NCBI GenBank assembly: GCA_946699065.1
Contig: CAMPDV010000308.1
Span: forward strand, 248,001 to 312,000
Direction: 5' to 3'
DNA length: 64,000 nucleotides
From: Loxodes magnus
Lineage: Eukaryota; Ciliophora; Karyorelictea; Loxodida; Loxodidae
Below are positions 1 to 64,000 of the stretch, piece after piece; the first letter of the stretch is position 1, and every line of letters starts with the position of its first letter. The notes under the pieces were generated by a model. It saw only the letters and a list, made by a program, of their open reading frames with translations. It made no database searches and was not told the origin of the DNA. The position numbers and the translations under genes were made by a program.

Positions 1-810
1 ATCACAAAAAAGAAAAAGTAAGAGTTATAAGTATTTAGTTGGCTTGCTAATCTTAATAATAATTAGAATGGCATGACTAAAAGAGAAAAGTAAAGGATAC
101 TTACTCTATCTTAAAAACAGTAACTAATAAGTTCAAAGCCACCTATTAGATTATAATTTTAAGTTATGAATTTCTTTCTTGAGATTATTATTTATGAATT
201 TGCTTAAATCCTAACTGCTATGAAAATAAAAAGCTTTGCATATAAGTTCTGTCTTTGAAGTGCTTTTTAAAATTACTTCTGTTATCTATTCATTAATAAT
301 AGCTTAATGAGCTATATTAAAACTGTTAGTGCAAACAATTATTGAATTCTCTTAGAATTATAAATTTAAGTATATGAAGTTAGTATTTGATCTTAAGCAA
401 ATTAGTAATTTATTGATGTAATATATCTAAATACTTACCCTCTTTAATAATTCTTAATCACTTATAATTGTTCTGAATCGCTTTCTTTTATCCTCTAATT
501 TTTAAAAAGTTCCAAGCTATCTCAGCTCGATTTTCAAATTTTACTTTAAATCCCCACACATTCAATCTGCTTACTTTTATTAGGTAGCATATTGTTGGGA
601 TTTTAAACTAGTTTTGTAGCTTTTTTCATTGATTAGTCTCTTATTTTCCGAAAACTTTATATGTAAACAATTATTTAATACCTTCAGCTTTTATGATGAT
701 TAGTTAATGATAAGCGCACCTGCTAATTTAAAGGAAGACATATTTAAATCCTTAGTTTAATTTAATTCGGTTTAAAAGGCTTTAAAGACATTTTATTTAT
801 AATTTCCACT
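1..810. other. AT-rich intergenic, upstream of WD40/channel gene
   Basis: No coding pattern was recognised on either strand. The stretch is AT-rich and ends at the start codon of the gene at 811. It presumably holds that gene's promoter, but no specific element can be named. Confidence 0.5.
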
Positions 811-3800
811 ATGTCTGAAGTAGAACTGAAACAGCCAGTCATTAGCAATGTTTCTAGAGAGACTGTAACTTAGCCTCAAGTCTCAAAATAAGATTATTAG
901 GATATCTACAGCTTATTTGAGAAGGCAAGTTTACTCTACGATGGGAAGGCTTTGGAAGTTCCTGAATAAATGGAATATAAAGCAACTCTTATTGGTAAAG
1001 ATTCCAACCTTTTCTATTTGAAGGATAACTAGATCCTAGTGAAATCTTTAGTTATCAATAAATTTTTGGAACCTGTTAAAGTCAAGAAACATATTATTAA
1101 CCTTTACAATACGCAGTTTAATGTTCTTTTGGAATCATCGAAGCACAATTTATATCTTTACGATGCATTTTCCTTCCAGAAGCTAGAAAAGATCAAGGGA
1201 AATGGTCTAAACATTTTAAGTACTTCATTTAATTAAAGTGCTGTAGTGATTGTTACAGGCTAAGGCGGATTAATCTTATTAAGAATTGTCAACAACCAAT
1301 GCAAAGAAAGATTTTTAGCCTTTGACAAAGAACAAGATTTTACTCAAGCTATGGTAACTTCGGACTGCAAAACCATAGTTGCATATTCGGAATGAAAGTA
1401 ATAAATCTTTGTTTATGCGAAAAATCCCTTTTAACTTCTTTGGTCTGAGTCAATTAAGGTAGATTGAAATGATAATCCCATGAAGTTTATTCAGTTCTCT
1501 CCAGATGAATAATATCTACTAAAAAGAGATAACATGAAGAAAGGACTTGTCTTATACTCTATTATGGATGGTACAGTGATAAATAAAATTCCTAATATGC
1601 ATGTGAACCCCATAAATAAAATTTTATGCTATGGAATTCATAAGATGGCTTTCACATGCGGAAAAGACAGAAAAATTAAATTGTGAAACGTTTAAAATGG
1701 ATAACAAATTGGAATCTTCTATGGACATGAAGATTCAGTTGAAGATATTATTCTAACGCCCAACTAGACATATCTATTCTCATGCTCTCTTGACTAATTT
1801 GTATTCATGTGATGCTTGAAAACAAACCAGATTATTGCTAAATTGGAGGCAGGCATCCCTTTGAATTTTATATAGTTTACTGATGATGCATCTTGTCTGG
1901 TAGCAAGAAAAAATGCTGGGGATTTTATACATAAGTATTGGATTCTTGAAAAAAACTTCGATGCAATAAAACTAGGTATTTAGTCCGAAAATGTCAATGA
2001 ATGCTATCTCACTCCAGATAATAAATACATTATTACGACTAATACATCTGATTAAATTATGGAAATTTGGAATACATTAACTAAATCTAAAGTTACTTCA
2101 TTTACATTTGCCACCTAAAGATAAAGATGTATTAACTTCACTTTCGATTCAAAATTCATTTTTTTTGTGAGAGAGCAAGGGAAACTTACAAAGTGGTCAA
2201 CTGAGACATATGAATAAGTTCATATATACGAACATCCTGAAAGCATCATTGATTGCGTCATTGATAATAAGAATGAATTTCTTTACACAGCAGGAATGTA
2301 ATAAAGTATTTATAAATGGAACCTCGAGTCAGGTCAGCTAATTGGATAAATAAAAGTTGGTGGTTTATACAATCTTTGCATCTCTAGTGACTCATCTCTC
2401 ATCATAGCTAGTAATGGAAGGAATATCCACTCTTTTGATCTAGAGACATTCACACTTAAATAAAAGAAAAATGTAAATTATGTGGCAGAAACAGTCGTTA
2501 TAAATAAAAATAATAAGACAGCAATATGCGTTTAGGGGGGTGCTTCAAAAAAAGTAGTTGTTTTCGATCCCTCTACATTCGAAATAATAAAGAAATCAAA
2601 AAAGCACACAAATACTCCTGTCTGGTATATTTCACTTACTGGTGATGAAAAATATTTCATGACTCGCAGTGGGGAAGAGACAATAATTTGGAGTAATTTA
2701 ACTTATGATGCAATCTTATTCATCGAGGAAAAATTCATAATTCTTTACTCTGATTTAAGAATCTGCAGGGGTTTCTTTCATGATGGCTTCTTTAAAGTTT
2801 GAAATGCTAAAAGTGCTGCTTAATTATCCGATGATTTCCCTTTGTCTGATGAACAAACTGAAGGAGCAGACTAAAACAACACAAAAATGCTTTCAATAAC
2901 TGGACCTTTTAACGGAATCACACCAATAATATTAAAGAATCTAATTTAGAGCTCTAGAAGCTAACACTAGCATTACATTCCATCATTAGTTAAGAATGTA
3001 ATTCAGCCTTATAGATTGAATATTTTACACTTGCTTGCTTTTCTTAATAATCCTGCTGGACTCAGTTTTGCTTTATAATAGTAGACTCCTTACTTAAGAG
3101 ATAGCTTTGGTGATACACCTCTTGAATATTCGATTTCAAGAATGTCTTTTGAATGTTCAAATATCCTTTTAGAACACATATTAAAGAAAGAAAACATCTA
3201 TGAAAAGATGGACAACGATGAATTGATAAAGCTTATTTAGTTCGCACCTTAAAACATCTATAACTTCTTCACTAACTCAATAAGAATAGAAGACTCAAAT
3301 GTTCCATCTTATGGGGCAATTATTAACGGAGAAGAAAGTTTTTTCACAACTTCATCATCTGATGTCAATTCCAACGATCTTACAGGGATAGTTAGTGTTG
3401 ATTAATAGGAAAAGCAGTGCCCATTGGTTTTTAAAACATTTAAGGTCAATATTAACTTAGAACCAGGATCAAAAGACAGTATTGACTTCCACCAGACTCT
3501 CTAGGATACCGACGCCAAAGAAATATTTATTACAGAGGCAATCGATAAAATCCTTCTATATAAATGGAACATAGTCAAGAAGAATGCATACATACAAGCA
3601 TTTATTTACTTCATTTACGTTCTGATATTGTCAGCTCATTTTATGCCATTCTAGAATAGTATTATCGTTGTTACTGCTTTACTGTTCTTTGGTTTTTATT
3701 TCTTGTACATAGAAATAAAATTTATGGTGAATAACTGAACTGCATATAAAGGAGAAATCTGAAACATTCTTGACATTGGAAGAGTTGCCTTGATTCTAAT

Positions 3801-4674
3801 TTATACAGTAGGATTTTATTTAGGCACTTCTTACTATCTAGTTTTTGCCTTTCTTAACCTTCTGTCATACTTGAGATTGATATCATACTTTAGACTTAAT
3901 TAGGAGATAAGAACTTTAATAAGACTTGTAGTTGAAGTTATGAAAGATATGATTCCATTTATGATTCTCCTATTCATTACATTCTTTGGGTTCTGTACTA
4001 CATACATTATTATCAAGAACGAAAACAATTAAACCAGCCTATCGATGATGAGTGATTTTGGACTTTACTACAGATTAATTTTTGGTGATTTTGGATTGGT
4101 AGAAACTTTTTAAGAAGGAGACATTAAACTTTTCCGGTTATGGATTATGTTCGTTATCAGTTCCCTTTTCATTTCTTTGACTATGACGAATTTACTTATC
4201 GCAATCCTATCAGACACTTATGATAGAGTAATGACTGACGTAAAGGTATCAGATAATTGGGAACTTAACTAAATGATTTTGGAACAGGAAAGTCTCATTA
4301 AATCAGAGGAAAAGTAAGGACAACCTATATACTTCCATTGGGTAACTTATTCAGCAAAAGAGGAATAAAGTGGGTGGGAGGGTAAAGTGAAAGCATTTAA
4401 TTCAACTTTGAAATCTGAAACTTAAGTCCTTACAAATGAGTAGTAATCGATAAGCAGTAAGATTGATTAACTCAATCAATTGGTTTAAAATCATATTTAG
4501 TATATAGAGCTAAAGTTTGAGGAGTAGAGAAAGAAGATCGAGAAAATAAGCAATCAAATTTAAAAGAATGAAGAAAGTTAGTCTAATATGGTTGAAGAAT
4601 AGCAATAGAAAGAAAGCTTTTCAAATGAAGATGGAAACGAAACATCGGATTATGAAAGCTGATCTTTAAAGTGA
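811..4674 (+). CDS. WD40-repeat / TRP-like cation channel protein
   Basis: A single intronless frame of about 1287 residues when TAA/TAG are read as Gln and TGA as Trp. Residues ~60-660 form WD40-type beta-propeller repeats (for example DRKIKLWNVQNGQQIG near residue 288). Residues ~715-830 look ankyrin-like. Residues ~925-1145 are six membrane segments with a pore loop (YRLIFGDFG, GDFG at about 1092-1095) and an S6 helix ending MTNLLIAILSDTYDRV, as in TRP/ion-transport channels. A Gln/Glu-rich coiled coil closes the protein (~1195-1275). It is probably a calcium or cation channel in a ciliary or cell membrane, with the propeller as cytosolic scaffold. Internal TGA codons at 1393, 1465, 1684, 1810, 2800, 3736 and 3760 must be Trp; the one at 1684 sits in a WD dipeptide-type position (KLWNV). 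A further TGA at 4660 lies four codons before the one at 4672, so either may be the stop. The domain call is strong; ion selectivity is unknown. Confidence 0.9.
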
Positions 4675-5080
4675 CTTAATATACTTATATTCTTATTCTA
4701 ATTCTAAAATTATAAGTAAATTATAATCTCTAAATGGATCAAATGTTCATGAAATTGATATAAATCTATCTCTTAAAATTACTTGATATAATAAAATCTG
4801 AGTTTATCAAGCATTAAAACTAAAAGAAATAATATTTAATCATATAGATTTTATAAATCGACACTTCGGATATTAAACTGCGCTTCCGTATTAAATATAT
4901 CTCTTTTAAAAATGTTGATAGATAAATGATATTATAAGTAAACTTAATCCTTTCATTTAATATATATGATTTGTCTTAAATGTAATAGATAAATAGATAC
5001 TGTGAACATAACTATATGCCCTTCACGTTTAATTTATGTCTCCCATAGATGGGTGTGCCAAAAAAATAAGTAAATTCAAA
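4675..5080. other. AT-rich intergenic
   Basis: 3' flank of the channel gene. No gene or structured element was recognised before the retroelement-type stem-loop at about 5084. Confidence 0.5.
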
Positions 5081-5081
5081 A

Positions 5082-5392
5082 TTTTAGATTATAGAGCGTA
5101 AAGCCCCAAATGACACACAACTCTTTAAAAAAAGGTATATTATTTCTTTTTAAGTATTCAGGAAGTTTTCCCATGTTGTAGTATTCCATTGAGCAGCTTT
5201 TTCTCTATAGGCCTGTTGTCAAAATGTTTCCCTAAGAAAACTTAAAATCCTAGCATCTCTCATCCTATTCTTATTTGATGTCTCGAATCATGACTTCTCT
5301 CTTGGTTCTTTCAAAGATTATTGTTCTGTTCTTCACCACGTACCAAAGGGTTTTCGTTCTTAGTTGAAAGATTACTTCTCCCTATTTAAATT
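5082..5392 (-). mobile_element. SINE-like short retroposon, copy S1
   Basis: Read on the minus strand, it begins with AAATAGGGAGAAGTAATC and ends in a stem-loop followed by TCTATAATC. The same start and end occur in the elements near 18.43-18.77 kb and 34.50-34.72 kb, also on the minus strand. A stretch readable as protein lies inside, but it is diverged and may be a relic of the source LINE. This copy is the most diverged of the three. No pol III box was found. Confidence 0.5.
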
Positions 5393-5439
5393 AGCAATAT
5401 ATAAAAAATGTGCCCCACGTCTAGTATATAAAAAAAGAA

Positions 5440-5948
5440 TATAAATAAATAAATTTAATTATAGAGCGCGTAGCACTCTCATTGGTGCGCAGCTCTTTAA
5501 AAAAATGTTTCATACTGACAAGAATGTTTGTTACTGATAAAATTATCAGATAGTGATAAACCTTGTTCAATACTGGTATAATTATTCAGTACTGATAAAA
5601 ATGTTCAATACTGATATAATTTTAGAATACTCGTAATCTTTAATACTTGCTGGAGGTCCAAGGACATGGCAGGATTGTGTCTCATTGCATCACCAAAGCA
5701 GAGGACGACATGTGTCAATTATGGGTACTTAAATTCCCCACCTCTGGAAGCTCGCAATATTATTTCTTTTTCGTTCCAGAATTAAATCCAAATTAAGCCA
5801 TTGCCGAAGGTCTAAGAATCTTATGTCTCGAGGCCAAACCAAAGCAGAGGAAGACATAAAGTCGATTATGGGTACTTAACTTCCCCAACCTCTGATGAAG
5901 ATGACCTTGTTGTTCACCTTCGAACAACTATGACGGTTTTAAAAAATA
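5440..5948 (-). repeat. 0.5 kb retroelement 3' module, copy 1 (minus orientation)
   Basis: Near-identical reverse complement of 9505-10012 and close to 60655-61178. In element orientation the order is: T-rich leader, AAAACCGTCATAGTTGTTCG, two related ~100 bp subrepeats (each with AAGTACCCATAAT), then about six short repeats of the type ATCAGTAYTGAA. Next come the stem-loop containing GCGCACC and GAGAGTGCTACGC, and an ATTT-rich tail. The two subrepeats are out of phase with each other, which argues against coding, although one reverse frame stays open by chance. With copy 2 it forms long inverted repeats around 4.5 kb. Confidence 0.75.
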
Positions 5949-6153
5949 TATAATAACAACATAACGGAAATAGAAAAATTAGACTAGTAAAACTAATTAA
6001 CGTGACGTCATCGTTAATAGGTTTGTCATAAATTGACAATTAATATTAGTTTAAGTGTTCTCATTAATCATACTTTCTTAGTATAGCCATCAAATGAGAT
6101 ACACAAGCTTCTCCAAGTGAGGAATCTTCTTATTATATTATGATTTAAATAAA

Positions 6154-6830
6154 ATGCCAACTAAGAAAATCCTCCTAAGCAAACCTAATAACTCTTAGCA
6201 GGTGGGACCAGCGATCTTTACCTCCTTTAGATGGAGAACTAATAATTAGCAAAGGTTATCAAAATCTGTATTAACGAACTAATGGTTTAATAAACTCTAT
6301 GGAAATTTTAAAATCGAAAAACTAAAATTTAACTCAGAAATTAGCTCTTAACCCGTATTTGCAGCAAATTTAAGGAAGAATCACATAGAACAGAATAGAT
6401 CATAAAGGAAATTTAAATAATAGAAGATGTGAGTTAGAGCAACCCTAAATAATTAAAATGATCTATTGGAAATAAAATAATAATCCTCAGTAAAAGGAAT
6501 TCCCTATCGAAGAGTGGCGGTATGTTGACATTACCAGTGGCAGGAAACTAAGTAAGAAGTTTCTATCGATTAAAATAAAAAGATCAAAGAATAATAGAAA
6601 ATTAATGAAAAAATGTATTTAAAGTTTATTATAATTGAGAAGGTTTGTTCTTCAGGAAACAAAATTAGTAAATAAAGAAACTTCCAAAATATAATAAGCA
6701 GCAAATGGATGGAGTAGAAAACGATAGGAATTTAAAATATAGGAAAAAATCAAGAAAACAAATCTTAAAATAATCAAGACTATGATTGAAAAAATCCATT
6801 AAAGTAATACTTTTATTTAGTTTTAAAATT
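6154..6830 (+). pseudogene. ORF1-like retroelement remnant (MPTKK start)
   Basis: An ATG in the context AAATAAAATGCCAACTAAG opens a basic, Gln/Lys/Asn-rich frame beginning MPTKKILLSKPNN. The start resembles those at 6894 and 56764 (ATG followed by a Pro-Lys-rich stretch after an AT-rich leader). Protein-like pieces in two frames include WRYVDITSGRKL near 6515. No clear zinc knuckle remains. It is probably an old ORF1 copy. Confidence is low because almost all frames are open in this code. Confidence 0.3.
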
Positions 6831-6893
6831 TTATTTCATGTCAAACCAAATAAAAGTGATGACAAATCAATGCATTATGTTATATATGATAAA

Positions 6894-7652
6894 ATGGCAC
6901 CTAAGAAGCAAAACACCTAAAACAAATATCCTAATTTATAATAAGATACTTTGATTGAGATTTATTTTCTATAGATTGAGAACATAAAAAATATAGGATG
7001 CAGTGCAGCAACTGATTCAACAAATAAATAGCCTTGACTAAAAAAATAACTAAATCTAAAATGATAATAAAACCCTAAATAAGAATAAAGATTAAAAGCC
7101 TCTGCATATCTATTAATTAAGAAATGAACAGAAGATAAGATTAAAGAAATTTGAAATATAAATTAAATAAAATACGAACATGTTATGATTAAAGCTATAC
7201 CTGATGAAACGGAGATTTAGCAATCAAACAAAATAATAATAAAATATAAAAAATTTGATAATTATCTAGTAATAAAGAGGAGATCAATTATGTGCTGATT
7301 CTGTAGAAGGATAGGACACATAAAAAAGAAACGTTGAAGATACCAAAAATTACAAAAAGTAAAGTTAAAAAATCTTAAATACTTAATTAAGATTTATTGT
7401 AAATCTGAAGGCAACCTATTAAAGAAAAAAATAATTGGTGGAAACTATTTACTCTTGCAAATAGCAGATGCCTAAAAAGAAGAACCAAATACATTTTTGA
7501 AAAAACTGAGAATAGAGAAAAATATCAACAGTAAAGCAAGGATAGATTAGCAATTATAAATATGCTATCCAAGAGAGCGAGCCTGGAGAAGAAAAGGACG
7601 ATTTCAGTGATTTTAGGATGGTTCACAATATTTTTTATAAACTAATACTTGA
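6894..7652 (+). CDS. LINE ORF1-like protein with CCHC-type knuckle
   Basis: A frame of 252 codons from ATG (context GATAAAATGGCACCTAAG) to TGA at 7650. The protein starts MAPKKQNTQNK, is basic and Gln/Lys-rich, has an acidic patch (IPDETEIQQ) at about residue 105-112, and then a zinc knuckle MCWFCRRIGHIKKKRW in which the last Cys is replaced by Arg. The tail is basic. Other members of the family in this window share this order of basic start, acidic PMDIE-like motif and CCHC. By analogy with non-LTR ORF1 proteins it would bind element RNA. The same start context recurs at 56764. The altered knuckle suggests a non-functional copy. Confidence 0.55.
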
Positions 7653-7783
7653 CAAGTCAAAAAGGCAAGATCACATTAAAAATTATGTTATATTATGTTA
7701 TTTTATGCTATAAATTTATTCTTATATCTTTTTAAATATACCAGTTTTCTAAAATAAAATCAAAAAAAATAAACATTAAAAAA

Positions 7784-8080
7784 ATGAAGTAGCTACTGCA
7801 TGCAGCATATACAGTCAGAAAATTCAATGTTGGCTATGAGAAATCTTTGATTAAGAGTAAGCTATCATTCAAGTGTTCATACTGCAAGCCAGATCCCTCT
7901 GGCAAGTTAGGCTTGTCCCCTCCGAGTTTGCTATACTCCTCCGTCATGGCATATAGTACAAGATTACTATCAACACAGTATATACTACACCAGATTTCCT
8001 ACAATTTTTAAACAGTAACCATCATCTTTTTTTATATAATAAAAAAGAGTAACAATAAAAATAAAAAAGATCTATTATGA
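7784..8080 (+). CDS. Small unrecognised ORF in a GC-richer islet
   Basis: A 98-codon frame from ATG to TGA. The first ~75 residues are unlike the local AT-driven background: MKQLLHAAYTVRKFNVGY, then a Cys pair (CSYC) and a Pro/Ser/Gly-rich stretch (KPDPSGKLGLSPPS). The DNA from about 7785 to 8010 is visibly richer in G and C than its flanks. After residue ~75 the sequence returns to AT-rich. I do not recognise the protein. It could be a captured gene fragment or a separate insertion inside the retroelement patchwork. Confidence 0.3.
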
Positions 8081-9504
8081 ATTATTTATAAAATTTATAT
8101 AACAAGATTGAATATAAAAGTTACTGAAGCATAAATAGAAGCACAAAATAATAAATTAAGTACCTGTATCTAAAGCTATAAATAGATAACTTATAAAAAG
8201 TAGTAAGTGAGAAAGAAAGATATAAAGATATAAAAATATAATAAAAATTTTAATTTAAAGATAATAAATAAATATAAATTAGAAACTTAGAACCTTTTTT
8301 AACTTCTTTTTTGTTTTAATAGAAAATAATTTATGTATGCTTAATATAATTTTAGCTTTTATTAGGAGTATTTAACAAAAATATACGCTTAAGCCTCGAT
8401 AAAGAATTTAATCTGATTGTGAACTCTCTGAGAGATAAATGATATAATTATTGTTACTATAATTTTCAGATTGTTACAGTTTTTTCTTCAGTTTATGCTA
8501 TTTCTAAGATTCTTTAGGTTTTATATTATTTTATATGATTATTAATATTCTAAGAAAACAAAAATCAATTTTAGACTAAATGTTGAGTTTATTTTTATTT
8601 CGTTTTAAAGTTTTAAAAAGATGAACTGAAGATTTTATTTTTAAAGCAAGCTCACTATTTAAATATATTTAGAGTAACTTTTGTATAAGTAGGAAATATT
8701 TATTCATTTAAAGATCCCAAAGAAATTAAAATATTTAATCATAATTTCAGTTTTTAGAAACTCATTGACTTAGTTAGTTATAATATTATTTTATATTTTG
8801 GTCTTTGCTTCATATGCTGGATTTATTTTTGGAAATTAGTTCTGAATTTCTTCAAAATAAATGCATGAAGTAAGATTATCACTGTTATAATGCTAAATTT
8901 ATTTTCCATGAAATCTTTTTAAATAAATAGCTGCTAAATACTTTATCTTCATGTTGCTATTATTGTAATTTAATTTTATCTATTTGATAAAAATAAATCC
9001 TTTCAAGGATTAGAAATCGATAATCTTACATAATTATTTAGAATCTTGAGGTTTACTAGGAAAAAGTTATGAAAAAATAAAAAAAATCAACTTAATTTGC
9101 AATTGAAACTCTAAAGCACACAACTAGAAGATAAAAGAAATCAGAGATAACAAGAATGAAAAAGATACCGTCATTATACACTTGGAGATAATAGTTAAGC
9201 AAACTTCGAAGAAATATTGCTGCTTTAGGAGTGAAAAACATTTATATCAGTAGTGCTAATTATTAGAAAAGATAAAAAGCATTATGGTAAGAGAGATACT
9301 GACGAGAAAGAAATAGGCCTAATAATTTAGAAAAATTATATTGAACTTTAAAGAAAGATATATAAGAGAAAATGAAGATCTAATCCAGAAATTTAGTAGC
9401 AAAAAAAAGTTGAGTTTCGAGAGTGATTCCATCACTAAAGGAAATCGGCTACTCCAAAACGGATAGAAATAGCCTGAAATTGAGCAAACATTTTTATATT
9501 TTTT
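8081..9504 (+). pseudogene. Retroelement body with ORF1-like 3' part
   Basis: From ~8320 to ~9060 the plus strand reads as protein-like sequence with few TGA codons, but I recognise no domain. From ~9090 to 9505 the sequence resembles the ORF1 family: a LEI motif, then a degraded knuckle (KYCCFRSEKHLYQQC, with H-x4-C intact), then a basic and acidic tail. This part runs directly into 0.5 kb module copy 2, so the module looks like the 3' end of this element. Frame changes between the segments indicate decay. Confidence 0.4.
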
Positions 9505-10012
9505 TTAAAACCGCCATAGTTGTTTGAAGGTGAACAACAAAGTCATCTTCATCAGAGGTTGGGGAAGTTAAGTACCCATAATCGACTTTATGTCTTCCTC
9601 TGCTTTGGTTTGGCCTCGAGACATAAGATTCTTAGACCTTCGGCAATGGCTTAATTTGGATTTAATTCTGGAACGAAAAAGAAATAATATTGCGAGCTTC
9701 ATCAGAGGTGGGGAATTTAAGTACCCATAATTGATACATGTCGTCCTCTGCTTTGGTGATGCAATGAGACACAATCCTGCCATGTCCTTGGACCTCCAGC
9801 AAGTATTAAAGATTACGAGCATTCTAAAATTATATCAGTATTGAACATTTTTATCAGTACTGAATAATTATACCAGTATTGAACAAGGTTTATCACTATC
9901 TGATAATTTTATCAGTAAGAAACATTCTTGTCAGTATGAAACATTTTTTTAAAGAGCTGCGCACCAATGAGAGTGCTACGCGCTCTATAATCAAATTTAT
10001 TTATTTTTATTT
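9505..10012 (+). repeat. 0.5 kb retroelement 3' module, copy 2
   Basis: Same module as 60655-61178 and, inverted, 5440-5948. Subrepeat one starts near 9545 and subrepeat two near 9697. The short ATCAGTAYTGAA-type repeats occupy about 9835-9945. The stem-loop is at about 9955-9989, followed by ATAATCAAATTTATTTATT. The outer edge abuts the end of the minus-strand ORF1 gene of 9991-10782, so two element ends meet tail to tail. Confidence 0.75.
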
Positions 10013-10782
10013 ATACATTATAAATTAAAAAGTTTAAATTGAGTTTAGTGAACTTGGAGGACTTTCAACCTCGTGTTCACAGGGCCAGTTTGATAACCTG
10101 GGTGGAACCAGCTCCCTTCAGAACTCTTTCTTCAGTCACCTTGGATTGTGTACCACTTCGGTTTGTAGATTTGACTTCCTGACGGATAAAATTAGTTACA
10201 GAATTCTCGTATAATCTTATCCTAATATTAGTACTATTATTTTTCTTATTATTTTCTATTACAGTACTATTATTTAATTAATTTCAATTTCTAACATTGT
10301 CTATATTTGAGTCCAGTTTGTTTGCATACAAAGCATCTTGGTCTATTCCTAATTCATTTCTTATCTGGACTCCTCGGTAAATTAGAAGCTCCTTCTATGT
10401 CCATTGTATCTTGAATTGTCCTAACTTTGAATTCCTACTACTGTTGCTACTTGCTGTTCTCTTCAAGCACAGTTGTTCTCTGCTGCAGCAATCCCATTTC
10501 CCTGAAGAAAGTGTTTTGCTCTCGATCGTAGATTTCCCAGAAGCTTTCTTTCCATTCCTTGAGCTCAGTAACTTGATTTTTTAGAGCTCTATTCTCTAAT
10601 CGTAGCCTCTTTACTTCCTCCTTCAGGTCAGAGAATGCGACTAAAATTTATGCCTGTTCTTCCTGGAACTGTGGCATCGCAAACTCTCGCACGGCTGCTG
10701 CTTCTTGCGTCTCCAGCACCTTTCTAGGTCCTTCCTCTTCAGTTGGTGTCATCGGGGTAGCCTTTTGGCGCTTTTGTCCCAT
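9991..10782 (-). CDS. ORF1-like protein: coiled coil, MDIE motif, CCHC knuckle
   Basis: 263 codons from ATG at 10782 to TGA at 9993-9991. It starts MGQKRQKATPMTPTEEEGPR, then has a long coiled coil (about residues 45-125: LKEEVKRLRLENRALKNQV), a Gln run, the motif TMDIEGA, and a knuckle CFVCKQTGLKYRQC in which the His is Leu. The C-terminal part contains KPKWYTIQGDWRKS. Base composition is strikingly higher in GC than the neighbourhood. That suggests a recent arrival or selection on its codons. Its TGA falls inside the tail of the neighbouring module, so its own 3' end may be missing. A non-LTR ORF1 or chaperone role is inferred from the family layout, not shown. Confidence 0.6.
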
Positions 10783-10911
10783 CTTTTAGGTTGGCCTGAA
10801 AGTTCCTAGTTGAGTCTATTATTCTTGAAGGTTTTGAGAAGAAGATTATTTCTAGGAAGAAGATGTGTGAGTTAAAGATGAGGGTTCTTACTTTCTCTCC
10901 CCTTTTTAGGA

Positions 10912-10927
10912 GGTGGTATATAAGCCT
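10912..10927 (-). promoter_or_regulatory. Possible TATA element of ORF1-like gene
   Basis: On the minus strand GGCTTATATACC lies about 135 bp upstream of the ATG at 10782, in a GC-richer leader. Spacing and sequence fit a TATA box, but no transcript evidence is available. Confidence 0.25.
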
Positions 10928-11257
10928 TTCTTGAACCCTTCTACCATTTATTTACATTATTATACATTTAATTTAGATTTATAAAAATCAACTTCCTACA
11001 TCATTCCTATATTTTAAACAATTTCTTATACTTAATTATCTACATGGGTGAAAAGTTTCTTCCACTCCAATCGTATTTGTTTCTGTGCATTCCTCTTTTA
11101 TTTTTGCATTCTTAAATTTGGATAATAGCCAAGAGGTTTGCAGTTAACATAGTAAATAATTTAAATTTTTCAATTATAACTTAAATTTTTAGTCATATTA
11201 GTGAATGCTAATTTAAAATTTAAAACTAATATTTTTGAATTATCTTCAAATTATCCT

Positions 11258-12125
11258 TAAAAAGTTAAAGTTAAAGTTAAAAAGCTTTGCTAAAGCCTTA
11301 GTAGTCAGCCATCTGACCTATTCTATCAGCTTGTCTCTATTAGTTTGTCTTGAATTCCTACTAGGCTTAGTTAGGCGGTGTAGCACTTCATTAGTGCACC
11401 ATCCTTTAATATTCTGAATAGTTTTCATCTTGCATGTAGCGTTCCTAATTATTTATCCAAGGATTAAGATTTGAATTAAAGAATTTTTTTCTATAAATGT
11501 TTCCGCTTTATGTTGGGTATATCCTAAATAGTTTTCTAAAAATATCTTATTTATTCTTTCTTTAAATTTCGCTTAGTTAGTAGCAGTATTTTCATTGGTG
11601 TTATTTATTGCACACGTAGCATTTTATTCTTCTTTTAACCTATTATTCCTGTAACACTTATTTAATTTAAATTTACTACTTATTTTAAATAAACGTTTAC
11701 TGTTTATTTTAATTTGAGGCTTCATTTTCTATTTCCATAGGATATGATTAATTCTGTTAAAACGAAAATGACGTAACCTGAATTTATTATTAAATTTAAA
11801 GAATTCTTTGCTCCAGTTTGTTTTCTATTTCTTATGATTATTAATATTGTTTCTCAAGTAAAGACGTTATTAGTTTTTCTAATTTTTCTACTTTATCAGT
11901 GAGGTATCTATTTTTAAACATAAACTCTTTTAATGACTTAGATAATATTTCTATTTGAGTTAGTGTCGGAAGTTTTTTTAGTTCTGGATTTCCAAGTGGT
12001 TAATGTTCGTCATATCAATCATATTTCTCACTTTCACTCATTGTAATTATTTCTTTTTTTTATTTTTTAGAGAATTTTTTTGTTTAAATGTTTTGTTCAA
12101 AGTTCTGTTATTTCTTAGAAGCCAT
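11258..12125 (-). mobile_element. Dispersed retroelement repeat B, copy 1
   Basis: About 870 bp, nearly identical to 63152-64000 in the same orientation; differences are single bases and small indels. It carries the ORF1-like gene 11388-12041. Its 3' side holds the shared stem-loop in the variant form GTGCACTAATGAAGTGC. Homology continues about 130 bp past the stem-loop to an A/T-rich AAAGTTAAAG repeat. The second copy runs off the window, so the full length is unknown. Confidence 0.75.
11388..12041 (-). CDS. ORF1-like protein of repeat B
   Basis: 217 codons from ATG at 12041 to TGA at 11390-11388. It starts MSESEKYDWYDEHQPLGNP with an in-frame TGA read as Trp at residue 9. A leucine-zipper-like coil follows (LTDKVEKLEKLITSLLEKQ), then YPMEIENEAS, a Gln-rich linker, and the knuckle KCYVCNKQHQWKYC (CCHC type with shortened spacing). 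The C-terminal ~60 residues are basic and Tyr-rich. The stop codon lies in the loop of the stem-loop that marks this element family, so termination and 3' end signal overlap. The copy at 63.3-63.9 kb is the same gene with at least one frame change. Confidence 0.6.
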
Positions 12126-12376
12126 TTATCTTAATAATGCCCTTTTTTCACTTTTTAAATGATTTTAACTTTTGCAAAATATATATTTATACTTCTTTTT
12201 TTTTATTTTATATTTTCTGATGATTTGCTAAATCTATAAAAGAGATTAAAAAATTAAAAGGAAAATTTAAAATAATTTGATTATTTACAAAAAAGGAAAT
12301 CTGATTTAAGTTTCATGGCTTGGGAATGAGATTTATGTTTTTTAGTAATCTCACAAAAGATAAATTAATAGAATTT

Positions 12377-13209
12377 TCAGAATAAAAGAATAGTTCTTGC
12401 TATGTTAACATCAAGGGTATTTTAAACCCTCTCATTCTTAGTTATTTATCCTAGCATGCTTTTAGAAAAGTTATTAAACTGATTTTCTATCTATTGTTCA
12501 ATATGATATATACTATGCAATCATCTTCTTTATGATTATCCATTATAGATTTACAAATACTAAAGACTTTCAATCTTTTGATCTCTTATCTCCTTCCAAC
12601 TCCAATTATCTTAAATCTCTTAACTAAGTGTTAATTCGAATCTTTATGCTAGTATTCATTTCTAGATCATTTTAATTAAAATTTTCATTACTCTTTGATT
12701 TTGCAAGTTTAGATTATCTTTTTCAATGTGCATCAAGCTTTCCACAATACTTTGTCATATAATAATGAGTCCTTCATTCTCTTCTTTAAATAAACAAATT
12801 TCTTCTTAAGCTTCCCAAATAAATAATACTAACTGTCCATTGATAATTTGTCTTCATTAATCTAAAGTACTTAAATTTCTATTTACAAATAACTCTTCTC
12901 TAGTTCATAGAACTAAATCGCTTTATTTCTTCTTCTCTTCATCTTCCTTTTAATTCAATCACATTCCTGCTTAACTTTTTTATATGTCAAACTAGTGTAT
13001 AACTTCAAATAAAAGTATTTAAACTGAAAAAACCATATTAAAGATACTATCAAGCGTTCTATATTTACAAGTTCATTTAATTGGATTCTATCTAATCTGA
13101 TTTCCTATGCTTTTTCATAAGATCAAATCGATTAATTTTCGATATGGTTAATTTTAGTTACTTGAAGTAGCTAAATGGAAACTTTTTCATATCTTTCTTC
13201 TTTTTCCAT
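12377..13209 (-). pseudogene. Possible coiled-coil gene remnant
   Basis: An ATG at 13209 opens MEKEERYEKVSIQLLQ. After one frame change the minus strand reads as Glu/Lys/Gln-rich coiled-coil-like sequence (EAQEEICLFKEENEG, YHIEQQIENQFNNFSK) down to a TGA near 12377. Several in-frame TGA codons lie inside, more than in the intact genes here, so this may be decayed or not a gene. No family was recognised. Confidence 0.3.
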
Positions 13210-13999
13210 TCTGAGAATACTCATATACTAGTACATAAAAGGAAAAATCTTATGCTTATATAGGTAATTTTTCTTTTTACAATTGGTGAAAATATAGTTA
13301 ACTTATCATAGTTATAGGTAATACCTAGAGAACTAAATTATGGTAGTTTATCATATAGCAAGTATTCGAGAAAAATAATAGAAGGAAACTGATGAATTAG
13401 TAGGAAGATCAACTTAATATTTAAGCTCAAGGCTTATAAATTAGAGTCATGTAACTGCATTAAAAGGGGAGCATTTATTTAGTATAAACCGAGGAAAATC
13501 CTTAACGGAATAATTTGACCAATAGAAATATACGGAAATAGATTCAGGTTTAATAGCATAATCATATCTCAAATATAATTTCCAGCTACATAGATAAAAA
13601 CTTTGGAAAATGTAATATAGAGAAATGAATGTATATGAATAAAGTCTAGTATATGAAAGTGAAATTATAATGCTCATATAAAATTTACTTTGAAATGATA
13701 ATGCTAAAATACACAATAGATGTATAATTAATAATAATCAAGTTAAGATATAAACTTATTGAAAAGAAGGAACTATAACATAAAACTTTTACGAGAGATC
13801 AAAATTAAGAAGATACTAAAAATGTATGATGCTAAGTTTAAACGAAATTTAGAAGAGAAAATGATGCGTTAAGAATATAAGTCTTCATTCTTATTACTTT
13901 AATAGCAATGCTTAATATGATAAGATTACAATAATAATTTTAATCAAAAGAAAAGATAAATGATAAGATCTTAAGAATAGGAGTTATAAAATGTTAATT

Positions 14000-15271
14000 T
14001 CATGTGTTAGTGAATATTTTTGAACTTGTAGACCAATCAGCGAGAAGATTTCCATCAACATAGTTATTTGCGTTAAGAAGAAAATCATTCAGTACGAAAA
14101 CAATGCCAATAACTATAACATTTCTTTTACTCTCAAGTCTCATAATTAGATCTGAAGTTCGACTATCCTTTATTTCAACTCTATACTCCGGTTATGCAGG
14201 TTCTCCATCTATTGGCTCATAACTGTAAGTTGTAGGATCATAAGATTTGAAACTTCCTTACTTTACTTTGGCTTATATCAATATATGCCAACTATCTTTG
14301 TGAGCTGTGATCTTTTCTGAGTAACATTCATCAGCAGCATAAAAAATGCTTGGAGATAAAAAGATAGCTTTCGCCCAATTTTATATTCCGAAATGAGTTT
14401 CATCTAATTTATAATGACCGGAAGGAGGTTTAACTACTTACCCATTAACTGTTTTTTCGCCGCTACATACAAGACCTCCCTACATAATCGATTCAAGATA
14501 GACATATTTCGTTCCATGCCAAGCAGGATCCCAATTCGTCTCAAATTCTGAACTATTGACTAATGCTAAAGAAATGGAATCTAAATTCTATAAATTACGG
14601 AGAATTCTAACTCCAATAATATTTTAACCGTGAGTAATGTGCTTTACATTGGTAGCCAATCCATTTGAAATTAGTTTAGATGCGAGAGAATCAATTTTAT
14701 CGTTCATTCCTGTTGTAATTAGCTACTCAATGTCTGTCGTTTTTGCTTCTTCAAATGCTGTTCCGTTCCATTTATTTTGAACTTTAGTATCTACCCCATA
14801 TTGAATTAATAGCTCAACTATAGTTTAATGACCGTAAAATGATGCAGCATGAAGTGGTGTACTTCCACATTTGTGAAGTTCATTCACACTAGCACCCATT
14901 TTAAGAGCAAGCTAGCAAACGTCAAAATATCCCGATCTAGCTGCTATATAAAGTACAGTTCTGCCAATATCGTCATTTTCATCAACATCATCTAGAAATT
15001 CTCGACATTATTTCAAGAGTCTAACATTTCCAATTAGAGCATAATAGAAATTGGGCTTAAACTTCTTATTTTTATCATAGCAATATTCACATGCCAAAGT
15101 AGCACGTCTTCTCATATCTCTATCAGAACTAGCAATTTTATTTCTAAACGCCGTTTTTACTTAGCTTTAGCTTGCACCCGAAGTTAACTAGAGAACTTTG
15201 AATGGATTAGCTCTAATTGCACTATCCTCTGGATCTACAGTATATCGTGAAGTATAAGATTTTTCTACCAT
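14000..15271 (-). CDS. Ankyrin-repeat protein with ADP-ribosyltransferase-like domain, copy A
   Basis: 423 residues, ATG at 15271, TGA at 14002-14000, no frame break. Residues ~20-65 (NPFKVLQL, AFRNKI, DRDMRRRA) look like a degenerate J-domain helix pair lacking HPD. Residues ~75-185 are about three ankyrin repeats (GRTVLYIAARSGYFDVCQ, GSTPLHAASFYGHQTIVE). Residues ~245-410 start DPAWHGTKYVYLESIMQGGL and continue NWAKAIFLSPSIFYAADEC, a layout reminiscent of the HGT...GL and YF.S elements of PARP-type ADP-ribosyltransferases. The ART call is tentative. The gene could equally encode an uncharacterised domain found with ankyrins in protists. No in-frame TGA is used as Trp here, unlike its paralogue at 29510-30781. 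Confidence 0.8.
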
Positions 15272-18200
15272 TTAATATACTTTAAAAATTAAAGCCACAC
15301 TTAAATACTAAGCTTAAACACTTAAACACTCACATAGTATTAATTATATTTAATTCTAAAAATAAATCAGTTAGATATTCTTATCTCACTTATAACGTGA
15401 ACCTTACTTTCTGATATCTCATTTTTATTAAATAATTTAAATGTTTTAGATATGATAAAATTAATTAAATGCTGATAGGATTTTATTAGATAACTCCTTA
15501 TTTTACTTCTTAATACTTTTTTAATGATTTATAATTTTTTGTTCTTATTAGATTTAAATATCTTGAAGAAAAAATTTATAAGTTTTGGCTTATATAAGGA
15601 TTATAACTTAAATATGTGTATTGAGTTTAATTTTAAGAAATTAAGGTAATGAAATAAAACTTTGATGTTAGATGGTTATAATTGATAGCTTTGATATAAA
15701 TTAAATTATTTAGTTATAGTTCAGCTTGTGTTTAAGCTTGATAGTAATACCATTAGAGTAATATACCTAAACTGAAAGAACTAGATAGTATGAAATGTTA
15801 TTCCAAAGTTCTAGTTAGTAACAGAAATGTTTAATTGCAGTTGCTTCAAGCTCTAAATCAATATTTGTTACTACTCTGAAAATTGGATAAAGGTATAGAA
15901 GTCTTAAAAATAGCTATAGCTAATATCTCATTTTATATAAGAAGTAAATAGTAGATCTAGTAAAAGGATGTGATGATGGGCATTTAAATAAAATGACAGC
16001 TATAGACAGAAGCTAGTAGAGTGAATCAATAGACAGTTAGAAAATCGAGTAAGAGGAGAGTAAATATATTAAGATTTTAAAGTCTTTGTTTATTAAATAA
16101 TAAATAGATTTTATTTTTTCATCATATAAGATTAAGTATATAAGCATCTAAATACATAAAAGATCTTGCTTCATAGCTATAATTTAACATTCTAAAGAAA
16201 ATTTAAGTATAATATGCCAATCATTATGCTATTAAAGTTATTAATGATAATAGGTTGTTATGTCTTAGAAAATAAATAACAAATCCGAGAAAATAGAGAC
16301 TAACGAAGCATCAAAAACTTGGCAAAGAAGGGCAGGAGATAAATCAGACTAGAAGAGAAAAGAATAAATCACCGAAATGTTCCTCATTGTTTCAAAGTAA
16401 ATGACTAAAAGGAATCTAGGAAAAAATATAAATAATAGAAAGGAAAATGAATCAATATTTGAATAGTATGAAAAAATGAAGAAACTACTCAGCAAGCAGG
16501 ACAAGGTTATCTACATTTCTCGTTTTAGAATAAAAGATTTAATTAAACACATATTGAATAACTGTACTTAGAAACGATTTACTTATGGAAGTAAATTGTT
16601 CAAAATAAAAGCTTAGCATAAGAATAATTGTGGTGTTGATCCTAAAACGATTAAATTCAGGAAGATATAATGAACAATGAAGAAAATATGACTTATAAAT
16701 TGTCTATTTAAATGAATAATTAAATAGAAATTTAAATAACTGAGACATAAAAGGATTGGAAAAACTTGAAAAATTTATTATTCCGAAATAGAAGTGAAAT
16801 ATAAGATAGAAGGTGTAATTATTACAATCTTCACAACATCTAATAAAGTACAGCATTGATTGAAAAAACTTAAAAGTAAGAGGATTAAAGGAACCTTAAG
16901 AGAATTAGCAAGAATCTTTATAAATAAAAAAAGAACCAAAAAAATAAATGATCCTATTCAGATTAGATCTGAGAGAGATGGATAGGGAATGGTAATATGA
17001 AAAAAAATTAAATGGATTAGATTCTTAAGCAACTCTAACATCAAAAAGGAAAACAAAGTTGAGAAAATGAGTATCAAAATAATGATCTAACTGTTTTGAA
17101 TGCTCAATTTAGAACTTTTTAAAATAAGATTAGTGGAGAGTAAAATTATTAGACTAAGATCAAGAAAGTGATATGAATAGATGACAAAATGAGATTTTAT
17201 AAGAAGAATGTTTTTCTTTTCAAACATTTTGAATTGTTCCAAGTGATTAAATGTTTTTTTAAAATCAAAAACGATAAAAATTTCTGATCAAATGGATTTA
17301 AAGATTACATAATACTGCTATGGGGTTTTAGAGATTAAAAGGAAAAATAAATTTCTAAGATATAAGAGATATTTATTAGTATAATAGGTGTTTTTAAGAT
17401 AATTCTGCATAAAAAGAGATGAATGAAACAGCATAGTAAAGAGGTTGGATTTAAGTATTTCAGCATTGCAAAAAATTGTTTTTTAGTTTTGAGATGAAAA
17501 ATGCAATTCTTTGATATTTAAAACTATATGCTGATTTTTTATACTTCTAAAATAGAGTATGGAGGTATTTTATTTCCTCAAGGATTCATAAAGGATTACA
17601 AGATTTTGAATAGAACTGGCAGTCATACTAACTTCTATAGAAAGACTTTAAAGAAGTTACGTCAATTTTAGCAAATTAAGTAATATTGATTGCAATAAGA
17701 TAACATACAAACTCATTTGGTAATAAAGTTAATAAATAAATCTTCTAGAAGATAGTTAAGTATATTACTAGTAGAGTAAGATCAATTTATACAGAATATT
17801 GCTTGATATTTCTTAAATAAAATTTAATAAATAGAGTAAGAAAGTTTTAGTGAATGAAGATCATAGCATGCTATTTTCTAAAGTGATTCCAAGTATAAAG
17901 ATGGTTGGGAATTATATTTTCTATTTCCTTTTAAGATAGAGAATGTAAAAGGTATTAAAACAAAGAAAATTGATAATTTATATTTTACAGAAATCTATCA
18001 TTCAAAATCAATAAGAGTATAACAAATAGAAGTTTTAGATAAACACCTAAACATTGCTCAAAAGTTATTTGATATTACGATAAAGCTATGAAGCTTCTAA
18101 TTATTTTTACCTAATGTAGAAACAAATCAAATGTATAAATTTATAAAATTAATACATATGTGACATAAATTTCTAATATGAAAAGAGAAAAAATTTAAAT

Positions 18201-18429
18201 GATAGACCTCAAATGTGGTTAAATATCTTCTATTTTGATTTTTAAATTGGAAAAAAGTAAAAAGTTAACTTCAAGAATTTTATAACTCAAAGAAAATTAA
18301 ATAAATCCATTAAAATATAAACATTAATCTAAGAAGTGAATTATTGGGTTTAGAATGTTCCAAAAGATCAAATACAAAGTAAGTATAAGGAAGATATAAT
18401 TAATTACGCAAAAGTGTTATAAATTATTA
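15272..18429. other. Upstream block of unit A, decayed sequence
   Basis: 15.27-16.2 kb aligns with 30.78-31.65 kb and presumably includes the promoter of the ankyrin gene. From 16260 the plus strand has an ATG-started basic frame (MSQKINNKSEKIETNEA) and from 16711 a second Lys/Asn/Gln-rich frame (MNNQIEIQITETQKDW) that stays protein-like to about 18.1 kb. The homologous block of unit B keeps the DNA similarity but not a common frame, so I treat it as an old gene or element remnant without identified function. Confidence 0.4.
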
Positions 18430-18768
18430 AACTCGATTATAGAGCGTGTAGCACTTTCGATGGTGCGCATCTCTTTAAATTAATTTTATTTAAAACTAAT
18501 AAAATTTCTCCTTGGAAGTTTCTTCCAGTGTTACACTCCTTTGTAAATTTATCTTCTAATAGGGCATGGTTGGAGTGATGTCCCAAGAGATCTAATCGTC
18601 TGGTGTCTTCCAACAACCGTTACTCAACACCTCCAGTTCTTTCCTATTGGTTTCTGCCAAGATTCTTGCTCAGTTTGTCGCTTCTGAAGTACTTCCTGGT
18701 AATAAGAGTTAAGCTAATCTCAGTTGGAAGATTGCTCCTCCCTATTTAAACTATTATAATATAATAAA
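18430..18768 (-). mobile_element. SINE-like short retroposon, copy S2
   Basis: In minus orientation it begins AAATAGGGAGGAGCAATCTT, includes AGGAAGTACTTCAG and GAGCAAGAATCTTGGCAG shared with copy S3, and ends with the stem-loop (about 18437-18470) and TCTATAATC. It sits at the outer edge of duplication unit A, as S3 does in unit B, so it was probably present before the duplication. Confidence 0.6.
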
Positions 18769-21700
18769 AGCTAAGTAATTTCAGTAGGAATCTAAAAATA
18801 TATTTTAATTATGAAAGTCTAATTTTGATTGGACTGATTTAAGTTTAAGAATACTTTATAAAATTGAGTATTTAGAAGGAGTTTTAATAAAAGAAAGTAT
18901 AAAACTATCTCTAGAATGGAACTAAAGCAGTTTTATGAATATAAACAGAACTTAGATAGTTAATTTTTGGCTTATCTAATTATCTTTATATCTCTATTAG
19001 GGATAAATAATTACAATTATATAGTAAATCAAAAGCTTCTTATATATACTAAGCTAAGTTGTGCTACATATCCATACATTAGTAAGGAAAATATTTTAAA
19101 TTAATATTATAAAATTTGAAAATAAATCTAAGTAATAATTAAGAATATAGTATTAAATTAAATTTATTAAAATTAAAGATAGTTTTTAATTATATACATT
19201 ATAAATAAACTAAAAACTTTTACCTATTTAAAAATGGTTTCATTTCGGAAACTAGTGAATCAAAGGTTTTAGCTAAAGCTTACAATTTTATTATATACCT
19301 TAAAAAACTATCCACAGAACGAAAATTCGATTAAACGTTTTAACTTGTAAAATTTCTAATTAATACAAAAAATTAAATAAATCAATTAAGACTAAAATAA
19401 TTTTAATTCCTTTAAATAAAAAATGCTAAAACAAATAAAAAATTATTAAGAAAAATTTACTAAAATAACATTAAAAATTGTTTGAACAAAGTAAAAATAT
19501 TTTGCATATAGCAATGCATGAATGTCAGATAACTTATGAATTTACTATAATAACTTAACATAATAAATTAACATGGCTTAACCACTAAGGCTAACAACAA
19601 TTTAAGCTGTTCAATATTGTTAAATAGGAAATATCTTGAAAAATGAAGTCATGGTAGATTGAATCTCTTAGGGCTACCAAGGTAGTGCTCACCACTAACC
19701 CAAGTCAGATTACAATACAAATAATCACTAAAAAAAAATTATATTCCAGGTCCCATTAAATTAAACAGAAATTAAGGAATAGAAACAAAATATACAAATA
19801 TTTTATCAAATTTATAAAATAATTCCATAAAAGATCAATAAATTAGCGTTTCAACTTAATAAATAATTTAAAAAAAGAACACATAAAAAATACTCAATAA
19901 AAGCAAAAAAATGAGGAAAAAATAAATAAATAAACTATTCTAAAAATTTTATTTAAAGTTACTAAAAAAGCTCAAAAAGTAAAAAATTAAATAAAATTAT
20001 TAAGAGTACAAATGAGTGTTTAAGTATTAGTTTAGGAACTACGAAATAAGTTATTAAATATAACTTATGATAAAAACTAAGAAATAAGTAATAGAAATTA
20101 TTCAAAATGATTATCATTTTAGATCTATCTATTGCATAAATTTACTCTTATTAAATAATAATTTCATTCTAAGAGACTTTATTAAAATAACTATTTTCAA
20201 TAAAACTTAAAACTTTTTTCGTTTACTATAATCAAGATTTAAGTTAAGTTTAAGATGTATTCTTAAATAATAGTTTATACACTTACATTTTACAACTTTA
20301 AAATTTAAGGAAATCCTTTAAAATTATTTAAAATTATTTTTTAATTACATAATTTTTTACTATCAGAAATACTAACCTATTACCAAAGATAAGTTATTTG
20401 AATTCAAATACATTTTTGCTAAATTATTTATCTATAGTAAAATAAACATTTGATTATCTGCTTTATTTAGTAAGATTATATCTAAAAATTAATTACAAAA
20501 TTAAAAAAATATATTATTTTTTTAATATTATTATGATGTAATTAATTTGAGTAAATTTTTAGAATTAAAGATATCATAAAAAGGTTTTAATTTTTAATTT
20601 TTTAATTTATCAAGAGATAATTATTAAGTATCCATGTATTTATTTATTATATGCTTTTACTTTCCTTCAATAATATATTTTCATGTGATTATTTTGTTTA
20701 TCTTTCTTCAAAAAACTACTTTCTTATTAGTTATTTAATTTGTTTATACCAAGCGAAACTGTTTATATTCCTTTATATGCTATATTTTCATTAATTTTAA
20801 GCCTTTTATATCTTAATGTTATAAATTAAGTTTAGTTTTACCTCGTTTAAATAGTGATACTTTGAAGGTTTGGTCCTTTTATTATCTAAAATTAAGATAG
20901 TTAATTAGCACGAATATACTTAAGCAAGTTCAAATTTTGAGAGATCAGATTCTCCTAAAATATATATTTTGAAGATTCATGTGAATAATCTAATTGCAAC
21001 TCATAATTTCCATCTTAAAATTCTAAGTACCAAAATCAAAAAACTTTAAATACTTTTGATAGTAGAATCTTCTTTATTTACACTACTAATGTTTAAAATA
21101 TAAATTAAAGATTAAATTAAGATTATCAGGATTGTAGTAACTAATCTTAAAGATATTTATTTTTTGTTTTATTCTTTTTATATATAAAAAAGATTTCTAT
21201 ATAAACCTTCTTGGAATGAAAAAGAAGAAAAATTTAGGAATTTTAAAAATATAGAAATTAAAATTTTATTACTTTATTTTAAATTAGCTATTTACATTAA
21301 TCTTTACTTTAATATTTTAAAACCTACAAAAAATTAAATTATTTAACACTTGGCTATTAATCTAAATTCTGAGTTATACATTTTTTAACATTATTTTTTT
21401 AATTTCTGGATTTTAAATTTTAGACTTAAAGAGATAGAATAGTTTAGCATTAAATTTTTTAATTATATACCAAAATTTTAATAGGTTGTAAGAAGAAGTT
21501 TAGAAACCCTTTGAAACATTTCTTATCTCCTATAATAATTAAAAAATTACTATAACTAAAAGTATCAAACCTTTATAAAAATCTATTTAAAAAATAGTAT
21601 TTTTATGGTTTAATGAAATACAAGGTGTACTTAAAAAAATGAATTAAGCAAAGTTAATTAAGTGGTAGAAAATATTTAAGATCAAATATAATTATATTAA

Positions 21701-22417
21701 TCATTTTTTCGTAAACAAATTACCTGCTTATTCTTATATGTCAAATTTTTGTTGTCGATTCATTTATTATCAAATGCCTATCAGTCAAAAAAAAATTACT
21801 TTATTTAATTTATAAAAGTTAGTTTAATGACAAAATTTATTTGAATTTATTAAAATTTTAAGTTTAAAATACTATTTTCAATAACTCTTTTATCTGTTAA
21901 AACTTTTTATTTATTTAAGTTAAACTAATAATGAGTAAAAAATGAAGCAAGTAGGAAATAGTATATCGGTAGATAGAATAATTGGTTTAATATATAAATT
22001 TTAAACCTAATAAATTAGTAAATTACTAACTTGGATTTTAATAATATTCATAAGATTTATTATGAAAAAAGCTAAAATTTATAGTTTTTTAAACTTTTAC
22101 TTTAGTAAATCGAAAAAACTGAAACTGGAAAAAATTTTATTTTTATTAGAGAAAATTTAAATAATTTAGATGGAAAAAATGCAAAAAGTATGTTAGTTAA
22201 AGATTATAACTTTTCAGCATATTATTATTAAAAAAATATGCTTATTGTTTATGTTATGAAATCCTTCTATTTTTATTTTGTGTAATAGCAATAATTTATT
22301 TTTATTATTGTTTAATTTATTATTTTTTTAGTTTAACATTATTATTTTTTATATGAACAAAGAGACAAATAACTAGAGTGATATTTACTCTATCTTAGTT
22401 CTAAATATAAATTTTAA
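18769..22417. other. Very AT-rich stretch, no gene recognised
   Basis: Long runs of A and T, many short A/T homopolymers, and no protein-like segment that stands out on either strand. Nothing is annotated. Confidence 0.5.
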
Positions 22418-23914
22418 ATGGCAAAATTATGTCAATTATATAATAGAAATAATTTGTATATTAATATAGTACTTTTTTAGTTGTTGTGTGTTTATATTTC
22501 TAATTATAATCACATTATAATATATTAGTCCATTTATGTAATATCATTTAGCATTATTTATTTTATTTATTATATTTAAGGCTACCTAAAAGAAAACTAG
22601 CAGGTTAAATTTCTCAGTCTTATTCGTAAATCTTGAATTAATTAATAAATTTTTAATTTAAGGTTATTTAGTTACGATGGGGTTCTAAAATTATTGCCTA
22701 GAAAAGTTTGATAGTTATGCTAATTTTATTTAAATTACTGATAATAATAGGAAAAGCTAATCGTTTTTGAATTTAAACTTACATTCAAAGCTTATTTAAT
22801 TTCTAAATTTTATACTTATAATCTAATCAAAATATTTTAATACCTTATATCTTTTAATTTTCCTTCAGAGAAAATAGAAAAATTTAAATTTCTAATAAGT
22901 AAGAAAGGAATTCCAATCAGCATTACGATAAAAATAATTACCTTTATTAACTATTAAGTAAAATAATTATTTAATTATAAACTAAGGAATAAATGTTGGC
23001 TTTAAGATTAAAAATATTAACTAAATAATTTAGTGAAAACTTTATAAATATTATATTAATCAAATTATAACTAAATAAATATGATATATAGTAGAAGCTA
23101 AATCAAAATTTAATAATCATGATTTAATATATTTGCAGAGGATAAAATTTAGAATAACTTAAATCAAATAGAGATTGAAAATCCAGTAAGATTCAGCAGC
23201 TAATCAGGAGATGAAACTATAAAATCTATATGAAGTATAAAATTAAAGAAGAAAACTATTATAGATAGCAAATAAAATAATAACTAAAAATTAAAATATA
23301 AATGGAGGTTAATTTTGAACTTTTAAATTTAAATAATAAATAGTGGAATCAATATAATTAAGTGGATTAGAAAGAAAAGCTTATCTTTTAATTCAGTGAT
23401 GTCATTTGGGCGCTTAAACCTTTGAGATCTATTTAGAAGATAATTTAATTGATTTTATTATCAGAATAATAATAAAGAATATTCATTATCACTTTTCATT
23501 TAAAATACAATAAGAGAAGTAGAAAAGGTTTAAGTTACTGAAGTTCTTACTTCTTATTTTTAAATGACACCAAATTTTAATGGTAATTGAGGTAAAATAT
23601 AAATCTCCTATCAAGATAAATTATTAAAAACAAATTTAAATAAAAGAAAAATTGTAAATTTATTCATCAGCGTTTCTCAGTTTCAAACCATAAAAGAAGA
23701 GTTTTTCAAATAAGAGGTTAAATAAAATGCTTATAATTAAAATTTAAAGAATTTTATGCTAATTCATTTAAATAATAAAACTTCTAATAATCTTAATAAA
23801 AATGGACAAAGAAATTAAAATTTAGTTTTGTAAGATTAAGAAATTAAGTTCTACAATATTTTGTATAACGATAAATTTAAAAATTTAGTGAGATTAATAA
23901 ATCTCAAATACTGA
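22418..23914 (+). pseudogene. Possible decayed unrecognised gene
   Basis: ATG at 22418 (MAKLCQLYNRNNLYINIVLF, membrane-like) is in frame with TGA at 23912. The part from ~23165 to the end is protein-like (IEIENPVRFSSQSGDETIKS, later MTPNFNGNWGKIQISYQDK). The middle is AT-rich and unconvincing. No family was recognised; it may be two pieces or chance. Confidence 0.22.
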
Positions 23915-24319
23915 TTAATTATTTGATTATTTTGGAATCTAAAAATAATAGTTATAAAAATAGTAATTTTTAACTAATCTTAGAAAATAAAAAAAATAAA
24001 TTACACACTAATTTTATATATTCCTAAATTATAATCTAATTTTGTTTAAAATTTCATTATTTATGTTACTATGCAAACTAGAAAAAATTTTACTTTTTTT
24101 AAATAAAATAATTATAGTTATTGACTTATTGGTCAACATTATTTTTATTAATTTTTTGATTAATATAAATTTATTAATAATATGTTGCTTTAAATTATAT
24201 TTCAACAGATTTATAAGATTAATTAATTAATTAAAATATAATAGTTTCAATATTTAAGAATATTGAGACATATATGCAGAAAATATAGCTTAGACTATAA
24301 ATATTACAAATATGTTGAA
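23915..24319. other. AT-rich, no gene recognised
   Basis: Low-complexity AT-rich sequence. An open 62-codon plus-strand frame of hydrophobic residues inside it is explained by composition. Confidence 0.4.
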
Positions 24320-25075
24320 AGATAAAAGTTTGCAAATGCCAACCAAGCTTCTTCTTGTTCTTTCTCTATCATATATTTTTATTTATTGTCTTCATGAAAT
24401 TTATCTTTTTTTTTCTTTCTAGAAAATCTTCTAAAAGTTAGTCTTGTAGTTTAAACATTTCAATACGCTTTTTTAGTAATTTAGAATGAAAATTTTTTGA
24501 TTAATTTATCTTTTTAGGAATTTGATTTTTACAAAAATGTTTGTTTATATAGTTTTAGTCATAAAGAATTAGTTTCTTCTTGTCTTTTTCTTTAAAAGCT
24601 TTATGACTTTCAAGTTCCTCAATAATGTCTGCATAGTATTAACAATCAAAAATATGATCAGTTTCATCAAAGTCTTAGCCACAAAAGCAAATAATGCTAT
24701 ATCTAACGATAATGTGGCGATTACTAAGTTCTTATTGAAAATTATAAGAAAAATTCCTCAGTTTATAGATAGAAATAGACTTCTAATATAGTGTTTATTA
24801 TATTTGGTATAAGTAATTTCAGAAATACACTTTAATTATTTTCTATTTAGTCTATAATTATTTTTGTTGTTGGCATAAGTGTATTCATAGAGAGACATTC
24901 CATTAAGAATTTATGTTTTATTTTTTATTCTGTGAGCTTATAAAAATCCATCTTACTCTAAACATGTGACATGTCAAAATTATACAAATATATACATTTC
25001 TTTATATGTTTCTAGTATAGTAAATTAAATTTAGTGCATTTTCTAATAGGAAAGCAGTATCTGAGTTAGGATTTT
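24320..25075 (-). mobile_element. LINE ORF2 C-terminal remnant, copy 2
   Basis: Minus-strand pieces match the plus-strand LINE at 57.1-59.0 kb: NPNSDTAFLLEN corresponds to PDSDIAFLFN there, and a zinc-type block CFCGQDFDETDHIFDC followed by ILYDQNYINKHF corresponds to CNCGELDVFEHVEQC and ATYNQNYLNKNF. These are the region after the reverse transcriptase palm and the C-terminal Cys/His block of a non-LTR ORF2. Frames change between blocks, so the copy is old. No RT catalytic motif remains here. Confidence 0.55.
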
Positions 25076-28000
25076 ACAGATTTATAAGATTAAAATACAT
25101 TTTAAAGCTTAAAATATTAAGAAATGAATTATTAAGATTCTAATTATTTAATATTATTAATCCTCTTTTTAATAAAGAATTTTGATATTTTGATATAATA
25201 ATAATTATTATTAATATTATGCAAAACATATAAAAAGATATAAATATATGCAAAATAAAAGAGCATAGAAGAACTTTAAATATTTATTATAGTAAATAAA
25301 CTTAAAAAAATAAATTCTAACAGTTTTAATTTAATCATAGTTAGAAGCAGCAAAAATCACAATAATTCCTTAAAAATAATTTAGAAATAATGATAAATTA
25401 ACTCTCACTTTACTATTTAAATATCTTTTTTCTTAAATGATTAAATAAGTAAAATTTAATTAAGAAAATATTTTTGTTTAAAGATTAAATTAAATAAAGT
25501 AATAATAAATTTATAAACTTATAATAAATAGATAATTTTAATCTAATAGTTAGTTTAAATTATTATATAAGAAATAATTTGGTTAAAATTTTAGCTTTAA
25601 AGAAATATAAAAGGAATTTTAATCAAAAATTATATCAGTTTTATAATAATTTAATAATTTAAATTTCTATAAAAAATAATCAAAATTATAATTTAAATAA
25701 TCAAATTTTGTTATTAAAGATTTCAACAAATAAATATATTTTATCTTAAATAATTATATATTTAAAATAAAATACATTTCTGATAGTAATTAAAGTTAAA
25801 AATTTTTTTTTTGTTATTTCCTTAAAATTTGAAAATGGAAATTTTTTTTAAGAATATAAGATTTAAATATATTTAATAATAATATTAAAAAATATTTAAT
25901 TTTCGTTATTTAGAAATTATGTTGTATTTGAATGATATGTAAATCTTAGAATGCAAATTCTGTAAAATTAAATTATTATTCTTATAAATTTAAATGTATA
26001 GAGAAATTTTTTATTTTGATATCTTAATTTCTGCTTCATTTCAAAATTTGTCAATTTTCTTTCAAAGTTTTAAAAATGTGACTTTAAGTTTTAAACAGAA
26101 GCAATTTAATGATACAGTTTTTTGAAACTACTCAGCAAAATGGGATTTTATTTTATTTATCTTCAATTTTAAGCATATATTTTCAGGCAGAAAAGGAATG
26201 AATTTTTAAAAAAATTAGGAAGCATTATATCGAAAAATCTTTCTTCCCTCAGAATTCATTTTATTTTTATTCCAAATTTCATAAACTCGAATAAACTTTT
26301 TGATCGAATTTGTTACTCAGCAAAAATTTAAAATTATAAAGTATATAATAAGCAGAATAAAAAGATCTTGCTTATTAATTTTAATCATATTTATATATTA
26401 AATATAATAATATCTGCAATCTATCTTAATGACCTTTTTAAATATATTTATTTAAATAGCTTTACATATTATTAAATAAGTACACTATTAATTTATAAGC
26501 TTATACTATCTAAGAATTAGAATAGAAATATAATTATACATACCCATGTTAAAAATCTTTGATATCTCAATTAATTAATTAAATTGATTAATCAACGATT
26601 ATTGAAGCAATTTTTTATGATTTATAGCATTTAAATAAATAAGTTTTAATTATTTTATCTAGTTATTTTTTTATTTCTTATTAGAGATAATAAATTACTA
26701 TAGTATAATAAATTAAAACTTTTTATTTAATTAATTTATGTAGTTTGATATACAGTTAATTAGGAATATATACTTATAAATATTTTTTATTACTCCTTTA
26801 GTTTTTAATTTCATCATTTATTTATTTTGGTATTTTTAGTATTTCATTACTTACAATAATTTTATCAGTTGCATCGTTTTTAGTTTCAATTTATAATTAA
26901 TAAGTTTAAGTCTTTTTTAAATTATACTGAAAATGTGGCATTAAAATTCCAATTTTATAATATCAACATTCAAGTAACCTATGAAATTTAATAACTTACA
27001 GTATAATTAAAAGATATTGTTCATATATAGTATTAAATTAAATTGATTTACATAGATTTTATTATCTTTTAAATACCTTTTAAAATAATTAATTCTTAGT
27101 ATATATAAGTTATATTTGAGGATATTAAGAAATAGTTTATTTTACTATTTATAAGTTAAAAAATGAAATTGAAGGAAGGTTGAATTTATGTATTTAATTA
27201 TTGGAAAAAAAAGAGACTTAAAATTTGCTAGCGGGAGTTTATGAAGACCAAAGTGTTTAATATAACAAAAAATTGAGATTTTTTAATAAATAAGAGAAAA
27301 ATATGCATATATAAAATGAATATCGTAAATAAAGTATAATCTTTATAATTTTAAGTTAATTGTTTTTAACTATAAAAACTCTAAAAATTAAGACAGTAAA
27401 TAAGTTGAAATAACGTTCTGAAATTACACCTATATCTTAAACCAAAATATCTCTTATAAAGAAGCTTAAAAAATAATTACATTTTTAAAAAAGAAAAATA
27501 TAAAGAGAAAAATATCTACTTAAAAATGAAAATTAAGCATACTTTCCTAATAAATTTATTTATGAAGATTTTCTTAAAATAATTTTAAATAAAAGTAAGA
27601 ATTAATCTGTATAATAGCGTAAAGTTGGTTTGTTTTTGTTTACAAATTGATCTGACACAAGGTAAAAACTTTCATTCCATTGACAACTGGAATATCGGAT
27701 GAGAAAGCAAGAATTAATGGACATATCAATAAATTCTTTGAGAAAGGAGAACTTTTCAAACATTAAAACTTTCAAACTTCAATCAAAAAGTAAACTTTAC
27801 TTGGTCTGAATAAAAATTAAAAAAATTATTAATTATAAAAATTAGATTATTTAAATTTCTGATTTTGTCAAAAAATTATTAGAATATTGTTGATCTAATT
27901 TATAAAATATTTTATTTATAATTTGATTTTAATTATCTAGTTAACTTACATTTTTTATGCTTTTATGAATTTTCTTTTTAAATTCTGATTTAAATTTTTT

Positions 28001-28449
28001 TTATTTTATTTCAAACTTAAAAGTGTTTTATTTAACTTTTTCATATTATTTCATAGAATATTAAAGCATTAATGGTCAATATTAAAACTAAAGCAAAAAT
28101 TATTAAAGAGATATCCAAATTCTTTGTTGTTTAGCATCTTTTACTTCAAGATTTATAGCTTATCTATTTTTAAATTGAAATATTCAAATACATTTTTTTA
28201 TTCTTTATAATTCATATTGTTTGAATTTTAATAATAATAGCAATAAATTATAAGATCTTCAATATTAGAAATATTTTGCCATATTTGTATTCTTATTGGA
28301 AAATAATCATGCAAATTATGCTAAAATTAAAAATTTCTACTTTTTTAATCATGATTCTATTTTACTCTCATCTTGATAAGGACTTGATTAACTGATTAAA
28401 TCTATTTATGGGTTTCTATTAATATAATCTGTTTTTTCTTCATTCTAGT
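25076..28449. other. Very AT-rich stretch, no gene recognised
   Basis: Dominated by A/T runs, and scanning both strands gave no domain. Upstream parts of the two flanking LINE remnants could be hidden here, but I cannot recognise them. Confidence 0.45.
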
Positions 28450-29085
28450 CTTTAAAAATATTTTAATTATCTTCGAAATAATTCTTGATGAGATATTTTT
28501 ATCTACTTTAATCCTCATATTTTTGTAAATTATTTATTAATATAGTTTGATTCTAATAAAAATAGTCTTTTACAATCTTTTCATTAATTATTTTATGTTT
28601 ATTAAAATTCTTAAAAAATTATATATAAAGTTTAAAGTTGAAATGTGCTAAAATGTACAAATTCTTATCTACATAAACAAAGCTTATTAAATTAAGTATT
28701 GATATATCGCTGATTCAGTTCATATTAAAATTTATAAGTATAAATTCTTAGTTTATAGATTGAGATAGTTTCTTGAATTAGATGTCTAGCATATTTAGTG
28801 TATGCTAATAAAGGAAAATCTTTTTTAATTAATTTCTATTTAGATAATAAATCTTTTTGTTGTTGACATTGCTGCATTCCGTTGAAAGTATGCTTAGAAG
28901 GATTTTTTTAGATTTAAATATTGAGGTGTTTTCTAAACTCTTTGAAATCATAAGTTCTTTAAATATCTAAATCGTATTTTTAATGCTTCTACTATATATT
29001 TCGTAGGGAAGTTAAATTTATTGTATTTTTGAGGTAAAAAGGCTATATCCGAATTAGGATTTTCATAAATAAATCTAGTTATTTT
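28450..29085 (-). mobile_element. LINE ORF2 C-terminal remnant, copy 3
   Basis: Begins on the minus strand with NPNSDIAFLPQKYNKFNF, matching the same position in the copies at 24.3-25.1 kb and 58.2 kb. A degraded Cys block (LCLCRQEFVHF) appears further on. Its DNA also aligns with copy 2 (for example TTTTTGTTGTTG in both). It is more decayed than copy 2 and lies just outside duplication unit B. Confidence 0.5.
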
Positions 29086-29509
29086 CTAGCGAAAACACAT
29101 AAATTTTTATTTCGAAGAATGGATAAATAGAAGCAAATTAAAAAATATTATCTAAGAAGGTAAAATTATAACTTCCATATATGAAGAGTAACTTGTTTTG
29201 GAATTAATTATTAAAATACTCATATTTGAATAATTAAGAATGGGGAGTGAAGATATAAAATTTAAAGAAAAGAAGGATCTAGTAACCTTAATCTTTTTCG
29301 AGATATTATAAATTTGAGAGGAACTAAGGATATATGGTGCTTAATTGTTTTAATTAAATATAGAAAGGAAAATGATGTATTAAAAGTATAAACTTTCATT
29401 CTTTTCACTTTAATAAGATATTGTTTATTTGATTTAGTTACAGATATCCTTTTTAGAAATACAAAATTTTAAGGTAAAAGAATAAAAATAAATTTATAAA
29501 ATGTTGACT

Positions 29510-30781
29510 TCATGTATTAAAGAATATTTTTGAACTTGTTGACCAATCAGCGAGAAGATTACCATCAACATAGTTTTTAGCGTTAAGTAGAAAGTCATTC
29601 AATACGAAAACGATGCCAGTTACTATAACATTTCTTTTACTTTCTGTTCTCATAATTAGATTAGTAGTTTGAGTGTCCCTAACTTCAACTCTTCACTCTG
29701 GCTAAGCAGGCTCTCCTTCTATTGGTTCATATTTGTAAGTGGTAGGATCATAAGATTTGAAACTTCCCTTTTTGACTCTGGCCTGTATTAATATACGCCA
29801 ACTGTCTTTATGAGCTGTGATCTTTTCCGAGTAACATTCATCAGCAGCATAAAAAATACTTGGAGATAAAAAGATAGCTTTCGCCCAATTTTATATTCCG
29901 AAATGAGTTTCATCTAATTTATAATGACCGGAAGGAGGTTTTATAAATTATCCGTTTAGTGTTTTTTATCCGCTACAGACAAGGCCACTCTACATAATCG
30001 ATTCAAGATAGGCATATTTCGTTCCATGCCAAGCAGGATCCCAATCATACTAAAATTCCGAGCTATTTACGATCGCTCTGGAAGTGGAATCTTAATTCTA
30101 GAAATTGCGGAGAATCCTAATTCCAATAGTATTTTAACCATGAGTGATAAGCTTGACATTAGTGCCCAATCCATTAGAAATAAGTTTAGAAGCGAGAGAA
30201 TCAATTTTATCGTTCATTCCTGTTGTAATTATTTATTCAATGACTGTTGTTTTTGCTTCATTAAGAGCCGTTCCGTTTCATTTGTTTTTAATTCGAGTAT
30301 CTACTCCATATTGAATCAAAAGTTCAACTATAGCTTAATGACCATAAAATGCTGCGGCATGAAGTGGTGTACTTCCACATTAGTGAAGTTCATTCACACT
30401 AGCACCCATCTTTAGAGCAAGTTAGCAAACGTCAAAATATCCTGATCTAGCTGCTATATATAGTACAGTTCTGCCAAGCTCGTCGTTTTCGTCAACATCA
30501 TCTAGAAATTATCGACACTATTTCAAAAATCTAACATTTCCAATTAGAGCATAATAGAAATTGGGCTTAAATTTTTTATTTCTATCTAAGCAATATTCAC
30601 ACGCCAAAGTAGCACGTCTTCTCATATCTCTGTCTGAACTAGAAATTTTGCTTCTAAAAGAGGATTTTGTTTTACCTTCACTAACATCAGAAGGAATTTA
30701 TAGAATTTTGAACGGATTTGCTCTGATTAAACTATCCTCAGGATCCACATTATATAGATAAGAATAAGATTTTTCTACCAT
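29510..30781 (-). CDS. Ankyrin-repeat protein with ADP-ribosyltransferase-like domain, copy B
   Basis: 423 residues, the same length as copy A with no gaps, ATG at 30781 and TGA at 29512-29510. Ankyrin repeats (GRTVLYIAARSGYFDVCQ) and the HGT-bearing C-terminal domain (DPAWHGTKYAYLESIMQSGL, NWAKAIFLSPSIFYAADEC) are retained. Most residues equal copy A; the N-terminal 50 residues differ most. It uses TGA as Trp at residue 168 (30280-30278), where copy A has TGG, and at residue 363, where copy A has Tyr. Open frame and conserved motifs in both copies imply that both were kept by selection. Downstream flank after the TGA is still alignable to copy A for a short way. Confidence 0.8.
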
Positions 30782-31661
30782 TTAATAACTAAGCACTTTA
30801 AAGCAAACTTAATTAGTAGACATAAACACTAAAACATTCTCATAGCGATAATCATAATTTATTCTAAAATAAATCAGTTAGAAGCTTTATTTTTTCTTCA
30901 TAATAATATATTTATTTTATGATATCGCCTCACTTTATGTCAGTTAAATGTTTAAATTATGACAAGATTAATTAAATGTTGGTTATACTTTATTAGATTT
31001 TTTGATATTTTATATATTTGCTATTCATAATTTTTATTTGCCTTCCTATAAATATGAGGTGTTTATATAAAGTGTTTTTCGCTTTTAAATGTGTTGCTGA
31101 GCAAAGTAATAAAAAATGCTTGTAGGAAAATTAAACTTTGATGGTTGATAAATAAAAAGGGTAGTTAATATAAATTAAGGTATTGTTATAGTTTGTTGCT
31201 GGAAAGCTTGATTTTAATATGAGTAGAGTAATATATCAAAGCGGAAAAATTATAGGGCATTAAATATAATCCAAAGCTCTTGCTAGTAACAGATATGTTG
31301 AATTTTAATCGCTTTAAGCTCTAGATCAATGTTTCTGCTACTCAGAAAATTGGATAAAGTTATAAAATAATCTCAAAACATTTGTGCCTTATACCCCAAC
31401 TTATATAAGAAGTAAGATAGTAGATTTAGTGAAAAAGATGAGATGATTTTCATTAAAATAAAAAGAGAAGATGGTTATAGAAAAAATAAGCTCCAGAAGA
31501 TAGTAGAGGAAATATATAAATAGAGTAAAAAATCAGAAAATAAAGATAGAGGATAGTGACTATAGCTAGATTTTAAACCTTTATTTATTAAATAATAATT
31601 AAATTATTTTGTCCACATTAAAAGATTAATTTATAAGCATCTAAATATGTGGAAAATTATT

Positions 31662-31962
31662 TTTTGTTATTAAATAAAATAAAATAAAATAGATAAATTT
31701 GCCTTTCAGCTTTATCGAACCTATGCAAGGGTTCAATTTTTTGCTTCTTTCTACGGTGCCATTTATATAATACTTATCATTCCTCAAGAAAGGTTAGATA
31801 GGGTGAGATTAAAATGGAAGGATTTGCCCTCAAAGCTGAAATCTTCCAAACAATGTTGGTATTCATTATTAAATGTGCCCTCCACTTGCTTGAAAGTGTA
31901 CTATCAGAGTCCATAGTTAATTTCCAGCTATCTTACCTTTTTTATATATTCTTTTTTCATAG
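31662..31962 (-). mobile_element. Short retroposon-like insertion in unit B
   Basis: Absent from the matching place in unit A (near 16165), so an empty site is available. In minus orientation it is GC-richer than its surroundings and contains an ATG in ATAAATGGCACCG, the same type of start as the ORF1 genes at 6894 and 56764 (protein MAPQKEAKNWTLAQVRQ). It ends in a TATTTTATTTTATTTTATTT tail. It looks like the 5' end of an ORF1-type element attached to a tail. It could also be a non-autonomous derivative. Confidence 0.5.
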
Positions 31963-34499
31963 TTATAATTAAACAGTCTAATGATAATTTAAATATAAAA
32001 TACCAATCATTATGCTATTAAGTTAATGATAATAGGTAATAAAGAGAATAAATCCCTATAATTTATTTAGCATTCAAAGCTGAAAAATTAAATATATTGA
32101 AACAAGCAAATTAAAAATTATAGAGACTATAAAAAATATCTAGTTTTAAACTCATTAATATTAGGGTATTCTATGAGCAGATATACTAAATAAATACAAA
32201 GTTGATTAAGACTATAATAAAAGCTTAATGAGCGTCTAAATTCAAATAATAGTAGCTATTAATAATTTACTAATACTTATGCAATATAACTCCTGTTCGA
32301 ACATAATCTTTATCCATATAATGCAATTAATAAACTTTACCTTCATAATAGATTTATACCCGTTAAATATTGAAATATATACTAGAAAATATACTTAGAT
32401 AGCTTAAATAATAACTATAAAAAGTATATGTAGTACATTAGAATGAAACAAGAATAAAAATAATTAGATGAGATTCTTTAAAAATCTTAGTATCAAAAGG
32501 AAAATTAAGTTTAGATAATGAATATTAAATATAATTATATAGCTTTTTTTATTGTTCAATTTAGACCTTACTTAAATATAATTAACTGAGGGTAAAATTG
32601 TTAGCTAAGATCTAGAAAATAATGCAAGTAGAAGTTAAAAATAAGATTTATAAGAAGACTGCTTACCTTTACAAGCATTTTGAATCATTCTAAACGATTA
32701 GGTGGTTTATTATAAAGGCAGAAAATAATAAAACATTTGAGCTTATGTATTTTAATGATTGAACTATAATGCTGTTAATAATAATTTAGAGATAAAAAGT
32801 AATAAATTTAGTTATATAAAAGATAATTATAAATATAAGAGGAATTTATAAAATCAGGTATGCATCAAAAAGATGATTGAAATACTTTAGGAAATAATTT
32901 ACCTTTAAATTTTTTCAAAGTAAAAGGCTGCATTTAAGTATTTAGGCGTAAAAATTTGAATCTTTGAGATTTAAATTTTATGTGATTTTTTACACTTTCT
33001 AAGCCGAATGTAGAAGTAGTTTAACTTCTGAAGAATTCATAGAGAAATTATAGTTTTTTTGGTAAGAACTTACTAGTCATACTATCTATTATTCAAAGGC
33101 TTTAAAGAAGCTTCTCACTTTTGAAAAGTCTTAAATATAAATTGCAATAGAATAGCTTACATTGTATTTGGTTATCAAGTTCTTAAATAAGCCTTCTAGA
33201 AGATAAATAAGTGAATGATATTATTTATAGTAAAAGTCTTGTTATACAGAATATTACATGGCATTTTTTAAATAAAAAGAACTTAGTAGAGTCGAGATAG
33301 TCTTAGTTCTTGTAAATTATTGCATAATATTTTTTAAAGCAACACCAAGTATAAAAGAAGGTTGAGGATGATTATGTCAATCTCTTTTTAAGGCAGAAAA
33401 TGCAAAAAACATTTAATGAAAGAAAGTTAATATTTTATAATTATGAAAAATTTTAGACAAATCAATCAAGATTATAGCAAATAGAAGATTAGCTAATTAC
33501 TAAAGCAATATTTTAATTTTTTATTCTAATATGAGTAAATTAAAAAGCACAAATAATTTTTTTAATTTAAAACAAAAAATTCAAGTATAGCTTTATAATA
33601 ATTTTATAAATATCTATAAATATCTTATTTAAAGTAAGTTTCTAAATATTTGAAATAATAATTCTCAAGCATAGTAAAATATTTATTATTTTGTCGTTTA
33701 AATTCGGGAAAAAAATTAAATTATAGAATTTTTTATTCCTAAAAGATTTAGATTTATACTCTTAGCAATCATTATAAGATTTATAATCCTATTCTAAATA
33801 CAAACTCTAATATTACCACCTAAGTTTTATAAAGATTTTAGAAGTCAACGAAGTTTGAAATTATTATAGTTTGTATCTTATTCTTTGTTATAAGACAAAA
33901 CTTACAATTTATAATAAAAAGAAGTTAATTTGTGGTATTGGTGGTTTGGTTAATGATTCAGATTGTTGAATAGTCTCATTTTAGCAGAATCAAGTTCAGA
34001 AAATTCCTTTTTAAAGCCTTAAAAAATTTGATTTGAATAAGATAAAAATAAGTTTAAAACCTAAAATTAGAAGTTCAAAGTTTAAGAATTATAGTTCTAA
34101 ATATTAATTATATTTAAACTGTAAATTCTTAGAAAGAGACTGATTTATTTTAATCAAAGATTATTGTTATAGAATGCTATTAGGTAATAAAACAATCTAC
34201 ATGCAAATAAAATTTAATTTTAAACTAGTCTGTAAAAATTTAATTGTATGATTTAGTCAAAAAGAATCAGTAAATCATCACAAAAGATTCAATAAATAAT
34301 GAATTTGGATTTTTAATTAAAGGTTATTTAAAATATAATATTTTACCCTTTATTTATACAATTTGAAGCAGATTAAATCAAATCTTGCAAACCTTAAAAT
34401 TTTCTCCTTTAATTTTCTTTGTATCTTAGCAAATATAACTTAATTATTAATCTATAGAGTTAATTTTTCGTTTAATTTATTTAATCTTAAATAAATTGG
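31963..34499. other. Upstream block of unit B, decayed sequence
   Basis: Aligns piecewise to 16.2-18.4 kb of unit A with many indels, and no common reading frame survives. No gene is called. The last ~900 bp are AT-rich. Confidence 0.4.
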
Positions 34500-34722
34500 A
34501 CTATAAAGTGCTAAGCACTCTCGATGATGCCTTCTAATAGAGCAAGGTCGGATTTATGCCTCAAAAGACTTAATCCACTGGTATTTTTCATCAACTGTTA
34601 CTTAATGCCTCCAGTTCTTTCCTGCTTAGTTCCTGCCAAGATTCTTGCTCAGTTCATCGCTACTGAAGTACTTCCTGGTACAAGAATATAAGTTAGTTGG
34701 AGGATTGCTCGTCCCTACTAAA
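34500..34722 (-). mobile_element. SINE-like short retroposon, copy S3
   Basis: Shares AGGAAGTACTTCAG and GAGCAAGAATCTTGGCAG with copy S2, begins near GTAGGGACGAGCAATCCTCC in minus orientation and ends at a shortened stem-loop (about 34503-34535). About 110 bp shorter than S2, mainly before the stem-loop. Confidence 0.55.
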
Positions 34723-36402
34723 AATAAATATATATCAATAATAATAATAAATACTTTCTAAATTTAAAGTTATAAGTTAAATAATACTTTTACTTTAATA
34801 TTTTCTCTTAATTTTTATTATTTATAATATTATTCTTAATTAATAATATCTGCTAGAATATATTTTTCAGTTCTATTATCAGATTCATTAGCGAACAAAT
34901 CACTAATTTTTATACTTCATTTATTAATTTTTTCTATCTAATCAATTTTTATTTTATAGAAAATTGCTATTAAGCATGGTTAAAATAAAATGATATATTT
35001 CTAGTTTATAAACAATTTATTAAAAGCTTAATGAAAGTATTCATTTATAAAGTTAATCTTTTAATCAAAAAATTTTTATTTAATTAATTTTTTATTTCTA
35101 AATAAGGAACAATAATGAATCATTTACTAACTCTAATTTGAATTTCTATTTTACTTGTTAGAAATATAAGGCTAGTTTAGGTTTCTCTGAAATAGCATAA
35201 ATTTAAATAATAGTTTTAATATGCTATATTAAATTCATAAGTATAAATTTAGTAATAAAATAAAGTATAATGTTAATTGAAAAAAATTTATTAGTTTTTC
35301 CTATTTCTGTTAAAAATTAAAAAAATTTAGAAATTAATTTACTTTTCATGGTAAGATTATGAAAAAACCATATCATAATTGGAAATCTAGAAATAAAGAA
35401 TCGTACTGATTTATTTTTTCAAAATTTGTAGCATTGACTGGAAAATATAACCGTCAATGTTTTTTCACTCTGTATTAAAGTAAATAAAAAAGATAGTTTA
35501 TGTTATATATTTACTAAAAAGGATCGATAAGTTTTATTGTGCTTATATTAGCTAATTTTTTTACTAAAAAGCATAAAATTAATTTTTATATTACTATGAA
35601 AATAAATTTTATTTCGAAAACTAATTTAAAAATTAAATTGCTTTCTAAGATATTAAAATATAGATAGATATAATATCACTCTAGCATTTTTCTTTAATTT
35701 TATTATATCAAATAAGTCTTAAGATTTACAAGCAGTATTTTATTATATAAAGCTTTGACAAAAGCCATTATTGTATAGAAACGAAAAATATTTTCCTATC
35801 AAGGATTATTTATATTATTTAAATTAATTAAGTATATATTTTTTTATTCTAGCAAATTTTAATTAAAATTTTGCTAAATATTTTTTTTGCATTTTTTATA
35901 ATTTTTACATAAATTAAATTATTTTCTAATTCCAAATCCATTTCTATTCTACTATAGTAAAAAGTTTATAAATATATAAAATAAAATATGTTTTATGTAT
36001 ATTTTATGATTATTATTAAATAATAAAATTTAATCATTTATTATTTATTATTGATAGGATTTTGATTTATTTTTATAGATAGTCAACTTAAAATTATTTC
36101 TTCTCTGTTTAAAGTAATTATTACGATACTTTTTTAATTTTATATTGTCATTATTTGTTATATTTATTCCTTGTATTATTTTCCTTATGATATTGATAAG
36201 ATATTATTATTTTTCTTATTCTCATATTTAGGCAAAATGAAAACAATTTTATTATATATTTAGCTATCATATTATATCTAATTATATATAAGATGCAAGA
36301 ATATTTTTATTTATATGATTGATTTATCAAAATTTAAACTAAAAATTGTTTTCGACTATTTAATTGTTAGAATGATTTCTCTCAAAAGACATTAATTTCG
36401 CA
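34723..36402. other. AT-rich intergenic
   Basis: No gene or repeat recognised on either strand; highly AT-rich with homopolymer runs. Ends at the putative signal-peptide start at 36403. Confidence 0.45.
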
Positions 36403-38851
36403 ATGTTCATCATAGTACTATCTCTTTCTCAATCATTCTTTGCAACATATTCTTATTCAGCTTTTTCCGACGTAAATAACCCTCGTCTTCTTTCAAGTAA
36501 CATTTTGTGGAATATTTTTATTTATAAATCCAAAATTCTAATTTATAGGTTTTTAAATAGTTATGTAAATTTGATCATATACTATGAGACACCTTAAATC
36601 ATAATTTTCAACCTTTTTTTAAGTAATTTCTTTATATCTATATAGAAATATAGATCATAATATGTTCAAAATTATCAAATCTTCCACTCATACAAAAAGG
36701 AAACTCAACAGAGTAATGATGATCATTGAGATCCTTGCGAAAACCTTATAATAGTAATATTATTTTATATATACTAATAATTTCTCTTCTAAATTGCTTA
36801 TTCGCTGTCGTATATGTAATATTAGGAAATTTTTGGATATTTTGAAATTATTAAGTGTATATTTTTGGAGTAGGCATTTTATTCATGTTCAGTTTGCGGT
36901 TGTGTAAAATTAATCCTCAATTTTGTCTTTCACATACCATTAAAGCCTTTATGCCTTAATTGTGTTCCTAACAATTTAGTTCGATATTACAAAATGCAGA
37001 TAATGGTCGATTTATCTTTCATGATTAAATCAAGTGATATTTAATAGACATGAAGGAAAACATTACTTATATCCTTTTATTATCTGCCAACATATCTAAT
37101 TGCATTAGACAAAGGTGGCATGGTTTATTATCGTGAGCATTTATCAATCAAATCTATTTTATTTGTTGATACATTGTCTTTCTGTATCTTATATTATTTT
37201 ATCAATAAATCCTTATTTAATATCTATTATATACATTAGATTCAATAATCTTACAAGATGTAATTCTATACTTTAAACATTCAATTATTTTATTTCTCTC
37301 ATTCCAACAATTACTAATATTTAGTTCTCTATAACATTATTTTCCTCAATAAATTACTATATTCTTATTTTATTTTATTAATTTATAGTTTATTTTAAAT
37401 TCTATAAATAATAGCTTAAATAAGAATTTTTATTTATCTGTCTAATTTTATATGGATTATTTAATTTTATGTTCTTAATATTGGTATTTTTTATTCTTTT
37501 TAATCAATTACTTAATTAAACTTAATTTTAGTAGTGCTAATTAAGCATATTCTCTTTATTTCATTATACTGAAGTGGAATAAAGTTATATCTATTTTTTG
37601 GCTTACTAATAAAATATTTTTATACACCTTTTTTATTTACTATTTCTACAAAACATATTAGAAGCCTAAATTTTATATCCTTATCAATTTAATAAATATT
37701 TGCTTATAAAATTTATCAATAATATTAAATTGAAATCTTAAACCTTAAATTTGCTATATTTATTCACTTAAATAATAGCATTTTATAATTATTTAATTTT
37801 ACTAATGAAAGTGATAAATATTATTGCTTATTATATTTTTATATTTAATTAGCTTTGAAGTTTATATTTTTAGTTTTCTTTGGAATACTAAATTATGTAT
37901 TTACTCATTAGCTTTAAAATACTTACTTTTTATTTAAATTTATATAGATTTTCAACAGTAAAATGTATCAATTTAGTTAAATAATTAGAGTTTTAAATCA
38001 AGCTATTTTAAAACTAATATCTTTGTTCGTTTTTAAAAGGAACTATTAGATTATCCGTATTACTCTTATCATAGCTATTAAAATAAACTTTTATTGAAAG
38101 CTATTTTATGATTATATAATGGATATTGTGAGTTTGCTTATTTATATACATAATTAGTATTATAAGGTTTATTTTATAATGACTTAAAACAGAAAGTCAG
38201 CTAATTATAAATTAGTATATCCCTAAATGCGATTCTAATAGCTTTTCCTATTAGAAATTGCTTATGGAACATTTTCTTCTCTTATATAAATATAGGGATT
38301 AGTGGTTCCTTCAAAAGAATGATGCTTTTAAGCTTTTTAATTTTCTGTCTAACTACCTAGATATACTTAAATAATAAAAGAAATCTACTTATCTAAGTTT
38401 CGTTTTAAATTTATAAGCTGCATAATGGTTGCTATATTTTCCTCAGATTGAAAGTTGTTATATGCTTGATTTACCAGATTTAAATCATACTATATAATTA
38501 GTCTTCTCATTAAAACAAATATAGCTATACTTAATCATATAATTAAAGATCTATAATCTTCAGTATTTTATTAATGATAGATATTGGCCTGTAATTAATT
38601 GGATCTATCATTCTACCTTTTATGTATTAATATAATATATTATTCCTTTACATTTTTTATTATTTTTCCTTAATATATTTCTTCTTTATCAGTTAAGCTA
38701 TCAAATTTATCAACTTATCCTTTTGCGCTTTTATAACTACTATTTAGTTTTAATCTTTTTGTTTTGAAGTATTATTTTACCTGGATAGTAATCTTCTAAT
38801 ATTCTTTATAATCAAATTTAGTTTTAATAATGATATTTGTAATCAAATTAT
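36403..38851 (+). CDS. Putative multipass membrane protein, N-terminal part
   Basis: ATG at 36403 starts MFIIVLSLSQSFFATYSYSA, a plausible signal peptide or first membrane helix. The frame is protein-like to about 38.3 kb with only a few TGA codons (for example HWDPCEN and TWRKTLL contexts). It includes Cys-rich CSVCGCVK near 36.9 kb and NRKSANYKLVYPQMRFQQ near 38.2 kb. Near 38.31 kb the best frame changes by one base and continues with membrane-like FMYQYNILFLYIFYYF up to a TGA near 38849. Family not recognised. The sequence is hydrophobic and AT-rich, so part of the signal may be compositional. It may continue into the gene at 39990-42660. Confidence 0.4.
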
Positions 38852-39989
38852 CTGATAGGAAATAATCTATTTTTTTTGCTTTTTGTAATTATATATATGT
38901 CTTATCTATTTCTTCTTGTATTTTGATTTGATGGACTTTTTATCTTTGCATTTCTTCCAAATTCTATTCATTTTTTTTCGGTTAACAAATAATTTACCTT
39001 TAAATCTTAAATTCAAATCAAATTAAATCAAATCCAAGTATCTTTTTTTTTTACGCCTTTGAACTCGTCATCCAGATTTCTTCTACTCATTTTGACGTCA
39101 CATAAGAGAAATTTTTAAATAAGAAGCATTATTTTAATCCATTACTAATAGCAATAAATTTGAAATATCCTAATGGAATGATAAAAAGTAAATATATCCG
39201 GTATTTTAATTTCTATATATATCAAATTACAAAAATAAACTAAATACTTTAATGAAATGTATTTTAGTAATATATAATCTCTAATGAGAAACCAAAATAT
39301 AATTAGATAAAATAATTAAATTTAATGTTCTAAATACTAAAATACTAATAAAATAGTTTCTATATATTTTGGAAAATATCTTTAATTATAACTTTTAAAA
39401 TAGTTTCTGCTTTATTTTTATGAATGTTCTTCTTAATCTACGTTTAAATAAGTCTTAATCTTAATTTAGTATCTAACATTTAATTATCAAACTTATTAAA
39501 ATATAGTAGATTTTACATAAATAATATAATAGTTTATATAAAAAGAAATATCTATCAAATGATAAATTATGGAACCTCTTATTACAACTCACTCACTTTT
39601 TTAAATAAAGTAAATATTTTAAATTAAAGAACATTAAAGTGTGTTTGCTCAGTTTAGTATATAATCCCAATAATCAGTTCATTTATTAGATTATTTTTGG
39701 TTAAAGCCTAAGATATTATTCAAATTTATATTATAAACACTGTTAACGATTAGCTTATATTTCTAAATACACTTCATTAAAATCTCCAAATTTTACGAAT
39801 AAAGGAACATTTTCAATTGATTCTTTTATACTGATATTTTAAGAATTTCAGAACTTATTAATTGTTCATTCTTATATATCTTACAAAGCTTTTAGTTAAA
39901 TTTTTGCTATTCTTAATTATAATTTATTATAAATTATTATAAATTTTATCATATTAGTATACAAGCTTCTAAACAGCTATAATTTTGTT
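38852..39989. other. Unassigned AT-rich stretch between membrane-protein segments
   Basis: No convincing coding frame. Could be intergenic or part of one large gene joining the segments on each side. Confidence 0.3.
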
Positions 39990-42660
39990 TTCTTTAAATT
40001 TAATATCTTTTATAAAAGTAATATCCAATTTTTCTTTTTATAATATCGAAGACATAGGTGATGTACAGTGTCATCCCCAATCACTTATTTATATTTGTAA
40101 AGTTTTAAAATAGTAATAAAAAGCTTCTAATCACTTAAACTTTCTTATTTCTGCTTATTGAAATTTATCTAAAAAGTGTAGAGGATTTTTCTTTTCAATT
40201 TTTTTACACTAACCGTACTAAATTTTACTAAAAATATTTCCTACAATTTCTCAAATTTATATCCATATGAATATCAAAAATGAAGACAAATCACGAAGTT
40301 AAAGAAAAAAACCTTTAATACAGCTAAGTATTTAATTGACTATTTTTGACCAAATTATTAATCTAACTCTCTTAACTATCTTAAACCTATCAATTTAAAT
40401 ATCTTTAGTTTTTCGATTGGCTTGCTTCATCTACTGATATATTATTATATTAAATTTCTAATTAATAGCTCTTATATTTTTATATCTGTAAGTTAAGACA
40501 ACAAATGCTAAAAAGACTCCTCTTTAAGTATTTTCTTACTACATAGTTTTACAATTAATGAGTATTAATTCCCATTCCTTGATTTTTAGCCTGTAACACT
40601 TAGCTACCTTTATAACTTATTTACAGCAGATTGGTTATATTATTTTAAGAACCTTAAAAATCTATTTAAAATTAAATTTAGTTAAAAATATATTTAAACT
40701 AAAGTTCTTTTGAAAGCCTTTTCATTCCAGATGTAAATTAGCACTATAAAATAATAGAAAATTAGCTTAAAACTGCTAAAGAATAATAGTAAAGTGAATC
40801 AAAGCAAAGATGTTTATTTACTCAAAGCTGGATAGATTTTCAACGCTAAATTTTTGAGCAAAGGAATTCAGAATAGATTCAAAGAACTAAATATATACTA
40901 GGGATAAGATTTGTGATTAAAGCTTTAAAAAAGCAATGAAGGTTTAGATGCTAATTATAGAGTAAATAAATAAGATATAATTAAAGATTTTAAGATAAAC
41001 AGTCGAGCAATGTATAATATACTGTAAATCAGGAAATTATATAGCTAACTTATAAAGTATAAATATAAGGGAGTAAAAAAGAAAAGGGAACTTAAAAAAG
41101 ATTAGGATATCAGCTATTGTTTATAAAAATTGCTTTACGACATAGTTGAGTATTTAATTAATTGCTATTCAATTAGATATAACAAATCATGCGATAAAAG
41201 AATATACATTTATCTTTTCTTACAAAATTGTAATCATCTACTAGTAGTAAACTATAGACAGCACTTTGAATAACCTTTAAACCTTATAATTTACTGATAG
41301 TTATTACATAGCTATATCTCATTAATTTCATCTTTTATATCCTGATTTATTAAATAATCAAGCAGATTTTTGTATCTTTTCTTATAAATCTTTAATAAAA
41401 TACTCATATTTATTTAATTATATAATGCATTTATTTCTATAGAACCAAATTACTTAAAATAGTTAATTATTATTATAAATACTATGTTTATTTATAGATC
41501 GTTTATTACTTTATAGTTCAAAATAAGAACATTTTTTTACTTTTTGTTATAGTTATTTAGATAAACAGTAACTTATATCTCATTAATATAAAACATGTAT
41601 TATAGATTATTTTATACTTTTAGTAAAAGAATTTGGATAGTTAAGCTTCTAATTTATCAATGAGAATGATTATATTTCTGATTGCTTAAATAATTCTTCA
41701 ATTTTAGAAATTTAATATTTAAGTATATGGGACTAATATAGGACTTTATACCTTTACAATAGCTTACTTTTTGGGTTTTTATTAAATTAGCCGATTATTA
41801 CTTCTTATGAAATAGACGATACATAGATTTCATATCTTATGTACAACTCTAAGCTTAACTATAGCAACTTTCCCTTTTTACTAAAAATGTTAAGATAGTT
41901 TCGAAAGCAATATCCAATAAAGTGACTAAATAAATTATACGAAAACATTAGCGACAGGAATCTCTTATGTCATACAATATAATTGTTCTTTAAGATAATC
42001 GTAGCCTTGAATATAAGTATTAAGAACGAAAGAAATAACAAAAGCAATTTTAGATTGCTTGGGTTCTTAAGGAATTATGAAATACTGAAATAATTTTAAG
42101 AAATAAATAGAATAATAATAAAATCCAAGTATTGAGGAACGTAAAAAGCTATTAAATATTAAGCGGTTGATTGTGATTTGATTATTTAGCACATAAGAAA
42201 GGAAATAAGTCTTAACTTTTAATTGTATCTTCCAGTTAAAAGGAGACACTTATTTAAGATAATAAATTACCGATAGACAAGAGAATGGAGAATATTTGTT
42301 ACTTTGCCTGGAGAAAATTCAAAATTTTAGTAATGTTCAAGACTTTTCTGGGAACTTCATGTTTGGAATCAAAATGACGATAAAATTGCATAAATCGGAA
42401 AAGCAATTAATACTATGAAAAATAATATTAATTTATCCTAATAATTCTCTAGCTTTGTCTATATATTAACTGTAATTATAAAATATGCTACTTATTTTTT
42501 ATTTATTTACTCATTATCTAAAAAAGATTTATTATTAAAAAGATAAATTTTGTTTTTATCTAAAATAAAATATAATTACCTCAATTTTGTAGCATATATT
42601 AAGAATATATAAATTTAGTAATATTTATTATCAGAACATTTTAAAATAGCAACCTGCTGA
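39990..42660 (+). CDS. Large unrecognised protein with hydrophobic segments
   Basis: Protein-like in successive frames: YNIEDIGDVQCHPQSLIY near 40.05 kb, then after a one-base change NIFSFSIGLLHLLIYYYI, TADWLYYFKNLKNLF, DVYLLKAGQIFNAKFLSKG and QNCNHLLVVNYRQHFEQP to 41774. A last frame follows: ISYLMYNSKLNYSNFPFLLK, FRLLGFLRNYEILKQF, REWRIFVTLPGENSKF and LFWELHVWNQNDDKIAQIGK, with an in-frame TGA at 42658. The step at 41774 fits a 16-nt GT-AG intron (41775-41790). Start not determined. The 3' end may be earlier, because sequence after ~42430 is low complexity. Function unknown. Confidence 0.5.
41775..41790 (+). other. Candidate 16-nt intron
   Basis: GTTTTTATTAAATTAG begins at a codon boundary, and removing it joins two protein-like frames (TFW to PIITSYEIDD). 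Introns of 15-16 nt are known in heterotrich ciliates. A single extra base nearby would give the same frame change. Confidence 0.35.
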
Positions 42661-43475
42661 AAATATATCGACTTGAAAAATCTAAAATTTAAGGTAAAAA
42701 ACTTAAAAATTTTAATTCATACAATAAGTCATAAAATTCATAATAGGGATATTCACAAAAAACTTTAAGCATAAATTACAAAAATTTAAGTTAAATAACT
42801 GTTCCTATTACATCCAACTACTTATATCATATTGTTTATTTGAATCTAAAGTTATAAAATTAAATTTATAAAAATAACTTAAATAAATTTTTGGATTATT
42901 TAAGTAAATTTTTCTATTGAATATTATAAATTGCTTAATGAAAAAATAAGCGTATCTGATAAATTGTCTTGAATATTAGTCATCATAAAATTAAAGACAT
43001 TTTTTAGGTTTAGATTTAATGCCAATTTTTCAAAAAAAGTAGCAATATTTATAAAAATATTTAAAAAAGTAATTATTTTTAAAGAATGACTAAAAATAAA
43101 CATTTAACTAAAGATAGCAAATGATATACATGGTTATCAAATTTAGCTTATGTCATTTGTATAAATAAATGTTAATAGTTATTAAAGAGACTTTTTACTT
43201 TTAATGATTAAGCTAGTTTACTCTCCATAACGCTATGTAATTATATTTAGAAATAAACTTTACTCTCAATATTAATTAATATGAAGTAAAGTAATTAAGC
43301 TTAAATATTAATTCATTATTTAGTTAAATATTAGAATATAAGAATTAGATATTTAGAAGCATTTGCTTAGTAATTATACCTAATTTAGGAAGCTAAATTG
43401 AATAATTAATATTACATTTAAAAATAAATATCAAGTAAATTAAATCGAAAGTAAAGAATATATCTAAGTGGTAAA
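42661..43475. other. AT-rich intergenic
   Basis: No coding pattern recognised; separates the two large plus-strand genes. Confidence 0.45.
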
Positions 43476-46400
43476 ATGGGAGATATTCTTTATAAAATAA
43501 ATAATTAAATTCTTTAGCGTTTCTTGCTTATTCCGTAAATAAATTTTCATCTATTTTATATAGAAGAGAGTTATTTTAATAACAAATTTGATATCTTGAT
43601 TTCGATTTTTATAAAAATATTTTGTTTTATAGTATTTCTTCATTATTTTCCTTCTACAGCTCTGTTTACAGACTTTCCCTTGAAATTAAATATTTTCTTC
43701 TATTTTCCTTTTCTTTTCCTTAAGTTTCATTAATTTCATATATTTTTTGCTTACATCCTAACAGGCTATATTTAATATCTTAAGTGTTTATATCAATTAA
43801 TATCATCGTATTACTTACAATAATCTTATTTTCTAAACTAAAATAGATTTTCATTCTCAGCCTGGAATCTTTATTTCTATTCTTATAGTGTCTAGGTTTC
43901 ATCATCAAGCTCTCAAATCTCATTCTTTTTCGAATTTTTCAATTCTTTTCTCGAAAAGATTTATTAATGAACATGTAGCAATGCTATTATTTTAAAAATG
44001 ATTCTGCTATACCTTTTGAATATTATCTCTTTAGACTATTACTAGTTTAATTACACAGAGAGAAGTCAATTTTATAATGGCTTAAAGTTTATCTTATCAT
44101 TCTTTATCTACTTCTATTTTTTATTTTAACTCTAACTACCTAGTAATCTTCTTTGAGAAAAAGTTTATTCTTACATTGTTATAATAAGAACATAAGTATG
44201 CTAAATTTAATAAGAAAGAATGATTGTCAATTTATCAATAGAATGTACTAATTAAGCATTAATAATAGAATTAATTCAAGTTAAGGTAGTAACTTTAAGA
44301 GTAAAAAGATGAATATCAAAGGATATTTTAAATCATTTATTAGGTTTTTATATTTAAGCTTTGAAATGCTATTATCACTAAAGGAATCTCTAAATATAAT
44401 TTAATTAATTTAATAATACTATGGAGCATACTTGAACATTATCCAATGAAATAAGGTTACTAACATTGACTTAAATATAAAATGTTAAGCAATGGATGAT
44501 ATTTTTTTTTCGAGAATGACGGAGTGTAAAGCATACATCTTTGGATACGCTAAGATTCAAAAAGAACTTAAAAATATATATAATGGATATTTTGATTTCT
44601 AATAGACAAATCTCTTATATTTTTTCATTGTATTCTTTTTAATGAAGATCTTCAAGTTAAAGTACTTGATAAATACATTTACTTCTTGTAAGAAACTTTA
44701 AGTTTAGCAAATCCAAACTTAATTGCTCTTTTTTATATTTTAGTAGCTTAGAAGGAAAAGCATGATATACTTATACTTAAGGAAGATTCTCTTTTAAAGA
44801 GTAATAGTATATTGCTTAGTATAATTGAAATAAATAGATATCCAGGCATTAAGAGACTAATCTATTTCCTTCATAATAAAATAGAGGTTATTACTCTTAG
44901 ATATACTTTGAAGATTCATAATAAAAATAAGGCTTATTACTAAAAAGGCATGTCTTACGTATTCTTTATGCCATCTTTTAACAAGAGTATTTGCAATACA
45001 GTCTAATTTTCCATTATTACCTTATTCTGTAGATTAAGGTACATCGTCCATTTTTTGGTTATATAATAAAATATATGAAATGTATTCAAAATTTTTTAAA
45101 TAAAAAGGTAAATAACTATTTCTTAAACTTTAAAAGTTAAGCACGAGAAAGAGATAATTTTTCTCATAAATAATAGAATGTAAAACGGACTAAGAAATAT
45201 TAAGATTACGCAAGAACAATCTTAAACTATACACTAATCTTATTAATTTATATTATGGATACTCCGGTTGCTAAAAGACCAATTTCTTTTGTTTCTTCAT
45301 TATATCCTCCTTATTTTAATAGCATCTAAAAATATACAACTCTTATCTTGCTCTTCAAATAAACAAATTTTAAATTAGCAGCATCAAATTTAAAAGTTCT
45401 AATAATATCTTAAGATAATTTATTAACTGAGTAGAAAAATGTTTATCTATTTTTGCTTCAAGAATGTTCTATTTTAATGAGCAATTACATTTTTTATAAA
45501 AAAAGAGATATAAAAAGGTATTCATATTCCTAATACCATGCTATAGCTTCTACATTTTTAATATGTTCAGATTTACATTCTAGATTTATTTAAAAAGTTG
45601 GTCATTTGTAAAAAAAGATAAAAATTTCATTTAACATAGTTTTCCTATGGAAGCAAGCACCAGATGTAACTATTTATATGTTAACCTAAAGGCAAGCGTT
45701 ATTTACTCTTTTGAAACTTAATACTGGAATATTCTTTTTTGCACTTATTAAAGCGTTCTATGAACTGCCAATGCATTTATTTAAGTTCTCTATATTATTT
45801 ATAAATATACTTATACTTATATATTTTCCTTAAAACCATCTTTCTTTATCAGTACATATCAATTCCGAATCTTTTTATCCATTAGAAATTATCGCTAATA
45901 TTTCCTTTAACACTTCTTTATTCCATCTTTTTATAAGATTAAAAATCCTTTATAACTAACTTCAGAGAATGTTTTTTCCGCAGTATATATTGTCCTCTTT
46001 TATTAACACTTTTATATTTTTAAGTAATGTTTACTTAGTAAGATTATATATATTAGACATTGGGTACCATTATTCTCTGCCGCTACTTTATCTTTCGTAT
46101 TTGTAGCCATTTAATTCCCTAAGACAGCACGATTCTATGTCCGGAGCATTAGTCCATCACATTTAAAGATAATTAAAGAAGTTATTTTTTCTTAATTCCC
46201 TTAACTAAATAAAGTGCATATTTGCTTGCTGATCTCATTTACCTTTTTAATCATACATGCCAAGAATAATAAAATGTGATAATTAGATAATTTTTTATCT
46301 TAACTGTAAAGAATTACAGCAATCTAGAGCAATTTTGTACAATTAAAGATCCAACTTTGAAAGTCTTTGCTTTAGTAGTTTACATATTTTGGCTATTAAA

Positions 46401-47400
46401 ACGCATCTAAAAATAGCTAGTATAGTATCACTGAGTTTAGCTACTAGAACAAAAACCTTCTTCTAATAAAGTATCTGCTTAGAAAAGATAGAAGGATAAA
46501 ACTATTAAAAGGTAGTTGAGTTAGTATTATACAATATAGATTAAATACAAAAAGGAAAAAGTTATGAATTCAATTTCAGTACAGTTTTACTATCTAGCTA
46601 CTAAACTTGTAAGTTTTATATACTAAATCTACTTCCAAAGTTACATTTTTTAACTAGAGTAGTAAAATGTTAAACATACAATTTTAAAGCTTTTCTGTAT
46701 CTTAATTTAGTTAAGTCTAGCCAGTTTACTATCAGTTTTATTTCATTCTTTCGTCAAGATTGTTAATGTAATTTTTGTTTTTGAATCTCTAACTTTTAAA
46801 TTAGTTTGAAAGCTAAAATCTTTCTTAATAGATATTTTTTGATATCTTTTAGGTTTAAATTAGCGTCATAATTATATAAAAGAGATAAATCAACTTGAAT
46901 TTTAAATATATCTTAAGTAAATTTAATAGTTCCAAAAGCTAAAGAAAGCAGACAATTGACAACTATTACTAGCAAAAGGAGGGTCAAAGCAAATTTTTTA
47001 CATACTGATTTATATGAATATTAACTATAGACTATTTGCTTATTGTAGAATTATAAAGGACACTAGAAAGCTAAAAAAAATTCTTAGAATAGAGTTTTAA
47101 TAGCTAAAGTGATTTATGGATCTACTTGAGATTAGAATACTAGAGTTCAAATAAAAATGAAGATCTGTTTGAAAAATATAATTAGACTTGAATGCCTATT
47201 GATAGTTGAATTGGAAAGAAGATTAAGAAGGATTAAGATTTAAATTACCAGACTTAATAAAAAAGCTTAGCTTAGTATATAGCGCTATTATACATGCTAA
47301 GATTTAAAATTCTTAGGTATTAATTTATTAATCAACTGATTTAAAAGTTTTAAAGATGATTTTATATACTCTAGTCTATTATATTAACTATCTTTAATGA
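43476..47400 (+). CDS. Large multipass membrane protein, unrecognised family
   Basis: ATG at 43476 (MGDILYKINNQILQRFLLIP) opens a frame with a single TGA in about 380 codons, a strong coding sign here. The N-terminal ~230 residues are several hydrophobic helices (VFISINIIVLLTIILF, FLQCLGFIIKLSNLILF) and a conserved-looking RIFQFFSRKDLLMN. A soluble helical region follows (DDIFFSRMTECKAYIFGYAK, DKYIYFLQETLSLANPNL). A one-base frame change lies at a T run near 44636-44640. After it the frame runs to TGA at 47398, including LITKQ-type soluble parts (PEHQSITFKDNQRSYFF) and further helices. The size and layout resemble giant ciliate membrane proteins, but I cannot place it in a family. It converges with the MORN gene, 238 bp apart. 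Confidence 0.55.
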
Positions 47401-47638
47401 GGTATTAGTTTGATAAAATCCATTATTTATTTTTAAATGAAATAAAATAGAAATATTACTATTTTATTAAGAAGCTAATTTTAAATATATCGAATACCTA
47501 GATTTACTAAATTTATGTATAGTAAAGATTAAATGGAAGATTTATATGATAATATAGGGAAAATGATTATGAATAGATAATTATTATAACCATATTAATC
47601 GTTTTATTAATCAAATCTTAATATAAAAGTTAAAAGTT
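47401..47638. other. Convergent intergenic spacer
   Basis: Between the stops of the plus-strand membrane gene and the minus-strand MORN gene. It must hold both 3' UTRs. No stem-loop terminator expected or seen. Confidence 0.4.
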
Positions 47639-50600
47639 TCATCTCTAGAAATAATTTATATTTCCTATATATCCATCAAATTCTTTTGGCTTTCCTATCT
47701 CTTCATCTCCTATCTTAATCTTTATTTTTTTGAATCTTTATTTTAATTCTTATAACTAAGATTTTAAAATTTAACTAAAAGCGCCAAACTATAACTTTCT
47801 CAAATTCTTAAAAATAGGATAAGGGAATTTAAATGATTCTCAAAGTGGTGAGTCCTATCTTATTAATTAGTTAGTTGTATATAACTCTAATTTCTCTAGA
47901 TAATGACAGTTTTAAATAACTAAAGCAATAATACTATCCATTAACTCTATATCATAAAGCTTTAAATTTCTAAGTGTTTTAATTTGTATTATTTCTCTAA
48001 TATGATCTTCATTAAATTCAAAATCACTTCCTAAACTAAAAGATTTTAAATTTTAACTATTTTTTCTGATAGTTTTAATAGTTTTATGACTTAAGTCTTA
48101 AATATGAGAAAGTTCTATTAAGCTAAGCTTCTTGCATTTTTTGAAAATAATTCATAAAGTATCATCTGATAATAAAGGTAAATTTTGCAAACTTAGCTGG
48201 TTCAGTTATTAACATAAATCACCTATTTGCCAAATAGAAGCATTTCCAATTAGTTCTAAATTCCTTAATTATAAGCATTGCAACTAAGGCGTTTTTTATA
48301 ATAGTAATAGTAAGGTATCATCATTAAAATACTAGCAATTACTAATATTTACTTACAAGAGTTAAACAAAATTCTATTGTAGAAAGTCAGTAAACGACTA
48401 TACTTAGAAATTTCCACTTAAGTTTAGCTATTATAAATGATATCCTCTAATCTTATTTAAAATAGAATCATCTCTATCCTTTATTTAAAGATCGAATTTT
48501 ATAAGATTAGGGCATTATTTAATAGTTTTAGAGGAAATTTAATTTTAATTAATTTCTATTTCCTATATTGATTTTCCATTAGATCTTAGAAATTTCATGA
48601 TATATTTGTTTTCTATGGATTAACTTTTTAGTTTTAAAACTTTTAAATTTATCTTTTTACAAAAATTTGATAAAAAACTGCCTGTAAATGATTTAATATT
48701 TTAATCATTTTAATAATGCTCTATTTCAAGAGTGTCTAAAACGGAACAGCTTTAAAGGAATTATAAGTCATCATCATTTCATAAGCCTCTTAGAACTATC
48801 TTTTTAAGATTACTTAGAGGAAATTAGTCATATATAATAAAATACTTATCATAAGTATATAAATAAAACTCATTAAATGCATAATGTGATTAGTTCAAAT
48901 ACTATTTTATTAAAATAGATAAGCAGAGCTACTATTAAATTTAGTTCAGTACATTTTAAGAAAATGATTTGGCTTTAATAAAGAGACTTTGCACGTTGGA
49001 GTATACTATTTGTAAAAAAAGTCACTTTAATTTGGAAATTAAATGATTCTTCTCAAAAAATTCAAATTTAATTGTTATTTAATCATAGAAAAAAGTGGAA
49101 TATCTAAAAACCTTACTAGTTTTCCTAAGAGAAGAAATATCTTGTTAATTTAAAAATTTTCCAATATTTTAATATTCATAGCTTCTAATTTTCTAAATAA
49201 ATCAGATTTTAGAATATTATACTTGTGCTTATTAAGGACTTTGAAAAGAAAATTTTTAGCCTTTAATACTCGGTTCATAAATCAAATTATCTAAATAATA
49301 AACTCCTAAAATCTATTAAATTTATGATCTTCTAAAAATAGATTAAAATTAAATACCTGAACTTATTTTTATAAATCCACTTCCTTAAAGCATATCATTT
49401 TTCCATTCACCATCTAAAATTTCAAGTTTATAATAGTAAAGTATTCCATTTCCTTATCTTTAACCATTCTCAAAATAACCTTCATAAATGTCTCCGTTTT
49501 CATATTTAAAAACTCCATTTCCGTTTCAAGGTTCATTTCACTTTCATTCGCCTTCTCAAATATTCCCATTTTTATATTTTAGTTTTCCTTATCCTTATCT
49601 TTAACCATTTAACATTTAACCTATATAAATGTCTCCGTTTTCATATTCAAAAACTCCATTTCTGTTTCTAGGTTCATTTCACTTTCATTCGCCTTCTCAA
49701 ATATCCCCATTTTTATTTATTAGTTTTCCTTATCCTTATCTTTAACCATTCTCAAAATAACCTTCATAAATGTCTCCGTTTTCATATTTAAAAACTCCAT
49801 TTCCGTTTCAAGGTTCATTTCTTTATCATTCGCCTTTTCAAATATCCCCATTTTTATATTTTAGTAATCCTTATCCTTATCTTAAACCATTTAACATTTA
49901 ACCATAATAAATGTCTCCGTTTTCATATTCAAAAACTCCATTTCTGTTTCTAGGTTCATTTCACCTTCATTCGCCTTCTCAAATATCCCCATTTTTATTT
50001 ATTAGTTTTCCTTATCCTTATCTTTAACCATTTTCAATATGAACTTCATAAATGTCTCCGTTTTCATCTTCAAAAACTCCATTTCCGTTTCAAGGTTCAT
50101 TTCACTTTCATTCGCCTTCTCAAATATTCCCATTTTTATATTTTAGTTTTCCTTATCCTTATCTTTAACCATTTTCAAAATAACCATAATAAATTTCTCC
50201 GTTTTCATTTTCAAAAACTCCATTTCCGTTTCAAGGTTCATTTCACTCTCATTCGCCTTCTCAAATATTCCCATTTTTATATTTTAGTAATCCTTATCCT
50301 TATCTTAAACCATTTAACATTTAACCATAATAAATGTCTCCGTTTTCATATTCAAAAACTCCATTTCTGTTTCAAGGTTCATTTCACTTTCATTCGCCTT
50401 CTCAAATATCCCCATTTTTATTTATTAGTTTTCCTTATCCTTATCTTTAACCATTTTCAATATGAACTTCATAAATGTCTCCGTTTTCATCTTCAAAAAC
50501 TCCATTTCCGTTTCAAGGTTCATTTCTTTATCATTCGCCTTCTCAAATATTCCCATTTTTATGTTTTAGTTTTCCTTATCCTTATCTTTAACCATTTTCA

Positions 50601-53600
50601 AAATAACCATAATAAATTTCTCCGTTTTCATATTCAAAAACTCCATTTCCGTTTCAAGGTTCATTTCTTTATCATTCGCCTTCTCAAATATTCCCATTTT
50701 TATATTTTAGTAATCCTTATCCTTATCTTAAACCATTTAACATTTAACCATAATAAATGTCTCCGTTTTCATCTTCAAAAACTCCATTTCCGTTTCAAGG
50801 TTCATTTCACTCTCATTCGCCTTCTCAAATATTCCCATTTTTATATTTTAGTAATCCTTATCCTTATCTTAAACCATTTAACATTTAACCATAATAAATG
50901 TCTCCGTTTTCATCTTCAAAAACTCCATTTCCGTTTCTAGGTTCATTTCTCTATCATTCGCCTTCTCAAATATTCCCATTTTTATATTTTAGTTTTCCTT
51001 ATCCTTATCTTTAAGCATTTTACATCTAACCTATATAAATGTCTCCGTTTTCATATTCAAAAACTCCATTTCCGTTTCAAGGTTCATTTCTTTATCATTC
51101 GCCTTTTCAAATATCCCCATTTTTATATTTTAGTTTTCCTTATCCTTCTCTTTAACCATTTAACATTTAACCTATATAAATGTCTCCGTTTTCATATTCA
51201 AAAACTCCATTTCTGTTTCTAGGTTCATTTCACTTTCATTCGCCTTCTCAAATATCCCCATTTTTATATTTTAGTAATCCTTATCCTTATCTTTAAAAAT
51301 TTACAATATAACCTTCATAAATGTCTCCGTTTTTATATTCATAAACTCCATTTCCGTTTCAAGGTTCATTTCTTTATCATTAGCCTTCTCAAATATTCCC
51401 ATTTTTATATTTTAGTAATCCTTATCCTTATCTTTAAAAATTTTACATCTAACCTATATAAATGTCTCCGTTTTTATATTCAAAAACTCCATTTCCGTTT
51501 CTAGGTTCATTTCACTTTCATTCGCCTTCTCAAATATTCCCATTTTTATATTTTAGTTTTCCTTATCCTTATCTTTAAGCATTTTAAATATAACCTTTAT
51601 AAATGTCTCCGTTTTTATATTCAAAAACTCCATTTCCGTTTCAAGGTTCATTTCTTTATCATTCGCCTTTTCAAATATCCCCATTTTTATATTTTAGTTT
51701 TCCTTATCCTTCTCTTTAACCATTTACAAAATAACCATAATAAATGTCTCCGTTTTCATATTCAAAAACTCCATTTCCGTTTCAAGGTTCATTTCTTTAT
51801 CATTCGCCTTCTCAAATATTCCCATTTTTATATTTTAGTTTTCCTTATCCTTATCTTTAAGCATTTTACATCTAACCTTTATAAATGTCTCCGTTTTTAT
51901 ATTCAAAAACTCCATTTCCGTTTCAAGGTTCATTTCTTTATCATTCGCCTTCTCAAATATTCCCATTTTTATATTTTAGTTTTCCTTATCCTTATCTTTA
52001 AGCATTTTACATCTAACCTTTATAAATGTCTCCGTTTTCATATTCAAAAACTCCATTTCCGTTTCAAGGTTCATTTCACTTTCATTTGCCTTCTCAAATA
52101 TTCCCATTTTTATATTTTAGTAATCCTTATCCTTATCTTTAACCATTTTACATCTAACCTTTATAAATGTCTCCGTTTTCATATTTAAAAACTCCATTTC
52201 CGTTTCAAGGTTCATTTCACTTTCATTCGCCTTCTCAAATATTCCCATTTTTATATTTTAGTTTTCCTTATCCTTATCTTTAACCATTTAACATTTAACC
52301 TATATAAATGTCTCCGTTTTTATATTCAAAAACTCCATTTCTGTTTCTCGGTTCATTTCACTTTCATTCGCCTTCTCAAATATCCCCATTTTTATATTTT
52401 AGTTTTCCTTATCCTTATCTTTAACCATTTAACATTTAACCTTTATAAATGTCTCCGTTTTCATATTTAAAAACTCCATTTCCGTTTCAAGGTTCATTTC
52501 TTTATCATTCGCCTTCTCAAATATTCCCATTTTTATATTTTAGTTTTCCTTATCCTTCTCTTTAAAAATTTACAATATAACCTTCATAAATGTCTCCGTT
52601 TTCATATTTAAAAACTCCATTTCCGTTTCAAGGTTCATTTCTCTATCATTCGCCTTCTCAAATATTCCCATTTTTATATTTTAGTTTTCCTTATCCTTCT
52701 CTTTAAAAATTTACAAAATAACCATAATAAATGTCTCCGTTTTCATATTCAAAAACTCCATTTCCGTTTCAAGGTTCATTTCTTTATCATTCGCCTTCTC
52801 AAATATTCCCATTTTTATATTTTAGTTTTCCTTATCCTTATCTTTAAGCATTTTACATCTAACCTTTATAAATGTCTCCGTTTTTATATTCAAAAACTCC
52901 ATTTCCGTTTCAAGGTTCATTTCTTTATCATTCGCCTTCTCAAATATTCCCATTTTTATATTTTAGTTTTCCTTATCCTTATCTTTAAGCATTTTACATC
53001 TAACCTTTATAAATGTCTCCGTTTTCATCTTCAAAAACTCCATTTCCGTTTTAAGGTTCATTTCACTCTCATTCGCCTTCTCAAATATTCCCATTTTTAT
53101 ATTTTAGTTTTCCTTATCCTTATCTTAAACCATTTAACATTCAACCTTCATAAATGTCTCCGTTTTTATATTCAAAAACTCCATTTCCGTTTCAAGGTTC
53201 ATTTCTTTATCATTCGCCTTCTCAAATATTCCCATTTTTATATTTTAGTTTTCCTTATCCTTATCTTAAACCATTTAACATTCAACCTTCATAAATGTCT
53301 CCGTTTTTATATTCAAAAACTCCATTTCCGTTTCAAGGTTCATTTCTCTATCATTAGCCTTCTCAAATATTCCCATTTTTATATTTTAGTTTTCCTTATC
53401 CTTATCTTAAACCATTTAACATTCAACCTTCATAAATGTCTCCGTTTTTATATTCAAAAACTCCATTTCCGTTTCAAGGTTCATTTCTTTATCATTCGCC
53501 TTCTCAAATATTCCCATTTTTATATTTTAGTTTTCCTTATCCTTATCTTTAAGCATTTTACATCTAACCTTTATAAATGTCTCCGTTTTTATATTCAAAA

Positions 53601-55096
53601 ACTCCATTTCCGTTTCAAGGTTCATTTCTCTATCATTCGCCTTCTCAAATATTCCCATTTTTATATTTTAGTTTTCCTTATCCTTATCTTAAACCATTTA
53701 ACATTTAACCATAATAAATGTCTCCGTTTTCATCTTCAAAAACTCCATTTCCGTTTTAAGGTTCATTTCACTCTCATTCGCCTTCTCAAATATTCCCATT
53801 TTTATATTTTAGTTTTCCTTATCCTTATCTTAAACCATTTAACATTCAACCTTCATAAATGTCTCCGTTTTTATATTCAAAAACTCCATTTCCGTTTCAA
53901 GGTTCATTTCTCTATCATTAGCCTTCTCAAATATTCCCATTTTTATATTTTAGTTTTCCTTATCCTTCTCTTTAAAAATTTACAAAATAACCATAATAAA
54001 TGTCTCCGTTTTCATATTCAAAAACTCCATTTCCGTTTCAAGGTTCATTTCTTTATCATTCGCCTTCTCAAATATTCCCATTTTTATATTTTAGTTTTCC
54101 TTATCCTTATCTTTAAGCATTTTACATCTAACCTTTATAAATGTCTCCGTTTTTATATTCAAAAACTCCATTTCCGTTTCAAGGTTCATTTCTCTATCAT
54201 TCGCCTTCTCAAATATTCCCATTTTTATATTTTAGTTTTCCTTATCCTTCTCTTTAAAAATTTACAAAATAACCATAATAAATGTCTCCGTTTTCATATT
54301 CAAAAACTCCATTTCCGTTTCAAGGTTCATTTCTTTATCATTCGCCTTCTCAAATATTCCCATTTTTATATTTTAGTTTTCCTTATCCTTATCTTTAAGC
54401 ATTTTACATCTAACCTTTATAAATGTCTCCGTTTTTATATTCAAAAACTCCATTTCCGTTTCAAGGTTCATTTCTCTATCATTCGCCTTCTCAAATATTC
54501 CCATTTTTATATTTTAGTTTTCCTTATCCTTATCTTAAACCATTTAACATTTAACCATAATAAATGTCTCCGTTTTCATCTTCAAAAACTCCATTTCCGT
54601 TTTAAGGTTCATTTCACTCTCATTCGCCTTCTCAAATATTCCCATTTTTATATTTTAGTTTTCCTTATCCTTATCTTAAACCATTTAACATTCAACCTTC
54701 ATAAATGTCTCCGTTTTTATATTCAAAAACTCCATTTCCGTTTCAAGGTTCATTTCTCTATCATTAGCCTTCTCAAATATTCCCATTTTTATATTTTAGT
54801 TTTCCTTATCCTTATCTTTAAGCATTTTACATCTAACCTTTATAAATGTCTCCGTTTTTATATTCAAAAACTCCATTTCCGTTTCAAGGTTCATTTCTCT
54901 ATCATTAGCCTTCTCAAATATTCCCATTTTTATATTTTAGTTTTCCTTATCCTTATCTTAAACCATTTAACATTCAACCTTCATAAATGTCTCCGTTTTC
55001 ATATTTAAAAACTCCATTTCCGTATCAAGGTTCTTTTCTTTATTACTCGTCTTATTAAATATGCTTTAATTTTTTTTTAAAAGTTTTTCTTTTCAT
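47639..55096 (-). CDS. Giant MORN-repeat / F-box / leucine-rich-repeat protein
   Basis: ATG at 55096 (MKRKTFKKKLKHIQQDEQQR), then from about residue 28 a MORN array: 40 copies of a 141-bp unit, each two motifs of the type YENGDIYEGYFENGQ and KYKNGNIWEGEW. After the array (49.36 kb) comes a likely 25-nt intron, a linker, an F-box-like helix pair (IKILENF then NQQDISSLRKTSKVF), and from ~48.83 to 47.7 kb AMN1-type leucine-rich repeats (NLKKIVLRGL, LQQLNLSGN, LNQLSLQNLPLLSDDTL). TGA at 47641-47639 ends it. Roughly three TGA codons per unit encode Trp, so well over 100 in the gene. A one-base frame change lies in an A/T run near 49152-49160. MORN arrays bind membranes or tubulin-rich structures; F-box plus LRR suggests an SCF ubiquitin-ligase substrate receptor. 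The combined role is inference. Confidence 0.8.
49332..49356 (-). other. Candidate 25-nt intron in the MORN/F-box/LRR gene
   Basis: On the minus strand it begins GTATTTAATTTT and ends CTATTTTTAG. Removing it shifts the frame into one that reads FMNRVLKAKNFLFKVLNKHK and leads into the F-box. GT-AG pairs of 13 or 19 nt nearby would give the same frame change, so the exact intron is not fixed. Confidence 0.4.
49440..55030 (-). repeat. Tandem array, 141-bp unit x about 40 (coding, MORN)
   Basis: The period is exactly 141 nt (47 codons) throughout, so the reading frame is preserved. Units differ mainly in three variable positions per unit. From ~52.7 kb to 55.0 kb neighbouring units recur in the same order (types ending TCTAACCTTTATAAATG, TTCAACCTTCATAAATG, TTTAACCATAATAAATG), which shows recent multi-unit duplication. 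The low-coordinate end of the array is more diverged. Confidence 0.9.
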
Positions 55097-55342
55097 TTCT
55101 TTTTTATTAAATTTTTAATTTTTTTTTCAAGTTTTTATAAATTCTATTGTAATTAATTTCAAAAATCTAAAATTTCTAATTTATTTTTTTCATTTTTATT
55201 ATGTATTTTTTATTTTTGAATTATATTAAAGTAAGGTAAATTTTTATGAAAATTATTTTTTTATTTATGAAAATAAGAAATAAAACATTGAATATAATTA
55301 GATTAAATAGTAAAAGACTATATAAGTACAATTTTAAAGCAG

Positions 55343-55654
55343 ATGAAAAAAGGATATCAAGAAGTATCAATTCATTGAAAGATAGAAATTTGAAAAGATT
55401 ATAGGGCTAATAAAGGATAATTCATTTGAATTAATAAAAACTTATTAAAAAGAAAAAGATATAGAAATAATAATGAAATGGAAATATAAGATAAAATTCA
55501 AAAGGCTTATAGTGAGTGAATCGTAAAAAGAAGAATAATACATAGTGATATACTGAAGTAGAAGGAAGAAGAAGAATAACAAGAGATTGACGAAATAATA
55601 GAGGAATATTTATTACCACAAGGGATCTTGGAGGAAGAATTTGTATTCAATTGA
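55343..55654 (+). pseudogene. Retroelement ORF 3' fragment ending at stem-loop
   Basis: 103 codons, ATG to TGA at 55652, with an acidic C-terminus (EEEEQQEIDEIIEEYLLPQG). The stop lies just before the shared stem-loop (about 55661-55696: GCGCACC and GGTGCTACGC) and TTTAATC tail. By position it is the 3' end of an element of the same class. The four internal TGA codons and short length suggest decay. Confidence 0.35.
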
Positions 55655-55777
55655 CTTTTTATAGGTCTGCGCACCATTGTGGTGCTACGCGCACTTTAAT
55701 CAAAGTTTCTTTTTTCATTTCAATATAATTTTCAATCTCATTTATTTATGTACTTATTTAATTTTAGATGATTTAAT

Positions 55778-56690
55778 TCACTGTAAAGAAACAATAGGAT
55801 TTCTTTACTGAACTTCTAATGATAGTAATATAAATAATTTAATAACTTAAAGCTTTTCAAATTCTGTAGGTCCACCTGGTAAAGAAGATAAACCAAGATT
55901 TACTGCTAATATTATCTAAAATTTTTCAAGATTTATCTAGTCTCCTATATGTTTTTACGTTTCTTCTTTTTTTCTTCGAACATGTCTAGTACTTGTTAAT
56001 TTGAATTTTAAGGATTAATTTCTAGTATATCTTCCTTTAGATAGTTCATATTTATTACCACTTATTGAGGTATTTTTTTATCTTCATTTGTTTGATATAA
56101 TTTGTGAACTTTTTTTATCTTTTTAGATTATGTTCTATCTTACTGTCAATTTAATTTAATTTAATTTTTTTTCTTTTTTAGTTTTTTTACAATTTATTTT
56201 AATATTCAAGTAGGTTCATTTAAACCGTCTTATAATTTTTTCCTATTGTTTTATGAAAAGTGAAAGACTTATTTAGATACCCCATTTTTCTTTTTTCTAG
56301 CAGATTTTTGATAAAGTCTTTTACCTAAGCATCTTTTAGGATTCTTTGTTCTTCTTATGACGATTGAATTAAATTTTCAAACTCGTAATTTGCCCAGACT
56401 ATTTTGGCTAAAGTTTATTTATTTATCACAATATTTGCTTGGAATTTTTGGTTCTATTTTTTAATATTTATACTAATATATATCTTTCTTTTTAGTATTG
56501 CCCACATACCTCAATTACGAGAGATCTATCTTCTACACCATTTTTTGTATAGTCTACATATATCATTTTCTAACGAGTGTCGTACCTTTAAAGTCTATGC
56601 AATCCCATTAAATTTGGCTCTTTGTCTAAACAGGTAACAAATTTCCTATTTTCTGTGTTTATTGTATCTTAGATAGTTGAGTGGATCCAT
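55778..56690 (-). CDS. Unrecognised basic protein with coiled-coil character
   Basis: ATG at 56690 opens MDPLNYLRYNKHRKQEICYL, continuing protein-like with few TGA codons (ANYEFENLIQSSQEEQRILK, KMGYLNKSFTFHKTIGKNYK). After a one-base change it reads LKEDILEINPQNSNQQVLDM, and after another VNLGLSSLPGGPTEFEKL to TGA at 55780-55778. The segments are convincing as protein but match no family I know. It could be a host gene with base-call errors or a decayed one. Its start lies 74 bp from the divergent ORF1-like start at 56764, so the two may share a promoter region. Confidence 0.45.
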
Positions 56691-56763
56691 AATAAATGAT
56701 TCCAGTAATTAAATTCTAAAAATATTCATAAATATATCTTTTAAAAATTATATTATATGTAAA

Positions 56764-58990
56764 ATGGCACCTAAAAACAACAATCTCCAAACTAGATAAA
56801 TAAAATACGATAAGAAACATAAATTGATCCTTAACATCTACAAAACAAAAATCAAAACAATGAATTAAATAAGATATCATAAATAGACTCTCTGAAGGCA
56901 AATATATTCAATAATCCAGCAAACTGAATAAAGATTACGAAGAATAATCTCTGAAAAGAACTAGGAAATGTAAATTAAAATGAACTATTATCCCATGGAT
57001 GCAGAGACAGATAGAGAAGAAATGAATTAAGCATTGAGAATTACTCTCTTCATAAACTAATATGGGACAAACAAAATAAAATTGAAGTCATTTTAATTAA
57101 TTATGTTATGTATAAAATTTTATGAAGATAAAAAATGAAAATTTGCTTTTGATTAAACAAAAGGCTTAGGAAAATAAATTAAATATAAAGAAACAAAAAA
57201 AAGTTATCTATTCTTTTAAAATAGGAGAAAGGTTCTATAAAAAGTAAAGATATTTAACAAAAAATACTAAAGAACAGATTAGCGTAGGAAATTAATCTTA
57301 TTTTAAGCTAAATTAAGTGAGTGTTTTAGCAATTAAAAAAGAAAGCTAAAAATAAAAAAAATTTGGTAAAATCTAGAAGAAACTATTTTGAGTTTAGAAA
57401 GAGAACTTAAATTTAGAGGTGCAATCAGAATTCTTAATAAACAGAAATTAGTAAAAAGAGACTTAATTTCAGCATATGAATCTAGCAGAATATTCACAAA
57501 TGCAATATAAGTAAGAAAAAATAAAATCCCTATCAAAGTAGCTAAAAATAGCAATTTAATGAATCTATGAAAAAAACGGAATAAAAAATGCAGCTGGATA
57601 TTTAAATACTAAAAATTATTTTAAATAAATATTATCGCTACTACGAAACCTTGAGCGGATGATTTAATCCTAATTTCAGATAAAATAAACATGAATTCAT
57701 TTATTTAAGCATCTTGCAAAGTTTTTAGTTGAGTAAAATTATCTATCAATGTAGAAAAGTGCGAATCATCTGCTTTTTAAAGAAAAACAAAAGTCGAAAT
57801 TATTCTTTAAAAATTACTTTGAATAACATATAGGGTCGAATAATATAACATACTTGGGATAAAAATTTATTGAATATGAATACTATAAATCTCACTTTAA
57901 TTAAATCTATAAAAAGTAAAGAAATTGTGTAAATGATGCTATTTTGTAACTATCTAAATATTAAAATGTAACACCTTAAATTATAAACAGATTTTTCGAT
58001 CATTTATTCTTCCAAAAGTAGAATAGTGTTCAGAAGTAATTCCTTGAACTATCATTCGAGGAATTTAAAAATTAAAAATAATATTCATGCAAGTTAAAGA
58101 AAAGTAGCAAACTAGACCTTACAAAGTTCGAAGCAGTTTTTTAATTAATCTTGTTTCATAGATCTAAGTTGATTATCATTTGAATACTACATTGTAATTA
58201 AATACATAAAATTCTATATCAAAATAAAAATCAGAAACTTAATTACAACCTGATTCGGATATTGCTTTTCTTTTTAATAGATCTAAGAGCAATAACTTAG
58301 ACTATTTAAAAATTCTTTAGAAGTTATCCAAATGCTTTTAAATAAATTTAGAAAATACTTATAAAAGCAAAGAATTTGTTAAAGAATCTAAAATTTTTAT
58401 TTAAAAGAAATTCTACCAAGATGCAGGGATTCGGATGAGTGATATGCCTACAATAATTATTTATTTTGGAGAAATTTAAAACGATACAGAAAATTTTTTA
58501 TTATACACATACAACACTTAACAAGAACTAAACAAGAGAAATAATTTCAATATTAAAACTAAGAATTTTCTGTTACAAATTTTAATATTATTTGAAGAAA
58601 AGACATCATAAAATAAAGCATTCAGAAATTTGCAATTGTGGAGAATTGGATGTTTTCGAACATGTTGAGCAATGCGAATCTTTAAAAGATTTGATTGAGG
58701 AATTTAAAGATTTAAAAAACTATGATTTACTCAAACTTGCGACTTATAATTAAAATTACCTTAATAAAAATTTCCCAATCTGAAAATAGTAAGAACAGAT
58801 AGATTTTAGAATAAAATTTTCCAATAAACTACTTCGAAGAATAAATCTAATTATTCAACAAAATGAAGAATTTTTATAAGAAATATTGAATTAAGAAAGC
58901 TTTGGAAGTTATAATGATGATGAAAAGGAAGATAAAACAGATATGGAGCAAGATAATTTATCAGGAATTATACTAAACTTACTTATTACC
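56764..58990 (+). mobile_element. Non-LTR (LINE) retrotransposon fragment with RT
   Basis: Starts with an ORF1-like stub (MAPKNNNLQTRQIKYDK, then the family motif YYPMDAETDREE near 57.0 kb) without a knuckle. Further on is the reverse transcriptase palm: WADDLILISDK near 57.65 kb (the YADD-type catalytic motif with a TGA-coded Trp in place of Tyr), LSINVEKCES (motif D) and YNILGIKI (motif E). Then come the PDSDIAFLFN block near 58.25 kb and a C-terminal Cys/His block CNCGELDVFEHVEQC near 58.64 kb. RT motifs A and B and the endonuclease are not recognisable, and frames change several times. It is therefore a rearranged, inactive LINE. Copies of its C-terminal part are at 24.3-25.1 and 28.45-29.1 kb. 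Confidence 0.7.
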
Positions 58991-59218
58991 TATATGAAAT
59001 TATAGTAAAAGCTATTAAAAATAATTATTATTTAAAAATACTAAATTATTTTAACGGATTTTTTAAAAATACGTGAAGAAAAATTAAAATATTTGCAGAA
59101 ATATAAGATAATTATTTAAAAATACTTTTTTAAACTTATTTAGAAATGTGAAGTTAAAAAATTAAGAATAATAAAATAGCAAATAGCAAATATTAAAATT
59201 AAAATTAAAATTAAAAAA

Positions 59219-60090
59219 ATGAAGCCCGTCTTTTTTACCAAATAAAATTAGAAAGGTAAAAATTAATAAGAATCTGAAGAGAAAAAGTAGAAACAATCAA
59301 AACCTAGGAAGAGAATGTCCACACCTCCAAAGTAATAAGAAACTCCAGTTGACTAAGATCTTTCAGAAATTAATCTTAGTGAGGATCTAAATAGCATTGA
59401 ATAACTTACAGAATTAGTAAAAATTTTGCTTAATGAGGTTAAAAAGCTTAAGGAGTAAAATCAAATATTGATAGAGAATCTTGAAAACGTAGAAGATAGA
59501 TTAATTAAATAAGAAAGAGAAATGGATGCTTATTGAAATATTAAAACTGACTGCTCTTAGTAAATATAGTAAATGAAATTAGACTCATAATCATAATTAA
59601 TTAAATAAACAGAACGTGTATAATAGCCAGAAACAATTGCGATATTGGGGCAAAATCAAATTTAAGAATAATTTTAAAACAATTAGCAAGATTGTCAAAT
59701 GGAAATTGAAAAAAGACCAAAAATTTATCAGAATACAATGAAGAGTAGAAAGTGCTATTACTGTAAGAAAAAGGACACTAATACAAATAGTGTAAGAAAT
59801 TTCTATGTATTCAAGAATGGATTTAATTAAAGAGTTAAGAGACTGACAGGAAGAATTTATATTACTGAGAGAGGATCTATTTATCAAATTAAAGAGACAA
59901 GCGCCAAAAGAATAGTAGCAAGGTAGATGGATGAAAGATGGAGAGAGAAGAGAAATACAAGATTTAAGACAAGAAAAAATAGAAATGAAACAATAAACTT
60001 TTCATTTTATTCACCAGACTATTCTGGTTGGAAAGAGGGAAATTGATGAAAGTCCAAGGAGACCTCTAAACAATTTTATCTACTATTATT
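59219..60090 (+). CDS. ORF1-like protein: coiled coil, MEIE motif, CCHC knuckle
   Basis: ATG at 59219 begins MKPVFFTKQNQKGKNQQ, a basic stretch, then a coiled coil (VKILLNEVKKLKEQNQILIE), a Gln-rich linker, CQMEIEKRPK, and KCYYCKKK, the first half of a CCHC knuckle. The His and last Cys follow in the neighbouring frame, so one base appears lost or gained near 59771. The C-terminal end is uncertain. Layout equals the genes at 9991-10782 and 11388-12041. It lies between the RT fragment and module copy 3 and may belong to the same insertion as the latter. Confidence 0.5.
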
Positions 60091-60654
60091 ATTAAAATAA
60101 AAATAAATTAAAAAATAAATAATTAAAAAAATATTAATTTTTGCTAAAAAAATTGTATATAACTTTTTTATTGAAAAATATGAAAAAAATCAAAATGAAA
60201 GTTCTCATCATCAAATTATAATATTAAACAAAAATTTTGGAATCTAAAAAGATAATCTCGTTGTATTTTAAAATTATATAAAATTAAAAAAATATTACAA
60301 GCAAATGCTTCTAACAAAGACATATTAAAATAATTTTAGGAAATTTATTTGGATAAAGATAAAATATATTAATTACAAAAATTCATTATCCAAAGTAAAA
60401 AAAAAGAAAAATATAAAGTATAAATTAACATGAAGCAAATAAGGATTTAATAAGCTCTGCCTTGATATCATTTATAATAACATCTCAACTAAAGAAGTGA
60501 TAAAATTAAAATTTCTTGTAAATTTATGATATAATAAAATTTAAAATTATTTTACTATTAATAATTCAATTAGTATTTCATTATTTTATTAAAGACAATT
60601 TTTTTATTTACTATCGATATTAATGTTTTTTTTTTTTTCATTATTATATATTAT
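60091..60654. other. AT-rich stretch before module copy 3
   Basis: A/T runs only; no gene recognised. Probably untranslated or decayed part of the element ending at 61178. Confidence 0.4.
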
Positions 60655-61178
60655 TTTTTAAAACCGCCATAGTTGTTCGAAGGTGAACAACAAGGTCATC
60701 TTCATCAGAGGTTGGGGAAGTTAAGTACCCATAATCGACTTTATGTCTTCCTCTGCTTTGGTTTGACCTCGAGACATAAGATTCTTAGACCTTCGACACT
60801 GGCTTGGCTTGGCTTCATTTATTTTTAATTCTGGAACAAAAAGAAATAATATTGCGAACTTCATCAGAGGTGGGGAATTTAAGTACCCATAATTGACACA
60901 TGTTGCCCTCTGATTTGGTGATGCAATGAGACACAATCCTGCCATGTCCTTGGACCTCCAGCAAGTATTAAAGATTACGATTATTCTAAAATTATATCAG
61001 TATTGAACATTTTTATCAGTACTGAATAATTATACCAGTATTGAACAAGGTTTATCAGTATCTGATAATTTTATCAGTAACAAACATTCTTGTCAGTATG
61101 AAACATTTTTTTTAAAGAGCTGCGCACCAACGAGAGTGCTACGCGCTCTATAATCAAATTTATTTATTATTTATTTAT
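60655..61178 (+). repeat. 0.5 kb retroelement 3' module, copy 3
   Basis: Same leader, two subrepeats, ATCAGTAYTGAA-type repeats, stem-loop (about 61117-61151) and ATTT-rich tail as copies 1 and 2. It differs by a short insertion near 60800 (TTGGCTTGGCTT). It has no inverted partner nearby, which supports a one-sided 3' end rather than a transposon terminal inverted repeat. Confidence 0.75.
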
Positions 61179-61341
61179 TTATAAAAAATTTGAAATTAAG
61201 TTAAATTTAATTAAATTTTCTTTAAAAACTAAAAATTATAAGCATAATTATATTAGTTTCTTTTATTTAAAATATTAAATTTAATTAATTAAAAGAAATA
61301 TTTTTATCTTATAAATAATTTTATTCAGAAAAAAAATAATT

Positions 61342-62343
61342 ATGGATATTTTTATTTGTGATAAAATGGAAAAAATGGAAAAAAACCTAGGAATATAAGC
61401 TTTAAATTCTAACCTTAAAGATCAATATTAAGTCTCAGTTAACTAACAAGAACCAAGAATTCAAAAAAGATAAATCTACTCCTGTTAAGGATTGGAAAAT
61501 ACTGAATTTTCTAGCAAACTGAAAAAGCTCGAGAAACCCCATGAGCAAGACATTATTTAGCTTTATTCATTATTTGTGATAATGAATACCGAAATATAGA
61601 TCCTGAAGTAAAAACTTGGATTTTCGGCTTCTTTTGTAAGATAGAAAAAAAGAAGATCAAGGCTTGGTATGTAAATTTTAATTTTAAACTGAAGTCTTAA
61701 CTTCCTAATTTTAATTATTAGAAAAAAACATGTAACAAATGAATAGAAAATGAAGAAAAAATACGATTATCAGTAAAAAAAACTAACCTCATACAGATAA
61801 GATGGAAATTGAAAAATGTAAACAGAATAAAAATTTTAATTTAAGTCTTTAATAAAATATTGCTATTGTTTTCAAAAGGCTGGAGTTTTTGGAGGTAATG
61901 TTCGAAATGAAGAAGAGTACTTTAGCAGCACCGTAAAGAATTTGGAATATTGAGGAGGCTATATTGAATCTACTTTGGAGATACTTACAGAAAGAAACTG
62001 GTATTAGATGATTCAAGTGTGACATTAATCATCAGGATATTAGTAATTAATAGTAACAGAAAAATAGCTTTAAAAGGACAACAATGACCTTAGAATTTGT
62101 TTAGAAAGGCTAGAAAAAAATTACAAGAAGATGGAAGAACGATTCTATGATCTTGATGAAGAGAAAGAAGAATTATTTCAGTTCGAAATTGATTCAGATG
62201 AAGACATTTATAGTTAAGTATTTAATATAAAAACTTTTATTGTCTTTAATTTGAGAAAACATTTTGTCTAATTAAATATAACCCTAACCCTTATATTTAA
62301 AATTAATTAATCCATTAATTCATTAATTCATTAATTTACGTGA
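61342..62343 (+). CDS. Unrecognised protein, possibly diverged ORF1 family
   Basis: ATG at 61342 (MDIFICDKMEKMEKNLGIQA), basic N-terminal third, then after a one-base change near 61566 CDNEYRNIDPEVKTWIFGFF. A likely 55-nt intron (61667-61721) follows, after which the original frame resumes. Later parts read CYCFQKAGVFGGNVRNEEEY and end with a coiled coil (CLERLEKNYKKMEERFYDLD) and an acidic tail (FEIDSDEDIYS). In-frame TGA at 62341. A DKMEIEKC reading in a neighbouring frame and the Cys pair hint at the ORF1 family, but the match is weak. A homeodomain-like impression at the intron boundary was rejected. Confidence 0.45.
61667..61721 (+). other. Candidate 55-nt intron
   Basis: Begins GTATGT, has CTTAAC and CTAAT as possible branch sites, and ends TTATTAG. 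Removal restores a protein-like frame on both sides. The joined codon would be TG|A, a TGA made by splicing that must be read as Trp. Confidence 0.5.
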
Positions 62344-63041
62344 TTTCACCTTTATTTGGTTAATCACAAAAAAAATTTAAAGATAAATAAAAGAGACTTC
62401 ATATTTGCTTGAATCTTGTTTATCATACGTTCTAAGAATTTTTAATCTATTTTTTCTGAGAGTTTCTGATAGATCGATTCCCATTAATTTCTTATTAAAT
62501 TTATTAATTGCATGCTATATGTTTGAAGCTTCTTTGTTTAGCTGGAGTATTTTTTTTCTGTATAGTTTACCGTCTTGATTGCAATAGATCCTGAAAATAT
62601 TTTCCTATTAGTTTTCTATTATTTTCTTTTATTTTTATTAGTATTGGAAGCAGCTTCTAACTTTGTGCCCTGGTTGCTTGCCGTATCAACATCTCATTAT
62701 TTTCCAATAGGGAATATAATTTGTTGTAGGCCGTTGCTCTACATCCATCGGATCAATCATCTCCATTTTTTGCAGTAATATGATTTTTGTTAACTCTGCG
62801 AATTGATTAAATTTTGTTTCTAATTATTCTATCCTGATAATTCCTAGCTATTTATTTTCAATTTTTTTTCTTATGAGTTAATCATCAGTTGTTCAATTTT
62901 TCTTTCGAGTTCTTTTACAGTTCTTAAAAATTTAAAATTTTCTAATTGCATGATTTGAAGTTCTTAAAGTATTTTTTATTAATCGTAGCTTGACTAAGAT
63001 GATTCCTTTTGAGAAGAGATTTTTTGCAAGTAATTTTCCAT
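62320..63041 (-). CDS. ORF1-like protein with PMDVE motif and CCHC knuckle
   Basis: ATG at 63041 (MENYLQKISSQKESSQSSYD), a leucine-rich coil (RTVKELERKIEQLMINSQEK), then after one frame change IDPMDVEQRPTTNYIP and RCWYGKQPGHKVRSC, a CCHC knuckle whose second Cys is Gly. The C-terminal ~90 residues are basic. TGA at 62322-62320. Its 3' end overlaps the end of the plus-strand gene at 62341-62343 within an ATTAATTCATTAATTCATTA repeat. The fourth clear family member in the window with the order coil, PMD-E, knuckle. Confidence 0.5.
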
Positions 63042-63151
63042 TTTATATAATAAATTTAATCCGAAAATTACTTTGCAGTTAATTTTTAACTTTATTATTT
63101 AATATGTCTTTTGAAATATTCTTAGCAAAAAGAAATTATTTTATTTATTAA

Positions 63152-64000
63152 AGTTAAAAAAGTTAAAAAGCTTTGTTAAAGCCTTAGTAGTCAGCCATCT
63201 GACCTATTCTATCAGCTTGTCTCCATTAGTTTGTCTTGAATTCCTACTAGGCTTAGTTAGGGTGTAGCACTTCATTAGTGCACCATCCTTTAATATTCTG
63301 AATAGTTTTCATCTTGCATGTAGCGTTCCTAATTATTTCTCCAAAGATTAAGATTTGAATTAAAGAATTTTTTTCTATAATTTTTTCCGCTTTATGTTGG
63401 ATATATCCTAAATAGTTTTCTAAAAATATCTTATTTATTCTTTCTTTAAATTTCGCTTAGTTAGTAGCAGTATTTTCATTGGTGTTATTTATTGCACACG
63501 TAGCATTTTATTCTTCTTTTAACCTATTATTCCTGTAACACTTATTTAATTTAAATTTACTACTTATTTTAAATAAACGTTTACTGTTTATTTTAATTTG
63601 AGTCTTCATTTTCTATTTCCATAGGATCTGATTAATTCTGTTAAATTGAAAATGGCGTAACTTGAATTTATTATTAAATTCAAAGAATTCTTTGTTCCAG
63701 TTTGTTTTCTATTTCTAATGATGATTAATATTGTTTCTCAAGTAAAGACGTTATTAGTTTTTCTAATTTTTCTACTTTATCAGTGAGGTAACTATTTTTA
63801 AACATAAACTCTTTTAATGACTTAGATAATATTTTTAGTTTGTGTCGGAAGTTTTTTTAATTCTGGATTTCCAAGTGGTTAATGTTCGTCATATCAATCA
63901 TATTTCTCACTTTCACTCATTGTAATTATTTCGCTTTTTTATTTTTTAGAGAATTTTCCTGTTTAAATGTTTTGTTCAAGTTCTGTTATTTCTTAGAAGC
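63152..64000 (-). mobile_element. Dispersed retroelement repeat B, copy 2 (cut by window end)
   Basis: Nearly identical to 11258-12125, same orientation, including the stem-loop variant at about 63263-63293. It carries the same ORF1-like gene, with ATG at 63920 and the stem-loop stop at 63274-63272, whose frame is not continuous. The copy continues past base 64000. Confidence 0.75.

Follow-up and report, generated by a model that had tools for sequence, protein, structure and literature searches.

A predicted F-box/LRR protein with a very long N-terminal MORN array and its relatives in the genome of the ciliate Loxodes magnus

Introduction

F-box/LRR proteins usually have one substrate-binding module, which is located behind the F-box, and F-box proteins are also known outside SCF complexes. 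The protein described here resembles FBXL2, FBXL17, SKP2, TIR1 and COI1 in the order of an F-box-like segment and a predicted LRR horseshoe. It differs from these proteins by a long MORN arm before the F-box and by an F-box that is too diverged to be recognized by Pfam.

MORN repeats have been termed protein-protein interaction modules, and their number in known proteins is given as 'from 2 to over 20' (PMC7725318). The array analyzed here is predicted to share the beta-meander fold of the MORN-only proteins TbMORN1, TgMORN1 and PfMORN1, whereas its number of approximately 80 repeats and the fused F-box/LRR part set it apart from them. Junctophilins and plant PIP kinases likewise combine MORN repeats with a second module, but with another partner domain (PMC7725318).

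Karyorelicts such as L. magnus use NCBI translation table 27, in which UGA is either stop or Trp; the mean intron size of L. magnus is 19.3 bp and its macronuclear assembly comprises 706 Mbp (PMC11441545). The assembly containing the window, i.e., the whole stretch of 64,000 nucleotides that was analyzed, has a size of 705.7 Mb in 7,843 contigs. The words 'MORN' and 'F-box' are absent from the main text of PMC11441545. Here, we describe a gene whose product is, judging from sequence comparison and structure prediction, probably an SCF-type F-box/LRR substrate receptor that carries a very long MORN arm at its N-terminus and is one of a large family.

Results and Discussion

Gene structure and reading frame

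The gene was found to be a single uninterrupted frame on the minus strand, encoding 2,485 amino acids (NCBI table 27). Its reading needs no intron, and more TGA codons follow in frame downstream of the terminal TGA. The features are listed in Table 1, for which the leader of the near-copy L010 was taken from a longer stretch (L055).

Table 1. Features of the MORN-F-box-LRR gene and rival open frames in the window.
Feature	Position	Strand	Basis
Whole gene, 2,485 codons	47639-55096	-	Open frame ATG to TGA
Basic N-terminal leader, residues 1-24 (MKRKT...)	55025-55096	-	Similar leader in L010, L011
MORN array, residues 25-1904, 40 double units x 47 aa	49385-55024	-	Repeat finder, Pfam, structure model
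Diverged MORN meander end, residues 1905-1940	49277-49384	-	Model strands run to model residue 271
Linker, residues 1941-1965, partly low confidence	49202-49276	-	pLDDT <50 at model residues 276-293
F-box-like segment, residues 1966-2010	49067-49201	-	Relatives and predicted helices
LRRs and C-terminal tail, residues 2011-2485	47642-49066	-	Pfam, profile and fold matches
TGA-free frames across array	48601-55473, 49361-55216, 50466-55343	+	Frame scan
TGA-free frame across array	49285-55092	-	Frame scan

Because only TGA acts as a stop, several TGA-free frames other than the MORN frame span much of the array, with 2,291 codons free of TGA on the plus strand. A gene finder averse to in-frame TGA could therefore pick the wrong strand at this locus. 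The minus-strand frame is the predicted coding frame, as decided by the Pfam MORN match (330.5 bits against a cut-off of 22.5, E 9.6e-103) and by the relatives of the protein.

A gene family with a MORN arm

Using the last 567 amino acids of the protein as a query, at least 77 matches were identified in the assembly, the weakest of which scored 165.5 bits. This number is a lower bound, since 77 of 2,456 first-look candidates were scored. The matches cluster on contigs, for example on C308, C270, C203 and C641.

At 44 of the 77 places, the window's own locus included, the upstream sequence was inspected for MORN-like repeats, which were counted by a regular expression. Two or more repeats in frame were found at 34 of these places. 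Another five carry such repeats in another frame only (L012, L013, L034, L035, L050), and the remaining five (L014, L024, L025, L047, L052) show no more than one such repeat over 1.2-1.5 kb. For L024 and L025, the match starts only at query residue 99, within the LRR part. The frame shifts between arm and F-box may represent short introns or broken genes.

The preliminary description of the locus had placed about 80 MORN motifs, an F-box-like segment and LRRs in one gene, with which the open frame, the Pfam matches and the 34 of 44 places agree. The same in-frame order in the relatives supports the prediction of one gene. Separate transcripts for the MORN and LRR parts had been considered there; two adjacent genes were rejected, as the fusion recurs in the relatives. 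The window gene is a real gene in a real family of F-box/LRR-type proteins with a MORN arm.

In a tree of 40 rows, the MORN-less L047, L052, L060 and L061 form one group (support 100/99). The presence of MORN repeats required two changes on this tree, compared to a mean of 4.8 after shuffling, and none of 500 shuffles was that low; the second change is L014. Seven loci are left out of the tree (including L009, the window's own copy), its root is arbitrary and the bootstrap had not settled.

The architecture had initially been regarded as unusual. This holds insofar as no MORN-F-box-LRR family was found described in the open-licence literature, but the window gene has many relatives in the genome, with which it forms a large family, and is not a single odd gene. 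The family is provisionally considered as apparently new, being seen here in one ciliate genome. It is located in a ciliate lineage with little-known cell biology. As F-box/LRR proteins usually rely on the module behind the F-box, a family with a second, far longer and faster-changing arm before it would represent another strategy for constructing receptors of ubiquitin ligases and for making them diverse.

The LRR part and structure models

The LRR part was matched by PF24758 with an E-value of 0.001 in the whole protein and of 3.5e-6 when searched alone (27.3 bits, cut-off 27). In a comparison of the family profile with the PDB, the matches were FBXL2 (2.3e-33), FBXL17 (6.4e-28) and TIR1 (1e-13), followed by COI1 and SKP2; they lie mostly over the LRR, and the F-box part of the FBXL2 alignment contributes only 1.5 bits.

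The model of the last 567 amino acids reached a pLDDT of 82.0 and a pTM of 0.76. In the F-box region, helices were predicted with a pLDDT of approximately 54-82. Foldseek ranked TIR1 and COI1 best with TM-scores of about 0.5 (TIR1: 3.1e-12, 566 columns, TM-score 0.52) and FBXL2 at rank 6. The TIR1 and COI1 matches span 554-583 columns, for which the aligned residues are not displayed. LRR proteins that lack an F-box follow close behind (NLRP9, 2.7e-9; ribonuclease inhibitor, 1e-6). Since these match the fold well, the LRR carries much of the TIR1/COI1 match. On the basis of profile and fold matches, an LRR horseshoe of the FBXL/TIR1 type is predicted in the window protein.

In a second model, comprising residues 1670-2485 (pLDDT 82.2, pTM 0.69), the MORN meander is followed by the linker, which is partly modelled at low confidence, then by helices in the F-box segment and finally by the LRR. 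Foldseek matched this model to MORN1 crystal structures (2.6e-17) and to TIR1 (3.6e-9).

The MORN array and its possible role

Tandem Repeats Finder identified a 141-bp unit at 49440-55062 with 39.9 copies, 92% match and 0% indels. The unit corresponds to 47 codons and two MORN repeats, so that the 40 units amount to approximately 80 repeats; the 40th double unit is degenerate. The beta-meander fold of solved MORN proteins was predicted for residues 1670-1940 only.

Within the unit, variability in the window array is highest at positions 15, 17, 19 and 21. Position 18 is M, F or I, and positions 14, 16 and 20 are fixed or almost fixed. The variable positions sit on a predicted strand, and positions 17-19 were found to be variable in all four arrays compared (window, L010, L017 and L019). 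From the alternation along the strand, positions 15, 17 and 19 and the turn at 21-22 are expected to be exposed.

Further MORN arrays were noticed by eye on C161, C288, C668, C1056 and other contigs, several of them with a period of 138 bp. The family profile found nothing at 18 loci around such other arrays (L001-L008, L064-L073), where some of the stretches may miss gene ends.

Known locations of MORN proteins include junctions, radial spokes and cytoskeletal structures, and the preliminary description had proposed an arm that holds the receptor at the membrane or the cytoskeleton. Radial-spoke, axonemal and junctophilin chains are indeed among the Foldseek matches of the model comprising residues 1670-2485, but a likeness of fold says nothing about location. 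TbMORN1 interacted with individual phospholipids, but no binding of this protein to membranes or vesicles is reported (PMC7725318). Given this and the description of MORN repeats as protein-protein modules, a membrane tether is not to be assumed, and fixation by the arm appears possible, though somewhat unlikely. In the preferred reading as a substrate receptor, the arm would most likely bind protein; it may allow the receptor to dimerize or to be seated on a larger assembly.

Variation among repeat units

On one walk, 39 double units were counted in the window, 27 in L010, 17 in L017 and 24 in L019; the window count of 39 takes in the degenerate last unit, which a count of 38 does not. In some further family members, fewer double units were found.

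The ratio of replacement to silent change among the units was 2.2-2.7 in the window and 1.6-1.8 in L010, compared to 0.69 in L017 and 0.78 in L019. A codon bootstrap resulted in ranges of 1.11-7.68 for the window and of 0.83-4.18 for L010, the latter including 1. Counting distinct variant codons, 6 silent and 52 replacement codons were obtained for the window (P 0.03) and 10 and 62 for L010 (P 0.1), with P 0.75 for L017 and P 0.61 for L019; these P values assume one mutation bias and stem from four uncorrected tests. An excess of replacement change in the window and L010 arrays is therefore suggestive only. Positive selection acting on the arms in general was rejected, since only two of the four arrays have a ratio above 1.

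These differences in array length, and the two arrays in which replacement does not exceed silent change, would also fit a passively expanding in-frame tandem repeat, whose length and variable positions have no selected function. Tandem repeats are abundant in this genome (PMC11441545). Passive expansion is nevertheless rather doubtful, because there are no indels over 40 copies and both the frame and the MORN skeleton are preserved in distant members.

The F-box-like segment

For the window protein and its nearest relatives L010 and L011, Pfam searches with E-values of up to 1 gave no F-box match. The designation as an F-box-like segment rests on other relatives and on structure prediction, in which helices lie at approximately 1973-1979, 1984-1993 and 1995-1998, followed by a strand. 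An absence of the F-box fold, considered in the preliminary description, was not found: helices are predicted at the expected position, with moderate confidence.

For the family, an alignment of 40 members was used (A1; the window and 39 of 43 other loci, L013, L018, L024 and L025 being left out). Among the 40 members, 12 were matched by PF12937 and 9 by PF00646 with E-values up to 1. Single scans of 29 members apart from the window protein revealed an F-box match directly before the LRR in 13 (7 of 10 with an E-value limit of 0.1, 4 of 10 and 2 of 9 with a limit of 1), and 12 of these 13 matches are below the Pfam cut-off. L044, with MORN repeats in frame, has an F-box match of 24.7 bits, which is above the cut-off of 20.5.

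In a genome search with PF12937, the MORN-less genes L060 and L061, which start with the F-box, were among the best matches (C155, 33.2 bits; C231, 32.9 bits; cut-off 24.3). Two of 14 control genomes gave a match, both bacterial and below the cut-off. L060 itself scored 32.8 bits with PF00646 and 32.6 bits with PF12937, above both cut-offs. It is 30% identical to the window protein over 442 amino acids (E 2e-43), starting at the second F-box helix, and matches the family profile with 356 bits from model position 25, the first helix included; by these comparisons, L060 belongs to the family. Other F-box genes of the genome (L058, L059, L062, L063) have different partners, L062 by eye apparently with a kinase-like sequence behind the F-box.

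The F-box may have degenerated in this branch, leaving a scaffold of MORN and LRR parts that has lost its function in SCF complexes. Such a loss would agree with the lack of Pfam matches described above for the window protein and its two nearest relatives, with the clearest F-boxes being those of the distant L044, L060 and L061, and with a dN/dS of 0.90 between the C-terminal parts of the window protein and L010, a value based on only 14 differences. On the other hand, dN/dS is 0.49-0.55 against L011, L012 and L015, and L015, which is 66% identical to the window protein, retains F-box matches (E 0.012, 0.033 and 0.23, all below the cut-off). In addition, the hydrophobic F-box positions are conserved in A1, whose 40 members are 28-98% identical to the window protein, and the predicted helices lie there. 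We consider degeneration unlikely.

The reading as an SCF-type receptor is consistent with the likeness to such receptors noted in the preliminary description, which is borne out by the F-boxes of the relatives and by the profile and fold matches (TIR1, COI1, FBXL2). The F-box would bind Skp1 and hence a cullin, and partners would have two further binding sites, one on the LRR horseshoe and one on the MORN arm; we infer Skp1 binding, ligase activity and the partners of arm and LRR on this basis. In the genome, 11 Skp1 matches above the cut-off and 15 cullin matches, 9 of them near full length, were detected. These matches indicate that the parts of an SCF complex exist in L. magnus; membership of the window protein in such a complex is a separate matter.

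Near-copies and turnover of the array

A near-copy of the window gene, L010, was found on C1422. The F-box/LRR parts of both genes differ at 14 of 1,701 bases (99.2% identity), approximately 1.35 kb downstream are 99-100% identical and the 2 kb upstream are 96-100% identical. In the compared 1.35 kb of the array, the identity was only 87-93%, and the last nine full units showed 12-17 differences per 141 bases. The array of L010 is also shorter, and no identical unit is common to the window (38 units) and L010 (26 units). In a second pair, L017 and L019, which are located on different contigs, the F-box/LRR parts are identical except for 1 of 1,698 bases, again with no exact common unit (17 and 24 units). 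In both near-copy pairs, the array differs far more than the F-box/LRR part. Turnover of the array is directly measurable in such near-identical pairs with different arrays.

That array length and the difference to L010 are partly assembly artefacts is quite improbable, as approximately 10% substitutions per unit, arrays without frame breaks in both copies and flanks of 96-100% identity are unlike consensus errors.

Near-identical ends next to divergent arrays, together with a partial likeness of L014 to the window gene, indicate that the arm and the F-box/LRR end have different histories. The family is best read as SCF-type receptors expanded within the lineage, in which the F-box-LRR end stays stable while the MORN arm changes fast. 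A more far-reaching version, which on the sequences at hand is speculative and has a low probability, would combine a constant F-box-LRR effector end with a MORN recognition arm diversified at each locus. The F-box/LRR end would be kept, or converted towards its relatives, while the array would expand and change at the positions expected to be exposed (15, 17, 19 and the turn 21-22), such that different loci would direct degradation at different partners.

L014 was found to be a mosaic, in which the second half of the match is 95-99% like the window gene and the first half 59-83%, with no MORN repeats upstream. This half-likeness looks like gene conversion.

The duplicated block at the window locus is bigger than the gene. 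The 2 kb upstream that are 96-100% identical to the upstream region of L010 correspond to 55097-57096 on the minus strand, and related stretches were seen by eye upstream of L012 and L013. At 55700-57201, no Pfam match was obtained in three frames at E-values up to 0.01. Elsewhere in the window, ankyrin repeats above the Pfam cut-off were identified at 14003-15385 on the minus strand.
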